Origin: Burkholderia stagnalis
GTDB taxonomy: Bacteria; Pseudomonadota; Gammaproteobacteria; Burkholderiales; Burkholderiaceae
Assembly: GCF_902830275.1 (NCBI RefSeq)
Contig: NZ_CADESW010000006.1
Location: forward strand, 62,001 to 126,000
Length of the DNA stretch: 64,000 nucleotides
Reading direction: 5' to 3'
In this document: positions 1 through 64,000 of the stretch, one piece after another
Layout: every line of letters starts with the position of its first letter
How positions within the stretch are numbered: the stretch's first letter is position 1
Program-made: the position numbers and the translations under genes
Notes under the pieces: model-generated
Databases searched by the model: none
Seen by the model: the letters and a program-made list of their open reading frames with translations, nothing else
What the model was told of the DNA's origin: nothing

Positions 1-1117
<1,117 letters not shown>

Positions 1118-1121
<4 letters not shown>

Positions 1122-1837
1122 CCCCCCCGCTTTCGCTGTTCGTCACCGGCACCGACACCGAGATCGGCAAGACCTTCGTGTCCGCCGCGATGCTGCACGG
1201 CTTCGCGCGGCGCGGCCTGCGCGCGGCCGCGCTGAAGCCCGTCGCGGCCGGCGCGTATGAGCGCGACGGCGTGTGGCGCAACGAGGACGCCGACCAGCTC
1301 GACGCGGCCGCGAACGTCGTGCTGCCGCCGGAACTGCGCACGCCGTTCCTGCTGAAGGCGCCCGCCGCCCCGCACATCGTCGCCGCGCGGGAAGGCGTGA
1401 CGCTCGACATCGACACGATCGTCGCGTGCCATCGCGAGGCGCTGACGCGCGCGGACGTCGTCGTCGTCGAAGGCGCCGGCGGCTTTCGCGTGCCGCTCGA
1501 CGACACGCGCGACATGGCCGACCTCGCGGTCGCGCTCGGCGTGCCGGTCGTGATGGTGGTCGGCGTGCGGCTCGGCTGCATCAACCACGCGCTTCTCACC
1601 GCCGATGCGATTCGCCGGCGCGGCCTCACGCTCGCCGGCTGGGTCGCGAACCACGTCGATCCGGCGATGTCGTTCCCGGACGAGAACGTCGCGACGATGC
1701 GCGACTGGCTCGCCCGCGAGCACGGCGCGCCGCTCGTCGGCCGCATTCCGCACATGACGCCGGCCGCCCCCGAATCCGCTGCAGCGATGCTCGACGTCGC
1801 CGCGCTCATCGACACCCTGCGCGCTGCGCAGCATTGA
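1118..1837 (+). CDS. bioD: Dethiobiotin synthetase BioD
   Basis: 239 aa. ATP-dependent carboxylation of 7,8-diaminopelargonate to dethiobiotin, the penultimate step of biotin synthesis. The N-terminal P-loop GTDTEIGKT is the BioD signature, and [11 protein letters not shown] carries the acidic residue that contacts Mg-ATP. The start is fixed by the 4-base ATGA overlap with bioF, implying translational coupling. The length is normal for the family (about 225-240 aa). It is cytosolic and is followed 28 bp later by bioB in the same operon. Confidence 0.96.
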
Positions 1838-1865
1838 ACCCAACATTCCCCCACGCGAATCCAGG

Positions 1866-2927
1866 ATGAACGATATGACCCAAGCCCAGACCGCTGCCGT
1901 GCAACCCGATGCGATCCCCGTGGCCGCCCCGGCCGCACAGCGCTGGCGCGTCGCCGACGTCGTCGCGCTGTTCGAACTGCCGTTCAACGACCTGATGTTC
2001 CGCGCGCAGCAGGTGCACCGCGAGCACTTCGACGCGAACGCGGTGCAGCTGTCGACGCTGCTGTCGATCAAGACGGGCGGCTGCGAGGAGGATTGCGGCT
2101 ACTGCTCGCAGTCGTCGCACCACGACACGGGCCTGAAGGCCGAGAAGCTGATGGACGTCGACGCGGTGCTCGACGCCGCGCGCGCCGCGAAGGAAAACGG
2201 CGCAAGCCGCTTCTGCATGGGCGCCGCGTGGCGCAACCCGAAGGAGCGCCACATGCCGGCGCTGACCGAGATGGTGCGCGGCGTGAAGGCGATGGGCCTC
2301 GAGACCTGCATGACGCTCGGCATGCTCGAGGACGAGCAGGCGAAGGAACTCGCCGACGCGGGCCTCGACTACTACAACCACAACCTCGACACGTCGCCGG
2401 AGTTCTACGGGCAGATCATCTCGACGCGCACCTACCAGGATCGCCTCGACACGCTCGACCGCGTGCGCGACGCGGGCATCAACGTGTGCTGCGGCGGCAT
2501 CATCGGGATGGGCGAGTCGCGCCGCGAGCGCGCGGGCCTGATCACGCAGCTCGCGAACCTGAGCCCGTACCCGGATTCGGTGCCGATCAACAACCTGGTG
2601 GCGATCGAAGGCACGCCGCTCGAAGGCACCGCGGCGCTCGACCCGTTCGAGTTCGTCCGCACGATCGCGGTGGCGCGCATCACGATGCCGAAGGCCGTCG
2701 TGCGCCTGTCGGCCGGCCGCGAGCAGCTCGACGACGGGTTGCAGGCGATGTGCTTCCTCGCGGGCGCGAACTCGATGTTCTACGGCGACCAGCTGCTGAC
2801 GACGAGCAACCCGCAGACCCAGCGCGATCGCGCGCTGTTCGAGCGCCTCGGGATTCGCGCGAGCGACGCCGAGCAGATGGCGGTCGACGCGGCGCCCCGG
2901 CAGGCGTGCACGCCGGCCGCGAATTGA
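1866..2927 (+). CDS. bioB: Biotin synthase BioB
   Basis: 353 aa radical SAM enzyme that inserts sulfur into dethiobiotin. The radical-SAM cluster motif C-x3-C-x2-C is seen as [12 protein letters not shown] near residue 75, and [12 protein letters not shown] and the C-terminal barrel are typical BioB. The start at 1866 is taken because a short AGG lies just upstream; an in-frame ATG nine bases on is possible. The C-terminus has a short Ala-rich tail. It is the last gene of the bioFDB unit, ahead of a strong hairpin. Confidence 0.97.
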
Positions 2928-2933
2928 CGCGCG

Positions 2934-2985
2934 GTCCGGCACGCGGGCGCGGCGGCCGGATGCCGCACGCGCCCGCATGCCGGAC
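2934..2985. terminator. Long hairpin between convergent bioB and the secreted-protein gene
   Basis: Two nested perfect arms are visible: GTCCGGCA/TGCCGGAC (2934-2941 and 2978-2985) and GCGGGCGCG/CGCGCCCGC (2943-2951 and 2968-2976). It begins just after the bioB stop and ends just before the stop of the convergent gene, so it could end transcription from both sides. No T-run follows, so classification as an intrinsic terminator is an inference from position and stability. Confidence 0.55.
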
Positions 2986-2991
2986 GCCCGA

Positions 2992-3579
2992 TCACTCCGG
3001 CTTTGCCGCTGGCTCAGCCGTTTCCGCCGATTCCGGCGCGCTTTGGGCCGCTGGCGCGGAAGCCTCCGCCGGCGGCGCCTCTTCCTTGATGACATAGGAC
3101 GGGTCGCGCACCCAGCGGCCCAGGTCCTTGCTGATGAAAATGGCCGTGCGATCGAGAATCGAGCACGTTCCCTTGAATCCGCCCCAAATGCCGCCGATCG
3201 ACCAGCGTTTGACCGTGGTGTGACGGACGACCTTGCCGCCTTCCAACAGGTCCGCGCTCACCGTCAGCGCCTTGGGGCCGCTCCACGCGCCGCCGCCCAC
3301 GCCGAACACGTTCATGATCTGCAGTCGCAGCGTCGTTGCGTCGGCCGCGTCGGCCGCGTCGGCCTCCGACGCGAGAAGGCCATTGCCCTTCCTGTTGTTC
3401 CTTCGAAGCACGTCGCCGACGCGGTGCGTCAGCAAGTCCTCGATGTGGCATTCGTCCCTGACCTGCTTGATGACACTGGCATCCGGCGCGTAGGTCACCG
3501 GGGTTTCGAGCAGGACCGGATTGGCGGCAAAGGCGGAGCTGGCTGACAAGGTCAGGCCGAGGAGCAGCAGACGTTTCAT
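2992..3579 (-). CDS. Secreted protein of unknown function
   Basis: 195 aa from the ATG at 3579, chosen because it starts a clean signal peptide (MKRLLLLGLTLSASSAFA, cleavage after AFA). The mature part begins with a PVLLETPVTY segment and contains a hydrophobic glycine-rich core (FGVGGGAWSGPKALTVSADL) and two cysteines. The tail is Ala/Glu/Pro rich and probably disordered. An in-frame 9-bp repeat gives ADAADAADA near residue 80. The layout suggests a small periplasmic or envelope protein; I do not recognise a named family. It is convergent with bioB and alone in its unit. Confidence 0.75.
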   Translation of the reverse strand: MKRLLLLGLTLSASSAFAANPVLLETPVTYAPDASVIKQVRDECHIEDLLTHRVGDVLRRNNRKGNGLLASEADAADAADATTLRLQIMNVFGVGGGAWSGPKALTVSADLLEGGKVVRHTTVKRWSIGGIWGGFKGTCSILDRTAIFISKDLGRWVRDPSYVIKEEAPPAEASAPAAQSAPESAETAEPAAKPE

Positions 3580-3723
3580 CGTGTGACGAGTCGAAGTTGA
3601 GCGGTGCCCTCCGTCAACCGGCAACGGGCTGGGCGGCGCCGACCATAGCACGCCCGCGATTCGGCGCAAAGGTGATCTGACAGAGCCTCACAATCCGCGC
3701 GGACGTGCCGGACGGCGCCCTCG

Positions 3724-4440
3724 TCATCCCGCCGCATCGATCGCCGCGCGCACCTTCGCGACGAGCCGTTCGTCGACCGGCGCGAGCACCTCGCCGCGCG
3801 GCCGCACGCCCGAGCCGAAATGCACCGCGCGCACGCCGGTCGTGCGCACGAAATCACCGACCGCGTCGGCGGTCAGCCCCGAGCCGGCGAGCACCGTGCA
3901 CGCCGTGCCCTCGGCGCGCCGCACCATCCGCGCGATCGTCGCGGCCGCATCGAGCACCGACGGATGGCCGCCCGAAGTCAGCACCGACGTGACCTGCGGC
4001 ACGCCCAGCAGCGCGTCGAACGCGGCATTCAGGTCGCGCGCGACGTCGAACGCGCGATGGAACGTGAGCGCGCGGCCCTCGGCGGCGGCGGCGATGCGCG
4101 CGAGCGCGCCGAGATCGATGTCGCCGCGCGCGTCGAGCGCGCCGAACACCACGCCGTTCGCGCCGGCCGCGACCGCCGCGCGCACGTCGCGCTCGATCAC
4201 CCGGAGATCGTCGGCGTCATAGACGAACGACCGGCTGTGCGGCCGCACGATCACGTTGACGGGAATCGGCACCGCGGCCACGACGGCCTCCACAAGGCCC
4301 ACGCTCGGCGTCAGCCCGCCTTCGCTGATCGCGGTCACGAGTTCGAGACGGTCGGCGCCCGCGCGGGCGGCGGTTTTCGCATCGCCGACGGTCGTGGCGA
4401 TCACTTCGAGCAGGACGGACGGGGCGGCAGTTCGGATCAT
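3724..4440 (-). CDS. cutC: CutC family protein (copper homeostasis / uncertain)
   Basis: 238 aa TIM-barrel protein of the CutC family. Family marks are LLEVIATTVGDAKTAARAGADRLELV at the N-terminus (given here only as landmarks), VIVRPHSRSFVY and the GASGL-like LTSGGHPSVLDA and VLAGSGLTADAV loops. CutC was linked to copper tolerance in Escherichia coli, but that role has been disputed, so only the family is certain. It is monocistronic, between the secreted protein and an EAL protein on the same strand. A short ATG-proximal AT-poor leader gives no clear operator. Confidence 0.9.
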   Translation of the reverse strand: MIRTAAPSVLLEVIATTVGDAKTAARAGADRLELVTAISEGGLTPSVGLVEAVVAAVPIPVNVIVRPHSRSFVYDADDLRVIERDVRAAVAAGANGVVFGALDARGDIDLGALARIAAAAEGRALTFHRAFDVARDLNAAFDALLGVPQVTSVLTSGGHPSVLDAAATIARMVRRAEGTACTVLAGSGLTADAVGDFVRTTGVRAVHFGSGVRPRGEVLAPVDERLVAKVRAAIDAAG

Positions 4441-4524
4441 CGGCGGCTCGCGAATCGTAGGAGGATTCGCGCATCCTAGCCGACCGGCGTGGGCGACGCC
4501 AAGCCGCCCGCCGGACGACGCGCG

Positions 4525-5817
4525 CTAGCCCGCGCCCGCGTCCACCTCCTCATCCCCCCAGTCGAGATCCCCGCACAGCACGCGCAGCGCGTCGCCGACG
4601 CGGATCGCGACCGACAGCGTCACGCACGGCTGCGCCTCGTTGATCGACAGGTACGGCCGCGTCACCTGCACGCGGCCCGGCTCGGCGATCGCCGCGCGGA
4701 AATACGGCCGCCGCAGCCAGTTCGCGCCCTGCGCGTCCGCGAGCGGCAGGAAGCGCGCCTCGCGGGTCGCGCGATCGGCGCGCAGCACGACGTTGCGGCC
4801 CGCCTGCCGGCCCTGCCCGTCGAGCAGGAAGCAGCGCGCCGCGTCGTCGAGCGCGAGGAAGTTCCAGCACACCTCGTCGAGCGGCTCGCCGGCCGCGAGG
4901 CGCTCGGCCGCGCGCTCGAACGCGCGCAGGTACGGCGCGAGCCGCTGCGCGTCGCGCCGCTCGCGCGCGTCGGCCTGCTGGCGGTAGCGCTCGGTCAGCT
5001 CGCCGATGCACGCGGTCGCGGCCGCGCTGTCGGGCAGCCCCGGCGCCGGCCGGCCGAAGAAGTAGCCCTGCACGAAGTCGGCCTCGCACGACAGCGCGAT
5101 CTGCGCCTCGTGCTCGGTCTCGATCCCTTCGACCAGCACCAGCTTGCCGGCCTCGTGCAGCAGCGTGACGAGGCCGTGCAGGATGGCGGTGAGCCCGGTG
5201 CGATGCGCGGCGTGCGACAGCATGATCCGGTCGAGCTTCACGATGTCCGGGTTGAGCTGCCAGATTCGCTCGAGGTTCGAATGGCCGGCGCCGAAATCGT
5301 CGAGCGCGATCAGGAAGCCGTGCGTGCGGAATTCGCGCACCGCATCGGCGAGCCGCTCGTGATCGTCCGCGCGCTGCTCGAGCACCTCGAGCACGATGCG
5401 GCGCGGCGGCATGCCGAGGCGCTTCAGGTTCGCGAGCAGCGCCGCGGCCTGGAACGGATCGGTCAGCACGCCCGGGTGCACGTTCAGGAACAGCCATTCG
5501 CGCTCGGCGCCGAGCAGCGCGAAGTTCTCGAGATGCAGCGCCTGCGCGAGCCGGTCGAGCTGCAGCAGCTCGCCGTGGCGCGCCGCGTCGCCGAACACGT
5601 CGAGCGGGGACACCGGCCGGTCGAGCGTGTCGTGCGCGCGCAGCAGCGCTTCGTAGCCCACCGCGCGCTGGTGCGACAGGCTGAAAATCGGCTGGAACAC
5701 GGTCGTGAGCGTCAGGTCGTGATGCTGCGTCGCCAGACGCTCGAAGCCGGACGTCACCTCCCGCTCGAAGCGGTACGGCGACGCCGCGGCCGGACGCTCC
5801 TGTTGCACGATCGTCAT
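4525..5817 (-). CDS. EAL-domain cyclic-di-GMP phosphodiesterase with C-terminal Cache/PAS-like sensor
   Basis: 430 aa from the ATG at 5817, which has a strong AGGAGG-type ribosome site (an upstream in-frame start exists but reads into the intergenic region). The EAL domain spans about residues 30-275 and keeps the catalytic set: YEALLR (E56), FLNVHP (Asn), VLEVLEQ (Glu), LDDFGAG (Asp-Asp), VKLDR (Lys), VEGIET (Glu), so phosphodiesterase activity is likely. The rest, about 290-430, resembles a YkuI-C or Cache-type sensor (WLRRPYFRAAI...PYLSINEAQP). No membrane segment or GGDEF domain is seen. It is divergent from the antiporter gene. Confidence 0.88.
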   Translation of the reverse strand: MTIVQQERPAAASPYRFEREVTSGFERLATQHHDLTLTTVFQPIFSLSHQRAVGYEALLRAHDTLDRPVSPLDVFGDAARHGELLQLDRLAQALHLENFALLGAEREWLFLNVHPGVLTDPFQAAALLANLKRLGMPPRRIVLEVLEQRADDHERLADAVREFRTHGFLIALDDFGAGHSNLERIWQLNPDIVKLDRIMLSHAAHRTGLTAILHGLVTLLHEAGKLVLVEGIETEHEAQIALSCEADFVQGYFFGRPAPGLPDSAAATACIGELTERYRQQADARERRDAQRLAPYLRAFERAAERLAAGEPLDEVCWNFLALDDAARCFLLDGQGRQAGRNVVLRADRATREARFLPLADAQGANWLRRPYFRAAIAEPGRVQVTRPYLSINEAQPCVTLSVAIRVGDALRVLCGDLDWGDEEVDAGAG

Positions 5818-6120
5818 ACCCTCCTCCTGATGCTGGCGAACGCGGCGGCTGACGGACGGGACGGCGCGCGATTGGTCATGATGAGTAAGCCCTCGGATTC
5901 CGGTTGTTGTCGCGGGTTGTCGTTGCTTGGCCGCAAGCATCAAGCAAGCTCCGTGCGCACCGGGCCCCGCCACGCCACGCCGCTTCGCGCGGCCGACGCA
6001 CCGATGTGGCGCATGCCGCGCGCACCGACAAGGTGCACGCGCACCGGCGCTCGAGCGCAGCCGCCACGTCGGCACGCTACACTCCGTACGGCCGTTTCAT
6101 TCCCCGCTTTCGACGTATCG
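5818..6120. other. Divergent promoter region, EAL gene / antiporter
   Basis: 303 bp without a credible gene between two divergent starts. It holds the strong ribosome site of the EAL gene (just after 5817) and a short hairpin TGCTTG-gccg-CAAGCA at 5924-5939. The open frames that cross it are Arg/Ala-rich and look non-coding. No recognisable operator was found. Confidence 0.5.
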
Positions 6121-7788
6121 ATGGAAATCGTCTTCACCGTCCTGATCCTGCTGCTCACCGTCGCGCTGTCCGGCGCGATCACCCGCGTGCTGCCGTTGCG
6201 GCTGCCGCTGCCGCTGATGCAGATCGCGTTCGGCGCGATCCTCGCGTGGCCGGCATTCAACCTGCACGTCGCGTTCGACCCGGAAATCTTCATGCTGCTG
6301 TTCATTCCGCCGCTGCTGTTCGCGGACGGCTGGCGGATTCCGAAGCGCGAGCTGTACCTGCAGCGCCGCGCGATCCTGATGCTCGCGTTCGGGCTCGTCT
6401 TCATGACGGTACTCGCGGTCGGCTATTTCGCGCATTGGCTGATTCCCGAGTTGCCGCTGCCGATCGCGTTCGCGCTCGCCGCGGTGCTGTCGCCGACCGA
6501 CGCGGTCGCGCTGTCGGGCATCGCCGGAAAGGGCCGGATCCCGCCGCAGCTGATGCACATCCTCGAAGGCGAGGCGCTGATGAACGACGCGTCGGGCCTC
6601 GTCGCGCTGAAGTTCGCGGTGGCCGCCGCGCTGACCGGGATGTTCTCGCTGCGCGACGCGTCGGTGACGTTCGTGATCGTCGCCGCCGGCGGGCTCGCGA
6701 CGGGCGCAGTGGTGTCGTGGCTGTTCAGCGTGCTGTCGACGCGCTTCCTGAACGCCGAGCAGGAGGGCGATCCGGCGCCCGGCATCGTGATGACGCTGCT
6801 CGTGCCGTTCGCCGCCTACCTGTTCGCCGAGCATCTGGACCTGTCCGGCGTGCTGGCCGCCGTATCGGCCGGGATGATGATGAATTACACGAGCTTCTCG
6901 CGCAAAAGCACGGTCGCCGCGCGCGTGCGTGCGGAAAGCACGTGGGCGATGATCGAGTTCGTGTTCAACGGCATGGTGTTCATCATGCTCGGGCTGCAGT
7001 TGCCGCACATCATCGGCCGCGCGCTGGTCGACGCGCACCATACGAGCGACGCGCTCGTCGGCCGGATGATCGTCAACGTGCTCGCGATGCTCGTCGCGCT
7101 CTATGCGATCCGCTTCCTGTGGGTGTGGCTGCTGCGCTGGATCGCGAGCCGCCGCGCGGCGCGCCAGGGCCTCGCCGGCACGATGGCGGGGCTGCGCACG
7201 ATCGCGGTGATGACGGTCGGCGGCGTGCGCGGCGCGGTGACGCTCGCCGGCGTGCTGTCGATCCCGGTCGCGCTCGGCGACGGCACGCCGCTCGCCGGGC
7301 GCGACACCGCGATCTTCATCGCGTCGGGCGTGATCCTCGGTTCGCTGTTCGTCGCCGTCGCCGGCCTGCCGCTGCTGCTGCGCGGCGTGCGCTCGACACG
7401 CAACCCGCACGAGGAAGAGGAGCGCAGCGCGCGCGCGGCCGCCGCGCAGGCCGCGATCCGCGCGATCGACACCGCGCACGATGCGATCTCGGTCGACCTC
7501 GACGAAACCGGCTCCGCGCGCTGCGCGGACATCGCCGCGCGCGTGATGGAGCAGTACCGGCGCCGCCTCGCCGCGCTGTCCGACGGCGACAAGACGCCGC
7601 GCGCGCAGGCCAGGCAGTCCGAAAGGATGGAATTGCAGATGCGGATCGCGGCCGTGCGCGCGGAACGCTCGATGCTGTACAAGATGCGCGGCGATCACCG
7701 GATCTCCGACGAGACGCTCGTCAAGCTGCTGCGCGAAATCGACCTGTCGGAAACGGCGCTGTCGACGCGCAAGAAGGGGTTGGCCTGA
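6121..7788 (+). CDS. Na+/H+ antiporter, CPA1 family
   Basis: 555 aa inner-membrane protein with about 12 hydrophobic segments in the first 430 residues and a cytoplasmic basic/charged tail. Family marks are PTDAVALSGI, EGEALMNDASGLVALK (the ND/ASG ion-binding core) and VGGVRGAVTLAGVLS, as in bacterial NhaP/YjcE-like CPA1 exchangers. It exchanges cytosolic Na+ (or K+) for protons; ion preference cannot be read from sequence. The stop codon is part of the first unit of an 11-bp tandem repeat, so unit loss or gain would not alter the protein. Confidence 0.9.
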   Translation: MEIVFTVLILLLTVALSGAITRVLPLRLPLPLMQIAFGAILAWPAFNLHVAFDPEIFMLLFIPPLLFADGWRIPKRELYLQRRAILMLAFGLVFMTVLAVGYFAHWLIPELPLPIAFALAAVLSPTDAVALSGIAGKGRIPPQLMHILEGEALMNDASGLVALKFAVAAALTGMFSLRDASVTFVIVAAGGLATGAVVSWLFSVLSTRFLNAEQEGDPAPGIVMTLLVPFAAYLFAEHLDLSGVLAAVSAGMMMNYTSFSRKSTVAARVRAESTWAMIEFVFNGMVFIMLGLQLPHIIGRALVDAHHTSDALVGRMIVNVLAMLVALYAIRFLWVWLLRWIASRRAARQGLAGTMAGLRTIAVMTVGGVRGAVTLAGVLSIPVALGDGTPLAGRDTAIFIASGVILGSLFVAVAGLPLLLRGVRSTRNPHEEEERSARAAAAQAAIRAIDTAHDAISVDLDETGSARCADIAARVMEQYRRRLAALSDGDKTPRAQARQSERMELQMRIAAVRAERSMLYKMRGDHRISDETLVKLLREIDLSETALSTRKKGLA

Positions 7789-7865
7789 GGTTGGCCTGAG
7801 GTTGGCCTGAGGTTGGCCTGAGGTTGGCCTGAGGTTGGCCTGAGGTTGGCCTGAAGTTGGCCTGA
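7778..7865 (+). repeat. Eight tandem copies of an 11-bp repeat over the antiporter stop codon
   Basis: Unit GGTTGGCCTGA begins at 7778, 7789, 7800, 7811, 7822, 7833 and 7844, seven exact copies, with an eighth copy (first base pair changed to A) at 7855. The TGA at 7786-7788 in unit 1 is the antiporter stop. As 11 is not a multiple of 3, further TGA codons appear in all frames along the array. It is probably a polymerase-slippage VNTR. Confidence 0.97.
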
Positions 7866-7907
7866 CCGTTGCCGGCGGTGCCGCGATCGCGGCGTGCACG
7901 CCCGAAT

Positions 7908-7947
7908 GCAAAACGGCGACGCCCGCTGCCGGGCGTCGCCGTTTTGC
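7908..7947. terminator. Bidirectional intrinsic terminator
   Basis: 17-bp perfect inverted repeat, arms GCAAAACGGCGACGCCC (7908-7924) and its complement (7931-7947), loop of six bases. A/T runs lie at the base of the stem on both strands, so it can end the rightward antiporter transcript and the leftward oxidoreductase transcript. Confidence 0.9.
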
Positions 7948-7962
7948 CTTGTGCAGGCCGCG

Positions 7963-10900
7963 TTACTTCGCGACGACCACCGGAATCCCCTTCAGCGTGC
8001 CCGCGCCCTTCACCTCGTCGAGCGCGTGCTGCACCGCCGCGCTCGTCGCCGCGTCGATGCCGAGCTGCAGCGCGAGCTCCCGCTCCGCGCGCTTCACGCC
8101 GGCGAGGTTGCGCAGCTTCACGTGGCCGAAACCGCGCACGCGCGCATGCAGGTCGGCGAGCTGCGCGACGCGCGCCGCGTTGTCGGCCGTCGTCGCGGCG
8201 AGCGCGCGGGCCAGCGTCGTCTCGTAGTCGTCGGCGAGCGCGCGCTCCATCCTGCGCTCGACGGTGCGGCCGAACGGATCGAGCCACGTGCCGCGCAGGC
8301 TGCGCACGCGCGCGAGCGCGCCGAGCACCGGCCACATCCACTGGCCGAACACGCGCTTCTTCGGCACGCTGCCGTCGCGGCCCGCCTTCGCGACCGTCGG
8401 CGGCGCGAGGTTGAACTTCACGCGATAGTCCTGCCCCGGCACGCCTTCGAACTGCGCTTCGAGCGCGGTGCGGAATGCGCCGTCCGCGTACAGGCGCGCG
8501 ACCTCGTATTCGTCCTTCACCGCGAGGAGGCGATAGAACGTCGTCGCGACCGCGCGCGTGAGCGCATCGTCGCCCTTCGCGTGCGCGGCGTTCACGAGCG
8601 TGCGATAGCGCTCGACGTAGCGCGCGCCGCCGTAGGCGTCGAGGCGCGCTTCGCGATCCGCGATCAGCTCGGCGAGCGTCTCGGGCGCGGCGTGCGCCGC
8701 CACCGCGTGACGCGCGTTCCACAACGCGTCGAGGCCGGCCGGGTCGCCCGCCGCCATCCGGCCGATCGAGAACGCGAGCTTGTTCATCGGCACCGCGACG
8801 TTGTTCAGCTCGATCGCGCGCATCATCGCCGCGTGCGACACCGGCACGAGGCCGAGCTGCCATGCGAAGCCGAGCATCAGGATGTTCGCGCCGATCGAAT
8901 CGCCGAGGAACTTCGCGGCGAGCGCCTGCGCGTCGCAGCTCGACAGGTAGCCGTCGCCGGCCGCGTGATGCATCTTCTCGAGCAGCGCGTCCGCGTGCAG
9001 ATTCGCGTCGGGGTTCTGCACGAACGACGCGTTCGGGATCCGGTGCGTGTTGACGACGATCCGCGAGCGCTCGTGGCGCACCGTCTGCAGCGCGTCCGCG
9101 CTCGCGCCGACCACCATGTCGCACGCGAGCAGCACGTCCGCCTGCTGCGTGTCGATGCGCACCTGGTGCAGCCATTCGTCGCTCGCGGCGATCCGCACGA
9201 ACGACAGCACCGAGCCGCCCTTCTGAGCAAAGCCCATGAAGTCGAGCACCGATGCGCTCTTGCCTTCGAGGTGCGCGGCCATGCTGACCAGCGCGCCGAC
9301 CGTCACGACGCCGGTGCCGCCGACGCCCGTCACGAGCATGTCGTACGGCGCCGCATCGAGATGGGTGGCCGGCACCGGCAGCGCGTCGACGCGCGCGGCG
9401 AGCGCCGCCTCGTCGAACGCCGCGCCCGCGGCCTTCTTCAGCGCCGCGCCTTCGACCGTCACGAAGCTCGGGCAGAAGCCGTTCACGCACGAGAAATCCT
9501 TGTTGCACGACGACTGGTCGATGCGGCGCTTGCGGCCGAGCGGCGTCTCGAGCGGCTCGACCGACAGGCAGTTCGACTGCACGCCGCAATCGCCGCAGCC
9601 TTCGCACACCGCGTCGTTGATGAACAGGCGCTTGTCCGGGTCGGGGAATTCGCCCTTCTTGCGGCGGCGGCGCTTCTCGGCCGCGCAGGTCTGGTCGTAG
9701 ATCAGCACGGTGACGCCCGGCGTCTCGCGCAGCTCGCGCTGCACCGCGTCCAGTTCGCTGCGGTGGTGGAACGTCGTGCCCTTCGGGAACAGCCCGTGAT
9801 GGCCATCGTACTTCTGCGGTTCGTCGGACACCACGACGAAGCGCGACACGCCTTCCGCCTCGACCTGCCGCGCGATCTGCGGCACCGAGATGCTGCCGTC
9901 CACCGGCTGGCCGCCCGTCATCGCCACCGCGTCGTTGTAGAGGATCTTGTACGTGATGTTCGCCTTCGCGGCGACCGCCTGGCGGATCGCGAGAATCCCC
10001 GAGTGGAAGTAGGTGCCGTCGCCGAGGTTCTGGAACACGTGCTTCGTGTTCGTGAACATCGCGTGCGCGGCCCAGTCGACACCCTCGCCGCCCATCTGGA
10101 TCAGCCCGGTCGTGTCGCGCTCCATCCACGACGCCATGAAGTGGCAGCCGATGCCGGCCTGCGCGATCGAGCCTTCCGGCACCTTCGTCGACGTGTTGTG
10201 CGGGCAGCCCGAGCAGAAATACGGCGTGCGCTTCACCGCGTCGGCCTCGTTCGACAGGATCTGCGGCGCGACCAGGTCGACCACGCGCTCGCGGCGATCG
10301 AGCGCCGGCTTGTGGCGCGCGAGCCATTCGGCGAACACCGGCAGGATGCGCGACGGCCGCAGCTCGCCGAGCTCGGACAGCAGGCACGCGCCTTCGGCGT
10401 CATGCTTGCCGAGCACGCGCGGGCGCGCGCCGTCCGCGCGGTTGTACAGGTAGTCCTTGATCTGCTGCTCGATCACCGGGCCCTTCTCTTCGATCACGAG
10501 CACCTCGGCGAGGCCGTCGACGAAGGTTTCGATGCGCGTCATCTCGAGCGGGTACGACAGGCCGACCTTGTAGATCCGCACGCCGGCCGCTTCGAGATCG
10601 GCGACGGTGAGGTCGAGCCGGCGCAGCGCTTCCATCAGGTCGAGGTGCGCCTTGCCGCAGGTGACGATGCCGACGTTCGCGTGCGCGGCCGGCGCGATCC
10701 ACTTGTCGATGCTGTGGGTGCGCGCGAAGTGGCGCACCGCGTCGAGCTTCGCCGCGAGGCGCGCCTCGATCGTGAGGCTCGGCAGGTCGGGCCAGCGGTT
10801 GTGCAGGCCGCCCGCGGGCGGCGTGAAGCCGGCCGGCGCGGGCCAGTGCGTGCGCACCGCGTCGAGGTCGACGGTCGACCCCGATTCGACCGTCTCCGAG

Positions 10901-11535
10901 ATCGCCTTGAAGCCGACCCACGCGCCCGAGTAGCGCGACAGCGCCCAGCCGTACAGGCCGAATTCGAGCATGTCGGCGATGTTCGACGGATTCACGACCG
11001 GCATGTGCCACGCGATCATCGCGAAGTCGCTCTGGTGCGGCATCGACGACGACACGCAGCCGTGGTCGTCGCCCGCGACGACCAGCACGCCGCCATGCGG
11101 CGACGAGCCGTACGCGTTGCCGTGCTTCAGCGCGTCGCCCGCGCGGTCGACGCCCGGGCCCTTGCCGTACCACATCGCATAGACGCCCTCGACCGTGCGC
11201 TCCGGGTCGGCCTCGACGCGCTGCGTGCCGAGCACCGCGGTGCCGCCGAGTTCTTCGTTGATTGCGGGCAGGAAGCGCACGCCGCTGCCGTCGAGCAGTT
11301 TCTTCGCCTTCCACAGCTGCTGGTCGACCATGCCGAGCGGCGAGCCGCGGTAGCCGCTGACGAAGCCGGCCGTGTTCAGGCCCTGCTCGGCGTCGGCCGC
11401 GCGCTGCATCAGCAGCAGGCGCACCAGCGCCTGCGTGCCGGTCAGGAAGATCCGGCCGCGCGTGGCGGTCAGGTTGTCGGTCAGACGATAGTCGGATAGG
11501 GCGGGCGTGCCATCGATGGGCAAGCGGGCGGTCAT
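7963..11535 (-). CDS. Indolepyruvate:ferredoxin oxidoreductase, fused alpha-beta type
   Basis: 1190 aa. Thiamine-diphosphate and iron-sulfur enzyme that oxidatively decarboxylates aryl- or branched-chain 2-oxo acids with coenzyme A. The N-terminal half (to about 720) is the IorA-like pyrimidine- and TPP-binding part (YRGSPLG near residue 65, FCSGCPHNTS near 430, GIGCHFMASWM). A cysteine-rich Fe-S segment is CEGCGDCGVQSNC, then CNKDFSCVNGFC. The gamma-type domain follows (VTGVGGTGVVTVGAL), and the C-terminus is the DUF6537-type region of these fusions. Single-gene unit; 89-bp repeats lie upstream. Confidence 0.93.
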   Translation of the reverse strand: MTARLPIDGTPALSDYRLTDNLTATRGRIFLTGTQALVRLLLMQRAADAEQGLNTAGFVSGYRGSPLGMVDQQLWKAKKLLDGSGVRFLPAINEELGGTAVLGTQRVEADPERTVEGVYAMWYGKGPGVDRAGDALKHGNAYGSSPHGGVLVVAGDDHGCVSSSMPHQSDFAMIAWHMPVVNPSNIADMLEFGLYGWALSRYSGAWVGFKAISETVESGSTVDLDAVRTHWPAPAGFTPPAGGLHNRWPDLPSLTIEARLAAKLDAVRHFARTHSIDKWIAPAAHANVGIVTCGKAHLDLMEALRRLDLTVADLEAAGVRIYKVGLSYPLEMTRIETFVDGLAEVLVIEEKGPVIEQQIKDYLYNRADGARPRVLGKHDAEGACLLSELGELRPSRILPVFAEWLARHKPALDRRERVVDLVAPQILSNEADAVKRTPYFCSGCPHNTSTKVPEGSIAQAGIGCHFMASWMERDTTGLIQMGGEGVDWAAHAMFTNTKHVFQNLGDGTYFHSGILAIRQAVAAKANITYKILYNDAVAMTGGQPVDGSISVPQIARQVEAEGVSRFVVVSDEPQKYDGHHGLFPKGTTFHHRSELDAVQRELRETPGVTVLIYDQTCAAEKRRRRKKGEFPDPDKRLFINDAVCEGCGDCGVQSNCLSVEPLETPLGRKRRIDQSSCNKDFSCVNGFCPSFVTVEGAALKKAAGAAFDEAALAARVDALPVPATHLDAAPYDMLVTGVGGTGVVTVGALVSMAAHLEGKSASVLDFMGFAQKGGSVLSFVRIAASDEWLHQVRIDTQQADVLLACDMVVGASADALQTVRHERSRIVVNTHRIPNASFVQNPDANLHADALLEKMHHAAGDGYLSSCDAQALAAKFLGDSIGANILMLGFAWQLGLVPVSHAAMMRAIELNNVAVPMNKLAFSIGRMAAGDPAGLDALWNARHAVAAHAAPETLAELIADREARLDAYGGARYVERYRTLVNAAHAKGDDALTRAVATTFYRLLAVKDEYEVARLYADGAFRTALEAQFEGVPGQDYRVKFNLAPPTVAKAGRDGSVPKKRVFGQWMWPVLGALARVRSLRGTWLDPFGRTVERRMERALADDYETTLARALAATTADNAARVAQLADLHARVRGFGHVKLRNLAGVKRAERELALQLGIDAATSAAVQHALDEVKGAGTLKGIPVVVAK

Positions 11536-11868
11536 GGGGACGTCTCCGTGATTTTGTGCTGTTCTGATCGCTGCTCCGGCGGCGGGTCGGGCGACGCCTG
11601 TGCCGGCGGCAGCGGAATGGCTCTATTTTTTCGCGCGGAAAGAAGAATGTTTTTTCTTATCTTGCTCAGGCGGCGCTGTGGTGAGAAAAACTACGCATCA
11701 TTTGCGCTGGATTTGAGAGAGATTTCGCGCGTGGCTGCTGTGTGGCGGATTGGGCGGGGGTCCGGGGTTCCTGGGCGGTTTGCTGCGGAAGCGGTTTTTG
11801 GGCGGAGCGGCCGGCCGAGGCGACAGGCCGCCGTCCGCGCGCCGCTGGACGCGGGTCTTGGCGGCTGG
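11536..11868. other. Upstream region of the oxidoreductase gene
   Basis: 333 bp with no gene I would accept. It contains an AT-rich block at about 11618-11710 (runs of T and A in a GC-rich setting) that is the likely promoter of the leftward oxidoreductase gene, then GC-rich sequence leading into the 89-bp array. Short frames here are shadows and lack a ribosome site. Confidence 0.5.
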
Positions 11869-13280
11869 GGCGGGCATCCTCACCGATGGATTGCACAGGG
11901 TTTCGATTCGTCGAGCGAGGCGGATATCCACAATGGAAATGCGGCTCGACGCGTGTGATCGGCAGTCATGCTCACCGTTGAAATGCACAGGGCTTCGAGT
12001 CGCTTTCGAGGCCGGGGATCGACATCGGGCCTGATGCCTGATCGAGACGGCAGCGCTCGTGCTCACCGTTAGAATCCACAGCGTTCTGAGTGGCCTCCGG
12101 GACCGGATATCCACACTCGATCTGGCGACATGTTCGCGCAGGTGCCTGCGCTCACCGATGGAATCCATAGTGTTCCGAGTGATCGGGGAGGCTGGATGTC
12201 CACACCGAGTTCACCGGCACGTTCGATCAGCGCCTCACCCTCACCGTTAAAATACACAGCGTGTCGAGTGGCTTCGGAGAGCGGATATCCACACCGAGTC
12301 CGCAGGCACGTTCGATCAGCGCCTCACTCTCACCGTTAAAATGCACGGCGCTCCGAGTGGTTCCGTTGAATGGTTGTCCGCACCGGAATCGGCAACACAT
12401 TCGATCGCGCTCACACTCACCTTCGAAGTCCACAGCGTTTCGAGTGACTCCGGAGGCGGGATATCCACACTGAGTCCGCAGGCACGTTCGATCAGCGCCT
12501 CACTCTCACCGTTAAAATGCACAGCGCTCCGAGTGGTTTCATCGGGCGGATATCCACATCGGAATCAGCGGCACTTGCGATCGTATGCCTGCACTCACCT
12601 TCGGAATCCAGAGCGTCTCAAGTGGCCCCAGAGGCTGGATATCCACACCGAATCTGCCGACGCGGTCGATCAATGCCTCACCCTCACCGTTAAAATACAC
12701 AGCGCGCCGAGTGGCTTCGGAGAGCGGATATCCACACCGGAATCGGCAACACGTTCGATCGCGCGCTCGCACTCACCTTCGGAATCCACAGCGTTTCGAG
12801 TAGCCGCGGAGGCTGGATATCCACACCGAGTCCGCCGACACGTTCGATCAACGCCTCACCCTCACCGTTAAAATACACAGCGCGCCGAGTGGCTTCGGAG
12901 AGCGGATATCCACGCCGGAATCGGCAACACGTTCGATCGCGCGCTCGTACTCACCTTCGGAATCCACATCGTCTCGAGTGGCCCCGAAGGCTGGATATCC
13001 ACACCGAATCTGCCGACGCGTCCTGTCGTCGCCTCACCCTCACCGTTAAAATGCACAGGGTTCCGAGTGGCTTCGGCGAGCAGATATCCACACCGGGCTC
13101 GACAACACACACGATCACGCGACGCCCCTCACCGTCGTGTTTCACAGCGATCCGACTCGTTTCCGAAGCCGGATATCCACACCCCGATCCAGCGACGCGT
13201 TCAATCAGGGTCCACGCTCACCATTGAATTCCACAGCATTTCGCGTCGCTTCGGGCGCGGATATCCACAACCGAAAGCGC
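11869..13280. repeat. Tandem array of 16 units with an 89-bp period
   Basis: A GATATCCACA-type anchor recurs at 11923, 12017, 12106, 12195, 12284, 12373, 12460, 12549, 12638, 12727, 12816, 12905, 12994, 13083, 13172 and 13260. Twelve of the 15 steps are exactly 89 bp; the others are 94, 87 and 88. A second motif, CTCACCGTTAAAATACACAGCG-like (AATCCACAGCG in other units), lies 54 bp after each anchor and 35 bp before the next. An incomplete extra copy of the second motif begins the array near 11872. Since 89 is not a multiple of 3 and units carry in-register TAA on one strand, no protein repeat is encoded. Units alternate in two types between 12460 and 13083. Confidence 0.97.
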
Positions 13281-13377
13281 GGCATTCGCCACGCCCGCTC
13301 TCGACGCCGATGAGCGCCGGCCCACCCCGCAGACTCAGCGGATGAACCGGTGCCCCACCCGGCGCACCGGCTTCGCA

Positions 13378-14508
13378 TCACCACCCATCCCATCCGGTCC
13401 ATGCCTGCGCGCCGGCGCCGTACTTGTTGAGCTTCGCAGCCAGCGCAACCGGCATCGCCATCAGGCCGAGCCCCTGGTCCGGATGTCCGCCGCCGAAGGC
13501 GTTCGACGTCGCCGACGCAAAATGGTCGGTATAGATGATGTTGATCTTCGGGTCGCGTTCCGGGTGATACGACCAGCTGGGAACCGGGTTGAGCGGATCG
13601 CGGACGAAGAACCGCCTCAGGCGCGGATTGACGTCGTTCGCCGCGCGATCGACGATGCTGGTCATCAGCGATCGTCCCCAATACGTGCAAGTCCACGAAA
13701 GCAGGTGCAGCGTGCCCGGCGCGCCGCCCGCCGGATTCGCGGGATAGTTGACCCCGAACTGCGCGGGCGCGATCGTGCGATTGCCGCGCTGCGTCAGCCT
13801 CCGGTACTGCGTGGCCGCCATCTCGTCCACGTCGCTCGCGTTCGAATACTGGTCGAACAAGGTCAGGCTGTTCGCCGCCTGGCCGATTACATATTTGTTG
13901 ATGAGGAAGAAGCCTCTCGGCAAGGTCAATGCCGGGTTGACAAGATACGGCTCCCGGCGCTGATCCATCGCGCCGTCATAGAGAATGGCCACCCGGGATT
14001 TCACGGAACGATCGCCGGGATTGACGAGGAGCTGTCCGTAATTGGCGTTGAACAGGTTGATGTTGTCGGCAACCGTCGCGCTGTTCTGCGTGTACTGCAC
14101 CAGCCGGTCGCCGAGCGTATTGCTCAGGTAATCGATGAAGCGGGCGTGCATGTCGTCGCCCCACTCGCCGTTGAAGTGCGAGATGTTCAGAATGACGAGT
14201 TCGCAATCCGCCGCTCGAATGGTCGTGAAGTAGTTGATGATCGCGCGCAGGATATTGTCGAACGAGTCTCCCCAGTAAGGCGCGCCATGGTAGGTCCAGT
14301 ATGTGCCGTTGCGCGCGATAGCGGGGCGCAGGTCGAAATAGCGTATGCCACCGGCGAGCTGTGCCGCCATGTCCGCGGTTTGCGTGCGCGCCATGCGCGC
14401 CAGGCGCATGGAGTTCACGTAGCAGCCGCTGTCGTGCGTACCGGGAATCGTGATCGCGCTCAACGGCCGGTTCTGCAGGTAGTTCGCGAAGAGTTGGGTC
14501 ATCCACAT
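13378..14508 (-). CDS. PI-PLC X-domain phosphodiesterase
   Basis: 376 aa. A TIM-barrel phosphatidylinositol-specific phospholipase C-like protein. The catalytic pattern is visible: IPGTHDSG (His25, Asp26), RYFDLRP (Asp59, Arg61) and WTYHGA (His74), matching the two histidines and Asp/Arg of bacterial PI-PLC. No signal peptide is apparent (the protein starts MWMTQLF and enters the barrel at residue 16), unusual for an enzyme normally secreted, so export may use another route or the substrate may be intracellular. It lies 16 bp after a small gene on the same strand and is probably co-transcribed. Substrate is not deducible. Confidence 0.85.
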   Translation of the reverse strand: MWMTQLFANYLQNRPLSAITIPGTHDSGCYVNSMRLARMARTQTADMAAQLAGGIRYFDLRPAIARNGTYWTYHGAPYWGDSFDNILRAIINYFTTIRAADCELVILNISHFNGEWGDDMHARFIDYLSNTLGDRLVQYTQNSATVADNINLFNANYGQLLVNPGDRSVKSRVAILYDGAMDQRREPYLVNPALTLPRGFFLINKYVIGQAANSLTLFDQYSNASDVDEMAATQYRRLTQRGNRTIAPAQFGVNYPANPAGGAPGTLHLLSWTCTYWGRSLMTSIVDRAANDVNPRLRRFFVRDPLNPVPSWSYHPERDPKINIIYTDHFASATSNAFGGGHPDQGLGLMAMPVALAAKLNKYGAGAQAWTGWDGW

Positions 14509-14524
14509 GTCGATGTCTCCTCGC

Positions 14525-15013
14525 TCAGCTGTTCACGATGGTCAACGCATTCAGGTATGCCCCGTCCTTGCCTGAAACGAATTGCAGGAGCTTGAATGCG
14601 TTGGGCGGCGTGCATTGCACATCCGCATAGACGATCACGTCTGACAGATGGCAGTCCTCGGCGATCTGCAGATAGTCCTTCGTGCTCTTGCCGTCCGGAT
14701 CGGACAGGGCCGCAGGAGGCGTCTTCGCGTCGCACTGGTTGATCTTCGCAACGATGCTGGCCGACTTCTGCGGATCGAGCGGCACCGTAAAGGTGACGAC
14801 GATCACTGCCGACCCGGCGCTCCCCGCGACCACCAGGTCCTGCGATACGGATTGGCGCGAAGGCAGCGCAATGTTCTGGAAGGCGGGCGCGTTGCCCTTC
14901 CCCCAATCCGACGCATTGGCGTAGGTTGCGCTCATGGAAATGTCGTAGGGGGTGGCGTTCTCGATGACCAGGCTGGTCTTGTAATCCTGCGGAATCGGGT
15001 TGGACAGAGGCAT
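14525..15013 (-). CDS. Small protein of unknown function, paired with the PI-PLC gene
   Basis: 162 aa from the ATG at 15013, preferred because AAAGGA lies about nine bases upstream; an earlier in-frame ATG at 15031 is possible. There is no signal peptide or membrane segment. The pattern of alternating hydrophobic residues (TSLVIENATPYDISMSATY, then VIVVTFTV) suggests a beta-sandwich. Three cysteines are present. It is upstream of and in the same unit as the PI-PLC gene. A resemblance in length and style to small membrane-active beta-sandwich proteins (aegerolysin-like) is only a guess. Confidence 0.7.
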   Translation of the reverse strand: MPLSNPIPQDYKTSLVIENATPYDISMSATYANASDWGKGNAPAFQNIALPSRQSVSQDLVVAGSAGSAVIVVTFTVPLDPQKSASIVAKINQCDAKTPPAALSDPDGKSTKDYLQIAEDCHLSDVIVYADVQCTPPNAFKLLQFVSGKDGAYLNALTIVNS

Positions 15014-15344
15014 GGCAAACGTCCTTTGCATGAGGCCGGCGCACCCCGCCGGGGAGACCGGCAGGCATGCGTTCGGGTGAGCTGACCGGTGCCTCCACTT
15101 TGTGTTGCGCGCTTCGTCCGGACAATGTGGCAGACGTCATGCGAAGGGCGGAACGGATGGCCCATGACGACGAGGCCATTCGTGGCGCGAGCGACGTGGC
15201 GCGATTTATTTCATTACTAGTCATTGAATGACTAGTTATTTGATTTACCCTTTATTCGACGCTCGACGGCATGCTGGTCGCCCCTGTCCCAACCTCCCCC
15301 GCTCGGGTACGCTTGACCATCGACCGACGACACGCGGAGGCGCG
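15014..15344. other. Divergent promoter region with AT-rich core
   Basis: 331 bp between the small unknown gene (leftward) and the GST gene (rightward). The part from about 15203 to 15250 is strongly AT-rich and contains a perfect palindrome (listed separately). A short rightward frame ending near 15229 has no recognisable family. Confidence 0.5.
15216..15236. promoter_or_regulatory. 21-bp perfect palindrome, candidate operator
   Basis: ACTAGTCATT and AATGACTAGT are exact inverted arms around a single G. It is in an AT-rich promoter block about 110 bp before the GST start and 200 bp before the small-gene start. Such symmetric ACTAGT-type dyads are typical of TetR- or MarR-family sites, but no such regulator gene lies beside it. 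Confidence 0.6.
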
Positions 15345-15959
15345 ATGAAGCTCTACTACTGGCCGAAGACCCGGGCGTTCCGGGCGCTGTGGATGCTGGA
15401 GGAAATCGGTGTCGGCTACGAGCTGGAGCCGATCGACCTGCGCTCGCACGAACAGGGCAGCGACGCGTTCGTCCAGGTCAACCCGATGGCGAAGCTGCCC
15501 GCGCTCGACGACGGCAGCGCGCCGTTCGCCGAATCCGGCGCGGTGCTGCTCTACCTCGCCGACCGCTTTCCCGACGCGCAGCTAGGCGTCGCGCCCGACC
15601 ATCCGCTGCGCGGCCGCTTCCTGCAATGGCTGTTCTTCACGCCCACCTGCCTCGAGCCCGCGATGGCGGAAAAATTCACCGGCGCGTCGGGCAACCCCGT
15701 CGCATTCGGCTGGGGCAACATCACGCGCGTGCAGCGCGCGCTGGCGCAGACGCTCGCCCACAGCCCGTGGCTCGTCGGCGAGCACTTCACGGCCGCGGAC
15801 CTGCTGCTCGCCAGCACGCTGAAGATCGCGTTCGACGCGCACCTGCTGCCGCACGAAGGCGTGCTCGGCGACTACGTCACGCGCGCGGAAGACCGCGACG
15901 GCTTCCGCCGCGCGGTGGCGATCGAACAGCGCGAAGCGGCGCGGCTGCTGCATCCGTGA
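15345..15959 (+). CDS. Glutathione S-transferase
   Basis: 204 aa cytosolic GST. The N-terminal thioredoxin-fold domain (about 1-78) has YYWPKTRAFRALWMLEEIG, the cis-Pro turn MAKLPAL and ESGAVLLYLAD, which together form the glutathione site. The C-terminal helical domain has FTAADLLLAS, the N-capping motif of GSTs. Start chosen for the GCGGAGG ribosome site just upstream. It stands alone; the substrate is not known. Good match to the 200-230 aa norm. Confidence 0.93.
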   Translation: MKLYYWPKTRAFRALWMLEEIGVGYELEPIDLRSHEQGSDAFVQVNPMAKLPALDDGSAPFAESGAVLLYLADRFPDAQLGVAPDHPLRGRFLQWLFFTPTCLEPAMAEKFTGASGNPVAFGWGNITRVQRALAQTLAHSPWLVGEHFTAADLLLASTLKIAFDAHLLPHEGVLGDYVTRAEDRDGFRRAVAIEQREAARLLHP

Positions 15960-16002
15960 CGGCAGCCGGCCCTCCGGCCCTGCAAACCGGCCGCGCCGGG
16001 CC

Positions 16003-16956
16003 TCACGCGGCCGGCCCCGGCCCCGGCGCCGACACCGTGGCGCCGGGCGTGCCCGCGTCCGGATGGTCGTCGATCGGCACGACCTCGTGGAAATGGGTGT
16101 AGTCGATATGCGTGATGCCGCCCTCTTCGCGCATCAGGTCGACGTAACGGTAGAACCAGCGGATCTCGCCGTGCAGCCACGAATAGCGCCCCTGCATCAC
16201 CTGCGAGGTCGTCTCGTCCGAGCCTTCGATCGTGATCAGCAGCGACGCGTCGCGCGCCGCGAGCGATTCCGCCGTCTCGCCGAACAGCGGGCTCGTCTCG
16301 TCGATCACGTGCATCAGGTTCCAGCCGAGCAGGAAGATCGGGTGCTCGCTGCGCACGAGCGGCAGGTCGTGGATCTTGCGCAGCGTATAGCCCTCGTGCG
16401 TGCCCTCGACGCGCATCAGCCGCAGCTTCGCGCGCGCCTCGGCGATCACGTTCTGGCGAGCGTTCGCCACCCGCACCATCAGCGTCATGCGGCCGTTCAG
16501 CGGCCGCACGATCGCGTAGCGCGCGAACAGGATCTTCGCGCGCGGCCGTGAGAACCGCGCGAACACCAGCCCGGTGGCCAGCGCGATCCCCGACATCCCG
16601 ATGAAGATCTCGAGCGTCGCGACGACGTGCGCATACATGGTCTGCGGATGCATGTCGCCGTAGCCGACGGTCGCGAGCGTCTCGACGCTGAAGAAGAACG
16701 CGCCGACGAAACCGGGCGGCGACTGGTTCGCGATCGGCGCGGTGCCGAGCAGGTACAGCGTCGCGAAGCAGCCGTTGATGAACAGGAACAGCACCGCGAG
16801 CGACAGGAAGAACACCGGCCAGCTCACCGTCAGCGCGCGGTGGTACAGGTCGCGCCAGCCGAGCGGCGGCATCCCGTAGGCGACCACGTGGCGGGTGCCC
16901 GACCAGATCTTGCGGCCACGGCCGCGGTAGGGAGCGGAGGAAGGATCGACGTTCAT
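16003..16956 (-). CDS. KirBac-type inward-rectifier potassium channel
   Basis: 317 aa. The start at 16956 (MNVDPSS) is preferred over upstream in-frame starts because it gives the usual KirBac length and N-terminal slide helix (LGWRDLYHRALT). Two membrane helices (about 45-70 and 106-134) flank the pore helix and the selectivity filter TVGYGD (96-101). The cytoplasmic immunoglobulin-like domain follows (RPRAKILFARYAIV to the end), with a Pro/Gly-rich tail. KirBac1.1 from Burkholderia pseudomallei is the structural prototype of the family. It forms an inner-membrane K+ tetramer. Confidence 0.94.
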   Translation of the reverse strand: MNVDPSSAPYRGRGRKIWSGTRHVVAYGMPPLGWRDLYHRALTVSWPVFFLSLAVLFLFINGCFATLYLLGTAPIANQSPPGFVGAFFFSVETLATVGYGDMHPQTMYAHVVATLEIFIGMSGIALATGLVFARFSRPRAKILFARYAIVRPLNGRMTLMVRVANARQNVIAEARAKLRLMRVEGTHEGYTLRKIHDLPLVRSEHPIFLLGWNLMHVIDETSPLFGETAESLAARDASLLITIEGSDETTSQVMQGRYSWLHGEIRWFYRYVDLMREEGGITHIDYTHFHEVVPIDDHPDAGTPGATVSAPGPGPAA

Positions 16957-17130
16957 CGCACGGCGCCGAAAGCGGGAAAGCGCTGAGCGTAGCACGCGGG
17001 TCGCGACCGGGCCGGCTGCATGCGCAACGCGGTCGAAACGACGAACGGGATCGTCGTGCGAGGCGCCGATCGCGGAGAAGATGTGTGCGCCGCGCCGCAG
17101 GAAGACGGAAGTCATCACGACGCGCGCGGT

Positions 17131-17158
17131 ATGCGGCGTGCCGGCCGGCACGCCGCAT
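17131..17158. terminator. 28-bp perfect palindrome, probable terminator after the sulfate-binding gene
   Basis: Arms ATGCGGCGTGCCGG and CCGGCACGCCGCAT abut with no loop, ten bases after the leftward sulfate-binding gene ends. No T-run is present; called as terminator from position and stem strength. Confidence 0.55.
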
Positions 17159-17168
17159 CAACCCGGCG

Positions 17169-18185
17169 TCACTTCCGGTCGACGATCACCTGGTCGAACG
17201 TGCCGCCGTCCGCGAAGTGCGTCTTCTGCGCGTTCGCCCAGCTGCCGAAGACCTGTTCGACGCTGAACGTCTTCAGCGCCTTGAACTCGGCCGCGTGCTT
17301 CTTCAGCACGTTCGCATCGCGCGGGCGCAGATGGTGCTGCGCGATGATCTCCTGCGCTTCCGGCGTGTACAGGTAGGCCAGATACGCCTGCGCGACCGGC
17401 TTCGTGCCCTTCTTGTCGACCACCTTGTCGACGACCGCGACCGGCGGCTCGGCGAGGATGCTCGCCGACGGATACACCGCGTCGAACTGCGCGCCCGACG
17501 CGCCGGTGTCCATCAGCGCGACCTCGTTCTCGAACGTGACGAGCACGTCGCCGATGCCGCGCTGCGTGAACGTCGTGGTGGCGCCCCGGCCGCCGGAATC
17601 GAGCACCGGCACGTTGCGGAAAATCGCTTTCTCGAACGCGAGCGCCTGCTCGTCGGTCGCGCCCTTCTGCTTCTGGTAGCCCCACGCGGCGAGATACGCG
17701 TAGCGGCCGTTGCCCGACGTCTTCGGGTTCGCGATGATCACCTGCACGCCCGGCTTCGCGAGATCGCTCCAGTCCTTGATCGCCTTCGGGTTGCCCTTGC
17801 GCACGAGGAACACCATCGTGGTGGAGTACGGCGAGCTGTTGTCCGCGAAGCGGGTGCGCCAGTCCTTCGCCAGCAGCTGCCCGCGCTCGGCGAGCAGGTC
17901 GATGTCGTTCGGCTGGTTCATCGTCACGACGTCGGCCTGCAGGCCCTGCAGCACCGACAGCGCCTGCGCGCTCGATGCGCCGTGCGACTGCTTGACCGTC
18001 ACCGTCTCGCCGGTCTTCTGCTTGTAGGCGGCGATGAAGCCCGCGTTGATGTCCTTGTACAGCTCGCGCGTCACGTCGTACGACACGTTCAGCAGCGACG
18101 TGTCCGCATGCGCGGCCGTCGTCGAGACGACGAGCGCCGCCGTGCCCGCCAGCAGCAGCCGGCCGATCCCCTTCGTGTTTGCCAT
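17169..18185 (-). CDS. sbp: Sulfate/thiosulfate ABC transporter periplasmic binding protein
   Basis: 338 aa. Signal peptide MANTKGIGRLLLAGTAALV... ends at AHA (about residue 27). The mature protein shows the sulfate-binding family marks LLNVSYDVTRELYKDIN, KQSHGASSAQALSVLQGL and GNGRYAYLAAWGY. It captures sulfate in the periplasm for a CysTWA-type importer. The permease and ATPase genes are not beside it, so it is an orphan here and may serve transporter genes elsewhere. Start chosen because it makes the signal peptide complete. Its upstream region (18186-18399) contains a small dyad AGCAG-gattt-CTGCT. Confidence 0.93.
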   Translation of the reverse strand: MANTKGIGRLLLAGTAALVVSTTAAHADTSLLNVSYDVTRELYKDINAGFIAAYKQKTGETVTVKQSHGASSAQALSVLQGLQADVVTMNQPNDIDLLAERGQLLAKDWRTRFADNSSPYSTTMVFLVRKGNPKAIKDWSDLAKPGVQVIIANPKTSGNGRYAYLAAWGYQKQKGATDEQALAFEKAIFRNVPVLDSGGRGATTTFTQRGIGDVLVTFENEVALMDTGASGAQFDAVYPSASILAEPPVAVVDKVVDKKGTKPVAQAYLAYLYTPEAQEIIAQHHLRPRDANVLKKHAAEFKALKTFSVEQVFGSWANAQKTHFADGGTFDQVIVDRK

Positions 18186-18399
18186 CGTTGAAATGCCCCG
18201 CTTCCAGTGGTTGATGCGTGACGGCGCTCGCACGCGCTGTCATCGAAACGTAAGCGGGCATTCTAGCGGCCGGCCGCGCAGCGCCTTCCAATCTGTCGTG
18301 GAAAGCAAAGCAGGATTTCTGCTAAACCGGCGGCGGCCGCTCGCGCGCGCGGCCGCAGGAATGCTAAGATCGCCGCTCAGCCCACTTCACGGTTCATCC

Positions 18400-18495
18400 A
18401 TGTCCGAAGTCCTGCGCTCGCACCTCATCCTTGCCGCCGTCGCGGCAGGCGCGCGTGCGGCCGGGCTGAAACTGAAAAAACGACTCCTCGACTGA
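18400..18495 (+). CDS. Possible 31-aa basic peptide
   Basis: MSEVLRSHLILAAVAAGARA... ends in the basic tail KLKKRLLD. A hydrophobic/Ala-rich helix followed by Lys/Arg would fit a small membrane-associated peptide. There is no convincing ribosome site, and no family is recognised, so this may be chance. It lies between the sulfate-binding gene and the DapA homologue. Confidence 0.2.
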   Translation: MSEVLRSHLILAAVAAGARAAGLKLKKRLLD

Positions 18496-18633
18496 CGGGG
18501 ACGTCGCGTCCCGTCAGGCGAATGCCGGACGGGATGCCCGCAGGTCGTTTTTCTCTCCTCGCTTGCACGCCTCGTTCCGGCACCCCGCCGGCGGAACGGT
18601 TCCCACCCTATCCGATTCCACAAGAGGCTTTGC

Positions 18634-19515
18634 ATGCAAACACGTTTCGAAGGTATCTGGCTGCCGCTCATCACGCCGTTTCACGATGGCGAGGTCGATC
18701 ACGCGGCGCTCGCGCGGCTTGCCCGCCGCTACGCGGCGACCGGCATCGCCGGCTTCGTCGCCGGTGCGACGACGGGCGAAGGCGCACTGCTCGACGCACG
18801 CGAACAGGATGCGGTGTTCGCGACGCTGCGCGACGCGGCGCCGGACCATCCGATCGTCGTCGGTCTGACCGCGAGCGCGACGCATTTCGCCGCGGCCCGT
18901 GCGCGCGAGATCGCGGCACTGCGCGCGGACGGGCTGCTCGTCACGCCGCCCGTCTACGTGCGGCCGACGCAGGACGGGATCCGGCGGCACGTCGAGGCGG
19001 TCGTCGAAGCCGCCGGCCTGCCGGTGCTCGTCTACAACATCCCGTACCGCACCGGCGTGAACGTCGAGCTGGACACGCTGCAGGCGCTCGCGCGCGACAC
19101 GCGCGTCGCGGGCGTCAAGGAATGCGGCGGCAGCATCGAGCGGATGACGCGCCTCGTGCACGAGACGCCGCTCGCGATCCTGTCCGGCGACGACAGCCAG
19201 AATTTCGCGGCGCTGTGCGCGGGTGCGCACGGGACGATCGCGAGCAGCGCGCACCTGCTGCCCGAGTGGCACGTGCGCATGTATACGCTGCTGCGCGACG
19301 GCAGGCTCGCCGATGCGCGGCGGATCTCGGTCGCGCTGCAGCCGCTCGTGGCTGCGCTGTTCGCGGAGCCGAACCCGGCGCCGGTCAAGGCGCTGCTGGC
19401 CGCGCAGGGCTGGTGCGAGGACGGCTTGCGGTTGCCGTTCGTACCGGCGAGCGACGCGCTGCGGGTGAAGCTGGATGCGCTGCATGCGGCGCTGGAGGCG
19501 CCCGCGACGGCGTAG
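18634..19515 (+). CDS. dapA: 4-hydroxy-tetrahydrodipicolinate synthase family protein (DapA)
   Basis: 293 aa class I aldolase-fold enzyme. DapA condenses pyruvate with aspartate semialdehyde in lysine and peptidoglycan-precursor synthesis. Marks seen: GATTGEGALL near residue 46, VYNIPYRTGVN with the catalytic Tyr, GVKECGG with the Schiff-base Lys near 163, and SGDDSQNF. Gene length fits. Related NAL-superfamily lyases share these residues, and Burkholderia often carries more than one DapA, so the specific reaction is likely but not proven. It is convergent with the toxin-antitoxin pair 21 bp away. Confidence 0.85.
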   Translation: MQTRFEGIWLPLITPFHDGEVDHAALARLARRYAATGIAGFVAGATTGEGALLDAREQDAVFATLRDAAPDHPIVVGLTASATHFAAARAREIAALRADGLLVTPPVYVRPTQDGIRRHVEAVVEAAGLPVLVYNIPYRTGVNVELDTLQALARDTRVAGVKECGGSIERMTRLVHETPLAILSGDDSQNFAALCAGAHGTIASSAHLLPEWHVRMYTLLRDGRLADARRISVALQPLVAALFAEPNPAPVKALLAAQGWCEDGLRLPFVPASDALRVKLDALHAALEAPATA

Positions 19516-19536
19516 GATGTCGATCCCGAAACCGTT

Positions 19537-19917
19537 TCAAACCGTCAGGATTCGGGACGAGCCGTACTGCGCGAGGTGGCCATCGGCAGTGACAAGCCAC
19601 AGCGGCTCGCACCACGGCTGCGCGACGAGCAACCGGTCGAACGGGTCGCGATGATGGCGGGGCAGGTTGCACACGGCCGCGCCGTGCGCGGCCCGAACGG
19701 GCAGTTCGCTGTAACCGCTCGCCCCGATCTCATCGATGAGTCGATCCACATCGACGTCCAGCTTTCCCTTTCCCGCCTTGATCGCCAATTCCCGGATGCT
19801 CGCGCTGCTGATGAACACTTCATCGGCGGCGGAGATCAGCGTGCGCGCCGCAATACTGAGTTTCGGATCATTGGCCACTACCCAGAGAAGGATGTGCGTA
19901 TCGAACAGCAACCGCAT
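19537..19917 (-). CDS. PIN-domain toxin (VapC-like)
   Basis: 126 aa PIN-domain ribonuclease. The first acidic residue is in LLFDTHILLW (Asp6), a Glu is in SIRELAIKAG, and DPFDRLLVAQ carries further metal-binding Asp residues. Toxins of this group cleave RNA when the antitoxin is degraded. The start overlaps the last base of the upstream antitoxin stop (TAATG), giving coupled translation. It belongs to the group of PIN toxins paired with Phd/YefM antitoxins. Confidence 0.9.
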   Translation of the reverse strand: MRLLFDTHILLWVVANDPKLSIAARTLISAADEVFISSASIRELAIKAGKGKLDVDVDRLIDEIGASGYSELPVRAAHGAAVCNLPRHHRDPFDRLLVAQPWCEPLWLVTADGHLAQYGSSRILTV

Positions 19918-20144
19918 TACTTCCCTTCGAACGCGTCCAGCAGGTCGTCGGGAAGCGGCGCATCAAAGTCATCGGCGATCCATATCTGCCCCTTGAGGAC
20001 GCCAAACGGGTGGATGGGCTTGAGCGGCACGAGCCGGACCGACGGCTTGCCGTCCTGCGAGATCACGACGCGTTCGCCGGCGATCGCGGCATCGACGAGC
20101 CGCGACAGATCGAGTGCGGCATCGTGGAGATTGGCGTTCTGCAT
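19917..20144 (-). CDS. Phd/YefM-family antitoxin
   Basis: 75 aa from the ATG at 20144, chosen because GGAG lies six bases upstream; an ATG four codons earlier is also open. The N-terminal Phd fold (MQNANLHDAALDLSRLVDAA, VVISQDGKPSVRLVPL) binds DNA and represses the pair, and the C-terminal part (WIADDFDAPLPDDLLDAFEG) is acidic and should cap the toxin active site. Order antitoxin-toxin is normal. Confidence 0.9.
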   Translation of the reverse strand: MQNANLHDAALDLSRLVDAAIAGERVVISQDGKPSVRLVPLKPIHPFGVLKGQIWIADDFDAPLPDDLLDAFEGK

Positions 20145-20239
20145 GATGGACTCCATTGCGGAACCACCATTCTCACGGGATTCCTCAAGCCGATCCAGTC
20201 AGCCGAACGGTCGACCGAACGCATGCCGGCCGATCGCAG

Positions 20240-21325
20240 TCAGGCCGCAAACGCCGCAACCGGCGTTTGCGTCGCCGCGCTCACCGCCTGCGTCATGATC
20301 CGCGCGAGGCGCTCGACCGTCGGCGTCGCCGACGACGCCCGGCGCAGCAGCATCAGCGGCAGGCTCGGCAGTTCGGGCAGGCCGAGCGGCGCGGCATCGA
20401 GCAGGCGCACCGTCGCAGGCAGCCCGTGGTGCGAACGCACCGTCAGCCCGAGGCCCGCCGCGGCGGCCGCCCACAGGCCCGCGAGGCTCGGCGTCGTGAA
20501 CGCGACGCGCCATGGCACGCCCGCGCGATCGAGCGCGTCCGTCGCCGACGCGAAGAAGCGGCACGGCCGGTCGAACATCACGAGCGGCAGCGGGTCGTCG
20601 CGCGTGTAAGCGGGCCGCGCGCCGGCTTCACCGCCCCCGGCCGCACCTGAGCCGGTCGCACCTGCACCGGCCGTCCCGATCCACCGCATCGGCACGCGCG
20701 CGATCTCCTCGCTGCCGATCCCCGTGCGCGCGACGAACGCCGCCGACGCGGGATCGCCCCACACCAGCGCGAGGTCGAGCTGGTTCGCGTCGAGCCGCTC
20801 GAGCAGATCGGCGTTGCACGCGACGCGCGCCTCGATCCGCACCTGCGGGTGTGCGCGCGCGAAGCGGCCCAGCACGCCCGGCAGGACCGCCTCGCCGAAA
20901 TCCTCCTGCAGGCCGATTCGCACCCAGCCGTCGAGCGTCGCGCCACGCACGGCGGCCACCGCCTCGTCGTTCAGCTCGATCATGCGCCGCGCGTAGCGCA
21001 GCATCGCGTCGCCGGCATCGGTCAGCGCGAGCCCGCGCCCCGCCTTGACGAACAGCGGCGCGCCCGCCTGCTCCTCGAGCTTGCGGATCTGCGCGCTCAC
21101 CGCCGACGTCGAGCGCGCGACCCGGTCCGCCGCCTTCGCGAAGCTGCCGAGATCCACGCCGGCCACCAGGCTGCGCAGCGCGGCGATGTCGAAGTTCGGC
21201 TGGGCCGTCGCCGCTTCGCTCGGCACGGCCTGGGCCGTCCGCGCCGCCTGCGCCGCCTGCGCCTTCGACTGGCCCGCCTGTTCCGCCCGCCCGGGCGTCA
21301 CATCGTTTCGAGACATCTTAACCAT
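20240..21325 (-). CDS. LysR-family transcriptional regulator
   Basis: 361 aa. Helix-turn-helix lies at about residues 45-105 (LRSLVAGVDLGSFAKAADRV... TSAVSAQIRKLEEQAGAPLF), after an Ala/Gln-rich extension of about 42 residues not usual in LysR proteins; the true start could be ATG 21316 or a rarer codon. The substrate-binding domain follows, interrupted by a Gly/Ala-rich insert near 228-240. It is divergent from an MFS gene with only 96 bp between them, so it probably controls that gene. Confidence 0.9.
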   Translation of the reverse strand: MVKMSRNDVTPGRAEQAGQSKAQAAQAARTAQAVPSEAATAQPNFDIAALRSLVAGVDLGSFAKAADRVARSTSAVSAQIRKLEEQAGAPLFVKAGRGLALTDAGDAMLRYARRMIELNDEAVAAVRGATLDGWVRIGLQEDFGEAVLPGVLGRFARAHPQVRIEARVACNADLLERLDANQLDLALVWGDPASAAFVARTGIGSEEIARVPMRWIGTAGAGATGSGAAGGGEAGARPAYTRDDPLPLVMFDRPCRFFASATDALDRAGVPWRVAFTTPSLAGLWAAAAAGLGLTVRSHHGLPATVRLLDAAPLGLPELPSLPLMLLRRASSATPTVERLARIMTQAVSAATQTPVAAFAA

Positions 21326-21421
21326 CCCATTTTATCGAACGATTCATCAAAAACTTTCCGATTTTCAGGATGAATGTACGGCGCGAGACTGTGTTCGTCA
21401 ACGTCACTTCCCGATCCCGCC
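21326..21421. promoter_or_regulatory. LysR/MFS divergent intergenic region
   Basis: 96 bp, clearly AT-richer than the flanks between about 21320 and 21370. This is the expected place of a LysR-type site controlling both genes. I cannot name an exact operator. Confidence 0.4.
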
Positions 21422-22687
21422 ATGGATACCTGCGCCACCTTCGTCCGCCCGTCGCCCGCACCCGCGGTGCGCGGCCCCGCCCACCGCTGGCGCGTGCTCG
21501 CCGCCGGCGTCGCCGCGAACATGAGCTTCTCCGCCGCGGCGGCCGGCGTCCCGACCACGGCCGTCTGGATGCGCGCCGATTACCGCCTCGACAACGGCGC
21601 GCTCGGCATCGTGCTCGGCGCGCTCGGCCTCGGCGTCGCGCTGTCCGAGCTGCCGTGGGGCATCGCCGCCGACCGCTTCGGCGACCGCCGCATGCTGCTG
21701 TCGGGGCTCGTCGCGACGGCCGCGATGCTCCTGCTGATGGCCTGCGCACTCGCGCCGTCCGCGCATTCGGTGCCGCCGCTCGCGCGGGTCGCGGCCGCGC
21801 TGTTCGTCGTCGGGCTGCTCGGCGGCAGCGTCAACGGCTCGAGCGGACGCGCGGTGATGCGCTGGTTCGGCGAAGGCGAGCGCGGGCTCGCGATGAGCAT
21901 CCGCCAGACCGCCGTGCCGCTCGGCGGCGGCGTCGGCGCGGCGCTGCTGCCGTCGCTCGCGTCGCACGTCGGGTTCGCCGCGGTATTCGGCGCGCTCGCG
22001 CTGCTGTGCGCGGTGTCGGCCGCGCTCACCTGGCGCTGGCTGCACGAACCGCCGGACAGCGCCGCCGCCGCGCCCGCGCAGGCCGCCGCCCACCTTGCGC
22101 CGCACGGCCGCTCGCCGCTCGCGAGCGGCCCGGTCTGGCGGGTCGTGCTCGGCATCGGCGTGCTGTGCGCGCCACAGTTCGCGGTGGTCACGTTCGCGAC
22201 CGTGTTCCTGCACGACCACATCCGGCTCGGCGTCGCGGGCATCAGCACGGCGATGGTCGCGCTGCAGGCCGGCGCGATGGCGATGCGCGTCTGGAGCGGC
22301 CGCCATACGGACCGGCGCGGCAACCGGCGGGCCTACCTGCGCGGCTCGGTGCTCGTCGCGGTGGCGTCGTTCGCGCTGCTCGCGGCCGCGACCGCCGCGC
22401 ATCCGCAGGTGCCGTCCATCGCGATCGTCGCGGCGCTGGTGTTCGCGGGCGTCTGCGTGTCGGCCTGGCACGGCGTCGCGTACACCGAGCTCGCGACGCT
22501 CGCCGGCGCGAACCACGCCGGCACCGCGCTCGGGATGGCGAACACCTGCGTCTACCTCGGCCTGTTCGCGACTCCGCTCGCGATCCCGCCGCTGCTCGCG
22601 CATGCGTCGTGGAGCGTCGTCTGGCTCGCGGCCGCCGCGTGCGCATGCGCGGCCTGGCCGCTGTTTCCGCGCCCGGCGCGGGTGTGA
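21422..22687 (+). CDS. Major facilitator superfamily transporter
   Basis: 421 aa, about 12 hydrophobic segments. The GxxxDRxGDRR loop between TM2 and TM3 is seen as GIAADRFGDRR, the MFS signature, and a related loop is WSGRHTDRRGNRR in the second half. The start at 21422 (MDTCATF) is a choice by topology; a frame 16 codons longer exists. The substrate is unknown. It is likely regulated by the divergent LysR protein. Confidence 0.88.
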   Translation: MDTCATFVRPSPAPAVRGPAHRWRVLAAGVAANMSFSAAAAGVPTTAVWMRADYRLDNGALGIVLGALGLGVALSELPWGIAADRFGDRRMLLSGLVATAAMLLLMACALAPSAHSVPPLARVAAALFVVGLLGGSVNGSSGRAVMRWFGEGERGLAMSIRQTAVPLGGGVGAALLPSLASHVGFAAVFGALALLCAVSAALTWRWLHEPPDSAAAAPAQAAAHLAPHGRSPLASGPVWRVVLGIGVLCAPQFAVVTFATVFLHDHIRLGVAGISTAMVALQAGAMAMRVWSGRHTDRRGNRRAYLRGSVLVAVASFALLAAATAAHPQVPSIAIVAALVFAGVCVSAWHGVAYTELATLAGANHAGTALGMANTCVYLGLFATPLAIPPLLAHASWSVVWLAAAACACAAWPLFPRPARV

Positions 22688-22765
22688 GCCGCGCGGGCCG
22701 CGCGCACGACGGCGGCGCCTGCGCGACAAGCGTCGCCAGCCCGCTGGCGCGGCCCGGCCAAATCG

Positions 22766-22893
22766 TCAGCGCCCTTCCCGCGCCAGCGCGCGCTGCACGG
22801 CCGGCCGCGCAGCGACGCGTTGCGCATGCGCGTGCCACGCATCATGTCGAGCCCGATCGCGACGCCCCGGTGATACGGCACGAGCAGAATCAT
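22766..22893 (-). pseudogene. Remnant of a glutathione S-transferase C-terminus
   Basis: On the minus strand, one frame reads MILLVPYHRGVAIGLDM and another, after a frame change near 22817-22823, reads AWHAHAQRVAARPAVQRAL followed by a stop at 22766-22768. Together they match the last part of a GST helical domain. An in-frame stop occurs just upstream (about 22909-22911). Only the tail of the gene is present. It is called pseudogene because of the frame break, the stop and the missing rest. Confidence 0.55.
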
Positions 22894-22894
22894 C

Positions 22895-23008
22895 GACGTG
22901 TATGCACACTACGTCGTGAGGCGCCCCGATCATCCGAAGGAAGCGGCGATCCGCACCTGGCCCGGCTGGCTGGGCAGCGAAGTGCGCCGCCGCACGTCGC
23001 GCCACTGA
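22895..23008 (+). pseudogene. Possible C-terminal remnant of a LysR-type regulator
   Basis: Reads DVYAHYVVRRPDHPKEAAI then RTWPGWLGSEVRRRTSRH and stop. The pattern (YVV, then a run of acidic/basic residues and a terminal amphipathic helix) is like the end of LysR substrate-binding domains. It starts at the edge of the GST remnant, so two unrelated gene ends seem joined here. The assignment is tentative. Confidence 0.35.
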
Positions 23009-23171
23009 CGCGCGCCGCCGCAAACCTTCCGGCAAGCCATTCGGCAAGCCTTTCGTCATCGCGCCGAAAGCATTTCGAGATCACGCCACGGTCGCAAACG
23101 ATTCACCGAAACGCCTCATCGGTTCGTCATACTGTCGGACGATCGACATCAGCCCTTGCAGGAGACATCCG

Positions 23172-23444
23172 ATGCGCCGTTTTGCCACCGCCCTCGCCCT
23201 GTGTGCCGCGCTGTCCGCCGCCGCCTGCAGCGACGACGCTTCGCACGGCACGCATGCGGCCGACGGTGCGCAACCGGGCAGCGCATCGGCCGGCTCCGCA
23301 AGCGCGTTCAACCGTGCCGCATCCGGCGGCAGCGCCGCATCGGGCGCCGCACCGCTCGCGCCGCCCGTCGTCCACTATCCGCCGGACGACGACGAAGGCG
23401 GCAAGCCGGCCGCCGGCGCATCGGCGGCGTCGACGCCGGGCTGA
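23172..23444 (+). CDS. Small predicted lipoprotein
   Basis: 90 aa. The signal peptide ends in a lipobox, LSAAAC, with the lipidated Cys at residue 19; the mature part is Ala/Ser/Gly rich and disordered, ending in an acidic PPDDDEGG stretch. A good AGGAGA ribosome site precedes it. It lies 42 bp upstream of the phospholipase gene on the same strand and is probably co-transcribed; its role is unknown. Confidence 0.75.
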   Translation: MRRFATALALCAALSAAACSDDASHGTHAADGAQPGSASAGSASAFNRAASGGSAASGAAPLAPPVVHYPPDDDEGGKPAAGASAASTPG

Positions 23445-23486
23445 TCCGCCGCTTCCATCCCCGTTCGCAGAACCGAGGTGAAAAAC

Positions 23487-25604
23487 ATGACGTCATCGAG
23501 CCGCCGCCGTTTCCTGCACACCGTCGCACAATCCGCGGGCGCCGCCGTCGCCCTCAACGCATTCCCCGAATCGATCCGCCGCGCGCTCGCGATTCCGGCC
23601 GCACGCGGCACCGGCACGATCCGCGATGTCGAGCACATCGTCGTGTTCATGCAGGAAAACCGTTCGTTCGACCATTACTTCGGACACCTGCGCGGCGTGC
23701 GCGGCTACAACGACCGCTTCCCGATTCCGCTGCCGAACGGCAAGCCGGTGTGGAGCCAGCCGTCGAAGGCCGACCCGTCGAAACCGGTGCTGCCGTTCCG
23801 GCTCGACACGAAGACGACGAGCGCGCAGTGCATCGGCGCGCTCGACCACTCGTGGGCAAAGACCCACGCGGCGATCGACGGCGGCCGCTACGACCAGTGG
23901 CCCGCGAACAAGACCGACATGACGATGGGCTATCACGTGCGCGAGGACATCCCGTTCCACTACGCGCTCGCCGATGCGTTCACCGTGTGCGACCACTACT
24001 TCTGTTCGCTGCCGGGCCCGACGCACCCGAACCGCGCATACCTGATGACGGGCACGATCGACCCGACCGGCAAGTTCGGCGGCCCGCTGCTCGACAACGC
24101 CGACTATGTCGACGGCAACCTGCCGCCCGCGTACCAGCTGCTGTCGTGGCAGACCTTCCCCGAGCGGCTCGACGCGCGCGGCGTGTCGTGGCAGGTCTAC
24201 CAGCAGGGCCTCACGTGGGCCGATCCGGTCAACGGCAACTACGGCACGAACATCCTGCAGAACTTCGAGAACTTCATCAACGCGCAGCCGGGCTCGTCGC
24301 TGTACCAGCGCGCGCAGACGGTGCGCACGCTCGACGACCTGAAGCACGACGTGCTCAACGACCGGTTGCCGCAGGTGTCGTGGCTGCTGCCGCCCGCGGT
24401 GTTCTCCGAGCACCCGAAGTACACGCCCGCGTATGGCGCGAACTACACGTCGCAGATCCTCGACGCGCTCACCGCGAACCCGGACGTGTGGCGCAAGACG
24501 GTGCTGTTCATCATGTACGACGAGAACGACGGCTTCTTCGACCACATCGTGCCGCCGCAGCCGCCGACTTCGGCCGCGCAGGGCGCGTCGACGGTCACGA
24601 CCGACGGCGAGCTGCACACCGTCGTGAACCCGGGGCGCGGCGGCAGCTACACGGCCGACGGCCTGCCGTACGGCCTCGGCCCGCGCGTGCCGATGACGGT
24701 CGTGTCGCCGTGGACCAAGGGCGGCTTCGTGTGTTCGCAGGTGTTCGACCATACGTCGGTGATCCGCTTCATCGGCGCGCGCTTCGGCGTCGACGAGCCG
24801 AACATCACGCCGTGGCGGCGCACCGTGTGCGGCGACCTGACGGCCGCATTCGATTTCCGCACGCAGGACGCGACGTTCCCGCCGCTGCCCGACACGAGCC
24901 AGTACCGTGCGATCGCCGACCGGCAGTGCACGTCGCAGCCCGCGCCGACCGCGCCGGCGCAGCCGGCCCCGATCGACCCGCAGGAGCCGGGCGTGCGGCC
25001 GACCCGGGCGCTGCCGTACGAGCTGCACGTCAACGCGAGCGTGGCCGGCGCGGCCACGCTGCGCATCGAGTTCGCGAACCGCGGCGCCCAGGGCGCACAC
25101 TTCACCGTCTACGCCGCGAACCGCACCGACGGCCCGTGGCGCTATACGGTCGGCGCGCACCGCACGCTGCACGCGGAGTTCGACCTGGCGACGACGCACG
25201 GCGCCTATGCGTTCTCCGTGTACGGCCCGAACGGCTTCGTGCGGATGTTCTCGGGCAACGTGTCGGCCGCGACCGCGCACCGCCGCGATCACGCGCAGCC
25301 GGAGGTGAAGGCCGGCTACGACGTCGCGAACGGCAACCTGTACCTGAAGCTGCGCAATCACGGCACGGGCCACGTCACGCTGACGCTCGCCGACAACGCG
25401 TACGGCGCGCCGGCGCGGCAGGTGACGCTGCATTCGGGCGGCGAGCGCGTCGAGCAATGGCTGCTCGCGTCGAGTCACCAGTGGTACGACGTGACGGTGA
25501 GCGACGGCGCGAACGGCACGTTCTCGCGCCGCTTCGCGGGCCACGTCGAGAACGGGCGGCCGAGCTATTCGGATCCGGCGGCGGTCGCGCCGGTCACCGC
25601 GTAA
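23487..25604 (+). CDS. plcN: Phospholipase C, Tat-exported
   Basis: 705 aa. Twin-arginine signal SRRRFLHTVAQSAGAA at the N-terminus, so it should be exported folded. The phosphoesterase domain (about 40-480) has FMQENRSFDHYFGHLRGVRGY, the family's metal/nucleophile motif, and YDENDGFFDHIVPP. Two C-terminal beta domains typical of PlcH/PlcN follow (about 500-700). The enzyme hydrolyses phosphatidylcholine-like lipids; hemolytic or non-hemolytic type is not decided, the plcN symbol is the nearest. Start at ATG 23487, with GAGGTG upstream; a GTG at 23478 is also open. Confidence 0.92.
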   Translation: MTSSSRRRFLHTVAQSAGAAVALNAFPESIRRALAIPAARGTGTIRDVEHIVVFMQENRSFDHYFGHLRGVRGYNDRFPIPLPNGKPVWSQPSKADPSKPVLPFRLDTKTTSAQCIGALDHSWAKTHAAIDGGRYDQWPANKTDMTMGYHVREDIPFHYALADAFTVCDHYFCSLPGPTHPNRAYLMTGTIDPTGKFGGPLLDNADYVDGNLPPAYQLLSWQTFPERLDARGVSWQVYQQGLTWADPVNGNYGTNILQNFENFINAQPGSSLYQRAQTVRTLDDLKHDVLNDRLPQVSWLLPPAVFSEHPKYTPAYGANYTSQILDALTANPDVWRKTVLFIMYDENDGFFDHIVPPQPPTSAAQGASTVTTDGELHTVVNPGRGGSYTADGLPYGLGPRVPMTVVSPWTKGGFVCSQVFDHTSVIRFIGARFGVDEPNITPWRRTVCGDLTAAFDFRTQDATFPPLPDTSQYRAIADRQCTSQPAPTAPAQPAPIDPQEPGVRPTRALPYELHVNASVAGAATLRIEFANRGAQGAHFTVYAANRTDGPWRYTVGAHRTLHAEFDLATTHGAYAFSVYGPNGFVRMFSGNVSAATAHRRDHAQPEVKAGYDVANGNLYLKLRNHGTGHVTLTLADNAYGAPARQVTLHSGGERVEQWLLASSHQWYDVTVSDGANGTFSRRFAGHVENGRPSYSDPAAVAPVTA

Positions 25605-25640
25605 CGGCGGGGCGGGCCGCCCGGGCCGCTTCCTGCGCAG

Positions 25641-25684
25641 CGCCCTGCGGGGCGGGCATCGGCCCGCGCCACAGGGCGTTTTTC
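25641..25684 (+). terminator. Intrinsic terminator after plcN
   Basis: A 17-base stem (CGCCCTGCGGGGCGGGC with its near-complement, two mismatches) is followed by TTTTT at 25679-25683. It is 37 bp after the plcN stop. Confidence 0.85.
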
Positions 25685-25776
25685 ATGACGATGTATGCGG
25701 TAGCGGCATCGCCCGCCGCGAGATACGGCGCGGCCTGTCCGGCTCGAGAAACGACGACGCGCCGGCTCCGGCGCCC

Positions 25777-26400
25777 TCAGACCGCGTGCGCCAGCACCCC
25801 GCCGGCGACGGCCGCATCGAACTCGCCCGCCTCTTCACGAAAGCGCAGCGGCGCCGCGCAATGCACGAGCGTGTCGACGAAATACTTCGCGCGCGGCCAC
25901 GGCCCGAAGCCGGCCGCGGTGTTGATGTGGCCCGCGTCGCCGAGATTGACGAACGCGCTGCCGAGCCGCTGCGCGAGCGTGCGGGCATCGCCGAGCGACA
26001 TCCACGGATCGGTCTCGCTGCCGATCACGATCGACGGCACCGGCAGGCGCCGCGCGTCGAATGCGCCGGCGAACGCGAATTTCAGCGGACTGGCCGGCGC
26101 GACGAGCAGCACGCCGGCCACGTCGCCCGCGTGCGGCCACTGCGCGAGCGCATGCGCGGCGGCCAGGCAGCCGAAGCTGTGCGCGGCGAGCACGAACGGT
26201 CCGCGCTCGCGTTCCAGCAGCGCGCGCACCGACTGCGCCCAGCCCGCGAGATCCGGCGCGTCCCAGTCATCCTGCTCCACGCGCAGCGAACGCGGGAACT
26301 GGCGCTCGAGCCAGGTCTGCCAATGTGCGCCTTCGCTCCCGTGCAGGCCGGGGACGGTGATGAGCCGCGGCGGCCAGGCCGATTTGCTGCATGCGCGCAT
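25777..26400 (-). CDS. RBBP9/YdeN-type alpha/beta hydrolase
   Basis: 207 aa. Serine hydrolase of the small RBBP9/YdeN family. The nucleophile elbow is AAHSFGCLA, the acid is in SETDPWMS and the catalytic His is in GDAGHINT. The start VPGLHGSEGAHWQTWLE is typical of the family. Start at 26400 because GAGGG lies seven bases upstream. It is convergent with plcN and divergent from the VOC gene. Substrate unknown. Confidence 0.9.
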   Translation of the reverse strand: MRACSKSAWPPRLITVPGLHGSEGAHWQTWLERQFPRSLRVEQDDWDAPDLAGWAQSVRALLERERGPFVLAAHSFGCLAAAHALAQWPHAGDVAGVLLVAPASPLKFAFAGAFDARRLPVPSIVIGSETDPWMSLGDARTLAQRLGSAFVNLGDAGHINTAAGFGPWPRAKYFVDTLVHCAAPLRFREEAGEFDAAVAGGVLAHAV

Positions 26401-26580
26401 GATTGCCCTCGCTAGCTTGAAGACGAGGCCCGATTGTGGCGTGCCGCGCGCGGCGGCCGAACCAATATTTTGTGCTTTGCTTTTCCGCCGCCGGGATCGC
26501 ACCGCGTACCGCGCGCCGGCCACGGCGACGCAAGCGCCCGCGAAACCGTAGAATGTGAGGTTCCAGAAAGGAGACACCCG

Positions 26581-27018
26581 ATGCCCGCTACGCCCGCCGG
26601 CGCGCTGCGCCCGTTCCACCTCGCCTTTCCGGTGTCGAGCCTCGCCGCCGCCCGCACGTTCTACGGCGGCCTGCTCGGTTGCCCGGAAGGCCGCAGCTCC
26701 GAGCATTGGGTCGATTTCGACTTCTTCGGCCATCAGCTCGTCGCGCACCTCGCGCCGGACGAAACGGGCGCGAGCACGGTCAACCCGGTCGACGGCGACG
26801 ACGTGCCGGTGCGCCACTTCGGCGTCGTGCTGGCGATGGACGAATGGCACGCGCTCGCAGGCAAGCTGAAGGCCGCGCACACGCGCTTCGTGATCGAGCC
26901 GCACATCCGCTTCAAGGGCGAACCCGGCGAGCAGGCGACGATGTTCTTCCTCGACCCGTGCGGCAACGCGCTCGAGTTCAAGGCGTTCGCCGACATCGGC
27001 CAGCTGTTCGCGAAGTAG
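26581..27018 (+). CDS. VOC-family protein (glyoxalase/dioxygenase fold)
   Basis: 145 aa. Two betaalphabetabetabeta halves: [24 protein letters not shown] and the second with [27 protein letters not shown], ending ALEFKAF with the metal-binding Glu. His in PFHLAF and RHFG are the other likely ligands. A GAAAGGAG ribosome site fixes the start. It leads a rightward group (GhrA-like, HMG-CoA lyase, YbaK, DUF1289). Reaction unknown; fosfomycin or dioxygenase annotation would be over-reading. Confidence 0.85.
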
Positions 27019-27023
27019 CCCGC

Positions 27024-27965
27024 ATGAAAGTCCTGTTCTACTCGCCGTTCCAGGAAGCCGACGCATGGCGCGCCGAGCTCGCGCACGCGCTGCCCGAAGC
27101 CGACCTGCGCGCGTGGCAGCCGGGCGATGCGGCCGCCGCCGACTACGCGCTCGTGTGGCGCGCGCCGCGCGAGCTGTTCGCGCCGCGCGACGGCCTGCGC
27201 GCGATCTTCAACCTCGGCGCGGGCGTCGACGCGCTGCTCGCGCTCGAACGCGCGCACCCCGGCACGCTGCCGCGGCACGTGCCGCTCGTGCGCCTCGAGG
27301 ATTCGGGCATGGCGCAGCAGATGGTCGAATACGTGACGCACGCGGTGCTGCGCTACCTGCGCCGCTTCGACGAATACGACGCACTGCAGCGCGCGCGCCA
27401 GTGGCGCGTGCTGGAGCCGCATCCGCGCGCGAGCTTCACCGTCGCGGTGCTGGGCCTCGGCGTGCTCGGCGCGCAGGTCGCGCAGGCGCTCGCCGGCCTC
27501 GGCCTGCCGGTGCGCGGCTACAGCCGCGGCCCGAAGCGGCTCGACGGCGTGGCGACCTATGCGGGCGCGGCCGAGTTCGACGCGTGCATCGACGGCGCGA
27601 AGGTGCTGGTGAACCTGCTGCCGAGCACGCCCGATACCGACGGCATCCTCGCCGCGCGCACGTTCGCGCGGCTCGCGCCGGGCGCGTACGTGATCAACGT
27701 CGCGCGCGGCGCGCATCTCGTCGAAGCCGACCTGCTCGATGCGCTCGCCGGCGGCCGCATCGCCGCCGCGACGCTCGACGTGTTCCAGCATGAACCGCTG
27801 CCGGACGATCATCCGTTCTGGCGCACGCCGCGCATCACGATCACGCCGCACAGTTCCGCCGAGACGCTGCGCGCGGAAGCGATCGCGCAGATCGCCGGCA
27901 AGATTCGCGCGTTCGAGCGCGGCGAACCCGTCAGCGGGATCGTCGACTACGCACGCGGCTACTGA
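27024..27965 (+). CDS. ghrA: Glyoxylate/hydroxypyruvate reductase A-like dehydrogenase
   Basis: 313 aa D-2-hydroxyacid dehydrogenase. Rossmann motif VAVLGLGVLGAQVAQALAG near residue 140, INVARGAHLVEADLL with the substrate Arg, the Asp/Glu in LDVFQHEPLPDDHPFW, and the catalytic His in ITPHSSAET. This combination is that of GhrA, which reduces glyoxylate and hydroxypyruvate with NADPH. It starts 5 bp after the VOC gene stop, so the genes are co-transcribed. Confidence 0.9.
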   Translation: MKVLFYSPFQEADAWRAELAHALPEADLRAWQPGDAAAADYALVWRAPRELFAPRDGLRAIFNLGAGVDALLALERAHPGTLPRHVPLVRLEDSGMAQQMVEYVTHAVLRYLRRFDEYDALQRARQWRVLEPHPRASFTVAVLGLGVLGAQVAQALAGLGLPVRGYSRGPKRLDGVATYAGAAEFDACIDGAKVLVNLLPSTPDTDGILAARTFARLAPGAYVINVARGAHLVEADLLDALAGGRIAAATLDVFQHEPLPDDHPFWRTPRITITPHSSAETLRAEAIAQIAGKIRAFERGEPVSGIVDYARGY

Positions 27966-27995
27966 CCGGCGAATTTCAAATACCAGGAGACAGCC

Positions 27996-28928
27996 ATGAC
28001 CTTCCCCACCGCCGTCAAGATCGTCGAAGTCGGCCCGCGCGACGGGCTGCAGAACGAAAAGACCTTCGTGCCCACCGACGTGAAGATCGCGCTCGTCGAC
28101 CGCCTGTCGCGCGCGGGCTTCCGCAACGTCGAGGCCGCGTCGTTCGTGTCGCCGAAATGGGTGCCGCAGATGGCCGACGGCGCCGACGTGATGGCCGGCA
28201 TCGAGCGGCGCGCGGGCACGATCTACTCGGTGCTCACGCCGAACCTGAAGGGCTTCGAGGGCGCGCTCGCCGCGCGCGCGGACGAAGTGGTGATCTTCGG
28301 CGCGGCGAGCGAGGCGTTCTCGCAGCGCAACATCAATTGCAGCATCGCCGAGAGCGTCGCGCGCTTCGAGCCGGTCGCGAAGGCCGCGAAGGACGCGGGC
28401 CTGCGGCTGCGCGGCAGCGTGTCGTGCGCGCTCGGCTGCCCGTACCAGGGCGACGTGCCGGTCGCGTCGGTGGTCGACGTGGTCGAGCGCTTCGCGGCGC
28501 TCGGCTGCGACGAGATCGACATCGCCGACACGATCGGCGTCGGCACGCCGCGGCGCACGCGCGAAGTCCTGGCGGCCGTCACCCGCGTGTTCCCGCGCGA
28601 GCGCGTGTCGGGCCACTTCCACGACACCTACGGGCAGGCGCTCGCGAACATCTACGCGGCGCTGTTCGAAGGCATCGAGATCTTCCACGCGTCGGTCGCA
28701 GGCCTCGGCGGCTGCCCGTACGCGAAGGGCGCGACCGGCAACGTCGCGACCGAGGACGTGCTGTACCTGATGCAGGGCCTCGGCATCGACACCGGCATCG
28801 ACCTCGCGCAGGTGGTCGCCGCCGGCGAATTCATCTCGAACACGATCGGCCGCGCGAACGCGTCGCGCGCCGGCCGCGCGCTGCTCGCGAAAGCGCAGAG
28901 CGCGGCGGACGCTTCGACCTGCGTCTGA
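27996..28928 (+). CDS. mvaB: Hydroxymethylglutaryl-CoA lyase
   Basis: 310 aa. Cleaves 3-hydroxy-3-methylglutaryl-CoA to acetoacetate and acetyl-CoA in leucine breakdown. The DRE-TIM family marks are VEVGPRDGLQNE with the catalytic Asp/Arg, SGHFHDTYGQA with metal His, and VAGLGGCPYAKGATGN with the active Cys loop. Normal length (about 300 aa). It is the third gene of the group and has a weak AGGAGA ribosome site. Neighbouring liu genes of leucine breakdown are not present here. Confidence 0.95.
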   Translation: MTFPTAVKIVEVGPRDGLQNEKTFVPTDVKIALVDRLSRAGFRNVEAASFVSPKWVPQMADGADVMAGIERRAGTIYSVLTPNLKGFEGALAARADEVVIFGAASEAFSQRNINCSIAESVARFEPVAKAAKDAGLRLRGSVSCALGCPYQGDVPVASVVDVVERFAALGCDEIDIADTIGVGTPRRTREVLAAVTRVFPRERVSGHFHDTYGQALANIYAALFEGIEIFHASVAGLGGCPYAKGATGNVATEDVLYLMQGLGIDTGIDLAQVVAAGEFISNTIGRANASRAGRALLAKAQSAADASTCV

Positions 28929-28952
28929 CCTGACTTTCCACGGATTCCCCCC

Positions 28953-29459
28953 ATGACGACATCTGCTTCACTCGACTCCCTCCCCGACTCCGCGCGCCGC
29001 GTCGCGATACTGCTGCGCGAGCGCGGCCACGCGAAAGACATCGTGATGCTCGCCGAAACCGGCAAGACGTCCGCCGAAGCGGCGGCCGGGCTCGGCTGCT
29101 CGGTCGCGCAGATCGCCAAGTCGATCCTGTTCCGCCGCCAGGCGGACGGCGCGCCGGTGCTGGTCGTCGCGAGCGGCGTGAACCGCGTCGACGAGAAGAA
29201 GGTCGCCGCGCAGGTCGGCGACGTCGGCCGCGCGGATGCGAAGTTCGTGCGCGACAACACCGGCTATGCGATCGGCGGCGTGTGCCCGATCGGTCATCTG
29301 GTCGAACCCGTCACGCTGATCGACGCCGACCTGCTCGCGCTCGACAGCCTGTGGGCCGCGGCCGGCCATCCGCATGCGGTGTTCAACCTGTCGCCGCAGG
29401 AGCTCGTCGCGCTGACCGGCGCGCCGGTGGCCGACGTCGCGCTGCGGGAGACCGCATGA
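28953..29459 (+). CDS. YbaK/EbsC-family deacylase
   Basis: 168 aa. Member of the aminoacyl-tRNA trans-editing superfamily (INS-like domain): LGCSVAQIAKSILFRR, the conserved Lys and the VCPIGH loop are visible. Some members hydrolyse mis-charged Cys-tRNA-Pro or Ala-tRNA-Pro; which substrate applies is not evident. Ends in an ATGA overlap with the next gene, implying coupling. Confidence 0.9.
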   Translation: MTTSASLDSLPDSARRVAILLRERGHAKDIVMLAETGKTSAEAAAGLGCSVAQIAKSILFRRQADGAPVLVVASGVNRVDEKKVAAQVGDVGRADAKFVRDNTGYAIGGVCPIGHLVEPVTLIDADLLALDSLWAAAGHPHAVFNLSPQELVALTGAPVADVALRETA

Positions 29460-29647
29460 GCGACGTGCCGGAAAGCGCTGTCGCGTCGCCGTGCACCGGC
29501 GTGTGCCGGATCGATCCGCGCACCGAATGGTGCGCGGGCTGCCTGCGCACCCGCGACGAAATCAAGGGATGGCGCGCGTCGGACGACGACGCGAAGCGCG
29601 AGGTGCTCGCCCGGCTCGACGCCCGGCGGCGCGCGCACGCCGCCTGA
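29456..29647 (+). CDS. DUF1289-family small cysteine protein
   Basis: 63 aa. The family motif C-x3-C...C-x2-C is seen in SPCTGVCRIDPRTEWCAGC, followed by the GCLRTRDEIKGW helix. Probably metal binding. Translationally coupled to the YbaK gene by ATGA, often found in this order in proteobacteria. Function unknown. Confidence 0.9.
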   Translation: MSDVPESAVASPCTGVCRIDPRTEWCAGCLRTRDEIKGWRASDDDAKREVLARLDARRRAHAA

Positions 29648-29664
29648 CGGCCGCGCATAAAAAA

Positions 29665-29693
29665 ATGCCGCTCACCTGACGGGTGAACGGCAT
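29665..29693 (-). terminator. Terminator between DUF1289 and EamA genes
   Basis: ATGCCG-C-TCACC pairs with GGTGA-A-CGGCAT with one mismatch. A run of A before the stem becomes a T-run on the minus strand, so it best terminates leftward transcription from the EamA gene, which first crosses the 25-bp repeats. Confidence 0.7.
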
Positions 29694-30118
29694 CTCGAAT
29701 CGGAATCCTGTGAACGTGATCAACGTCACAGGTCGCATCATACGAGTGCGGCCAGCGCATCGCATCGGGTGTTTCCCTACAACTTCTTACAGCGCGTTGC
29801 ACGCTTGCCGTAGCGGGCCCCGTAGCAGTTCCGGTAGCCGTAGCGGTTCCGGTAGCCGCAAGCCGTAGCAGTCCCGGTAGCCGCAAGCCGTAGCAGTCCC
29901 GGTAGCCGCAAGCCGCAGCGGTCCCGGTAGCCGCAAGCCGCAGCAATCCCGGTAGCCGCAAGCCGCAGCGGTCCCGGTAGCCGCAAGCCGCAGCGGTCCC
30001 GGTAGCCGCAAGCCGCAGCAGTCCCGGTAGCAGCAAGCCGCAGCAGTCCCGGTAGCAGCAAGCCGCAGCGGTTCCGGTAGCCGCAAGCCGTAGCGGCGAG
30101 CCGCATCGCACGACCGTT
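29694..30118. other. Gap between DUF1289 and EamA genes
   Basis: Apart from the hairpin and the 25-bp array this gap holds a stretch at 29694-29832 with no recognised element. Confidence 0.5.
29833..30100. repeat. 25-bp tandem repeat (VNTR) downstream of the EamA gene
   Basis: Unit GGTAGCCGCAAGCCGCAGCG followed by GTCCC starts at 29851, 29876, 29901, 29926, 29951, 29976, 30001, 30026, 30051 and 30076, ten units with exact 25-bp spacing. A shortened 18-bp copy precedes at 29833. Single-base variants are at the fifth to last bases and CCG/CAG at the start. It lies in the 3' untranslated region between convergent genes. Frames that cross it (CGYRD, RLPGPLRLA) are artefacts of the repeat. Confidence 0.97.
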
Positions 30119-31021
30119 TCAGCTCCCCGCCACCGCACGGCGCGCCGGCACGATCCGCCAGCCGAGATTGACGCCGGCCGCCGCGAGCAGGATCAGCAGC
30201 GCGCCGAGCACCTGCGTCCACTCGAGCGTCTGCCCGAATGCGACGCGGTCGACCGCGATCGCGACCACCGGATAGACGAACGACAGCGCGCCCGTCATCG
30301 CGGTCGGCAGCTTCTGGATCGCGCCGTACAGCAGCACGTACATCACGCCCGTGTGCACGACGCCGAGCACGACGACATCGAGCCACTGCGCGGGCGACGC
30401 GGGCAGCGTGTCGAACCGCGCGAACGGCGCGAGCATCACGACGCCGAGCCCGACCTGCAGCAGCGCGAGCAGATGCGGCGGCGTGCCCTTCAGGTGCTTG
30501 GCGATGATCGACGACACCGCGTACAGGAACGCCGCGCCGAGCGCGAGCGCGACGCCTTCGAGATACTCGCCGGGCACCGCGAGCACGGCCGGCTCGACGC
30601 GCACCACGCAGACGAGCCCGACGAACGCGAGCAGCAGCCACACGACGGTCGACGCGGTGATCCGCTCGCGGAACACGAGCGCGCCGAGCGCGACCAGCAT
30701 GAACGGCTGCGTGTTGTAGACGGCGGTCGCCATCGAGATCGACGCGCGCGAATACGCGGCGAACAGCAGCAGCCAGTTCGCGACGATCGCGACGCTGCCC
30801 GCCGCGGCGAGCACGAGCATGCGCGGCGAGAACAGCGCGCGGCGCAGGAAGCCGAATGCCGCGCAGACGAGCGCGAGCGTCGCGCCGCCGAACACGCAGC
30901 GGAAGAACACCACATTGGCGAGCGGCTGGTGCGACGACATCACGAGCCAGCCGATCGTGCCGGACATCAGCATCGCGACGGCCATCTCGGCAGCGCCGCG
31001 GCGAATTTCGTTCGAAGCCAT
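30119..31021 (-). CDS. EamA/RhaT-family (DMT) transporter
   Basis: 300 aa, about 10 hydrophobic segments, two EamA repeats (about 12-140 and 150-285). The pattern SMATAVYNTQPFMLVALGALVF and TAMTGALSFVYPVVAIAVDRVAFG is typical of the drug/metabolite exporter superfamily. It is divergent from an Lrp-type regulator 113 bp away, an arrangement common for amino-acid exporters, so an amino-acid role is likely but unproven. Confidence 0.9.
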   Translation of the reverse strand: MASNEIRRGAAEMAVAMLMSGTIGWLVMSSHQPLANVVFFRCVFGGATLALVCAAFGFLRRALFSPRMLVLAAAGSVAIVANWLLLFAAYSRASISMATAVYNTQPFMLVALGALVFRERITASTVVWLLLAFVGLVCVVRVEPAVLAVPGEYLEGVALALGAAFLYAVSSIIAKHLKGTPPHLLALLQVGLGVVMLAPFARFDTLPASPAQWLDVVVLGVVHTGVMYVLLYGAIQKLPTAMTGALSFVYPVVAIAVDRVAFGQTLEWTQVLGALLILLAAAGVNLGWRIVPARRAVAGS

Positions 31022-31134
31022 GGAAGGGTCCCGTCTGGAGGAATCGATGACTTCGATTCTAGGAACTTGCTTTCGCGATCTCCACGACTAAACTGAAGCA
31101 AATCCGCCGTTTCACCTTCGAAAGCAAAGCCATC
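31022..31134. promoter_or_regulatory. EamA/Lrp divergent promoter
   Basis: 113 bp between divergent starts with an AT-richer centre (about 31044-31105). A site for the Lrp protein is expected here; I cannot define its bases. Confidence 0.4.
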
Positions 31135-31626
31135 ATGACCAAACGCCTTACCCCGCCCGCAGTGGCCGCGCTCGACGCGACCGACCGCGCGATCCTGGCC
31201 GCGCTCGCCGACGACGCGCGCCTCGCCACCAGCGAGCTTGCGCGGCAGATCGGCCTGTCGGCGCCCGCGACCGCGGATCGCGTGCGGCGGCTCGAGGCGC
31301 AGGGCGTGATCGCCGGCTTCACCATCGAGCTCGATCCGCGCGCGCTCGGCTACACGCTGCAGGCGATCGTCCGCGTGAAGCCGCTGCCCGGCCAGCTGCA
31401 TCTGGTCGAGGAGCTGCTGCGGCGCATTCCCGAATTCGTCGAATGCGACAAGGTGACCGGCGACGACTGCTTCATCTGCCGGCTCTACCTGCGCTCGATC
31501 GAGCAGCTCGACGTCATCCTGTCGAAGGTGACGGAGCGCGCGGAGACGAGCACCGCGATCGTCAAGTCGACGCCGGTGCCGCGCCGGCTGCCGCCGCTCG
31601 CGGACGACCATCCGGCGCACCGCTGA
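31135..31626 (+). CDS. Lrp/AsnC-family transcriptional regulator
   Basis: 163 aa. Helix-turn-helix at about residues 13-60 (LDATDRAILAALADDARLATSELARQIGL is spread over this region) and the ligand-binding RAM domain from about 75 (GYTLQAIVRVKPLPGQL, then VTGDDCFICRLYLRS). Such proteins sense amino acids. It is divergent from the EamA exporter and probably controls it. Length is normal. Confidence 0.92.
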   Translation: MTKRLTPPAVAALDATDRAILAALADDARLATSELARQIGLSAPATADRVRRLEAQGVIAGFTIELDPRALGYTLQAIVRVKPLPGQLHLVEELLRRIPEFVECDKVTGDDCFICRLYLRSIEQLDVILSKVTERAETSTAIVKSTPVPRRLPPLADDHPAHR

Positions 31627-31643
31627 CGCGCGGTTCAGATGGA

Positions 31644-32540
31644 TCAGGCGGCCGGGTCGCGCGCCTCGAAGAACGCGAGCATCTCGTCGATCAGGTCGAC
31701 GGGCGCTTCTTCCGGAATGTAGTGCCCGCAGTCGAGCGCACGGCCGCTGACGTCGCGCGCGACGTGCCGCCATTCGTCGAGCGGATCGAAGCAGCGCGCG
31801 ACGATCCCGCGCGCGCCCCACAGCACGCGCAGCGGGCACGCGACCTTGGTGCCGCGCTCCAGGTCGGCCTGGTCGTGCTCGAGATCGATCGTCGCCGACG
31901 CGCGGTAGTCCTCGCACATCGCGTGCACGGCGCCCGGCTGCGCGAGCGCCGCGCGATACGCGTTCAGCGCCTCCGGCGCGAACGGCGCGAGGCCCGCCGA
32001 GCGGTTGCCCATCACGCGCTCGATGTACGCGTCGGTGTTGCCGCCGATCAACGTTTCCGGCAGCGGCTCGGGCTGGATCAGGAAGAACCAGTGGAAGTAC
32101 GCGGTCGCGAACGCGCGATCGGTCTTCTCGTACATCGCGAGCGTCGGCGCGATGTCGAGCAGCATCATCCGCTCGACCGCGTCGGCGTGATCGAGCGCGA
32201 GCCGGTGCGCCACGCGCGCGCCGCGGTCGTGCGCGCACACGTAGAAGCGCTCGAAGCCGAACTGGCGCATCACCGCGACCTGGTCGGCCGCCATCGCGCG
32301 TTTCGAATACGGCGTGTGCTGCGCATCGCTCGCGGGCTTGCCCGATGCGCCGTAGCCGCGCAGGTCGGTCGCGACCACCGTGAAATGGTTCGCGAGCGTC
32401 GCGGCGACGCGATGCCAGATCATGTGGGTTTGCGGATGGCCGTGCAGCAGCAGAAGCGGCGGCCCCGCGCCTCCTTTGACACCGAAGATGTCGGTGTCCT
32501 GCACCGTTACTCGAAACGGCGCAAACGCCTCAAACGACAT
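31644..32540 (-). CDS. Haloacid/fluoroacetate dehalogenase-type alpha/beta hydrolase
   Basis: 298 aa. All residues of fluoroacetate dehalogenase (FAc-DEX of Burkholderia sp. FA1) can be placed within one or two positions: nucleophile Asp105 in CAHDRGARV, carboxylate-binding Arg106 and Arg109, Asp129 in LLDIAP, fluoride pocket His150-Trp151 in YFHWFF and Tyr212 in CEDYRAS, and catalytic His273 in CGHYIPEEAP. The oxyanion region is HGHPQTHMIWH. It may hydrolyse haloacetates; epoxide hydrolases share the fold but lack the Arg pair. It is a single leftward gene. Confidence 0.85.
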   Translation of the reverse strand: MSFEAFAPFRVTVQDTDIFGVKGGAGPPLLLLHGHPQTHMIWHRVAATLANHFTVVATDLRGYGASGKPASDAQHTPYSKRAMAADQVAVMRQFGFERFYVCAHDRGARVAHRLALDHADAVERMMLLDIAPTLAMYEKTDRAFATAYFHWFFLIQPEPLPETLIGGNTDAYIERVMGNRSAGLAPFAPEALNAYRAALAQPGAVHAMCEDYRASATIDLEHDQADLERGTKVACPLRVLWGARGIVARCFDPLDEWRHVARDVSGRALDCGHYIPEEAPVDLIDEMLAFFEARDPAA

Positions 32541-32830
32541 GGTTTGTTTCTCGTGGGTTTGTTATAGGGAGCTATTGTAGGAGCGCGCTCGGCGCCGCAC
32601 AGCGGCGTGGATACCCGAATTCATAGAAAGAGAGCACTCACTCGATTGCCGCCTGCCGGCGCGATTTGATACGCTCGCATACAATCGCACGATCGTTCGT
32701 ATTAATATGGAGCGCCCACCTTCCCGGGCGGGAACACCGGATACACTCGAAGCGCCCGCGCACGATCGTTTGGATGAGACCCGCGTAAGCAACCGAAGCG
32801 CTCATGCGGGTCGACAATTGGAGACTTCAC
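32541..32830. other. Promoter region of the nitronate monooxygenase
   Basis: 290 bp between divergent genes. CGCACGATCGTT occurs exactly twice (32686-32697 and 32759-32770), 73 bp apart, which may be a pair of regulator sites. An AT-rich section lies near 32695-32710. No gene is visible. Confidence 0.4.
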
Positions 32831-33790
32831 ATGGCATTGCCCGCCGTCCTGCAGCATCTGACGCTGCCCGTCATCGCGTCGCCGATGTTCATCGTCAGCT
32901 ACCCCGAACTCGTGCTCGCGCAATGCAAGGCGGGCATCGTCGGCTCGTTCCCGGCGCTCAACGCGCGCCCGGCCGAGCTGCTCGACGAATGGCTCACGCA
33001 GATCCAGGCCGAGCTCGCCGACCACAAGGCGAAGCACCCCGACGCGGTGATCGGCCCGATCGCGGTCAACCAGATCGTCCACCAGTCGAATGCGCGGCTC
33101 GAGCACGACATCCGCGTGTGCGTCGACCACAAGGTGCCGATCTTCATCACGAGCCTGCGCGCGCCGTCGCGCGAGATCGTCGACGCGGTGCACAGCTACG
33201 GCGGCATCGTGCTGCACGACGTGATCAACCTGCGCCACGCGCAGAAGGCGCTCGAGGCGGGCGTCGACGGGCTGATCCTCGTCGCGGCCGGCGCCGGCGG
33301 CCACGCGGGCACGACGTCGCCGTTCGCGCTCGTCGGCGAAGTGCGCCGGATCTTCGACGGCCCGATCGTGCTGTCCGGCGCGATCGCGAACGGCGGCTCG
33401 ATCCTCGCCGCGCAGGCGATGGGCGCCGACCTCGCGTACATGGGCACGCGCTTCATCGCGACGCAGGAAGCGCACGCGATCGAGGACTACAAGCACGCGA
33501 TCCTCAACGCGAAGGCCGCCGACATCGTCTACACGAACCTGTTCACCGGCGTGCACGGCAACTACATCCGCGAGAGCATCGAGAAGGCCGGGCTCGATCC
33601 GGACGCGCTGCCGGAATCCGACAAGACGAAGATGAACTTCGGCGGCGACAAGACGAAGGCGTGGAAGGACATCTGGGGCGCGGGCCAGGCCGTCGGCCTG
33701 ATGGACGACCTGCCGAGCGTCGCGACGCTCGTCGAGCGCCTGAAGCGCGAATACGACGACACGCGGGCGCGGCTCGGCATCGCGCGCTGA
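32831..33790 (+). CDS. Nitronate monooxygenase
   Basis: 319 aa FMN-dependent TIM-barrel enzyme that oxidises propionate-3-nitronate or related alkyl nitronates (former 2-nitropropane dioxygenase). FMN-phosphate motifs: LILVAAGAGGHAGTTSPFALV (the His is the catalytic base), VLSGAIANGGSILAAQAMGADLAYMGTRFI. Start at 32831 has GGAG at -8; an upstream ATG nine codons earlier is open but less well placed. It precedes a strong terminator. The host role is nitronate detoxification. Confidence 0.92.
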   Translation: MALPAVLQHLTLPVIASPMFIVSYPELVLAQCKAGIVGSFPALNARPAELLDEWLTQIQAELADHKAKHPDAVIGPIAVNQIVHQSNARLEHDIRVCVDHKVPIFITSLRAPSREIVDAVHSYGGIVLHDVINLRHAQKALEAGVDGLILVAAGAGGHAGTTSPFALVGEVRRIFDGPIVLSGAIANGGSILAAQAMGADLAYMGTRFIATQEAHAIEDYKHAILNAKAADIVYTNLFTGVHGNYIRESIEKAGLDPDALPESDKTKMNFGGDKTKAWKDIWGAGQAVGLMDDLPSVATLVERLKREYDDTRARLGIAR

Positions 33791-33839
33791 TACGGCACAT
33801 CGCGTGCGGCGCGTAGCACCTAAAGCGCCGCACCAAGCA

Positions 33840-33875
33840 AAAAGCGCGGACCGTCGCCGGTCCGCGCTTTTGTTG
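33840..33875. terminator. Bidirectional terminator, NMO / LysR
   Basis: 13-bp perfect stem AAAAGCGCGGACC (33840-33852) with GGTCCGCGCTTTT (33859-33871), loop GTCGCC, T-rich tail TTTTGTTG. It is placed between the rightward NMO gene and the leftward LysR gene and works for both. Confidence 0.9.
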
Positions 33876-33894
33876 TCTGCGGAGAAAACGCCGA

Positions 33895-34857
33895 TCAACC
33901 CGCGCGCTTGATCCGCGTGATCGGCGTCACGCGCAGGCGGGATTCGATCGACGGGCACAGCGACTGATCCTCGAAGCGCGCGGCGAGGAAATCGACGAAC
34001 GAACGCACCTTCGCCGACACGTGGCGGCGGCTCGCATACACCGCATAGATCGGCAGCTCGCGCGGCGGCACCGCGTCGAGCAGCACCGGCACGAGACGCC
34101 CGGTTTCGAGGTCGTCGCCGACCACCTCGGTGCCGAGCAGCGCGATGCCCGCGCCGCCGAGCACGGCCGCGCGCAACCCTTCCAGGTGATTGACGATCAG
34201 GTTGCCGCTGAGCGTCACGCGCGACGCGGCGGCCGCCTCGGTCACCATCGAATCGAGCACGGTCGCATTCGTGTCGCGCCGCAGGTAGTTGTGCTGCGCG
34301 AGATCGGCGATCGTGCGCGGCGTGCCGCGCTTCGCGAGATAGTCGGGCGACGCGACGAGCAGGATATGCGCGGTCGCGATCTGCCGCGCGACCAGCGACG
34401 ACGACTTGAGCCCGCTCGGCGCCGCGCGCACCGCGACGTCGTAGCCTTCGTCGATCAGCTCGACGACGCGGTCGGACAGCGTGATCTCGACCGTCACGTC
34501 CGAGTAGCGGTCCGCATAATCGGTGACCGCCTGCATCACGTGCCGCAGCCCGAACGCGGACAGCGACGTCACGCGCAGCCGCCCTTGCGGCACGACGCTC
34601 GCGGCGCCCACCGCCTGCCCGGCTTCGTCGAGCTCGGACAGCGCCTGGACGAGGCGTTCGTAGTATTCGCGCCCCGCTTCGGTGGGCGCGACGCGGCGGG
34701 TCGTGCGATGCAGCAGCCGCGCGCCGAGCTGCTGCTCGAGATGCATCACGTGCTTGCTCGCCATCGCCGCCGACATCTGCATGCGCTCCGCCGCGCCGAC
34801 GAAGCTGCCCACTTCGACGACGTAGCGAAACACATTCATGCTGACGAGGGTATCCAT
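33895..34857 (-). CDS. LysR-family transcriptional regulator
   Basis: 320 aa from ATG 34857, chosen because the usual LysR N-terminus begins there (MDTLVSMNVFRYVVEVGSFVGAA). HTH at about 5-65 (MSAAMASKHVMHLEQQLGARLLHRTTR). Effector domain from about 90 with the family pattern AVRAAPSGLKSSSLVARQI. It resembles the CrgA/AaeR subgroup by length. Target is not obvious; neighbours are NMO (convergent) and a porin (same direction, upstream). Confidence 0.9.
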   Translation of the reverse strand: MDTLVSMNVFRYVVEVGSFVGAAERMQMSAAMASKHVMHLEQQLGARLLHRTTRRVAPTEAGREYYERLVQALSELDEAGQAVGAASVVPQGRLRVTSLSAFGLRHVMQAVTDYADRYSDVTVEITLSDRVVELIDEGYDVAVRAAPSGLKSSSLVARQIATAHILLVASPDYLAKRGTPRTIADLAQHNYLRRDTNATVLDSMVTEAAAASRVTLSGNLIVNHLEGLRAAVLGGAGIALLGTEVVGDDLETGRLVPVLLDAVPPRELPIYAVYASRRHVSAKVRSFVDFLAARFEDQSLCPSIESRLRVTPITRIKRAG

Positions 34858-34940
34858 CGAACTGGCTCGCAATTGAAATAAAACGTGCAATTACGAACTA
34901 GAGTAACAAAGCTGGAAAACCTAAAGGTCAACAATGGCAA

Positions 34941-34968
34941 AACGGCGCCGCAAAAGAGCGGCGCCGTT
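34941..34968 (-). terminator. Terminator after the porin gene
   Basis: AACGGCGCCGC and GCGGCGCCGTT form an 11-bp perfect stem with loop AAAAGA; minus-strand continuation has TTTTG. It lies 40 bp beyond the porin stop in the leftward direction. Confidence 0.85.
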
Positions 34969-35008
34969 CCTGACGAAAAACAGGGGGCGACCGGCGTGCC
35001 CGCGAGGG

Positions 35009-36082
35009 TCAGAACTTCGCGCGGATGCCGGCGCCGAACGTGTTGCCGTTCGACAGGCCGCTGATGTGGTCGTTCATGTACGCGGTGTAGAGGTCGGTGC
35101 GCTTCGACAGCGGATAGTCGTAGCCGAGCGCCCACGTCTGGCGCGTCTGGTTCAGGCCGCCGGAGTCGCGCGAGTAAGCGTACGACGCCATCGCACAGCC
35201 CGGGCCGAGCGGCACCGTCACGCCGCCCTGCGCGGTGTTCACGTGCCAGCTGCCCGCCACCTGGTCGTTCTTCGTATACATGTACTGGCCGAACAGCTTC
35301 ACGAACTTCAGGTCGTAGGTCGCGCCGACCTGCGCGATGCCCTGGCTCTTCATGCCGGTGACGAGCGAACTCAGATCGCGCGGGCCGTTGTTGAAGTTCA
35401 CGTACTGATAGACGGCGGTGGCCGCGAACGGGCCGCTCGCATAGTTGAACTGCGCGCTCCATTTCTTCGCGCCGTTGTCGCCGGCCTGGTTGCCGAACGC
35501 GTACATCGCGCCGAAGTTCATGCCGCCGAACGCCGGCGACGTATACGACACCGCGTTGTTCCAGCCCGAATCGCCCACCGCGCCCTGGTCGCTCGGATAG
35601 GTCGGGAACGTGCCGAGGCCGAGGAACGTGTGATAGACCATCGGCGAGAACACGTACGAGTCGAAGAACGGGTTGAACAGGATCGTCGACACGAACAGGT
35701 GCGTCGTCAGGCGGCCGGCCGTCACGGTGCCGTACGGCGAGCTGACGCCCACGTACGCGTTGCGCGCGAAGAAGGTGTCGCCGTTGAAGCGGCCGAACTG
35801 GCCGTTCTGCGCGCGGAAGAAGCTTTCGAGCGTGAAGATCGCCTTGTAGCCGCCGCCGAGGTCCTCGGTGCCGTGCATGCCCCAGTACGACGTCGACATC
35901 CCGCCGCCGGACACGCCCCATGCGCGGTCGCTGCCCGGGAATTTCGTTGCGCCGACCCATTCGTCGACCTGGCCGTAGAGCGCGACGTTCGACTGCGCGT
36001 GAGCAGGAACGGCGACGACGCAGGCGGTGGCCGCGATCAACGTGGCGGACGTGCGCGACGCACGGCGGGCGAATGCTTTCAT
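35009..36082 (-). CDS. Outer-membrane general porin
   Basis: 357 aa. Signal peptide to AHA (29 residues), then QSNVALYGQVDEWVG, the usual first strand of beta-proteobacterial porins. Alternating 16-strand pattern, loop 3-type insert with FGRFNGDTFFARNAYVG, and the C-terminal Phe in GIRAKF needed for assembly. It forms a trimeric channel in the outer membrane. Monocistronic with a terminator; it lies in a long gene-free leader (36083-36425), as expected for a strongly regulated porin. Confidence 0.93.
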   Translation of the reverse strand: MKAFARRASRTSATLIAATACVVAVPAHAQSNVALYGQVDEWVGATKFPGSDRAWGVSGGGMSTSYWGMHGTEDLGGGYKAIFTLESFFRAQNGQFGRFNGDTFFARNAYVGVSSPYGTVTAGRLTTHLFVSTILFNPFFDSYVFSPMVYHTFLGLGTFPTYPSDQGAVGDSGWNNAVSYTSPAFGGMNFGAMYAFGNQAGDNGAKKWSAQFNYASGPFAATAVYQYVNFNNGPRDLSSLVTGMKSQGIAQVGATYDLKFVKLFGQYMYTKNDQVAGSWHVNTAQGGVTVPLGPGCAMASYAYSRDSGGLNQTRQTWALGYDYPLSKRTDLYTAYMNDHISGLSNGNTFGAGIRAKF

Positions 36083-36425
36083 GGGATCTCCAGGTATTGT
36101 CGAAAAGAAATCGGGCGGCGCGAGCGTTGTTATGTGAGCCGATGCTTGCGTCGTGCAGGGGCGCAGCCATCTTTACGGATCAATAGTCCGGTCAAAAATA
36201 CGGGCGCTTATTGCGGGTATAGCGGCGGCATTAACTTCGCAGGGGCGAATCGACGGGCTGGCGACGCGCGGCGGCGGCGCGCGGGATCGTCACGCGGCGG
36301 CACGGCGCGCGTCATGCGCGAGGCCGGGCGGGAAGATAGCGCAATGCAGCAGGAAAATCAGCGGAAATCTGCGCGCGACTGTGGCGAATTCGCATCAGCC
36401 GGCGGGGGACGGAACGCGAGCGCGT
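36083..36425. other. Upstream region of the porin gene
   Basis: 343 bp with no gene. Contains an AT-richer segment at about 36165-36240 (ATCAATAGTCCGG..., CGGGCGCTTATTG) likely to include the porin promoter and regulator sites, then GC-rich sequence. No motif strong enough to name. Confidence 0.45.
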
Positions 36426-36902
36426 TCAGTTTCGGTAGAAAGGCGAGAAATACGGCGAATGCGCAGGCTCTTCCTGCGCGCGAGGCGGCGGCATCGGCCG
36501 GCCGCCGCGCTCTTCGTTGTAGCGGGCGACGTCGGCGCGGATCGACCCCGCGCGCAGCGGCACGTTGCCGCCGCCGGGCGGGCGCGGCGCCTGCCGCGCG
36601 TCGGCGCTGATCGGGCGGTACGGGCTTTGCGCGGCGTAGTGGCCGTACGACGGCGTCGGCCGCAAGCCCCAGCGGGGGCCGTAGCCGTTCATGCCCATCC
36701 GCGGGCCGCCGCCCGCCTGCGGCGCGTGGCGCCAGATCGGCTGGCCGCCGCCGGCTGCCTGACCGTGCGCGCGCAACCCGCGATCGCCGCCGCCGAAGCC
36801 GCGCCCGCCATGCGGCGGCTGCGCGAGCGCGAGCGGCACCAGCAGTGCGGCGAGCACGCCTGCCACCCATCGTCCGATCTTCCGTTTCACCCGATCCGTC
36901 AT
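36426..36902 (-). CDS. Secreted Gly/Pro-rich protein of unknown function
   Basis: 158 aa. Signal peptide or N-anchor (basic MTDRVKRKIGRW, hydrophobic VAGVLAALLVPLALA). The mature part is low complexity with GGGRGFGGGDRG, Pro and Arg, and ends HSPYFSPFYRN. Probably unfolded or surface linked. No family recognised. Monocistronic. Confidence 0.65.
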   Translation of the reverse strand: MTDRVKRKIGRWVAGVLAALLVPLALAQPPHGGRGFGGGDRGLRAHGQAAGGGQPIWRHAPQAGGGPRMGMNGYGPRWGLRPTPSYGHYAAQSPYRPISADARQAPRPPGGGNVPLRAGSIRADVARYNEERGGRPMPPPRAQEEPAHSPYFSPFYRN

Positions 36903-37250
36903 CGTTCAGTGCCTGATTTCGCTTGCCCGCCGGCCGGTCCGGGCCGGGCGCAAGGCTTTCAGCAGTAATTTATGAGCGGGGCGAAAGCGTGTCGAGCCAA
37001 AAAGTGTTAGGCCTGGGGCATCGGTGTAACACCATGTTACTGCTAGGTTTTTCGACCTCGGGGACGGATCATTGCAGCACATTTTTCTGCCGTTTTCGTC
37101 ATCGGCATGAAGCGAGAATCCGGTCGTAGCGCATTCGATGGATTCATCAATCGATTCATACAATGAATTTGTGTATTGAATGTGCAGCCCGGACAATACG
37201 GCGATCCGCGCGCATGCGCGGCCTCCCCTGTCGCTCCGATCGAGATCCCG
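36903..37250. other. Intergenic region upstream of the symporter gene
   Basis: 348 bp with dyads. GTGTTA at 37004-37009 and TAACAC at 37027-37032 are inverted, GGTGT-A-ACACC at 37023-37033 is a perfect 11-bp palindrome, and ATTCAT-ACA-ATGAAT at 37154-37168 is another. The region from 37130 to 37190 is AT-rich and likely holds the symporter promoter. No intact gene. Confidence 0.45.
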
Positions 37251-38279
37251 ATGGCCCGCCCCCGCTACCTTCCCGACAACTTCACGCTCGCCCTCGTCGG
37301 CACCGTCGTGCTCGCGAGCCTGCTGCCGTGCCACGGCGCGGCCGCGCACGCGTTCAACTGGGCGACCAACATCGCGGTCGGCCTGCTGTTCTTCCTGCAC
37401 GGCGCGAAGCTGTCGCGCGAGGCGGTGGTCGCCGGCGCGACGCACTGGCGGCTGCACGCCGTCGTGCTGCTCAGCACCTTCGCGCTGTTCCCGCTGCTCG
37501 GCCTCGCGCTGAAGCCGGTGCTGCAGCCGCTCGTCACGCCGGCGCTGTACGCGGGCGTGCTGTTCCTGTGCACGCTGCCGTCGACGGTGCAATCGTCGAT
37601 CGCGTTCACGTCGATCGCGAAAGGCAACGTGCCGGCGGCGGTCTGCGCGGCGTCCGCGTCGAGCCTGCTCGGCATCTTCGTCACGCCGGCGCTGGTCGGG
37701 CTGATGATCGCGACGCAATCGGCCGCGACCGCATCGCCGTGGAGCACGGTCGGCAGCATCGTGATGCAGCTGCTCGTGCCGTTCGTCGCCGGCCAGCTGC
37801 TGCGGCCCGTGATCGGCGGCTGGATCGAGCGCAACCGCGGCGTGCTGCGCTTCGTCGACCAGGGCTCGATCCTGCTCGTCGTCTACGTCGCGTTCAGCGA
37901 GGCGGTCAACCAGGGGCTCTGGCACCAGATCCCGCCGCGCGCGCTCGCGGGGCTGCTCGCCGTCAACCTGCTGCTGCTCGCGATCGCGCTGCTGCTCACC
38001 GCGTTCGTGGCCAGGCGGCTCGGCTTCAACCGCGCCGACCAGATCACGATCATCTTCTGCGGCTCGAAGAAGAGCCTCGCCGCCGGCGTGCCGATGGCGA
38101 AGGTGATCTTCTCCGCGCACGCGGTCGGCGCGATCGTGCTGCCGCTGATGCTGTTCCACCAGATCCAGCTGATGGCCTGCGCGGCGCTCGCGCAGCGCTG
38201 GGGCGCGCGCAACCTGAGCGACGAGCGCGACGCGGCCGCCGCGCCTGCGCAGGGCGCGCTGAACGCCGGCAAGCGCTGA
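37251..38279 (+). CDS. Bile acid:sodium symporter family (SLC10A7-like) transporter
   Basis: 342 aa with about 10 membrane segments. The conserved segment FCGSKKSLAAGVPMAKVIF in TM9 is typical of the SLC10A7/YfeH branch, and STVQSSIAFTSIAKGN in TM4. Named for bile-acid carriers; bacterial members may move other organic anions, so substrate is open. Start 37251 is a topology choice; an ATG 25 codons earlier is less likely. Ends 166 bp before the EAL-GGDEF gene. Confidence 0.9.
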   Translation: MARPRYLPDNFTLALVGTVVLASLLPCHGAAAHAFNWATNIAVGLLFFLHGAKLSREAVVAGATHWRLHAVVLLSTFALFPLLGLALKPVLQPLVTPALYAGVLFLCTLPSTVQSSIAFTSIAKGNVPAAVCAASASSLLGIFVTPALVGLMIATQSAATASPWSTVGSIVMQLLVPFVAGQLLRPVIGGWIERNRGVLRFVDQGSILLVVYVAFSEAVNQGLWHQIPPRALAGLLAVNLLLLAIALLLTAFVARRLGFNRADQITIIFCGSKKSLAAGVPMAKVIFSAHAVGAIVLPLMLFHQIQLMACAALAQRWGARNLSDERDAAAAPAQGALNAGKR

Positions 38280-38445
38280 CGCGCACGCCCCGGCGCAGGC
38301 GGCGGTGCGTGCCGCCCGTCGCGCCGGCCGAGCCTGCCGCACGAAGCGATGCACCAACACGGCGCATCGTGTCACGAAATCTTCATTCAATTCTCCCTGC
38401 GCGGCGCCGTTAAGCCGGGCGTTCCGTCGATTCGGCCGTCCTGCC

Positions 38446-40281
38446 ATGCCCGCCACCTCCGCCGCCCCCGATGCCGCCCGAACCGCACGCCTGATCGCGG
38501 ATCGCGCGCTCGCCGCCGTGTTCCAGCCGATCGTCGACCTCGGCTCGGGCACCGTCATCGGCTATGAAGGCCTGATCCGCGGGCCGCACGGCACCGACCT
38601 CGAGCCGCCCGCCGCGCTGTTCGCGCAGGCCGCGCGCGAAGGCGCGACCGTCGCGCTCGAGCACGCGGCCGCGCTCACCTGCCTGGACGCGTTCGCGGCG
38701 CTCGGCTGCGACGGCAAGCTGTTCCTCAATTTCAGCGCGGGCGCGATCGTGCAGCTCGCACGCGAACGCGAGCAGGCCCGCATGCGGCTCGAGCGCGCGC
38801 AGATCGGCGCCGAGCGCATCGTGATCGAACTGACCGAGCAGCACGCGAGCCCGGACCTCGCGCACGTCGGGCCGGCCGTCGCGGCGCTGCGCGACGCGGG
38901 CATCCAGTTCGCGCTCGACGACTACGGCACCGCGAACGCCAGCATGAACCTGTGGCTGCGCCTGCATCCCGACGTCGTGAAGATCGACCGCTTCTTCATC
39001 CACGACATCGCGCGCGATCCGCTGAAGTTCGAGGCGGTCAAGGCGATGCAGCATTTCGCGCACGCGAGCGGCGCGAAGCTGATCGCCGAGGGGATCGAGC
39101 ACGAACGCGACCTGATCGTCGTGCGCGACATGGGCATCGGCTGCGTGCAGGGCTTCCTGCTCGGCCGCCCGCTCGCGCAGCCGGCCCGCGTGGTCGCGCC
39201 GGCTGCGCGCGATGCGATCCGCGCGCGCCACATCGCGGTGTTTCCGGGCGCGACGCGCGCCGCGCGCCCGAACGGCACGGTCGCCGCGAAGATGCTGGTC
39301 GCCGCGCCGGCGCTGCCGCGCGACGCGACCAGCAACGAGGTGCTCGACCTGTTCAACCGGATGCCCGAGCTGCACGCGGTCGCGCTGGTCGAACACGAGC
39401 GGCCCGTCGCGCTCGTGAACCGCCGCGGCTTCATGGACCGCTTCGCGCTGCCGTACCACCGCGAAGTGTTCGGCAAGAAGCCATGCCTGCAGTTCGCGAA
39501 CGACGCGCCGCTGATGATCGAGAACGCGACGAGCGTCGAACAGCTCGCGATGCTGCTCGCGAACAACGACCAGCGCTATCTCGCGGACGGCTTCGTGATC
39601 ACCGAGCACGGCCGCTACGTCGGGCTCGGCACCGGCGAGAGCCTGGTGCGCGCGGTGACCGAGATGCGCATCGAGGCCGCGCGCTACGCGAACCCGCTGA
39701 CCTTCCTGCCCGGCAACATCCCGATCAGCGCGCACATCGACCGGCTGCTCGAGCGCGACGCGGGCTTCCACGCGTGCTACGTCGACCTGAACCAGTTCAA
39801 GCCGTTCAACGACCAGTACGGCTACTGGCAGGGCGACGAGGTGCTGAAGTACGCGGCGACCGTGCTCGCCGCGTGCTGCGACCCGCAGCGGGATTTCCTC
39901 GGCCACGTCGGCGGCGACGATTTCCTGGTGCTGTTCCAGAGCGACGACTGGCATGCGCGCGCAGCCGCCGCGATCAGCCGCTTCAACGAAGGCGCGCAGC
40001 GCTTCTACACGCAGGCCGACCATCGCGCGGGCGGCCTGCGCGGCGAGGATCGCCACGGCAACCCGGCGTTCTTCGGCTTCGTGACGATGGCGATCGGCGC
40101 GGTCGGCGTGCCGGCGGGCGCGTACCGGGCGATCCGCTACGGCAGCGACGAGATCGCGTCGGTCGCGGCGCTCGCGAAACGGCGCGCGAAACAGCAGCCC
40201 GACGGGCTCGCGGTGGTCGATCTCGACGCGGGCCGCGCGGCACTGCTCGCACGCGGCGAACCCTCCGCGACGCCGCATTGA
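38446..40281 (+). CDS. EAL-CBS-GGDEF cyclic-di-GMP signalling protein
   Basis: 611 aa. EAL domain (about 15-260) with EGL (41-43) in place of EAL but the metal and base residues kept: FLNFS, IELTEQ, LDDYGTA, VKIDR, AEGIEH, so phosphodiesterase activity is plausible. A CBS pair is at about 285-420 (NEVLDLFNRMPELHAVALVEHERPVALVNRR). The GGDEF domain (about 430-595) has VDLNQFKPFNDQYGYWQGDEVL and the signature GGDDF (489-493), a conservative change that may retain or lose cyclase activity. No membrane segment. Confidence 0.9.
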   Translation: MPATSAAPDAARTARLIADRALAAVFQPIVDLGSGTVIGYEGLIRGPHGTDLEPPAALFAQAAREGATVALEHAAALTCLDAFAALGCDGKLFLNFSAGAIVQLAREREQARMRLERAQIGAERIVIELTEQHASPDLAHVGPAVAALRDAGIQFALDDYGTANASMNLWLRLHPDVVKIDRFFIHDIARDPLKFEAVKAMQHFAHASGAKLIAEGIEHERDLIVVRDMGIGCVQGFLLGRPLAQPARVVAPAARDAIRARHIAVFPGATRAARPNGTVAAKMLVAAPALPRDATSNEVLDLFNRMPELHAVALVEHERPVALVNRRGFMDRFALPYHREVFGKKPCLQFANDAPLMIENATSVEQLAMLLANNDQRYLADGFVITEHGRYVGLGTGESLVRAVTEMRIEAARYANPLTFLPGNIPISAHIDRLLERDAGFHACYVDLNQFKPFNDQYGYWQGDEVLKYAATVLAACCDPQRDFLGHVGGDDFLVLFQSDDWHARAAAAISRFNEGAQRFYTQADHRAGGLRGEDRHGNPAFFGFVTMAIGAVGVPAGAYRAIRYGSDEIASVAALAKRRAKQQPDGLAVVDLDAGRAALLARGEPSATPH

Positions 40282-40507
40282 CTCATCCGGGCGCGATGCC
40301 CGGCCGCACGCCGGCCGCGCATGGCCGCCGATTGACGGCGACCTTGCCTTTTGCCGCGCCTGTTTAGTATTTTTAGTAAATGCGTTCGCGCAGATTAGTG
40401 CTTTAAATCAACGGATTTACGGGTATTCCCGGTGAATCCGGCACGATTTTCACGAAGCGTTTTACTATACAATCGCCGTCACCCTAAACAAACCCGGATT
40501 CCGAACG
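40282..40507. promoter_or_regulatory. Promoter region of the LacI-AGE-PfkB operon
   Basis: 226 bp. TTTAGTA is repeated (TTTAGTATTTTTAGTAAA, 40364-40381) and a related TTTTACTATACAATC with a TACAAT -10-like hexamer lies near 40459-40473. These could be LacI-type operator half sites and the start signal, but exact boundaries are not proven. Confidence 0.45.
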
Positions 40508-41524
40508 ATGGGCACCACCATTCGCGACGTGGCGCGGGCGGCAGAGGTCTCGATCGGCACCGTGTCCCGCGCGTTGAAGAACCAGCCGGGGCTGTCCGAA
40601 ACCACTCGCGCGCGCATCGTCGAGATCGCGCGGCGCCTCGGCTACGATCCCGCGCAACTGCGGCCGCGCATCCGCCGGCTCACCTTCCTGCTGCATCGCC
40701 AGCACAACCGGTTTCCCGCCAGCCCGTTCTTCTCGCACGTGCTGCACGGCGTCGAGGACGCGTGCCGCGAGCGCGGCATCGTGCCGACGCTCCTGACCGT
40801 CGGCCCGAACGACGACGTGCTGCGCCAGATGCGCCCGCACGCGCCCGACGCGGTCGCGGTGGCCGGCTTCATCGAACCGGAGACGATCGAGGCGCTCGCC
40901 GCGACCGGCCGCCCGCTCGTGCTGATCGACCTGTGGGCGCCCGGGCTGCGCTCGGTCAACATCGACAATGCGACCGGCGCAGCGCTCGCGATGCGCCACT
41001 TGCTTGCCACGGGCCGCACCCGCATCGCGTTCATCGGCGGCTCGCCCGCGCACTACAGCATCACGCAGCGCGCGATCGGCTACCGGCGCGCGTTCTTCGA
41101 GGCCGGGCGGCTGTTCGACCCGGCCTACGAAATGACGATCGATGCGGGGCTCGACCCGGACACCGGCGCCGCGCGCGCGATGCAGCAGCTGCTCGACGCG
41201 CCGGGCCCGCGCCCGGACGCCGTATTCGCGTACAACGACGCCGCCGCGCTCGCCGCGCAGCGGGTGTGCCTCGCGCGCGGGCTGCGCGTGCCGGGCGACA
41301 TCGCGATCGTCGGCTTCGACGACATTCCCGCCGCCGCGCACGCGAGCCCGCCGCTCACGACGCTCGCGGTCGACAAGGAAGCGCTCGGCCGCCGCGGCGT
41401 CGAGCTGCTGCTCGCCGATTCCCCGGAACACACCGAGATCTGGCTGCCCGTCGAACTGATCGTGCGGGCCAGCAGCCAGCCCGCCGCGACGCCGGCCTTC
41501 GACACGACGCTCACCGAATCATGA
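40508..41524 (+). CDS. LacI-family transcriptional regulator
   Basis: 338 aa. HTH at about 3-50 (IRDVARAAEVSIGTVSRAL) with the YDP hinge typical for LacI, then a periplasmic-binding-like sugar-sensing domain (IAFIGG, AVFAYNDAAALAA, IVGFDDIPAAAHASPPLTT). It opens an operon of three genes joined by ATGA overlaps with an epimerase and a kinase, so it probably represses its own operon in response to a sugar. The 226-bp upstream segment is AT-rich. Confidence 0.93.
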   Translation: MGTTIRDVARAAEVSIGTVSRALKNQPGLSETTRARIVEIARRLGYDPAQLRPRIRRLTFLLHRQHNRFPASPFFSHVLHGVEDACRERGIVPTLLTVGPNDDVLRQMRPHAPDAVAVAGFIEPETIEALAATGRPLVLIDLWAPGLRSVNIDNATGAALAMRHLLATGRTRIAFIGGSPAHYSITQRAIGYRRAFFEAGRLFDPAYEMTIDAGLDPDTGAARAMQQLLDAPGPRPDAVFAYNDAAALAAQRVCLARGLRVPGDIAIVGFDDIPAAAHASPPLTTLAVDKEALGRRGVELLLADSPEHTEIWLPVELIVRASSQPAATPAFDTTLTES

Positions 41525-42801
41525 CTACGCCCCCGGTCCAACCCAGCCCGGCTGCGCCGGCCGCGCACGCGCACCCCGCGCCGTTCGTCGCGAGCTTCCG
41601 CGATCCGTCGTTCCTGCTGTCGCACGTCGAGGACACGCTGCGCTTCTACGCGCCGAACGCGCTCGACCCGACGGGCGGCTTCTATCACTACTTCCGCGAC
41701 GACGGCAGCGTGTACAACCGCACGTCGCGCCATCTCGTCAGCAGCTGCCGGTTCGTCTTCAACTACGCGATGGCGTACCGGCATTTCGGCGATCCGCGCC
41801 ATCTCGACTACGCGCGCCACGGGCTGCGCTTCCTGCGCGACGCGCACTGGGACGACGCGCTGCAAGGCTATGACTGGGAGCTGGACTGGCGCGACGGCGC
41901 GAAGCGCGCGACGCTCGACGGCACGCGGCACTGCTACGGCCTCGCGTTCGTGCTGCTCGCGGCCGCGCACGCGACGATGGCGGGCATCGACGAGGCGCGG
42001 CCGCTGATCGCCGCCACCTACGAACTCGCCGAGCACCGCTTCTGGGATGCCGCCGCGGGCCTCTACGCGGACGACGCGACGCCGAACTGGATCGTGTCGA
42101 GCTACCGCGGCCAGAACGCGAACATGCACATGACCGAGGCGCTGCTCGCCGCGTACGAGGCGACCGGCCACCTCACCTACCTCGACCGCGCGGAGAAGCT
42201 CGCGACGAACATCACGCAGCGCCAGGCGGCGCTGTCGGGCGGGCTCGTGTGGGAGCACTACCACGCGGACTGGTCGGTCGACTGGGACTACAACAAGGAG
42301 GACAGCTCGAACATCTTCCGGCCGTGGGGCTTCCAGCCCGGGCACCAGACCGAATGGGCGAAGCTGCTGCTGATCCTCGAGCGGCACCGTCCGCTCGACT
42401 GGCTCGTGCCGCGCGCGGCCGAGCTGTTCGACGCGGCGCTCGCGCACGCGTGGGACGCCGATCACGGCGGGCTCTGCTACGGCTTCGGCCCCGATTTCAC
42501 GATCTGCGACCACAACAAGTATTTCTGGGTGCAGGCGGAAAGCTTCGCGGCGGCTGCGATGCTCGGCGCGCGCACCGGCGGCGAGCGCTTCTGGGACTGG
42601 TACGACGAGATCTGGCGCTACAGCTGGGCGCACTTCGTCGATCACCGCTACGGCGCGTGGTTCCGGATCCTCACCTGCGACAACCGCAAGTACAGCGACG
42701 AGAAGAGCCCCGCCGGCAAGACCGACTATCACACGATGGGCGCGTGCTACGACGTGCTCGCGACGCTCGCGCGCGCGGCGCGCAGCGAACCGACGCAATG
42801 A
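41521..42801 (+). CDS. AGE-family epimerase/isomerase
   Basis: 426 aa (alpha/alpha)6 barrel of the N-acylglucosamine 2-epimerase family, which includes mannose isomerases. Seen: the SSCRFVFNYAMAYRHFGDPRH helix, GYDWELDWRDGAK, RGQNANMHMTEALLAAYEATG with the family's RxxNxxM pattern, and GFQPGHQTEWAKLLLI. Probable reaction is aldose-ketose isomerisation of a mannose-type sugar. ATGA overlaps both ends, so it is co-translated with the LacI regulator and the kinase. Confidence 0.85.
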   Translation: MTTPPVQPSPAAPAAHAHPAPFVASFRDPSFLLSHVEDTLRFYAPNALDPTGGFYHYFRDDGSVYNRTSRHLVSSCRFVFNYAMAYRHFGDPRHLDYARHGLRFLRDAHWDDALQGYDWELDWRDGAKRATLDGTRHCYGLAFVLLAAAHATMAGIDEARPLIAATYELAEHRFWDAAAGLYADDATPNWIVSSYRGQNANMHMTEALLAAYEATGHLTYLDRAEKLATNITQRQAALSGGLVWEHYHADWSVDWDYNKEDSSNIFRPWGFQPGHQTEWAKLLLILERHRPLDWLVPRAAELFDAALAHAWDADHGGLCYGFGPDFTICDHNKYFWVQAESFAAAAMLGARTGGERFWDWYDEIWRYSWAHFVDHRYGAWFRILTCDNRKYSDEKSPAGKTDYHTMGACYDVLATLARAARSEPTQ

Positions 42802-43706
42802 ACGACCACGCCCTCCCGGCGTTCGTGTCGGCCGGCGACATCCTGACCGACATGGTGCGCACCGGCGACGCGCACTGGGCGTCGGTGCCGGGCGGCGCCG
42901 GCTGGAACGTCGCGCGCGCGGTCGCGCGGCTCGGCGTGCCGAGCGCGCTCGCGGGCGCGATCGGCGAGGACTGCTTCTCCGATGCGCTGTGGCGCGCGAG
43001 CGACGCGGCCGGGCTCGACCTGCGCTTCCTGCAGCGCGTCGCGCGGCCGCCGCTGCTCGCGATCGTGCACGAAACGCAGCCGCCCGCGTACTTCTTCATC
43101 GGCGACGCGAGCGCGGATCTCGCGTTCGACCCGGCGCGGCTGCCGGCCGGCTGGGCCGCGCACGTGAAATGGGCGCATTTCGGCTGCATCAGCCTCGTGC
43201 GCGAACCGCTCGCGGGCACGCTCGTTGCGCTTGCCGCCGAGCTGCACGCGCGCGGCGTGAAGATCAGCTTCGACCCGAACTACCGGAACCTGATGACGGC
43301 CGCGTACCGGCCGACGCTCGAGAAGATGGCCGGCCTCGCCGACCTGATCAAGGTCTCCGACGAGGACTTGCGGCACCTGTTCGGCGGCAGCGAAACCGAC
43401 GCGATCGCCGCGCTGCGCGGGATCAATCCGCGCGCGGCGCTGTTCGTCACGCGCGGCGCGGATGCCGCGACGCTCATCGCCGACGGCGGCACGCACGAAG
43501 CGCGCCCGCCGCGCGTCGAGGTCGTCGACACGGTGGGCGCGGGCGACGCGTCGATCGGCGGGATGCTGTTCAGCCTGATGGCCGCGCCGCAGCGGCCGTG
43601 GCGCGAGCACCTGGCGTTCGCGCTCGCGGCGGGCGCCGCCGCGTGCCGCCGCACCGGCGCGCACGCGCCGACGCTCGACGAAGTCGTCGCGCTGCTCGAA
43701 CGCTGA
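42798..43706 (+). CDS. PfkB-family carbohydrate kinase
   Basis: 302 aa ribokinase-fold sugar kinase. PGGAGWNVARAVARLG at the N-terminus and VVDTVGAGDASIGG, with the catalytic Asp of GAGD, at the C-terminus are the PfkB signatures. With the upstream isomerase it would phosphorylate the ketose product (fructose-like). The stop is followed by a palindrome. Linked to the epimerase by ATGA. Confidence 0.9.
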   Translation: MNDHALPAFVSAGDILTDMVRTGDAHWASVPGGAGWNVARAVARLGVPSALAGAIGEDCFSDALWRASDAAGLDLRFLQRVARPPLLAIVHETQPPAYFFIGDASADLAFDPARLPAGWAAHVKWAHFGCISLVREPLAGTLVALAAELHARGVKISFDPNYRNLMTAAYRPTLEKMAGLADLIKVSDEDLRHLFGGSETDAIAALRGINPRAALFVTRGADAATLIADGGTHEARPPRVEVVDTVGAGDASIGGMLFSLMAAPQRPWREHLAFALAAGAAACRRTGAHAPTLDEVVALLER

Positions 43707-43713
43707 GGATGCG

Positions 43714-43733
43714 GGCGGCGGCCGGCCGCCGCC
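43714..43733. terminator. 20-bp perfect palindrome after the sugar operon
   Basis: GGCGGCGGCC and GGCCGCCGCC abut seven bases after the kinase stop. No T-run; terminator role inferred. Confidence 0.45.
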
Positions 43734-43801
43734 ATGCACGCGGCGCTGTACATGTTGCGGCGCAGTGCTACGATGAAGTGTCCTTTTGCGGGAGAGGCAT
43801 C

Positions 43802-44023
43802 ATGGACACCAACACGTTCACGAAGGGCATCTACACGGCGAAAGCGCATACCCGGCACGCCGGCAACGGCCAGTTCCAGGGTTACGTGATCCTGAGCCGC
43901 GACGAAGGCGAATCGCCGGACAACACGGTGTACGACGTCGGCAGTACGAGCACCAACGAGGAAGAAGCGTTCAACGAGGCGAAGGCGCTCGCCCATCGCA
44001 TCCTCGGCGAGATCGAGCTGTGA
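43802..44023 (+). CDS. Small acidic protein of unknown function (73 aa)
   Basis: MDTNTFTKGIYTAKAHTRHA..., a short alpha/beta protein with a QGYVILSRDEGE strand pair, then acidic EEEAFNEAKALAHRIL helix. A GGGAGAGG ribosome site precedes it. It resembles in layout (strand pair, then acidic helix) the 72-aa protein at 51526-51744, so both may belong to one small family. No name is known to me. Confidence 0.75.
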   Translation: MDTNTFTKGIYTAKAHTRHAGNGQFQGYVILSRDEGESPDNTVYDVGSTSTNEEEAFNEAKALAHRILGEIEL

Positions 44024-44042
44024 CGCGCGCGCCGCCCGCGCG

Positions 44043-44237
44043 TCAGACGAGCCGCGCCACCATCGACACCAGCATCGTGATCACCAGCGTCGACATGAAC
44101 GGGAACGGGTAGCGCCGCCCGCCGAGCGTGAGCGTCACGTCGCCCGGCAGCCGCCCGACGCCCAGCCGGCCGAGCCACGGCCAGCAGCGCGTGAGGATCA
44201 TCACGGCCACGAACGACGCCATCAGCCAGCGCAGCAT
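44043..44237 (-). CDS. DUF2905-family small membrane protein
   Basis: 64 aa with two hydrophobic segments (FVAVMILT... and FMSTLVITMLVSMVARLV) and the family motif GRLPGDVTL between them. Its likely place is the inner membrane. It lies 12 bp after the methyltransferase gene on the same strand, probably in one operon. Confidence 0.88.
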   Translation of the reverse strand: MLRWLMASFVAVMILTRCWPWLGRLGVGRLPGDVTLTLGGRRYPFPFMSTLVITMLVSMVARLV

Positions 44238-44249
44238 CGGCGGTGCCCG

Positions 44250-45440
44250 TCAGAGCGCGTGCGAGCGGTCGCCGCGCGCGAACGCGTCGAGCGTGCCGTC
44301 GATGCCGCGCGAGAACGCGATCACCTTGAACAGCTCGCCCATCTCCGCCTCCGAAATCAGCTTCTGCACCGCGTTCGCCGCGGGCAGGAACTGCGCGGCG
44401 TCGGACGGATCGATCTGCGCGAGCGCGTCGGTGATGCCCGCGTTCAGCAGGAAGCGCGCCTGCGACGTGTAGCCGAGCAGGTCGGCGCCGGTGGCGACGC
44501 CCGCCTCGTAGATGCCCGTGAATTCGACGTGCGCGGTGATGTCCTGCAGCCCCGGATAGAGGAACGCATCGTCGTGCGCGCGATGGCGGTAGTGGCACAT
44601 CAGCGTGCCGCGGTCGCGCTGCGGGTGGTAGTACTCGTGTGCGGGAAAGCCGTAGTCGACCAGCAACACCGCGCCGCGCGCGAGCATCGTGCAGACGGTG
44701 CGGGTGAACGCGAGCGCCGCCTCGTGGGTCTCGGTCACGTAGCCGTCGGCGGCGTCGAGCGCGGCCAGCGCCGGCGGCACGTCGGCCGGCGCGGCCGGAC
44801 GATCCTCGAACACGAACGCCTGCCGCGCGTCGAGCGCGACGCCGCGCTCGTGCCACGCGCCGTCCGCCTTCGCGAACAGCCGCACCGGCATCGCGTCGAG
44901 CACCTCGTTGCCGACCACGACGCCGTCGAACCGCTCGGGCAGCGCGTCGAGCCAGCGCACCTTCGCCGCGAGGCCCGGCGCGGCGGCCGCGATCGTGTCG
45001 CGCTGCCGCTCGCGCAGTTCGCCGGACAGGTCGACGATCAGGTATTCGTCGAGCTCGGCCCCGAGCGCGTCGAGCGCCGCGAGCAGCCCCGCCGCGAGCT
45101 TGCCGGTGCCCGCGCCGAACTCCATCACGCGGCGTGTGCCGCTCGCCGCGAGCGCCTGCGCGACCGGCCGCGCGAGCGTCTGCGCGAACAGCGGCGACAG
45201 CTCGGGCGCGGTGACGAAATCGCTGCCGTCCTCGGCGCGCCGGCCGAACTTGCGCGCGCCGCCGCTGTAGTAGCCGAGGCCCGGCGCGTACAGCGCGCGT
45301 TCCATGAAGCGGGAGAACGGCAACCAGCCGCCGGCCGCCGCGATCTCGCCGCGCAGCTGCGTGGCGAGGGTTTCGGACTGCGCAAGCGCGTCGGGGCCGG
45401 GAGCAGGTAAACTAGCGGGTTCGTGAGCTTTCGGGTTCAT
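44250..45440 (-). CDS. MidA-like SAM-dependent methyltransferase
   Basis: 396 aa of the DUF185/NDUFAF7 (MidA) family. The AdoMet site is MEFGAGTGKLAAGLL near residue 120, preceded by ERALYAPGLGYYSGG and the AELSPLF motif (here TAPELSPLF), and followed by GNEVLDAMPV. In mitochondria the homologue methylates an arginine of complex I; whether bacterial members do the same is open. Start at 45440 faces the SDR gene 13 bp away. Confidence 0.9.
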   Translation of the reverse strand: MNPKAHEPASLPAPGPDALAQSETLATQLRGEIAAAGGWLPFSRFMERALYAPGLGYYSGGARKFGRRAEDGSDFVTAPELSPLFAQTLARPVAQALAASGTRRVMEFGAGTGKLAAGLLAALDALGAELDEYLIVDLSGELRERQRDTIAAAAPGLAAKVRWLDALPERFDGVVVGNEVLDAMPVRLFAKADGAWHERGVALDARQAFVFEDRPAAPADVPPALAALDAADGYVTETHEAALAFTRTVCTMLARGAVLLVDYGFPAHEYYHPQRDRGTLMCHYRHRAHDDAFLYPGLQDITAHVEFTGIYEAGVATGADLLGYTSQARFLLNAGITDALAQIDPSDAAQFLPAANAVQKLISEAEMGELFKVIAFSRGIDGTLDAFARGDRSHAL

Positions 45441-45453
45441 CCCGGCATTGTAA

Positions 45454-46218
45454 ATGACCGTTTCAGCCGATACGTCGAGCGCACGCGTGGTGCTCATCGC
45501 GGGCGCCCTGGACAGCGCGGCCGACGCCGCGTCGATCGGGCGCGCGCTGGCCACGGGGTTCGCCGGGCGCGGCTGGGACGTCGCACTGCAGCGCGGCCGC
45601 GACGCGCCGCCCGCGGCTGCCGATGCGCTGGTGGCCGAGGTCCGCGCGCTCGGGCGCCGCGCCGCCGTGCTCGACGCCGATCTGGCCCTCGAAGCCGAGG
45701 CCGCCGGGCTTGTCGCGGCATGCGGCGCGGCGCTGGGCCGCCCGGCCTGCGTCGTGTTCCATGGCGTGCCGGCGGGCGCCGACGACGCGCACACGGTGTG
45801 CCATGCGTCGCTCGCCGCCGCGCTCGCGCGCAACGTCACCGCGCCGCTCGCGCTGGCCCGTGCGCTGGCGGACGCGACGCCCGACGCCGCGCGCACGGAC
45901 GAAGCGCTGCGCGCGTGCGCAATCCACGTGCTGGACCAGGCGCTGTTTCACCCGGCGCCCGGGCAGCTGTCGCACGCGCTGATGCAGGCCGCGCTGAACC
46001 GCGCGAGCGCCGCGCTGGCGCTGTCGCTGGCGCCGAAGGTGCGGGTCGCGGCGCTGGTGCGCGGGCGGGCGCCGCACGCGGACGACATCGCGACGGCGGC
46101 CTGTTACCTCGCGGACGCGCCCGGCATCACCGGCGCGACGCTGACCGTCGACGGCGGCGAGCACCTGGCGGTGCCGCCGGCCGCCGGCCCGAATGAACCG
46201 CGCGGGCGCACGCCGTGA
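45454..46218 (+). CDS. Degenerate SDR-family oxidoreductase, folate operon
   Basis: 254 aa Rossmann protein of the short-chain dehydrogenase family. The N-terminal TGxxxGxG is replaced (AGALDSAADAASIG), and the catalytic YxxxK is absent; the matching part is QLSHALMQAALN. The C-terminal DIATAACYLADAPGITGATLTVDGGEH is well kept. Its position before folB suggests a folate or pterin link (pteridine-reductase-like, FolM neighbourhood), but catalysis is doubtful. Divergent from the methyltransferase gene. Confidence 0.75.
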   Translation: MTVSADTSSARVVLIAGALDSAADAASIGRALATGFAGRGWDVALQRGRDAPPAAADALVAEVRALGRRAAVLDADLALEAEAAGLVAACGAALGRPACVVFHGVPAGADDAHTVCHASLAAALARNVTAPLALARALADATPDAARTDEALRACAIHVLDQALFHPAPGQLSHALMQAALNRASAALALSLAPKVRVAALVRGRAPHADDIATAACYLADAPGITGATLTVDGGEHLAVPPAAGPNEPRGRTP

Positions 46219-46273
46219 TGGCCGCCGCCCGCGCCGCTTTGCGTGCGCGCACGCCAATTTGACTGGAACGACC

Positions 46274-46678
46274 ATGCATTCCGCCCTCCTGCACCCCCGC
46301 CTCGCGGATTGCCGCAGGCTCTACCTGCGCGACTACGAGGTGCACATCAACATCGGGGCCTTCGAGCACGAGAAGCGCGGCGAGCAGCGCGTCGTCATCA
46401 ACGTCGACCTGTTCGTGCCGCTCGCGCGCTCCACCCCGGTCGACGACCGGCTGCACGAAGTCGTCGACTACGATCTGATGAAGCAGAGCGTCGCGCAATG
46501 CCTGGCGCGCGGCCACATCCACCTGCAGGAAACGCTGTGCGACGCGATCGCCGCGCACCTGCTGGCGCACGACGCCGTGCGCGCGGTACGCGTCCGTACC
46601 GAGAAACCGGACGCCTATCCGGACTGCGACGCCGTCGGCGTCGAGGTCTTTCGCATCAAGGACGAGGAGCGAGCATGA
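46274..46678 (+). CDS. folB: Dihydroneopterin aldolase FolB
   Basis: 134 aa. Converts 7,8-dihydroneopterin to 6-hydroxymethyl-dihydropterin and glycolaldehyde in folate synthesis. Family marks [26 protein letters not shown] and, near the end, the catalytic Lys in [18 protein letters not shown]. Start at 46274 keeps a normal length of about 120-135 aa. Stop overlaps the ttcA start (ATGA). Confidence 0.93.
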
Positions 46679-47664
46679 ACGCCCCCCATACCCCCCATCT
46701 GAATGATTCGGCCGCCGCTGCCGCGCCGGCCGACACCGGCCGCCCCGCGCTGACGCGCCGCGAGCAAAAAGAAGCGTACGAGAACAACAAGCTGTTCAAG
46801 CGCATCGTGCGCCAGGTCGGCCAGGCGATCGGCGACTACAACATGATCGAGCACGGCGACAAGGTGATGGTGTGCCTGTCGGGCGGCAAGGACAGCTACG
46901 CGATGCTCGACGTGCTGCTGCGCCTGCGCGAGCGCGCGCCGATCGACTTCGACATCGTCGCGGTGAACCTCGACCAGAAGCAGCCGGGCTTTCCCGAGCA
47001 CGTGCTGCCCGAGTACCTGACGCAGGTCGGCGTGCCGTTCCACATCGAGAACCAGGACACCTACAGCATCGTCAAGCGGCTCGTGCCCGAGGGCAAGACC
47101 ACCTGCTCGCTGTGCTCGCGGCTGCGCCGCGGGATCCTGTACCGCGTGGCCGGCGAGCTCGGCGCGACCAAGATCGCGCTCGGCCACCACCGCGACGACA
47201 TCCTTCAGACGCTGCTGCTGAACATGTTCTACGGCGGCAAGCTGAAGGGAATGCCGCCGAAGCTGCAGTCGGACGACGGCAAGAACGTCGTGATCCGCCC
47301 GCTTGCATACGTGAAGGAAACCGATCTGGAGAAATACGCGGAGCTGCGCGAATTCCCGATCATCCCGTGCAACCTGTGCGGCAGCCAGCCGAACCTGAAG
47401 CGCGCGGAAATGAAGGCGCTGATCCGCGAATGGGACAAGCGCTTCCCGGGCCGCGTCGACAACATGTTCAGCGCGCTCGCGAACGTCGTGCCGTCGCACC
47501 TGATGGATACGGGCCTGTTCCCGTTCGCGTCGCTGCGCGCGAGCGGCGAGGCCGATCCGCAGGGCGACATCGCGTTCGACGAGGAGCCGTGCGCGTCCGG
47601 CGAAGAGACCGCCGCGCCGGGCGCCGCGAAACCGATCTCGATCGTCCAGTTCGACGACCTGTAA
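46675..47664 (+). CDS. ttcA: tRNA 2-thiocytidine biosynthesis protein TtcA
   Basis: 329 aa. Thiolates C32 of tRNA. The PP-loop is SGGKDSYAM near residue 69, and the Fe-S/Cys motif is [10 protein letters not shown] near 144, with a second Cys pair in [13 protein letters not shown]. The N-terminal 35 residues and the C-terminal EETAAPGAA segment are low complexity. Folded to ATGA with folB, so it is in the SDR-folB-ttcA operon. Confidence 0.96.
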
Positions 47665-47705
47665 GCAGGGCCCGAACACCCGCCGGAACCGGGCCCCGCG
47701 GCCTC

Positions 47706-47743
47706 GTTCCGGCGCTGTCGCCCCGCCGCGACAGGCCCGGAAC
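47706..47743. terminator. Hairpin after ttcA
   Basis: GTTCCG (47706-47711) with CGGAAC (47738-47743), and inner CTGTCG/CGACAG arms. It follows ttcA by about 40 bp. No T-run; may end the operon. Confidence 0.4.
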
Positions 47744-47799
47744 GACAGGGGCCGCATGCTAAAATGGACGGCTTCGAACTCCTCTGACAAGCTGGCGCC

Positions 47800-49161
47800 A
47801 TGAATATCGTGATTTTGGCGGCAGGCACCGGCAAGCGCATGCGTTCCGCGCTGCCGAAAGTGCTCCATCCCCTGGCCGGCAGGCCGCTCCTCTCCCACGT
47901 CATCGCCACTGCGCGCGCACTGCAGCCGTCCCGGCTCGTGGTCGTCGTCGGCCATGGCGCGGAGCAGGTGCAGGCGGCGGTCGCCGCGCCCGACGTGCAG
48001 TTCGCGGTGCAGGCCGAGCAGCTCGGCACCGGCCACGCGGTGCGCCAGGCGCTGCCCCTGCTCGATCCCGCGCAGCCGACCCTCGTGCTGTACGGCGACG
48101 TGCCGCTCACCCGCGTGTCCACGCTCGAGCGCCTCGTCGACGCCGCGCGCGACGGCCGCTACGGCATCCTGACTGTCACGCTCGACGATCCGACCGGCTA
48201 TGGCCGCATCGTGCGCGACCCGGCCGGCTTCGTCACGCGCATCGTCGAGCAGAAGGACGCGTCGCCGGAGGAGCAGAAGATCGCCGAGATCAACACCGGC
48301 ATCGTCGTCACGCCCACCGCGCAGCTCGCGATGTGGCTCGGCGCGCTGAACAACGACAACGCGCAGGGCGAGTACTACCTGACCGACGTGGTCGAGCTCG
48401 CGATCGAGGCCGGCTTCGAAGTCGTCACCGCGCAGCCGGACGCCGAATGGGAAACGCTCGGCGTGAACAGCAAGGCGCAGCTCGCCGAGCTCGAGCGCGT
48501 CCACCAGCGCACGCTCGCCGACACCCTGCTCGCCGACGGCGTGACGCTCGCCGATCCGGCGCGGCTCGACGTGCGCGGCACGCTGCGCTGCGGCCGCGAC
48601 GTGTCGATCGACGTGAACTGCGTGTTCGAAGGCAACGTGACGCTCGCCGACAACGTGGCGATCGGCCCGAACTGCGTGATCCGCAACGCGTCGATCGGCG
48701 CGGGCACGCGCGTCGACGCGTTCACGCACATCGACGGCGCCGAACTCGGCGCGCACACGGTGATCGGCCCGTACGCGCGGCTGCGCCCGGGCACGCAGCT
48801 CGCCGACGAAGCGCACGTCGGCAACTTCGTCGAGGTGAAGAACGCGGTGATCGGCCACGGCTCGAAGGCGAACCACCTCACGTATATCGGCGACGCCGAC
48901 ATCGGCGCGCGCGTGAACATCGGCGCCGGCACGATCACCTGCAACTACGACGGCGCGAACAAGTTCCGCACCGTGATCGAGGACGACGTGTTCGTCGGTT
49001 CGGACACGCAGCTGGTCGCGCCGGTGCATGTCGGCCGCGGCGTGACGATCGCCGCGGGCACGACGATCTGGAAGGACGTCGCCGACGGCCTCCTCGCGTT
49101 GAACGAGAAGACGCAGACCGCGAAGAGCGGCTACGTCCGCCCGGTCAAGAAGAAAAGCTGA
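47800..49161 (+). CDS. glmU: Bifunctional GlmU (uridylyltransferase / acetyltransferase)
   Basis: 453 aa. N-terminal uridylyltransferase ([17 protein letters not shown], about 1-230) makes UDP-GlcNAc; the C-terminal left-handed beta-helix (about 250-445) with hexapeptide repeats ([21 protein letters not shown]) acetylates glucosamine-1-phosphate. It supplies peptidoglycan and LPS precursors. It is followed 52 bp later by glmS; the two form the common glmUS pair. Confidence 0.97.
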
Positions 49162-49213
49162 ACACCCTGCGGGCGCCGTGGTTGCGCCCGCTTCGACTTA
49201 CAGGACTGTTTCC

Positions 49214-51031
49214 ATGTGCGGCATTGTCGGCGCAGTTGCGCAACGTAATATCGTTCCGGTGCTGATCGAAGGTCTGCGGCGCCTCGAATACCGTGGCTAC
49301 GATTCGTGCGGCGTCGCCGTGCTCGAACCGGGCGCGCCGAAGCGCGCGCGCAGTGTCGCGCGCGTCGCCGACCTCGACGCGCAGGTGCGCGAATCGCACC
49401 TCGAAGGCACGACGGGCATCGCGCACACGCGCTGGGCCACGCACGGCGCGCCGGTCACGCACAACGCGCACCCGATCTTCTCGTCGAACGCGCTCGCGCT
49501 CGTCCACAACGGCATCATCGAGAACTTCGAGCCGCTGCGCGACGCGCTGCGCGCGAAGGGCTACGAATTCGTGTCGCAAACCGACACCGAGGTGATCGCG
49601 CACCTCGTGCATAGCCTGTATCGCGGCGACCTGTTCGCCGCCGTGCGCGAAGCGGTGCAGCAGCTGCACGGCGCGTATGCGATCGCGGTGATCCACAAGG
49701 ACCAGCCGCACACCGTCGTCGGCGCGCGCCAGGGCTCGCCGCTCGTGGTCGGCTACGGCAACGGCGAGAACTTCCTCGCGTCCGATGCGCTCGCGCTCGC
49801 GGGCAGCACCGATCACTTCACGTTCCTCGAGGAAGGCGACGTCTGCGAGCTGTCGCTCGACGGCGTGAAGATCGTCGACCGCCACGGCGCGGTGGCCACG
49901 CGCGAAGTGCGCGTCGTCAGCGCGTACGGCGGCGCGGTCGAGCTCGGGCCGTACCGGCACTTCATGCAGAAGGAAATCTTCGAGCAGCCGCGCGCGATCA
50001 GCGACACGATCCCGCAGGCCGACGCGTTCGACGCGACGCTGTTCGGCGATGCGGCGCCCGCCGCGTTCGGCGAGATCGACAGCCTGCTGATCCTCGCGTG
50101 CGGCACCAGCTACTACTCGGGCCTCACCGCGAAATACTGGCTCGAATCGATCGCGAAGATCCCGACCCAGGTCGAGATCGCGAGCGAATACCGCTATCGC
50201 GAATCGGTGCCGAACCCGCGCCAGCTCGTGCTGGTGATCTCGCAATCGGGCGAGACGGCCGACACGCTCGCGGCGCTCAAGCACGCGCAATCGCTCGGCC
50301 ATACGCATACGCTCGCGGTGTGCAACGTCGCGACGAGCGCGATGGTGCGCCTCACCGAGCTGCAGTTCCTGACGCACGCGGGCACCGAGATCGGCGTCGC
50401 GTCGACGAAGGCGTTCACGACGCAGCTCGTCGCGCTGTTCGTGCTGGCCGCGACGCTCGGCAAGCTGCGCGGCCATGTGGACGCCGCGCAGGAAGCGGAA
50501 TACCTGAAGCAGCTGCGCCACCTGCCGGCCGCGCTGAACAGCGTGCTCGCGCTCGAGCCGCAGATCATCGCGTGGTCGGAGGAGTTCGCGCGCAAGGAAA
50601 ACGCGCTGTTCCTCGGCCGCGGGCTGCATTACCCGATCGCGCTCGAAGGCGCGCTCAAGCTGAAGGAAATCTCGTACATTCACGCCGAGGCGTATCCGGC
50701 CGGCGAACTGAAGCACGGCCCGCTCGCGCTCGTCACGGAAGCGATGCCGGTCGTGACGGTCGCGCCGAACGACACGCTGCTCGAGAAGCTGAAGTCGAAC
50801 ATGCAGGAAGTGCGCGCGCGCGGCGGCGAGCTGTACGTGTTCGCGGATGCCGACACGCATATCGTCAACGACGAAGGCCTGCACGTGATCCGGATGCCGG
50901 AGCACTACGGCCAGCTGTCGCCGATCCTGCACGTCGTGCCGCTGCAGCTGCTGGCGTATCACACGGCCTGCGCGCGCGGCACCGATGTCGACAAGCCGCG
51001 CAATCTCGCGAAATCGGTGACGGTGGAGTAA
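49214..51031 (+). CDS. glmS: Glucosamine-6-phosphate synthase GlmS
   Basis: 605 aa. Cys2 of the mature MCGIVGAV (nucleophile of the glutaminase), and [12 protein letters not shown] show the N-terminal domain; SIS domains follow with [13 protein letters not shown] and [12 protein letters not shown], ending in the family's KSVTVE. Makes glucosamine-6-phosphate from fructose-6-phosphate and glutamine. Start at 49214 because Cys must be second; an open frame 12 codons upstream is not used. No glmS ribozyme is expected or seen. Confidence 0.97.
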
Positions 51032-51064
51032 TTCCGCGCCGACGGCGCAACTGACGGAGAAAGC

Positions 51065-51526
51065 ATGGTGAGACTGATCGGATGCGGCTTGCTGGCACTG
51101 GCGTTCACGACGCCCGGCATGGCAGCCGACCATTACGTCGAGGTGTGGAATCCGCCCGAGGCGCGCACGGCCGCGCCGCGCCCGCCGGCGGCGCACGCCC
51201 CCGACGCGCACGCGGCCGCCCCCGCGAAGCATGCCGCCGCGCAGCAGAAGGCGGCCGTGAAGCCGCACAAGCACCACGTTGCGCCAGCCACGCAGACGCT
51301 GAAGACGGGCGCGCATCGCATGCCGGCGCCCGGCGCCGCATCCGCCGCCACGCCGGCCGCGCGCCCCGTCGCTCAGCCCGCACCGGGCCGGCTGACGGTG
51401 ATGCAGCCTGACGCGCCGGATTCGCCGCATGGTCTCGCCTTCACCGACATCCCGCGCCAATACACGCCGGACGGCAACGTGCTGCGCGTCGGCACCCGCA
51501 ACGGCCCAGCCAAGGTGACACGATAA
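51065..51526 (+). CDS. Secreted Ala/Pro/His-rich protein of unknown function
   Basis: 153 aa. Signal peptide MVRLIGCGLLALAFTTPGMA, mature protein begins ADHYVEVWNPPEAR. The middle is Ala/Pro/Lys/His low complexity; the C-terminal part (GLAFTDIPRQYTPDGNVLRVGTRNG) is more ordered. Ends in TAATG overlap with the next gene. It follows glmS by 33 bp, same strand. Confidence 0.7.
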   Translation: MVRLIGCGLLALAFTTPGMAADHYVEVWNPPEARTAAPRPPAAHAPDAHAAAPAKHAAAQQKAAVKPHKHHVAPATQTLKTGAHRMPAPGAASAATPAARPVAQPAPGRLTVMQPDAPDSPHGLAFTDIPRQYTPDGNVLRVGTRNGPAKVTR

Positions 51527-51744
51527 TGGAAGCGGAAACCTACCACGGCTACCAGATCTGGGGCCACGCAATCCTGCAGCAGGACGAGATCATGCAGCCC
51601 GAGCGCTTCGCGGCGAGCGGCACGATCACGCAGAACAACAAGCTCGTCGAAGCGTCGAGCGTGCTCGGCGTGTTCGATACGGAAGACGAAGCGCGCGCCG
51701 CCGGCCTCGAATGGGCGCGCGCGTGGATCGACAACCATCGTTGA
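51526..51744 (+). CDS. Small protein of unknown function (72 aa)
   Basis: MEAETYHGYQIWGHAILQQDE... with a C-terminal amphipathic helix TEDEARAAGLEWARAWID. Translation is coupled to the preceding gene (TAATG). Resembles the 73-aa protein at 43802 in layout. No signal peptide. A terminator follows. Confidence 0.75.
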   Translation: MEAETYHGYQIWGHAILQQDEIMQPERFAASGTITQNNKLVEASSVLGVFDTEDEARAAGLEWARAWIDNHR

Positions 51745-51774
51745 ACGAGCGGGCCGAACGGCACCGCGTGACGA

Positions 51775-51811
51775 AAAAAGGGGCGTCAGCCGTAAGCTGA
51801 CGCCCCTTTTT
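51775..51811. terminator. Bidirectional terminator between small gene and FTR1 gene
   Basis: 16-bp perfect stem AAAAAGGGGCGTCAGC with its complement, loop CGTAA, A-run and T-run on the two sides. Works for the rightward small-gene unit and for the leftward iron permease. Confidence 0.93.
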
Positions 51812-51828
51812 GCATTCGAGCCCGCGAC

Positions 51829-52665
51829 TCAGGCGGCGCGCCGTGGCGGGTGGATCGCCCCCTGCGGCCGGCCGACGAGCCGGGTCAGCACGACGATCGC
51901 GACGAGCGTGCCGACGTACGCGGCGATCTGGATGCCCGCCGGACGCGCCGTATAGCCGATCAGCGTATGCAGCGCCTTGCCGACGAGGCTCGTATCCTTG
52001 AGCAGCCAGGCCGTATCCCACACCGCATCGCCCCACGACGGCACGAGGCCGGCCGCCAGCAGGAAGCCCACGCACTGGCTCGCCATCCCGGCCGCGAGCA
52101 GGATGATCAGGCCGTTGGTCACGGAGAACAGGCGCTTCATCGGAATCCGCAGCAGGCCCGCATACATCGCATAGCCGAGCCCCGCGCCGCCGAGCACGCC
52201 CAGCAGCCCGCCGACGATCATCTGCGGCGTTTGCCCCGGGTCGCCGGCCGCGATCCCGTACAGGAACAGCACGGCCTCGGAGCCCTCGCGCAACACCGCG
52301 ACGCCGACGACGATGGCCAGCCCCGTCAGCGGCTTGCTGCCGGCCGCGACGGCGCGGCCGACTTCGGTCATGTGCATCGCCATCTCGCGGCCGTGCTTGC
52401 TCATCCAGATGGTGTGCCACGCGAGCATCAGCGTCGCGACGAACATCACGCCCGCGTTGAACACCTCCTGCCCCATCCCGGACGCCCAGTTCGAGATCAC
52501 GTCGGCGAACGCCGCGATCAAGCCCGCGCCGATCACGCCGCCGACGAGCCCGCCGCTCACCCACCAGCCGCGGCGCGGCACGCCCTTCGTGGCGGCCATC
52601 ACGATCGAGACCACCAGCGCGGCCTCGAGCACTTCACGAAAAACGATCAGGGCAGTGGACAACAT
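51829..52665 (-). CDS. FTR1-family high-affinity iron permease
   Basis: 278 aa inner-membrane protein with about seven hydrophobic segments and the two REXXE motifs of FTR1 permeases (REVLE near residue 10, REGSE near 128), which bind iron. It corresponds to FtrC of the Burkholderia/Bordetella/Brucella ferrous systems. The cupredoxin gene is 12 bp upstream in the same operon, but the P19-like and polyferredoxin partners of the four-gene system are not beside it. Confidence 0.92.
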   Translation of the reverse strand: MLSTALIVFREVLEAALVVSIVMAATKGVPRRGWWVSGGLVGGVIGAGLIAAFADVISNWASGMGQEVFNAGVMFVATLMLAWHTIWMSKHGREMAMHMTEVGRAVAAGSKPLTGLAIVVGVAVLREGSEAVLFLYGIAAGDPGQTPQMIVGGLLGVLGGAGLGYAMYAGLLRIPMKRLFSVTNGLIILLAAGMASQCVGFLLAAGLVPSWGDAVWDTAWLLKDTSLVGKALHTLIGYTARPAGIQIAAYVGTLVAIVVLTRLVGRPQGAIHPPRRAA

Positions 52666-52677
52666 GGCGGTGCGTGC

Positions 52678-53010
52678 TTACTTGACGATCAGCTGCGTCT
52701 TCGACTGCGCTTCGTGGTATTCGTCGTGGAACTCGTAGGTGCCCGCCTTCAGCGGCCCGACCAGGATCTCGGCCGTCTTGCCGGCGGGGATCACCTTCTC
52801 GGCCTTGAAGTCGTCGCTTTCGAATTCGGCGGGCGTCGCGTCGAGGTTCTGCACGACGAACTTCACCTTCTTGCCGGCCGGGATCGTCACGCCCGCGGGC
52901 GCGAACTTGTGATCCTTCAGCGTCAGGTTGACGACGTCGTCGGCGGCGAAGGCGGACGTGGCCGATGCACCCAGCAGGGCGAGCGCGAAGCCGAAAGCGA
53001 AACGGTTCAT
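52678..53010 (-). CDS. Periplasmic cupredoxin (FtrB-like)
   Basis: 110 aa from ATG 53010, which gives a signal peptide ending TSAFA; upstream in-frame ATGs read promoter. The mature part is a cupredoxin-like fold (LTLKDHKFAPAGVTIPAGKKVKFVVQN) with GTYEFHDEYHEA at the end in place of the type-1 copper Cys-His-Met set. It is thought to help iron oxidation or delivery to the FTR1 permease. First gene of the two-gene unit. Confidence 0.88.
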   Translation of the reverse strand: MNRFAFGFALALLGASATSAFAADDVVNLTLKDHKFAPAGVTIPAGKKVKFVVQNLDATPAEFESDDFKAEKVIPAGKTAEILVGPLKAGTYEFHDEYHEAQSKTQLIVK

Positions 53011-53354
53011 GGCGGAATGGAAATGAGTATCGGAAGTGACTGATATTAAGATCGATTCGCATTTCCGCATCAAATGCCCTTGATTGCGCAATGGAGATCA
53101 CGCTTCACATCGTTTTGCAAACCCTTGTCGGGAAAGGAATTTCCTCATCCCCTATTCCGGCGCCTTACGGTCAATCAGGATAAATGCCGACTGACGCTTT
53201 GGACCGAATCGATATTCGTCTGATTACACCTTTACGAATTGCTGTCGCTACACGGACGCCGCGCACGGTATCCTGCGCATCGTCGCGCGCCCGCTTGACC
53301 TTCCCATCGTGGCAAGCTTCAGGCTGTGCACACTCGTCAACTCTGGAGGGAACC
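53011..53354. promoter_or_regulatory. Divergent iron / copper promoter region
   Basis: 344 bp. On the cupredoxin side, TGATATTAAGATCGATTCGC (53041-53060) continuing to ATTT looks like a degenerate Fur box (AT-rich, GATA/ATTTCG blocks) 31-50 bp before the start. CGAAT-CGAT-ATTCG at 53205-53218 is a dyad of unknown use. The copper side is described separately. No gene. Confidence 0.5.
53295..53326 (+). promoter_or_regulatory. CueR-type (MerR-family) copper promoter
   Basis: A TTGACC -35 hexamer (53295-53300) overlaps ACCTTCC-CATCGTG-GCAAGCT (53298-53318), close to the CueR operator ACCTTCC-N7-GGAAGGT (left arm exact, right arm 5 of 7). The -10 hexamer is placed about 19 bases from the -35, the long spacing required by MerR activators. 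It drives copZ. Confidence 0.7.
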
Positions 53355-53555
53355 ATGGAATTCGAAGTTCAGGACATGACCTGCGGCGGCTGCGCGAACG
53401 CGATCACCCGCGCGGTAACCGCGGCCGATCCGGGCGCGAAGCTCGACATCGACGTCGCCGCGAAGCGCGTGACGGTCGAATCGACGCAACCGGCGGAACG
53501 CGTGCAGTCGATCATCGAGGCCGCAGGCTTCCATCCCGCGCTGCGCGCCGCCTGA
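53355..53555 (+). CDS. copZ: CopZ-like heavy-metal-associated protein
   Basis: 66 aa. One HMA domain with the metal-binding loop MTCGGCAN, a cytosolic copper chaperone fold. GGAGGG ribosome site upstream. No copA ATPase lies beside it. The promoter looks CueR-controlled, so copper binding is likely. Confidence 0.93.
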   Translation: MEFEVQDMTCGGCANAITRAVTAADPGAKLDIDVAAKRVTVESTQPAERVQSIIEAAGFHPALRAA

Positions 53556-53608
53556 CGCACGGCGCCGGTTCCCGCGCGACACACGACGCGGGAACCGGCG
53601 GCCCGGCG

Positions 53609-55099
53609 TCAGCGCAGCCGCACGAGCGTCGACTTCAGCTCGGTGTACTTCTCGAGCGCGTGCAGCGACTTGTCGCGGCCGTTGCCCGACTGCTTGTAGC
53701 CGCCGAACGGGAAGTTCATGTCGCCGCCCTCGTCGTAGCAGTTCACCCACACGGTGCCCGCGCGCAGGCGCCGCGACACCTCGTGCGCAGTCGTCAGGTT
53801 CGACGTCCATACCGCCGCCGCGAGCCCGTAGTCGGAATCGTTGGCGATGCGCACCGCTTCGTCGACGTCGTCGAACGCGATCACCGACAGCACCGGCCCG
53901 AAGATCTCCTCGCGCGCGATCTTCGCATCGGGCTGCACCTCGAACACCGTCGGCTCCACGTAGAAGCCGCCCGTCTCCGCCCTCACCCGCGCACCGCCCG
54001 TCACGAGCCGGCCTTCGCTGCGCCCCGCTTCGATGTAGCCGAGCACGCGCTCGAGCTGGATCGCGTCGACGATCGCGCCCATCGACACCGACGGGTCCAG
54101 CGGGTTGCCGGGCACGTACGCGCGCGCGGCCGCGACGAGCTTTTCGATGAAAACGTCCTTGATGTCGCGATGCACGAGCAGGCGCGAGCCCGCGGTGCAC
54201 ATCTCGCCCATGTTGTAGAAGATCGCGCCGGCCGCGGCCTGCGCCGCGCGGTCGAGGTCCGGGCAATCGGGCAGCACGATGTTCGGCGACTTGCCGCCGA
54301 GTTCGAGCCACGCGCGCTTCAGGTTCGACTGCGCCGCGTACTGCATGATCAGCTTGCCGACCGCGGTCGAGCCGGTGAACGCGATGCAGTCGACGTCGCG
54401 ATGCAGCGCGAGCAGCTTGCCGGGCTCGCCCGCGCCCGGCACGACGTTGAACACGCCCGCCGGCAGGCCCGCTTCGTGCGCGAGCTGCGCGACGCGGATC
54501 GCCGTGAGCGGCGACTTCTCCGACGGCTTCAGCACGACGCTGTTGCCGGCCGCGAGCGCGGGGCCGAACTTCCATGCGGCCATCAGGATCGGGAAATTCC
54601 ACGGCACGACCGCGGCGACGACGCCGACCGGCTCGCGGGTGACGAGCCCGACCAGGTGATGATCGGCCGGCGCCACTTCGCCGCCGATCTTGTCGATCGC
54701 TTCCGCGAACCATTCGACGCAATACGCGGCGCCCGGCACGTCGACCGTCGTCGTGTCGCCGATCGGCTTGCCCGCGTCGAGCGTCTCGAGCAGCGCCAGC
54801 TCGTCGAGATGCTCGCGCATCAGCGCGGCCCAGCGCAGCAGCACCGCCTTGCGCGCGCGCGGGTTCAGCCCCGCCCACACCTGCGCGTCGAACGCGCGGC
54901 GCGCGGCGGCCACCGCCGCGTTCACGTCGGCTTCGCCGCAATCGGCGACCTTCGCGAGCACGCGGCCGTCGATCGGGCTCACGCAGTCGAACGTGTTGCC
55001 GGTGCACGCGTCGCGCAATGCGCCGTCGATGAATGCGCGCCCTTCGATCGCGAGCGACGCCGCCTTGTCCTGCCAGTCCGCCAAAGTCAACTTACTCAT
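53609..55099 (-). CDS. puuC: Gamma-glutamyl-gamma-aminobutyraldehyde dehydrogenase (PuuC-like)
   Basis: 496 aa NAD(P)-dependent aldehyde dehydrogenase. Marks: LLETLDAGKPIGDT, VVPWNFPILMAAWK, the catalytic Cys in NMGEMCTAGSR and Glu in LELGGKSPNIVL, and PFGGYKQSGNGRDKSLHALEKYTELK. It oxidises the gamma-glutamyl aminobutyraldehyde of putrescine breakdown. It lies with a PuuR-like regulator and opposite the puuDA/spu genes, which supports the assignment. Confidence 0.9.
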   Translation of the reverse strand: MSKLTLADWQDKAASLAIEGRAFIDGALRDACTGNTFDCVSPIDGRVLAKVADCGEADVNAAVAAARRAFDAQVWAGLNPRARKAVLLRWAALMREHLDELALLETLDAGKPIGDTTTVDVPGAAYCVEWFAEAIDKIGGEVAPADHHLVGLVTREPVGVVAAVVPWNFPILMAAWKFGPALAAGNSVVLKPSEKSPLTAIRVAQLAHEAGLPAGVFNVVPGAGEPGKLLALHRDVDCIAFTGSTAVGKLIMQYAAQSNLKRAWLELGGKSPNIVLPDCPDLDRAAQAAAGAIFYNMGEMCTAGSRLLVHRDIKDVFIEKLVAAARAYVPGNPLDPSVSMGAIVDAIQLERVLGYIEAGRSEGRLVTGGARVRAETGGFYVEPTVFEVQPDAKIAREEIFGPVLSVIAFDDVDEAVRIANDSDYGLAAAVWTSNLTTAHEVSRRLRAGTVWVNCYDEGGDMNFPFGGYKQSGNGRDKSLHALEKYTELKSTLVRLR

Positions 55100-55192
55100 C
55101 AGGATGCCTCAATGTTGTGGCACTCGCCGCGCACGGGCGGCATGCCTGTCGCGCAACGGGCGGCGAGTGCAGTGAAGCGCGGTGAAGCTCGG

Positions 55193-55762
55193 TCAGAAGG
55201 TCGGCGGCGAATTGGCCGAGACGACCTCGCAGACTTGCTCCGCGCTGGGATTGCGAAAACGGTGCGGCAAACGGCTTTCGAAGTAGTAGCCGTCTCCGGG
55301 GTCGAGCAGCCACGTCGCGCCGTCGACGGTGAGCTCGAGCCGGCCCGACACGACGACGCCACCCTCGTGGCCCGCGTGCGCGAGCATCTCGGGCCCCGTA
55401 TCGGCGTGCGGCTGGTAGATCTCGCGCATGATGCACATGTTGCGATCCTTCACGCCCGCGCCGACCAGATGGAACGCGAGCGCGTCGTTGCCGAGGTTCG
55501 GCATCTCGTCGCGGCGCGACACCACGGTGCGCGATTCGACGAGCTCGAACGTGAAGAACTCCGCGAGGCTCATCGGGATGCACTCGAGCAGCTTCTTCAA
55601 CGAGCCGACCGACGGGCTCACGCGGCCCTGTTCGATCAGCGAGATCGTGCCGTTGGTGACGCCGGCGCGCTTCGCGAGCTCGCGTTGCGACAGCCCGTGC
55701 TTGTTGCGCACGTAGCGCAGCCGCTCGGCGACTTCGGTGGACATCGATTCGGTTTCGGACAC
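55193..55762 (-). CDS. puuR: PuuR-like transcriptional regulator (XRE + cupin)
   Basis: 189 aa. XRE helix-turn-helix at about 12-65 (RNKHGLSQRELAKRAGVTNGTIS...) and a cupin domain from about 100 (EMLAHAGHEGGVVVSGRLEL). This is the layout of PuuR, repressor of putrescine degradation genes, relieved by putrescine. Start M1 (55762) or M7 (55744). It is 93 bp upstream of puuC in the same direction, and divergent from the spu operon. Confidence 0.9.
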   Translation of the reverse strand: MSETESMSTEVAERLRYVRNKHGLSQRELAKRAGVTNGTISLIEQGRVSPSVGSLKKLLECIPMSLAEFFTFELVESRTVVSRRDEMPNLGNDALAFHLVGAGVKDRNMCIMREIYQPHADTGPEMLAHAGHEGGVVVSGRLELTVDGATWLLDPGDGYYFESRLPHRFRNPSAEQVCEVVSANSPPTF

Positions 55763-56680
55763 GATAAGTGCGAGGAAAGAGGGAGACGACGCGTTGAACG
55801 GCCGTTGAATATTCTAATCACTTTATGGCGTATATTGACGGGGAAAACCCTGAAAGGCGTTCGAAATAATCGACGGCTTTCAGATCATTCCTTTTACGCA
55901 TTTTTTATTCGCAGTGCTTGGGGTAAGCCCTGATCGGGGACCGTTAAAAAACATTTGACGCCGTTTTTGGCTCGTATATGCTGGCTCTCAGGTCAGCGTC
56001 ATCGAGCCGTCATGTGCAACGAATCGCGTTATTGCAACGCAAAAATCGATGCCCGTCGATGTGAATGACGCCCGACCGGCGCCTCGATTATTTAAACGCC
56101 CCGCGCGTTCCGGCAATCAGGTGTTCAATACTTTCAACGAACCAGCGAGTGTAATCGTGAGAGTCCGTGGCCCTCTGGTGAGGTGGGATCGTGGCGATGC
56201 GCGAAGTCTGCGCAGCGCGGCATCCACCATCTCCGACGGCAGTTGCGGCTGGCATAGTCCTCGCCTGCTGCATCTGTCCATCTACACCATCCTGTCCCGT
56301 CGTTCCGTCCGGCGTCACAACGCCGTCTCCGCACGCGCATTCGTCGCCATCCACACCGACGACGTCGCTTCGCTGCTGCCATAGCGCCTCTCTTTTCCCG
56401 ACGTCGTCCGTTTTGCCCGCATCACGTCCGCCGTGTCGCATGACCGGTGACGGATCGCGCACGCGCATGCGTTGCCGCATGTCGCGTCGCCACGCAAAAC
56501 GGACGCCGGCCTGATCGTCGCGCGCAGCGCGGATCGTCCAGATACCCGCTGCGCCCCTTCGTCAGCGGCCATGCGCCTCGCGCACGGCTGCGGGGCCGTG
56601 TCGCGCCTGCGATTCGCGCAAGCCGCGCTTGCCTGCGATCGCATCGTGTCACGGCTTGTTTAGGCAACCTGACTATCGCC
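55763..56680. other. Gene-free 0.9-kb region between puuR and the spu operon
   Basis: 918 bp. The part 55800-55980 is AT-rich, with a promoter-like pair TTGACG (55955-55960) and TATGCT (55977-55982), 16 bp apart, pointing right. The remaining 700 bp to the puuD start is GC-rich; the open frames in it are Arg/Ser-rich, lack a good ribosome site and look non-coding. It may be a long leader or hold a small RNA, which I cannot prove. Confidence 0.5.
55955..55982 (+). promoter_or_regulatory. Candidate sigma-70 promoter of the spu operon
   Basis: -35 TTGACG and -10 TATGCT with a 16-bp spacer, in an AT-rich stretch next to puuR. If used, transcripts would have a leader of nearly 700 nt before puuD. 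Confidence 0.35.
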
Positions 56681-57463
56681 ATGGAAAGGAAACCCTTGGT
56701 CGGCATCACCGCCGACCACACCCAGATCGGCGCGCATGCGTCGCACACCGTCGGCGACAAGTACGTCGCCGCCATCGTCGACGGCGCGCAGGCGCTCGCG
56801 ATGGTGCTGCCCGCGCTCGGCGAGCGCCAGTCGGTCGACGACATCGTCGATGCGGTCGACGGCCTGCTGTTTACCGGCAGCTATTCGAACGTCGAGCCGC
56901 ACCGCTACGGCGGCGAGCCGAGCGCGCCCGGCACGAAGCACGACGCCGCCCGCGACGCCACGACGCTGCCGCTGCTGCGCGCGGCGATCGCGGCCGGCGT
57001 GCCGGTGCTGGCGGTCTGCCGCGGCTTCCAGGAGCTGAACGTCGCATGCGGCGGCACGCTGCACCAGCACGTGCACGACGTGCCGGGCTTCGCTGATCAC
57101 CGCGAGGACGACGACGCGCCGCTCGACACGCAATACGGCCCCGCGCACGCGGTGCGCCTGACGCCCGGCGGCGTGCTGCAACTGCTCGCCGACGGCCGCG
57201 ACGAAGTGCGCGTGAATTCGCTGCACAAGCAGGGCATCGCGCAGCTCGGCGCCGGCCTCGCGATCGAGGCGGTCGCGCCCGACGGCCTGATCGAGGCCGT
57301 GAGCGTGATCGATGCGCCGGCCTTCGCGCTCGCCGTGCAATGGCACCCGGAATGGCGGCATGCGCAGGACGCGCTGTCGAGCGCGATCTTCCGCGCGTTC
57401 GGCGCGGCCTGCCGCGCCCGCCGCGACGCCCGCACCCGCGCCGTGTCCGCCGTGCTCGCCTGA
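56681..57463 (+). CDS. puuD: Gamma-glutamyl-GABA hydrolase (PuuD/SpuA-like)
   Basis: 260 aa class I glutamine-amidotransferase-like hydrolase. The nucleophile Cys is in LAVCRGFQELNVA, and the His-x-Glu in QWHPEW. It releases GABA from gamma-glutamyl-GABA. Start at 56681; a longer frame reads into the leader. It opens the rightward operon puuD-puuA-spuC-potFGHI, the order of Pseudomonas spuABC then transporter. Confidence 0.92.
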   Translation: MERKPLVGITADHTQIGAHASHTVGDKYVAAIVDGAQALAMVLPALGERQSVDDIVDAVDGLLFTGSYSNVEPHRYGGEPSAPGTKHDAARDATTLPLLRAAIAAGVPVLAVCRGFQELNVACGGTLHQHVHDVPGFADHREDDDAPLDTQYGPAHAVRLTPGGVLQLLADGRDEVRVNSLHKQGIAQLGAGLAIEAVAPDGLIEAVSVIDAPAFALAVQWHPEWRHAQDALSSAIFRAFGAACRARRDARTRAVSAVLA

Positions 57464-57491
57464 GCACGCCGACCCACCCACGAGAACAATC

Positions 57492-58829
57492 ATGCAAGAC
57501 ATCGAAGATTTCCTGAAGCAACACCGGATCACCGAGATCGAGGCGATCATTCCCGACATGGCCGGCATCGCGCGCGGCAAGATCACGCCGCGCAACAAGT
57601 TCACCTCCGGCGAATCGATGCGCCTGCCGCAGGCCGTGATGGTGCAGACCGTCACCGGCGAATACCCGGAGGACGGCTCGCTGACCGGCGTCACCGACCC
57701 CGACATGGTGTGCGTGCCCGACACGTCGACGATCCGCCTGATCCCGTGGGCGGTCGACCCGACCGCGCAGGTGATCCACGACTGCGTGCATTTCGACGGC
57801 TCGCCGGTCGAGATCTCGCCGCGCTACGTGCTGCGCCGCGTGCTCGACCTGTACAAGGCGAAGGGCTGGAAGCCGGTGGTCGCGCCCGAGCTCGAGTTCT
57901 ACCTGGTCGACATGAACAAGGACCCGGACCTGCCGCTGCGCCCGCCGGTCGGCCGCACGGGCCGCCCGGAAACGGGCCGCCAGTCGTATTCGATCGAGGC
58001 CGTCAACGAGTTCGATCCGCTGTTCGAGGACATCTACGAGTACTGCGAAGCGCAGAACCTCGACATCGACACGCTGATCCACGAAGTCGGCGCCGCGCAG
58101 ATGGAGATCAACTTCATGCACGGCGACGCACTGTCGCTGGCCGACCAGGTGTTCCTGTTCAAGCGCACCGTACGCGAAGCCGCGCTGCGCCACAACATGT
58201 ACGCGACCTTCATGGCCAAGCCGATGGAAGACGAACCCGGTTCCGCGATGCACGTGCACCAGAGCATCGTCGACGAGGAGACGGGCGAGAACCTGTTCAC
58301 GTCGAAGGAGACCGGCGGCGCGACGTCGATGTTCTACAACTACCTGGCCGGCCTGCAGAAGTACACGCCCGCACTGATGCCGATCTTCGCGCCGTACATC
58401 AACTCGTACCGCCGCCTGTCGCGCTTCATGGCCGCGCCGATCAACGTGCAGTGGGGCTACGACAACCGCACGGTCGGCTTCCGCATCCCGCACTCGGGCC
58501 CGACGGCACGCCGCATCGAGAACCGCATCCCGGGCGTGGACTGCAACCCGTACCTCGCGCTCGCCGCGACGCTCGCGGCCGGCTATCTCGGCATGACGCA
58601 GCGCCTCGAGCCGACCGAGCCGCTCGTCAGCGACGGCTACGACCTGCCGTACCAGCTGCCGCGCAACCTCGAGGAAGGGCTGACGCTGATGGCCGCGTGC
58701 GAGCCGCTCGGCGAGATCCTCGGCCACAAGTTCCTGAAGGCGTATTTCGCGCTGAAGGAAACCGAATACGAAGCGTTCTTCCGCGTGATCAGCTCGTGGG
58801 AACGCCGTCATCTGCTGCTGCACGTATAA
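57492..58829 (+). CDS. puuA: Gamma-glutamylpolyamine synthetase (PuuA/SpuB-like)
   Basis: 445 aa glutamine-synthetase-fold enzyme that ligates glutamate to putrescine. Seen are the GS motifs PELEFYL, GAAQMEINFMHGDAL, PGSAMHVHQS (active site), NRTVGFRIPHSGPTARRIENRIPGVDCNPYLALAA. The length is that of the GlnA-like subgroup used for polyamines, not of true GlnA. 28 bp after puuD. Confidence 0.93.
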   Translation: MQDIEDFLKQHRITEIEAIIPDMAGIARGKITPRNKFTSGESMRLPQAVMVQTVTGEYPEDGSLTGVTDPDMVCVPDTSTIRLIPWAVDPTAQVIHDCVHFDGSPVEISPRYVLRRVLDLYKAKGWKPVVAPELEFYLVDMNKDPDLPLRPPVGRTGRPETGRQSYSIEAVNEFDPLFEDIYEYCEAQNLDIDTLIHEVGAAQMEINFMHGDALSLADQVFLFKRTVREAALRHNMYATFMAKPMEDEPGSAMHVHQSIVDEETGENLFTSKETGGATSMFYNYLAGLQKYTPALMPIFAPYINSYRRLSRFMAAPINVQWGYDNRTVGFRIPHSGPTARRIENRIPGVDCNPYLALAATLAAGYLGMTQRLEPTEPLVSDGYDLPYQLPRNLEEGLTLMAACEPLGEILGHKFLKAYFALKETEYEAFFRVISSWERRHLLLHV

Positions 58830-58857
58830 GCGTGCGCCACCGCCATCTGGAGGAAAC

Positions 58858-60285
58858 ATGACCTACCGCACCGAATCCGCCTGGATCCAGCCCGCCGCGC
58901 CGGCGGCCCGCACGACGCAAGCCCGCACGACGGCCGAATACCGCGCGCTCGACGCCGCGCACCACATCCACCCGTTCTCCGACATGGGCGCGCTCAACCG
59001 CGCGGGCAGCCGCGTGATCGTGAAGGCCGACGGCGTCTACCTGTGGGATTCCGACGGCAACAAGATCATCGACGGGATGGCCGGCCTGTGGTGCGTGAAC
59101 GTCGGCTACGGCCGCCAGGAACTCGCCGACGCCGCGTACCGCCAGCTGCAGGAACTGCCGTTCTACAACACGTTCTTCAAGACCACGCACCCGCCGGTGA
59201 TCGAGCTGTCGGCACTGCTCGCCGAAGTCACGCCGCCGGGCTTCAACCACTTCTTCTATTGCAACAGCGGCTCGGAAGGCAACGACACCGTGCTGCGCGT
59301 CGTGCACCAGTACTGGCGCGTGCAGGGCCAGCCGCAGAAGAAGTTCGTGATTTCGCGCAGGAACGGCTACCACGGCTCGACGATCGCGGGCGGCACGCTC
59401 GGCGGGATGGGCTACATGCACGAGCAGATGCCGTCGAAGGTCGAGCACATCGTGCACATCGACCAGCCGTATTTCTTCGGCGAGGCGGCCGCCGGCGAGA
59501 CGCCCGAGGCATTCGGCCTCGCACGCGCGCAGCAGCTCGAAGCGAAGATCCTCGAGCTCGGCGCGGAGAACGTCGCCGCGTTCATCGGCGAGCCGTTCCA
59601 GGGCGCGGGCGGCGTGATCTTTCCGCCGTCGACGTACTGGCCGGAAATCCAGCGGATCTGCCGCAAGTACGACATCCTGCTCGTCGCGGACGAGGTGATC
59701 GGCGGCTTCGGCCGCACCGGCGAGTGGTTCGCGCACCAGCACTTCGGCTTCGAGCCGGACCTGATCACGCTGGCGAAGGGGCTCACGTCGGGCTACGTGC
59801 CGATGGGCGCGGTCGGCATTCACGAGCGCGTCGCGCGGCCGATCATCGACAACGGCGAATTCAACCACGGCCTCACGTACTCGGGCCACCCGGTCGCGGC
59901 AGCCGTCGCGGTCGCGAACCTGAAGCTGCTGCGCGACGGCGGGATCGTCGAGCGCGTGAAGACCGACACCGGCCCGTACTTCCAGGCGCTGATGCGCGAA
60001 ACCTTCGCGCGTCATCCGATCGTCGGCGAAGTGCACGGCCACGGCCTCGTCGCGAGCCTGCAGCTCGCCGAGGCGCCGGCCGAGCGCCGCCGCTTCGCGA
60101 ACGGCGGCGACGTCGGCACGCTGTGCCGCGACTTCTGCTTCAACGGCAACCTGATCATGCGCGCGACCGGCGACCGGATGCTGCTGTCGCCGCCGCTCGT
60201 GATCTCGCGCGGGGAAATCGACGAACTCGTGTCGAAGGCGAAAAAGGCCGTCGACGCAACCGCTCAGCAACTGGGTCTTTCGTAA
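58858..60285 (+). CDS. spuC: Class III aminotransferase, polyamine type (SpuC-like)
   Basis: 475 aa PLP enzyme. Fold-type I class III motif ITLAKGLTSGYVPMGAVGIHE with the Schiff-base Lys, and YCNSGSEGNDTVLRVVHQY. As SpuC in Pseudomonas it removes an amino group from putrescine (or gamma-glutamylputrescine) with pyruvate as acceptor; it may substitute for the PuuB oxidase, which is not here. Start has GGAGGAA upstream; 28 bp after puuA. Confidence 0.9.
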   Translation: MTYRTESAWIQPAAPAARTTQARTTAEYRALDAAHHIHPFSDMGALNRAGSRVIVKADGVYLWDSDGNKIIDGMAGLWCVNVGYGRQELADAAYRQLQELPFYNTFFKTTHPPVIELSALLAEVTPPGFNHFFYCNSGSEGNDTVLRVVHQYWRVQGQPQKKFVISRRNGYHGSTIAGGTLGGMGYMHEQMPSKVEHIVHIDQPYFFGEAAAGETPEAFGLARAQQLEAKILELGAENVAAFIGEPFQGAGGVIFPPSTYWPEIQRICRKYDILLVADEVIGGFGRTGEWFAHQHFGFEPDLITLAKGLTSGYVPMGAVGIHERVARPIIDNGEFNHGLTYSGHPVAAAVAVANLKLLRDGGIVERVKTDTGPYFQALMRETFARHPIVGEVHGHGLVASLQLAEAPAERRRFANGGDVGTLCRDFCFNGNLIMRATGDRMLLSPPLVISRGEIDELVSKAKKAVDATAQQLGLS

Positions 60286-60356
60286 CGGCATCGCCTACGG
60301 GCCGCGGCGTGCGCACGGTGCGGCGCCGCGGCCCACATCACCAGGGGAACTCCACC

Positions 60357-61475
60357 ATGCGTGCTCGCACTCTTCGCCAAGCCTGTTCCGTCGCCGCCCT
60401 CGCCGCCGCGGCCGCGTTCACGTCGGTCGCCAGCCCGCCGGCGCATGCCGCCGACGAGCTGAACGTCTACAACTGGTCCGACTACATCGCGCCGGACACG
60501 ATCCCGAACTTCCAGAAGCAGACGAACATCCACGTCAAGTACGACAACTACGACAGCGACGACACGCTGCAGGCGAAGCTGCTCGCCGGCAGCTCGGGCT
60601 ACGACATCGTCGTGCCGACGTCGAACTACATGGCCAAGCAGATCCAGGCGGGCGTCTACCAGAAGCTCGACAAGTCGAAGATCCCGAACCTCGCGAACCT
60701 CGACCCCGTGCTGATGAAGATGATCGCCGACGCGGACCCCGGCAACCAGTACGGCGTGCCGTGGGCGTACGGCACCGACGGCATCGGCTACAACGCGCAG
60801 GCCGTGAAGAAGGCGCTCGGCGACAAGGCGCCCGTCGACAGCTGGGCGCTGGTGTTCGATCCGGCCAACATGGAGAAGCTGAAGAGCTGCGGCGTGTCGT
60901 TCCTCGACCAGGCCGTCGACGTGTTCGCGGCCACGCTGCAATACATGGGCAAGAACCCGAACAGCACCAACCCCGCCGACTACCAGGCAGCCTTCGAGGT
61001 CCTGAAGAAAGTCCGCCCGTACATCACCCAGTTCAATTCGTCCGGCTACATCAACGACCTCGCGAACAACGACGTGTGCGTCGTGCTCGGCTGGTCGGGC
61101 GACGTCGGCATCGCGCACCGCCGCTCGGCGGAAGCGAAGCGTTCGTACGACATCAAGTTCTCGAACCCGAAGGAAGGCGGCCTGCTGTGGTTCGACGTGA
61201 TGGTGATCCCGAAGGATGCGCCGCACCCCGAGAACGCGATGAAGTGGATCAACTACGTGTCCGATCCGAAGGTCAACGCGGCGATCACCAACACGGTGTT
61301 CTACCCGACCGCGAACAAGGCCGCGCACCCGTTCGTGACGCCGGCCGTCGCGCAGGATCCGACCGTCTATCCGCCCGAGGACGTGCTGAAGAAGATGGTG
61401 CTGATGAAGCCGATGCCGGCCGACATCCTGCGCCTCGAAAACCGTCTGTGGGCGCAGCTGAAGACCGGCCACTGA
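60357..61475 (+). CDS. potF: Polyamine ABC transporter substrate-binding protein (PotF/SpuD-like)
   Basis: 372 aa periplasmic protein. Signal peptide ends at AHA (about 31). The conserved start DELNVYNWSDYIAPDTI, YDIVVPTSNY and GVPWAYGTDGIGYN are typical of PotF/PotD polyamine binders. It captures putrescine or spermidine for the importer encoded next. Pseudomonas carries two such binders (SpuD, SpuE), only one is present here. Confidence 0.93.
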   Translation: MRARTLRQACSVAALAAAAAFTSVASPPAHAADELNVYNWSDYIAPDTIPNFQKQTNIHVKYDNYDSDDTLQAKLLAGSSGYDIVVPTSNYMAKQIQAGVYQKLDKSKIPNLANLDPVLMKMIADADPGNQYGVPWAYGTDGIGYNAQAVKKALGDKAPVDSWALVFDPANMEKLKSCGVSFLDQAVDVFAATLQYMGKNPNSTNPADYQAAFEVLKKVRPYITQFNSSGYINDLANNDVCVVLGWSGDVGIAHRRSAEAKRSYDIKFSNPKEGGLLWFDVMVIPKDAPHPENAMKWINYVSDPKVNAAITNTVFYPTANKAAHPFVTPAVAQDPTVYPPEDVLKKMVLMKPMPADILRLENRLWAQLKTGH

Positions 61476-61597
61476 CCCCCTTGCGCGCCGCGGGCTGAGC
61501 GCCCGCGCGCCCCGCTCCACCCGGCCCGAGCCGTTGCCGCGAGTCGCCGCCTGCGCCTCGCGCGGGGACGCTCGCGCCTGCAATCCGTGATGAACGA

Positions 61598-62764
61598 ATG
61601 GTGAACCCCATGCAATCGATACCCTCTTCCGCCGCTGCGCGCCACGCGCAACCGGCCCCCGTGGCCCGCACGAAGAACGACGCGTTCGTGCGCATCGAGA
61701 ACGTCGTGAAGAAATTCGGCGACAGCACGGCCGTCGACAACGTGAACCTGACGATCGCGAAGAACGAGCTGTTCGCGCTGCTCGGCAGCTCGGGCTGCGG
61801 CAAGTCGACCTTGCTGCGCATGCTCGCCGGGCTCGAGACGGCCACCTCCGGCAAGATCTATGTCGACGGCGAGGATCTCGCGTCGCTGCCGCCGTACCGC
61901 CGCCCGGTGAACATGATGTTCCAGTCGTACGCGCTGTTCCCGCACATGACGGTCGAGTCGAACGTCGCGTTCGGCCTGAAGCAGGAAGGCACGCCGAAGA
62001 ACGAGATCAAGGAACGCGTGGCCGACGCGCTCGCGCTCGTGCAAATGAGCAAGTATGCGCAACGCAAGCCGCATCAGCTCTCCGGCGGCCAGCAGCAGCG
62101 CGTCGCGCTCGCGCGCTCGCTCGTCAAGCGCCCGAAGCTGCTGCTGCTCGACGAGCCGATGTCCGCGCTCGACAAGAAGATCCGCCAGAAGACCCAGCTC
62201 GAACTCGTGAACATCATCGAGAAGGTCGACGTGACCTGCGTGATGGTCACGCACGACCAGGAAGAGGCGATGACGATGGCCAGCCGCCTCGCGGTGATGA
62301 GCGAAGGCCGGATCGTGCAGATCGGCTCGCCGGGCGAGGTGTACGAATTCCCGAACAGCCGCTTCTCGGCCGAATTCATCGGCTCGACCAACCTGTTCGA
62401 GGGCCGCGTGGTCGAGGACGAGCCCGATCACATCTTCGTCGAGAGCGACGACCTCGAGGCGCGCATGTACGTGAGCCACGGCGTGACGGGCCCGCTCGGG
62501 ATGCCGGTCGGCATCTCGGTGCGGCCCGAGCGCATCCACGTGTCGCGCGAGAAGCCGCACGCACAGCACAACTGGGCGCGCGGCGTGGTCACCGACATCG
62601 CGTACATGGGCAGCTACTCGCTGTATCACGTGCGCCTGCCGAGCGGCAAGACGGTGGTGTCGAACCTGTCCAGCTCGAACCTGCTGCATGACGGCGCGCC
62701 CGCCTACAACGACGACGTGTTCGTGTCGTGGTCGCCGGCAAGCGGCGTGGTGCTGACGCAATGA
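61598..62764 (+). CDS. potG: Polyamine ABC transporter ATP-binding protein PotG
   Basis: 388 aa (or 384 from the ATG at 61610). Walker A GSSGCGKST near residue 65, signature LSGGQQQR, Walker B LLLLDEPMSALD, H-loop MVTHDQEEA, and a TOBE-type C-terminus from about 270 (ISVRPERIHVS). Powers polyamine import. Start not settled as neither ATG has a strong ribosome site. 122 bp after potF. Confidence 0.94.
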   Translation: MVNPMQSIPSSAAARHAQPAPVARTKNDAFVRIENVVKKFGDSTAVDNVNLTIAKNELFALLGSSGCGKSTLLRMLAGLETATSGKIYVDGEDLASLPPYRRPVNMMFQSYALFPHMTVESNVAFGLKQEGTPKNEIKERVADALALVQMSKYAQRKPHQLSGGQQQRVALARSLVKRPKLLLLDEPMSALDKKIRQKTQLELVNIIEKVDVTCVMVTHDQEEAMTMASRLAVMSEGRIVQIGSPGEVYEFPNSRFSAEFIGSTNLFEGRVVEDEPDHIFVESDDLEARMYVSHGVTGPLGMPVGISVRPERIHVSREKPHAQHNWARGVVTDIAYMGSYSLYHVRLPSGKTVVSNLSSSNLLHDGAPAYNDDVFVSWSPASGVVLTQ

Positions 62765-62774
62765 GGCCGACACG

Positions 62775-63761
62775 ATGAGAACCTCCGCTTCCACTCCGTC
62801 CGCGCCGGTGTCGACCGGCGCTTCGGCCGCGCCCGCGGCCCCCGTGCGCGCCGGCCGCTTCGCCGCGCTGTCGCGCTTCCTGCCGTCCGGGCGCAGCATC
62901 GCGATCGGCGTGCCGTTCGTGTGGCTCGCGCTGTTCTTCGCGCTGCCGTTCGTGCTGGTGCTGAAGATCAGCTTCGCCGACCAGGTGATGGGCATCCCGC
63001 CGTATTCGGCGCTGATGCAGATCCAGGACGGCGTCGTGCACTTCGCGGTCCAGCTCGGCCACTACGCGTTCCTGCTGAAGGACGACCTGTACGTCGCGAC
63101 TTACCTCAGCTCGCTGAAGATGGCCGGCGTGTCGACGCTGTTCTGCCTGCTGATCGGCTACCCGATGGCGTACTACATCGCACGCTCGGAGCCCGGCACG
63201 CGCAACGTGCTGATGATGGCCGTGATGCTGCCGTTCTGGACGTCGTTCCTGATCCGCGTCTACGCATGGATCGGCATCCTGAAGGACGACGGCCTGCTGA
63301 ACCACGCGCTGATCGCGCTCGGCATCATCCACACGCCGCTGCGGCTCTATCACAGCGATGCGGGCGTCTACATCGGGATGGTCTATTCGTACCTGCCGTT
63401 CATGGTGATGCCGCTGTACGCGCACCTCGTGAAGATGGACCTCACGCTGCTCGAGGCCGCCTACGACCTCGGCGCGAAACCGTGGGTCGCGTTCACGCGG
63501 ATCACGCTGCCGCTGTCGAAGAACGGGATCATCGCGGGCAGCCTGCTGGTGTTCATCCCGGCGGTGGGCGAGTACGTGATTCCGGAGCTGCTCGGCGGCG
63601 CGGACACGCTGATGATCGGCCGCGTGATGTGGGATGAATTCTTCAACAACATGGACTGGCCGATGGCGTCGGCGGTGACGGTGGCGATGGTGCTGCTGCT
63701 GCTCGTGCCGATGGCGCTGTTCCAGTACTACCAGGTCAAGGAACTGGGAGACGCGAAATGA
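62775..63761 (+). CDS. potH: Polyamine ABC transporter permease PotH
   Basis: 328 aa with six hydrophobic segments. The EAA loop is LLEAAYDLGAKPWVAFTRITLPL near residue 225. The N-terminal 45 residues are an Ala/Ser/Pro rich extension. Forms the channel with PotI. 10 bp after potG; stop overlaps potI start (ATGA). Confidence 0.93.
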   Translation: MRTSASTPSAPVSTGASAAPAAPVRAGRFAALSRFLPSGRSIAIGVPFVWLALFFALPFVLVLKISFADQVMGIPPYSALMQIQDGVVHFAVQLGHYAFLLKDDLYVATYLSSLKMAGVSTLFCLLIGYPMAYYIARSEPGTRNVLMMAVMLPFWTSFLIRVYAWIGILKDDGLLNHALIALGIIHTPLRLYHSDAGVYIGMVYSYLPFMVMPLYAHLVKMDLTLLEAAYDLGAKPWVAFTRITLPLSKNGIIAGSLLVFIPAVGEYVIPELLGGADTLMIGRVMWDEFFNNMDWPMASAVTVAMVLLLLVPMALFQYYQVKELGDAK

Positions 63762-64000
63762 TCAAGCCGAGCAAACCGCTGTCGACGGGCGTTCTCGCCT
63801 TCGGATTCCTGTTCCTGTACATCCCGATCATCAGCCTCGTCGTGTACTCGTTCAACGAGTCGAAGCTCGTCACCGTGTGGTCGGGCTTCTCGCTGAAGTG
63901 GTACGCGTCGCTGTGGCAGGACGACGAGCTGCTGACGGCCGCGTGGCTGTCGCTGAAGATCGGCCTGCTGACGGCCACCGCGTCGGTCGTGATCGGCACG
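63758..64000 (+). CDS. potI: Polyamine ABC transporter permease PotI (3' end outside window)
   Basis: First 81 codons are visible. N-terminal membrane segment LAFGFLFLYIPIISLVVYSFNESKLV, then WSGFSLKWYASLWQDDELL, typical for PotI/SpuH. Start fixed by ATGA overlap with potH. The rest lies right of the window. Confidence 0.92.
   Translation, partial: MIKPSKPLSTGVLAFGFLFLYIPIISLVVYSFNESKLVTVWSGFSLKWYASLWQDDELLTAAWLSLKIGLLTATASVVIGT

Follow-up and report, generated by a model that had tools for sequence, protein, structure and literature searches.

Array I and its surroundings

The window, by which we mean the whole 64,000-nucleotide stretch of Burkholderia stagnalis DNA analysed here (G000:C6:62001-126000), has a small composite site repeated sixteen times in non-coding DNA near dnaA on Burkholderia chromosome 1. 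This array, array I, lies 344 bp upstream of the start of an oxidoreductase gene and is separated from a glutathione S-transferase (GST) gene by two open reading frames (ORFs).

7963..11535, minus strand: fused indolepyruvate ferredoxin oxidoreductase gene (NCBIfam NF009589, E 0)
11879..13273, plus strand throughout: whole array I, 16 composite modules, intergenic
11879..11935, plus strand: module 1 (pattern scan and HMM match)
11971..12027, plus strand: module 2 (block B degenerate, GGGATCGACA)
12062..12118, plus strand: module 3
12151..12207, plus strand: module 4 (block A reads CATAG instead of CACAG)
12240..12296, plus strand: module 5
12329..12385, plus strand: module 6 (block A CACGG; block B GTTGTCCGCA)
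12416..12472, plus strand: module 7
12505..12561, plus strand: module 8
12594..12650, plus strand: module 9 (block A CAGAG)
12683..12739, plus strand: module 10
12772..12828, plus strand: module 11
12861..12917, plus strand: module 12 (block B GATATCCACG)
12950..13006, plus strand: module 13 (block A CACAT)
13039..13095, plus strand: module 14
13128..13184, plus strand: module 15
13217..13273, plus strand: module 16
13378..15224, minus strand: two ORFs, of 376 aa (13378-14508, minus strand) and 241 aa, between the array and the GST gene
15228..15959, plus strand: GST gene (Pfam PF02798)

A pattern scan of the window placed 16 units at 11879-13273, each opening with an exact CTCACC at the start coordinate listed above, and the steps from unit to unit are, in order, 92, 91, 89, 89, 89 and 87 bp followed by nine of 89 bp. 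Twelve of the 15 steps are exactly 89 bp, and the sixteen-copy, 89-bp array of the preliminary description is therefore real, as are the two blocks that it placed at a 35/54-bp spacing. TRF reported periods of 89, 178 and 356 bp (the first 178-bp row scoring 1126), which indicates that a two-unit higher-order repeat is also present. Chance does not account for the array, since 654,345 bases of shuffled DNA gave no profile match at E<=1e-3, compared with 16 units in the window and 14-20 reported module matches in each of the 19 genomes positive with the sequence model (see below). A coding repeat was also rejected: ORFs of 176 and 112 aa run open through the array, but the 89-bp period, from which a non-coding nature had been deduced at the outset, is joined, in relatives, by gaps differing by 11 bp and by changes of strand, all of them at odds with a conserved frame.

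The product of the 376-aa ORF has a TIPGTHDSG motif that appears PI-PLC-like by eye and has no Pfam or NCBIfam match; tblastn of the relatives' searched flanks gave no match to either this or the 241-aa ORF. TRF also found a 25-bp tandem repeat at 29836-30096 of the window (10.4 copies, 94% matches) and, close to where the oxidoreductase gene has its 3' end, eight copies of an 11-bp repeat at 7778-7865 (98% matches).

A composite module with two DnaA-box-like cores

A profile built from the window's 16 units found 259 units (16 + 243) in the window and the first locus set, and the conserved part is a composite module of ~57 bp with CTCACC, AWTNCACAG (block A), CGAGT and GG-N-T-R-TCCACA (block B). 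Among the 243 profile matches, CTCACC and CACAG are near-invariant (235-242 of 241-243 and 233-243 of 243 per position, respectively), and the positions of CGAGT are kept in 198-238 of 243. Seeded with the 16 window units, this profile carries less bias than alignment A1, which was picked by a pattern requiring the blocks and whose invariant columns are so by construction. The earlier view that the rest of the unit had diverged was overstated: CTCACC (16/16 units) and CGAGT are conserved as well, and the linkers of the window are 0.54 identical to each other, compared with 0.27 for shuffled sequence.

The cores of both blocks resemble DnaA boxes (AWTNCACA in block A and NTRTCCACA in block B). 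Between the T and the CACA of block A the base is unconstrained (0.07 bits in the profile), as it is in the DnaA box TTWTNCACA, and of the 12 perfect TTATCCACA boxes on C6/C7, 10 have a G ahead of T1, like the G-N-T-R-TCCACA of block B. Relative to perfect boxes, positions 1 and 3 differ in block B and positions 1-2 in block A, and affinity for DnaA may therefore be low. The window array contains no perfect TTATCCACA; its 12 one-mismatch 9-mers (pattern TTATNCACA) are all ATATCCACA and all on the plus strand, with none on the minus strand.

The two blocks differ in the base that follows the core. After the CACA of block A it is G in 185/187 pattern-picked modules and 239/243 profile matches, and in 12 of the window's 16 units CACAG forms the end of block A. 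After the TCCACA of block B it is G in 1/187 and 5/230, respectively, with A, C and T all common, whereas G comes next in 8/12 perfect TTATCCACA boxes on C6/C7 (Fisher 8e-11 versus 1/187); one of these 12 boxes belongs to the second array described below, and the whole genome has 22. CACAG is a Burkholderia adenine-methylation motif, treated in an excerpt of PMC7364216 together with B. cenocepacia origins. Each module thus separates a motif-bearing from a motif-free site, and the block A CACAG sites of the array are predicted to be methylated.

Location, a second array and distribution

With dnaA at C6:353579 on the plus strand, the window array lies ~278 kb upstream of dnaA, and array I is 218-281 kb upstream in 15/15 genomes that have both on one contig (closed genomes being taken as circular). 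It occupies one syntenic intergenic region. The oxidoreductase gene adjoins it in 16 of 19 relatives' loci, the other three being L016 and L017, which end before that gene, and the locus of G024, where the gene is 3.3 kb from the array; the GST gene flanks the other side in all 10 relatives whose flank reached it. In all five array-less relatives (G006, G013, G167, G187 and G216) the oxidoreductase gene is followed after ~270-350 bp by the next gene, which is GST in G013 and G187 and a potassium-channel-like gene beyond GST in G006, G167 and G216, and this flank is a natural empty site. Array-less G006 has the oxidoreductase gene 305 kb from dnaA, so that the array-dnaA distance does not by itself count as independent support for selection; its constancy partly reflects conserved gene order.

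The same module forms a second, smaller array (array II) elsewhere on the dnaA chromosome, with 3-6 modules in the seven genomes looked at. Array II matches, a single one in some genomes, lie 16-34 kb downstream of dnaA in ten genomes, and array II is 298 kb from dnaA in G001 and 634 kb in G008. In 6/6 genomes compared, array II has a syntenic upstream flank (85-88% DNA identity), and its neighbours (a sigma-factor-like gene, by eye) differ from those of array I. When six genomes were mapped with the model, scoring 150 candidates per genome, all module matches better than E 1e-4 fell in arrays I and II in every one, and a dispersed repeat of the REP/MITE kind was rejected because matches are confined to these two clusters. 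A weak third match 0.93-1.13 Mb downstream of dnaA in five of the six (E 1.7e-4 to 3e-3) was dropped, since in G024, the sole one examined, it lies within a 398-aa ORF that is an aminotransferase by eye; a weak partial-module match in an origin-like region (C7:31523-31562, E 0.005) was set aside on the same grounds. Two origin-like segments of G000:C7 ~57 kb apart, L128 5340-5560 and L129 4282-4490, each contain perfect DnaA boxes and share the AT-rich stretch TTAACTNCTACTACGT, as though part of the c1 origin were present twice.

The search for the unit across Burkholderia that had been suggested at the outset found the array by BLAST in 23/25 genus genomes, the window's own included, and in 0/16 genomes from other families of the order. 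A sequence-model search of 200 genomes of the family, which used stricter filters, was positive for 19/23 genus genomes (our reading of a listing that does not itemise 161 match-less genomes) and gave no match in the other 177, from 24 other genera. Scanning 84,980 named genomes for CTCACC-N9-CACAG-N5-CGAGT-N-G gave 54 stretches, 45 in Burkholderia (cepacia, cenocepacia, ubonensis, dolosa, lata, ambifaria and others) and nine elsewhere with one match each; the module profile confirmed 45/45 of the former and 0/9 of the latter. On a tree of 13 oxidoreductase genes, one branch (support 1.000) parts eight array-bearing from five array-less genomes, G187 being the array-less genome nearest the array-bearing side. 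One change on this tree suffices to explain the distribution and would be a gain under midpoint rooting. The existence of the five array-less relatives means that the array is not essential to the genus. As in the preliminary description, we found no named Burkholderia element that fits, nor a recognisable description of the array in open-licence PubMed Central literature (where 'datA' queries also match 'data').

Spacing between modules

Steps were pooled from 38 arrays (416 steps, 402 of them of 50-235 bp) after array-II loci, partial arrays and duplicate genomes had been removed by hand. Of the 402, 254 measure 85-93 bp and clusters lie at 156 bp (40 steps), 167 bp (30), 178 bp (50) and 190 bp (9). 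Some arrays of relatives have the module in both orientations; minus-then-plus neighbours are mostly 108-109, 117-118 or 130-132 bp apart (single cases 172 and 263), and plus-then-minus steps are scattered from 90 to 303 bp, with one of 2410. The view that an exact 89-bp period is the constraint is thus not supported. Non-89 periods in relatives had been named as evidence against a structural or binding role; such periods do occur, but the array is not wholly rearranged.

Homologous gaps, numbered from the GST end, were compared in 31 of the 38 arrays, counting only state differences below 60 bp and omitting the regular 89-bp arrays (the window, L008, L009, L011 and L058) and the unmatchable L084 and L088. 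Relative to the commonest state, they differ by -11, -23, +12, +22, -22, -11, +12 and +35 bp, and 8/8 of these differences deviate by no more than 1.6 bp from a multiple of 11.15 (binomial p 5e-5, a value that treats the eight as independent and for which the period and tolerance were chosen after seeing the data). The test rests on these eight differences in four gaps, gap 4 having given none. A period of 11.15 is also obtained with R 0.85 from 133 single steps, but steps are shared by descent, and a test of 140-235 bp step lengths at the level of eight clusters, each counted as one uniform draw with the singletons at 161, 200, 212 and 218 included, was not significant (p 0.29). Out of phase are the steps of 71-73, 79-82, 161 and 218 bp and those of array II (73 and 93-97 bp). 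In an excerpt of PMC1762422, a helical repeat of 11.6 bp in vivo is fitted for lac loops, compared with 10.5 in solution, which makes 11.1-11.2 bp a plausible helix turn. Module distances in related species thus change mostly by about whole helix turns.

Three of 16 arrays (L016, L024 and L026, with 4-6 units each) keep steps of 88-90 bp and elements 0.58-0.60 identical over random linkers, which are 0.25-0.29 identical compared with 0.25-0.28 when shuffled. Linkers are 0.31-0.60 alike in the other 13, the window included, and we infer from the likeness of the window's own linkers that its perfect 89-bp steps are partly young copies from recent amplification. The spacing nonetheless looks to be under selection, though 89 bp is not fixed. 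The random linkers and the near-whole-turn gap differences bear out the earlier suggestion of selection for the spacing of bound sites, and the spacing interpretation as a whole is partly supported; the resemblance to DnaA boxes, the CACAG motif and the nearness to dnaA go beyond it.

A possible DnaA platform

Building on the observed module and its conservation, the location, the gap pattern, the methylation-motif asymmetry and the one change on the gene tree, we propose that the array is probably a cis-acting docking platform for a sequence-specific DNA-binding protein. Each ~57-bp module would offer several contact blocks to such a protein, and modules on one face of the helix would bring bound proteins into touch, so that one large nucleoprotein complex could form. 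The most likely candidate for that protein is the initiator DnaA, a reading to which we give about even odds; if it holds, the array would be a replication-control locus on chromosome 1 with a role like that of datA or a DnaA-box cluster. The initiator would bind AWTNCACA in block A and NTRTCCACA in block B, with a possible partner protein at CTCACC and CGAGT, and because CACAG overlaps block A and not block B, hemimethylation after fork passage could alter DnaA occupancy. At 218-281 kb from dnaA, the array would be duplicated soon after initiation and could from then on sequester or inactivate roughly double the amount of DnaA, thereby helping to prevent re-initiation. DnaA of a Burkholderia species is reported in an excerpt of PMC12914326 to bind canonical DnaA box DNA. 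In favour of this reading are the DnaA-box features of blocks A and B, the contrast in the base that follows them, the location close to dnaA, the sharing of one module by two arrays, the gap pattern, the random linkers, the two orientations in some arrays and the lack of an RNA fold. Pointing the other way are the imperfect match of both blocks to DnaA boxes, the position of array II, which is not always near dnaA, the p of 0.29 for periodicity, the array-less relatives, the conserved gene order behind the distance, and the lack of a perfect box and of an IHF consensus in the window array, although the consensus WATCARNNNNTTR is missing from the whole GC-rich window too and this is a weak test.

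CTCACC and CGAGT are strongly conserved, are not DnaA sites and require another explanation. They would be readily accommodated if the phased array served a different sequence-specific protein, for example one for nucleoid structuring, anchoring or segregation, and its likeness to DnaA boxes were superficial or due to a shared fold. Such a protein would also suit the departure of block B from perfect boxes, though the genome has 22 exact TTATCCACA (18 for the reversed-pattern control), and the confinement of the module to one clade of the genus, as for a lineage-specific binder, when DnaA is present in 26/26 genus genomes. We consider this possible but unlikely, because the correspondence with the DnaA box extends to details, namely the T-N-CACA of block A and the G ahead of block B, and because the array is on the dnaA chromosome, near dnaA. 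A crtS-like checkpoint, in which the chromosome-1 modules bind the c2 initiator RepA and tie c2 firing to c1 fork passage, strikes us as distinctly doubtful. CTCACC is the 3' half of the c2 RepA iteron ctCCCGAAAAacCTCACCTtt published in PMC4948915 (excerpt), CCCGAAAANNCTCACC is found in 26/26 genus genomes, clustered at the presumed c2 origin, and V. cholerae crtS, which is 62 bp long and located on c1, is a binding site of the c2 initiator (PMC11711613, excerpt); yet the other iteron half (CCCGAAAA) is absent from the modules, the base after CTCACC is mostly G or A in modules and mostly T in iterons, a 6-bp match is expected with a chance of a few per cent by rough estimate, and array-less G006 and G013 have the same iterons. 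The full c2 iteron CCCGAAAANNCTCACC was rejected as a component of the array, with none at C6:73879-75273, where the array lies, at up to two mismatches. Quite improbable, in our estimation, is a clade-specific chromosome-coordination device that would combine the half-iteron CTCACC, a CACAG methylation switch and the DnaA-box-like sites so as to read c1 fork passage to both the c1 and the c2 initiators.

We give very little credence to a satellite-like repeat that has no function and is kept even through unequal exchange and gene conversion. Recent amplification is indeed evident from the 178-bp higher-order repeat and from the 0.54 identity of the window's linkers, and linkers are above shuffled in 13/16 arrays, but module and step persist over random linkers in the remaining three, the differences between homologous gaps are close to whole turns, A, C and T can all follow block B whereas G is avoided there, and a second array with the same module occupies another syntenic place. 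The position of the array 344 bp upstream of the oxidoreductase gene could suit an operator for that gene or a transcribed regulatory RNA. This seems hardly credible given that array II has the same modules beside other genes (sigma-factor-like, by eye), that the gene is retained in array-less relatives, where the next one follows after only ~270-350 bp, and that gene and array are 3.3 kb apart in G024; an RNA element was rejected, there being no Rfam match and no conserved (covarying) fold.

Other repeats were encountered in the same genomes. G000:C3:167076-167390 (L119) is a c2-type iteron array with a 23-bp period, ~162 kb from the main cluster at C3:329662-330847, and second iteron sites ~133-172 kb from the main cluster occur in G001, G003, G005, G010, G015 and G022; these sites are possibly a titration locus for c2. 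Eight intergenic copies of another element lie at L027 6795-10118 (G000:C8:28794-32117), in the DNA around a beta-lactamase-like and a LysR-type gene (by eye). This element is an inverted DnaA-box-like pair of the TTNTCCACA-N17-TGTGGATAT type, with variants, around TTTTGTTGGCAAG. A 20-mer from it (<=1 mismatch) occurs 3-8 times in 26/26 genus genomes, array-less ones included, mostly in one cluster of a few kb where positions were listed, and is on the c2-iteron contig in G001, G006, G010, G015, G016, G022 and G024.

An excerpt of PMC11711613 names V. cholerae as the sole species in which a chromosome-synchronising mechanism has been identified. The array is a concrete, deletable candidate for chromosome timing in Burkholderia, with the array-less relatives as natural controls. 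If the gap pattern reflects helical phasing, it would be evolutionary evidence for a large phased complex, and the pairing of a block A that has CACAG with a block B that lacks it makes a role for the CACAG methyltransferase in replication testable.

Comparison with known systems

datA and DARS combine a few DnaA boxes with IHF/Fis sites; IHF is needed at datA, and an IHF site lies within both datA and DARS2. The DnaA-box clusters of B. subtilis provide many sites near the origin and are suited to titration, and the boxes of both E. coli and B. subtilis are separate, canonical ones. The array is like datA/DARS in being non-coding, in its conserved place relative to dnaA and in lying outside oriC, and unlike them in that its composite modules, up to ~20 in number, include CTCACC and CGAGT blocks and the IHF consensus is missing; it differs from the box clusters in repeating a module with fixed internal geometry. 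In an excerpt of PMC5010248, E. coli datA, DARS1 and DARS2 are non-coding loci outside oriC that act on DnaA and keep a conserved relative distance from the origin. With the origin-proximal, high-density DnaA-box region of E. coli, discussed for DnaA titration in an excerpt of PMC12371093, the array shares its many origin-near box-like sites. Vibrio crtS (PMC11711613, excerpt) is, like the array, a conserved module of ~60 bp on the main chromosome of a multi-chromosome genus, but crtS is one site and not an array; our array is on the dnaA chromosome, shares with c2 iterons only the half-iteron CTCACC, and is absent from G006 and G013, both of which have c2 iterons. The c2 RepA iteron arrays (PMC4948915, excerpt) are likewise direct repeats near a replication origin, with iterons of 19-21 bp, whereas the array on the dnaA chromosome has a 57-bp module in steps of at least 89 bp. 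We do not file the array as a member of the datA/DARS group or of the DnaA-box clusters, the weak IHF test having given no consensus site, but it may work much as these loci do.
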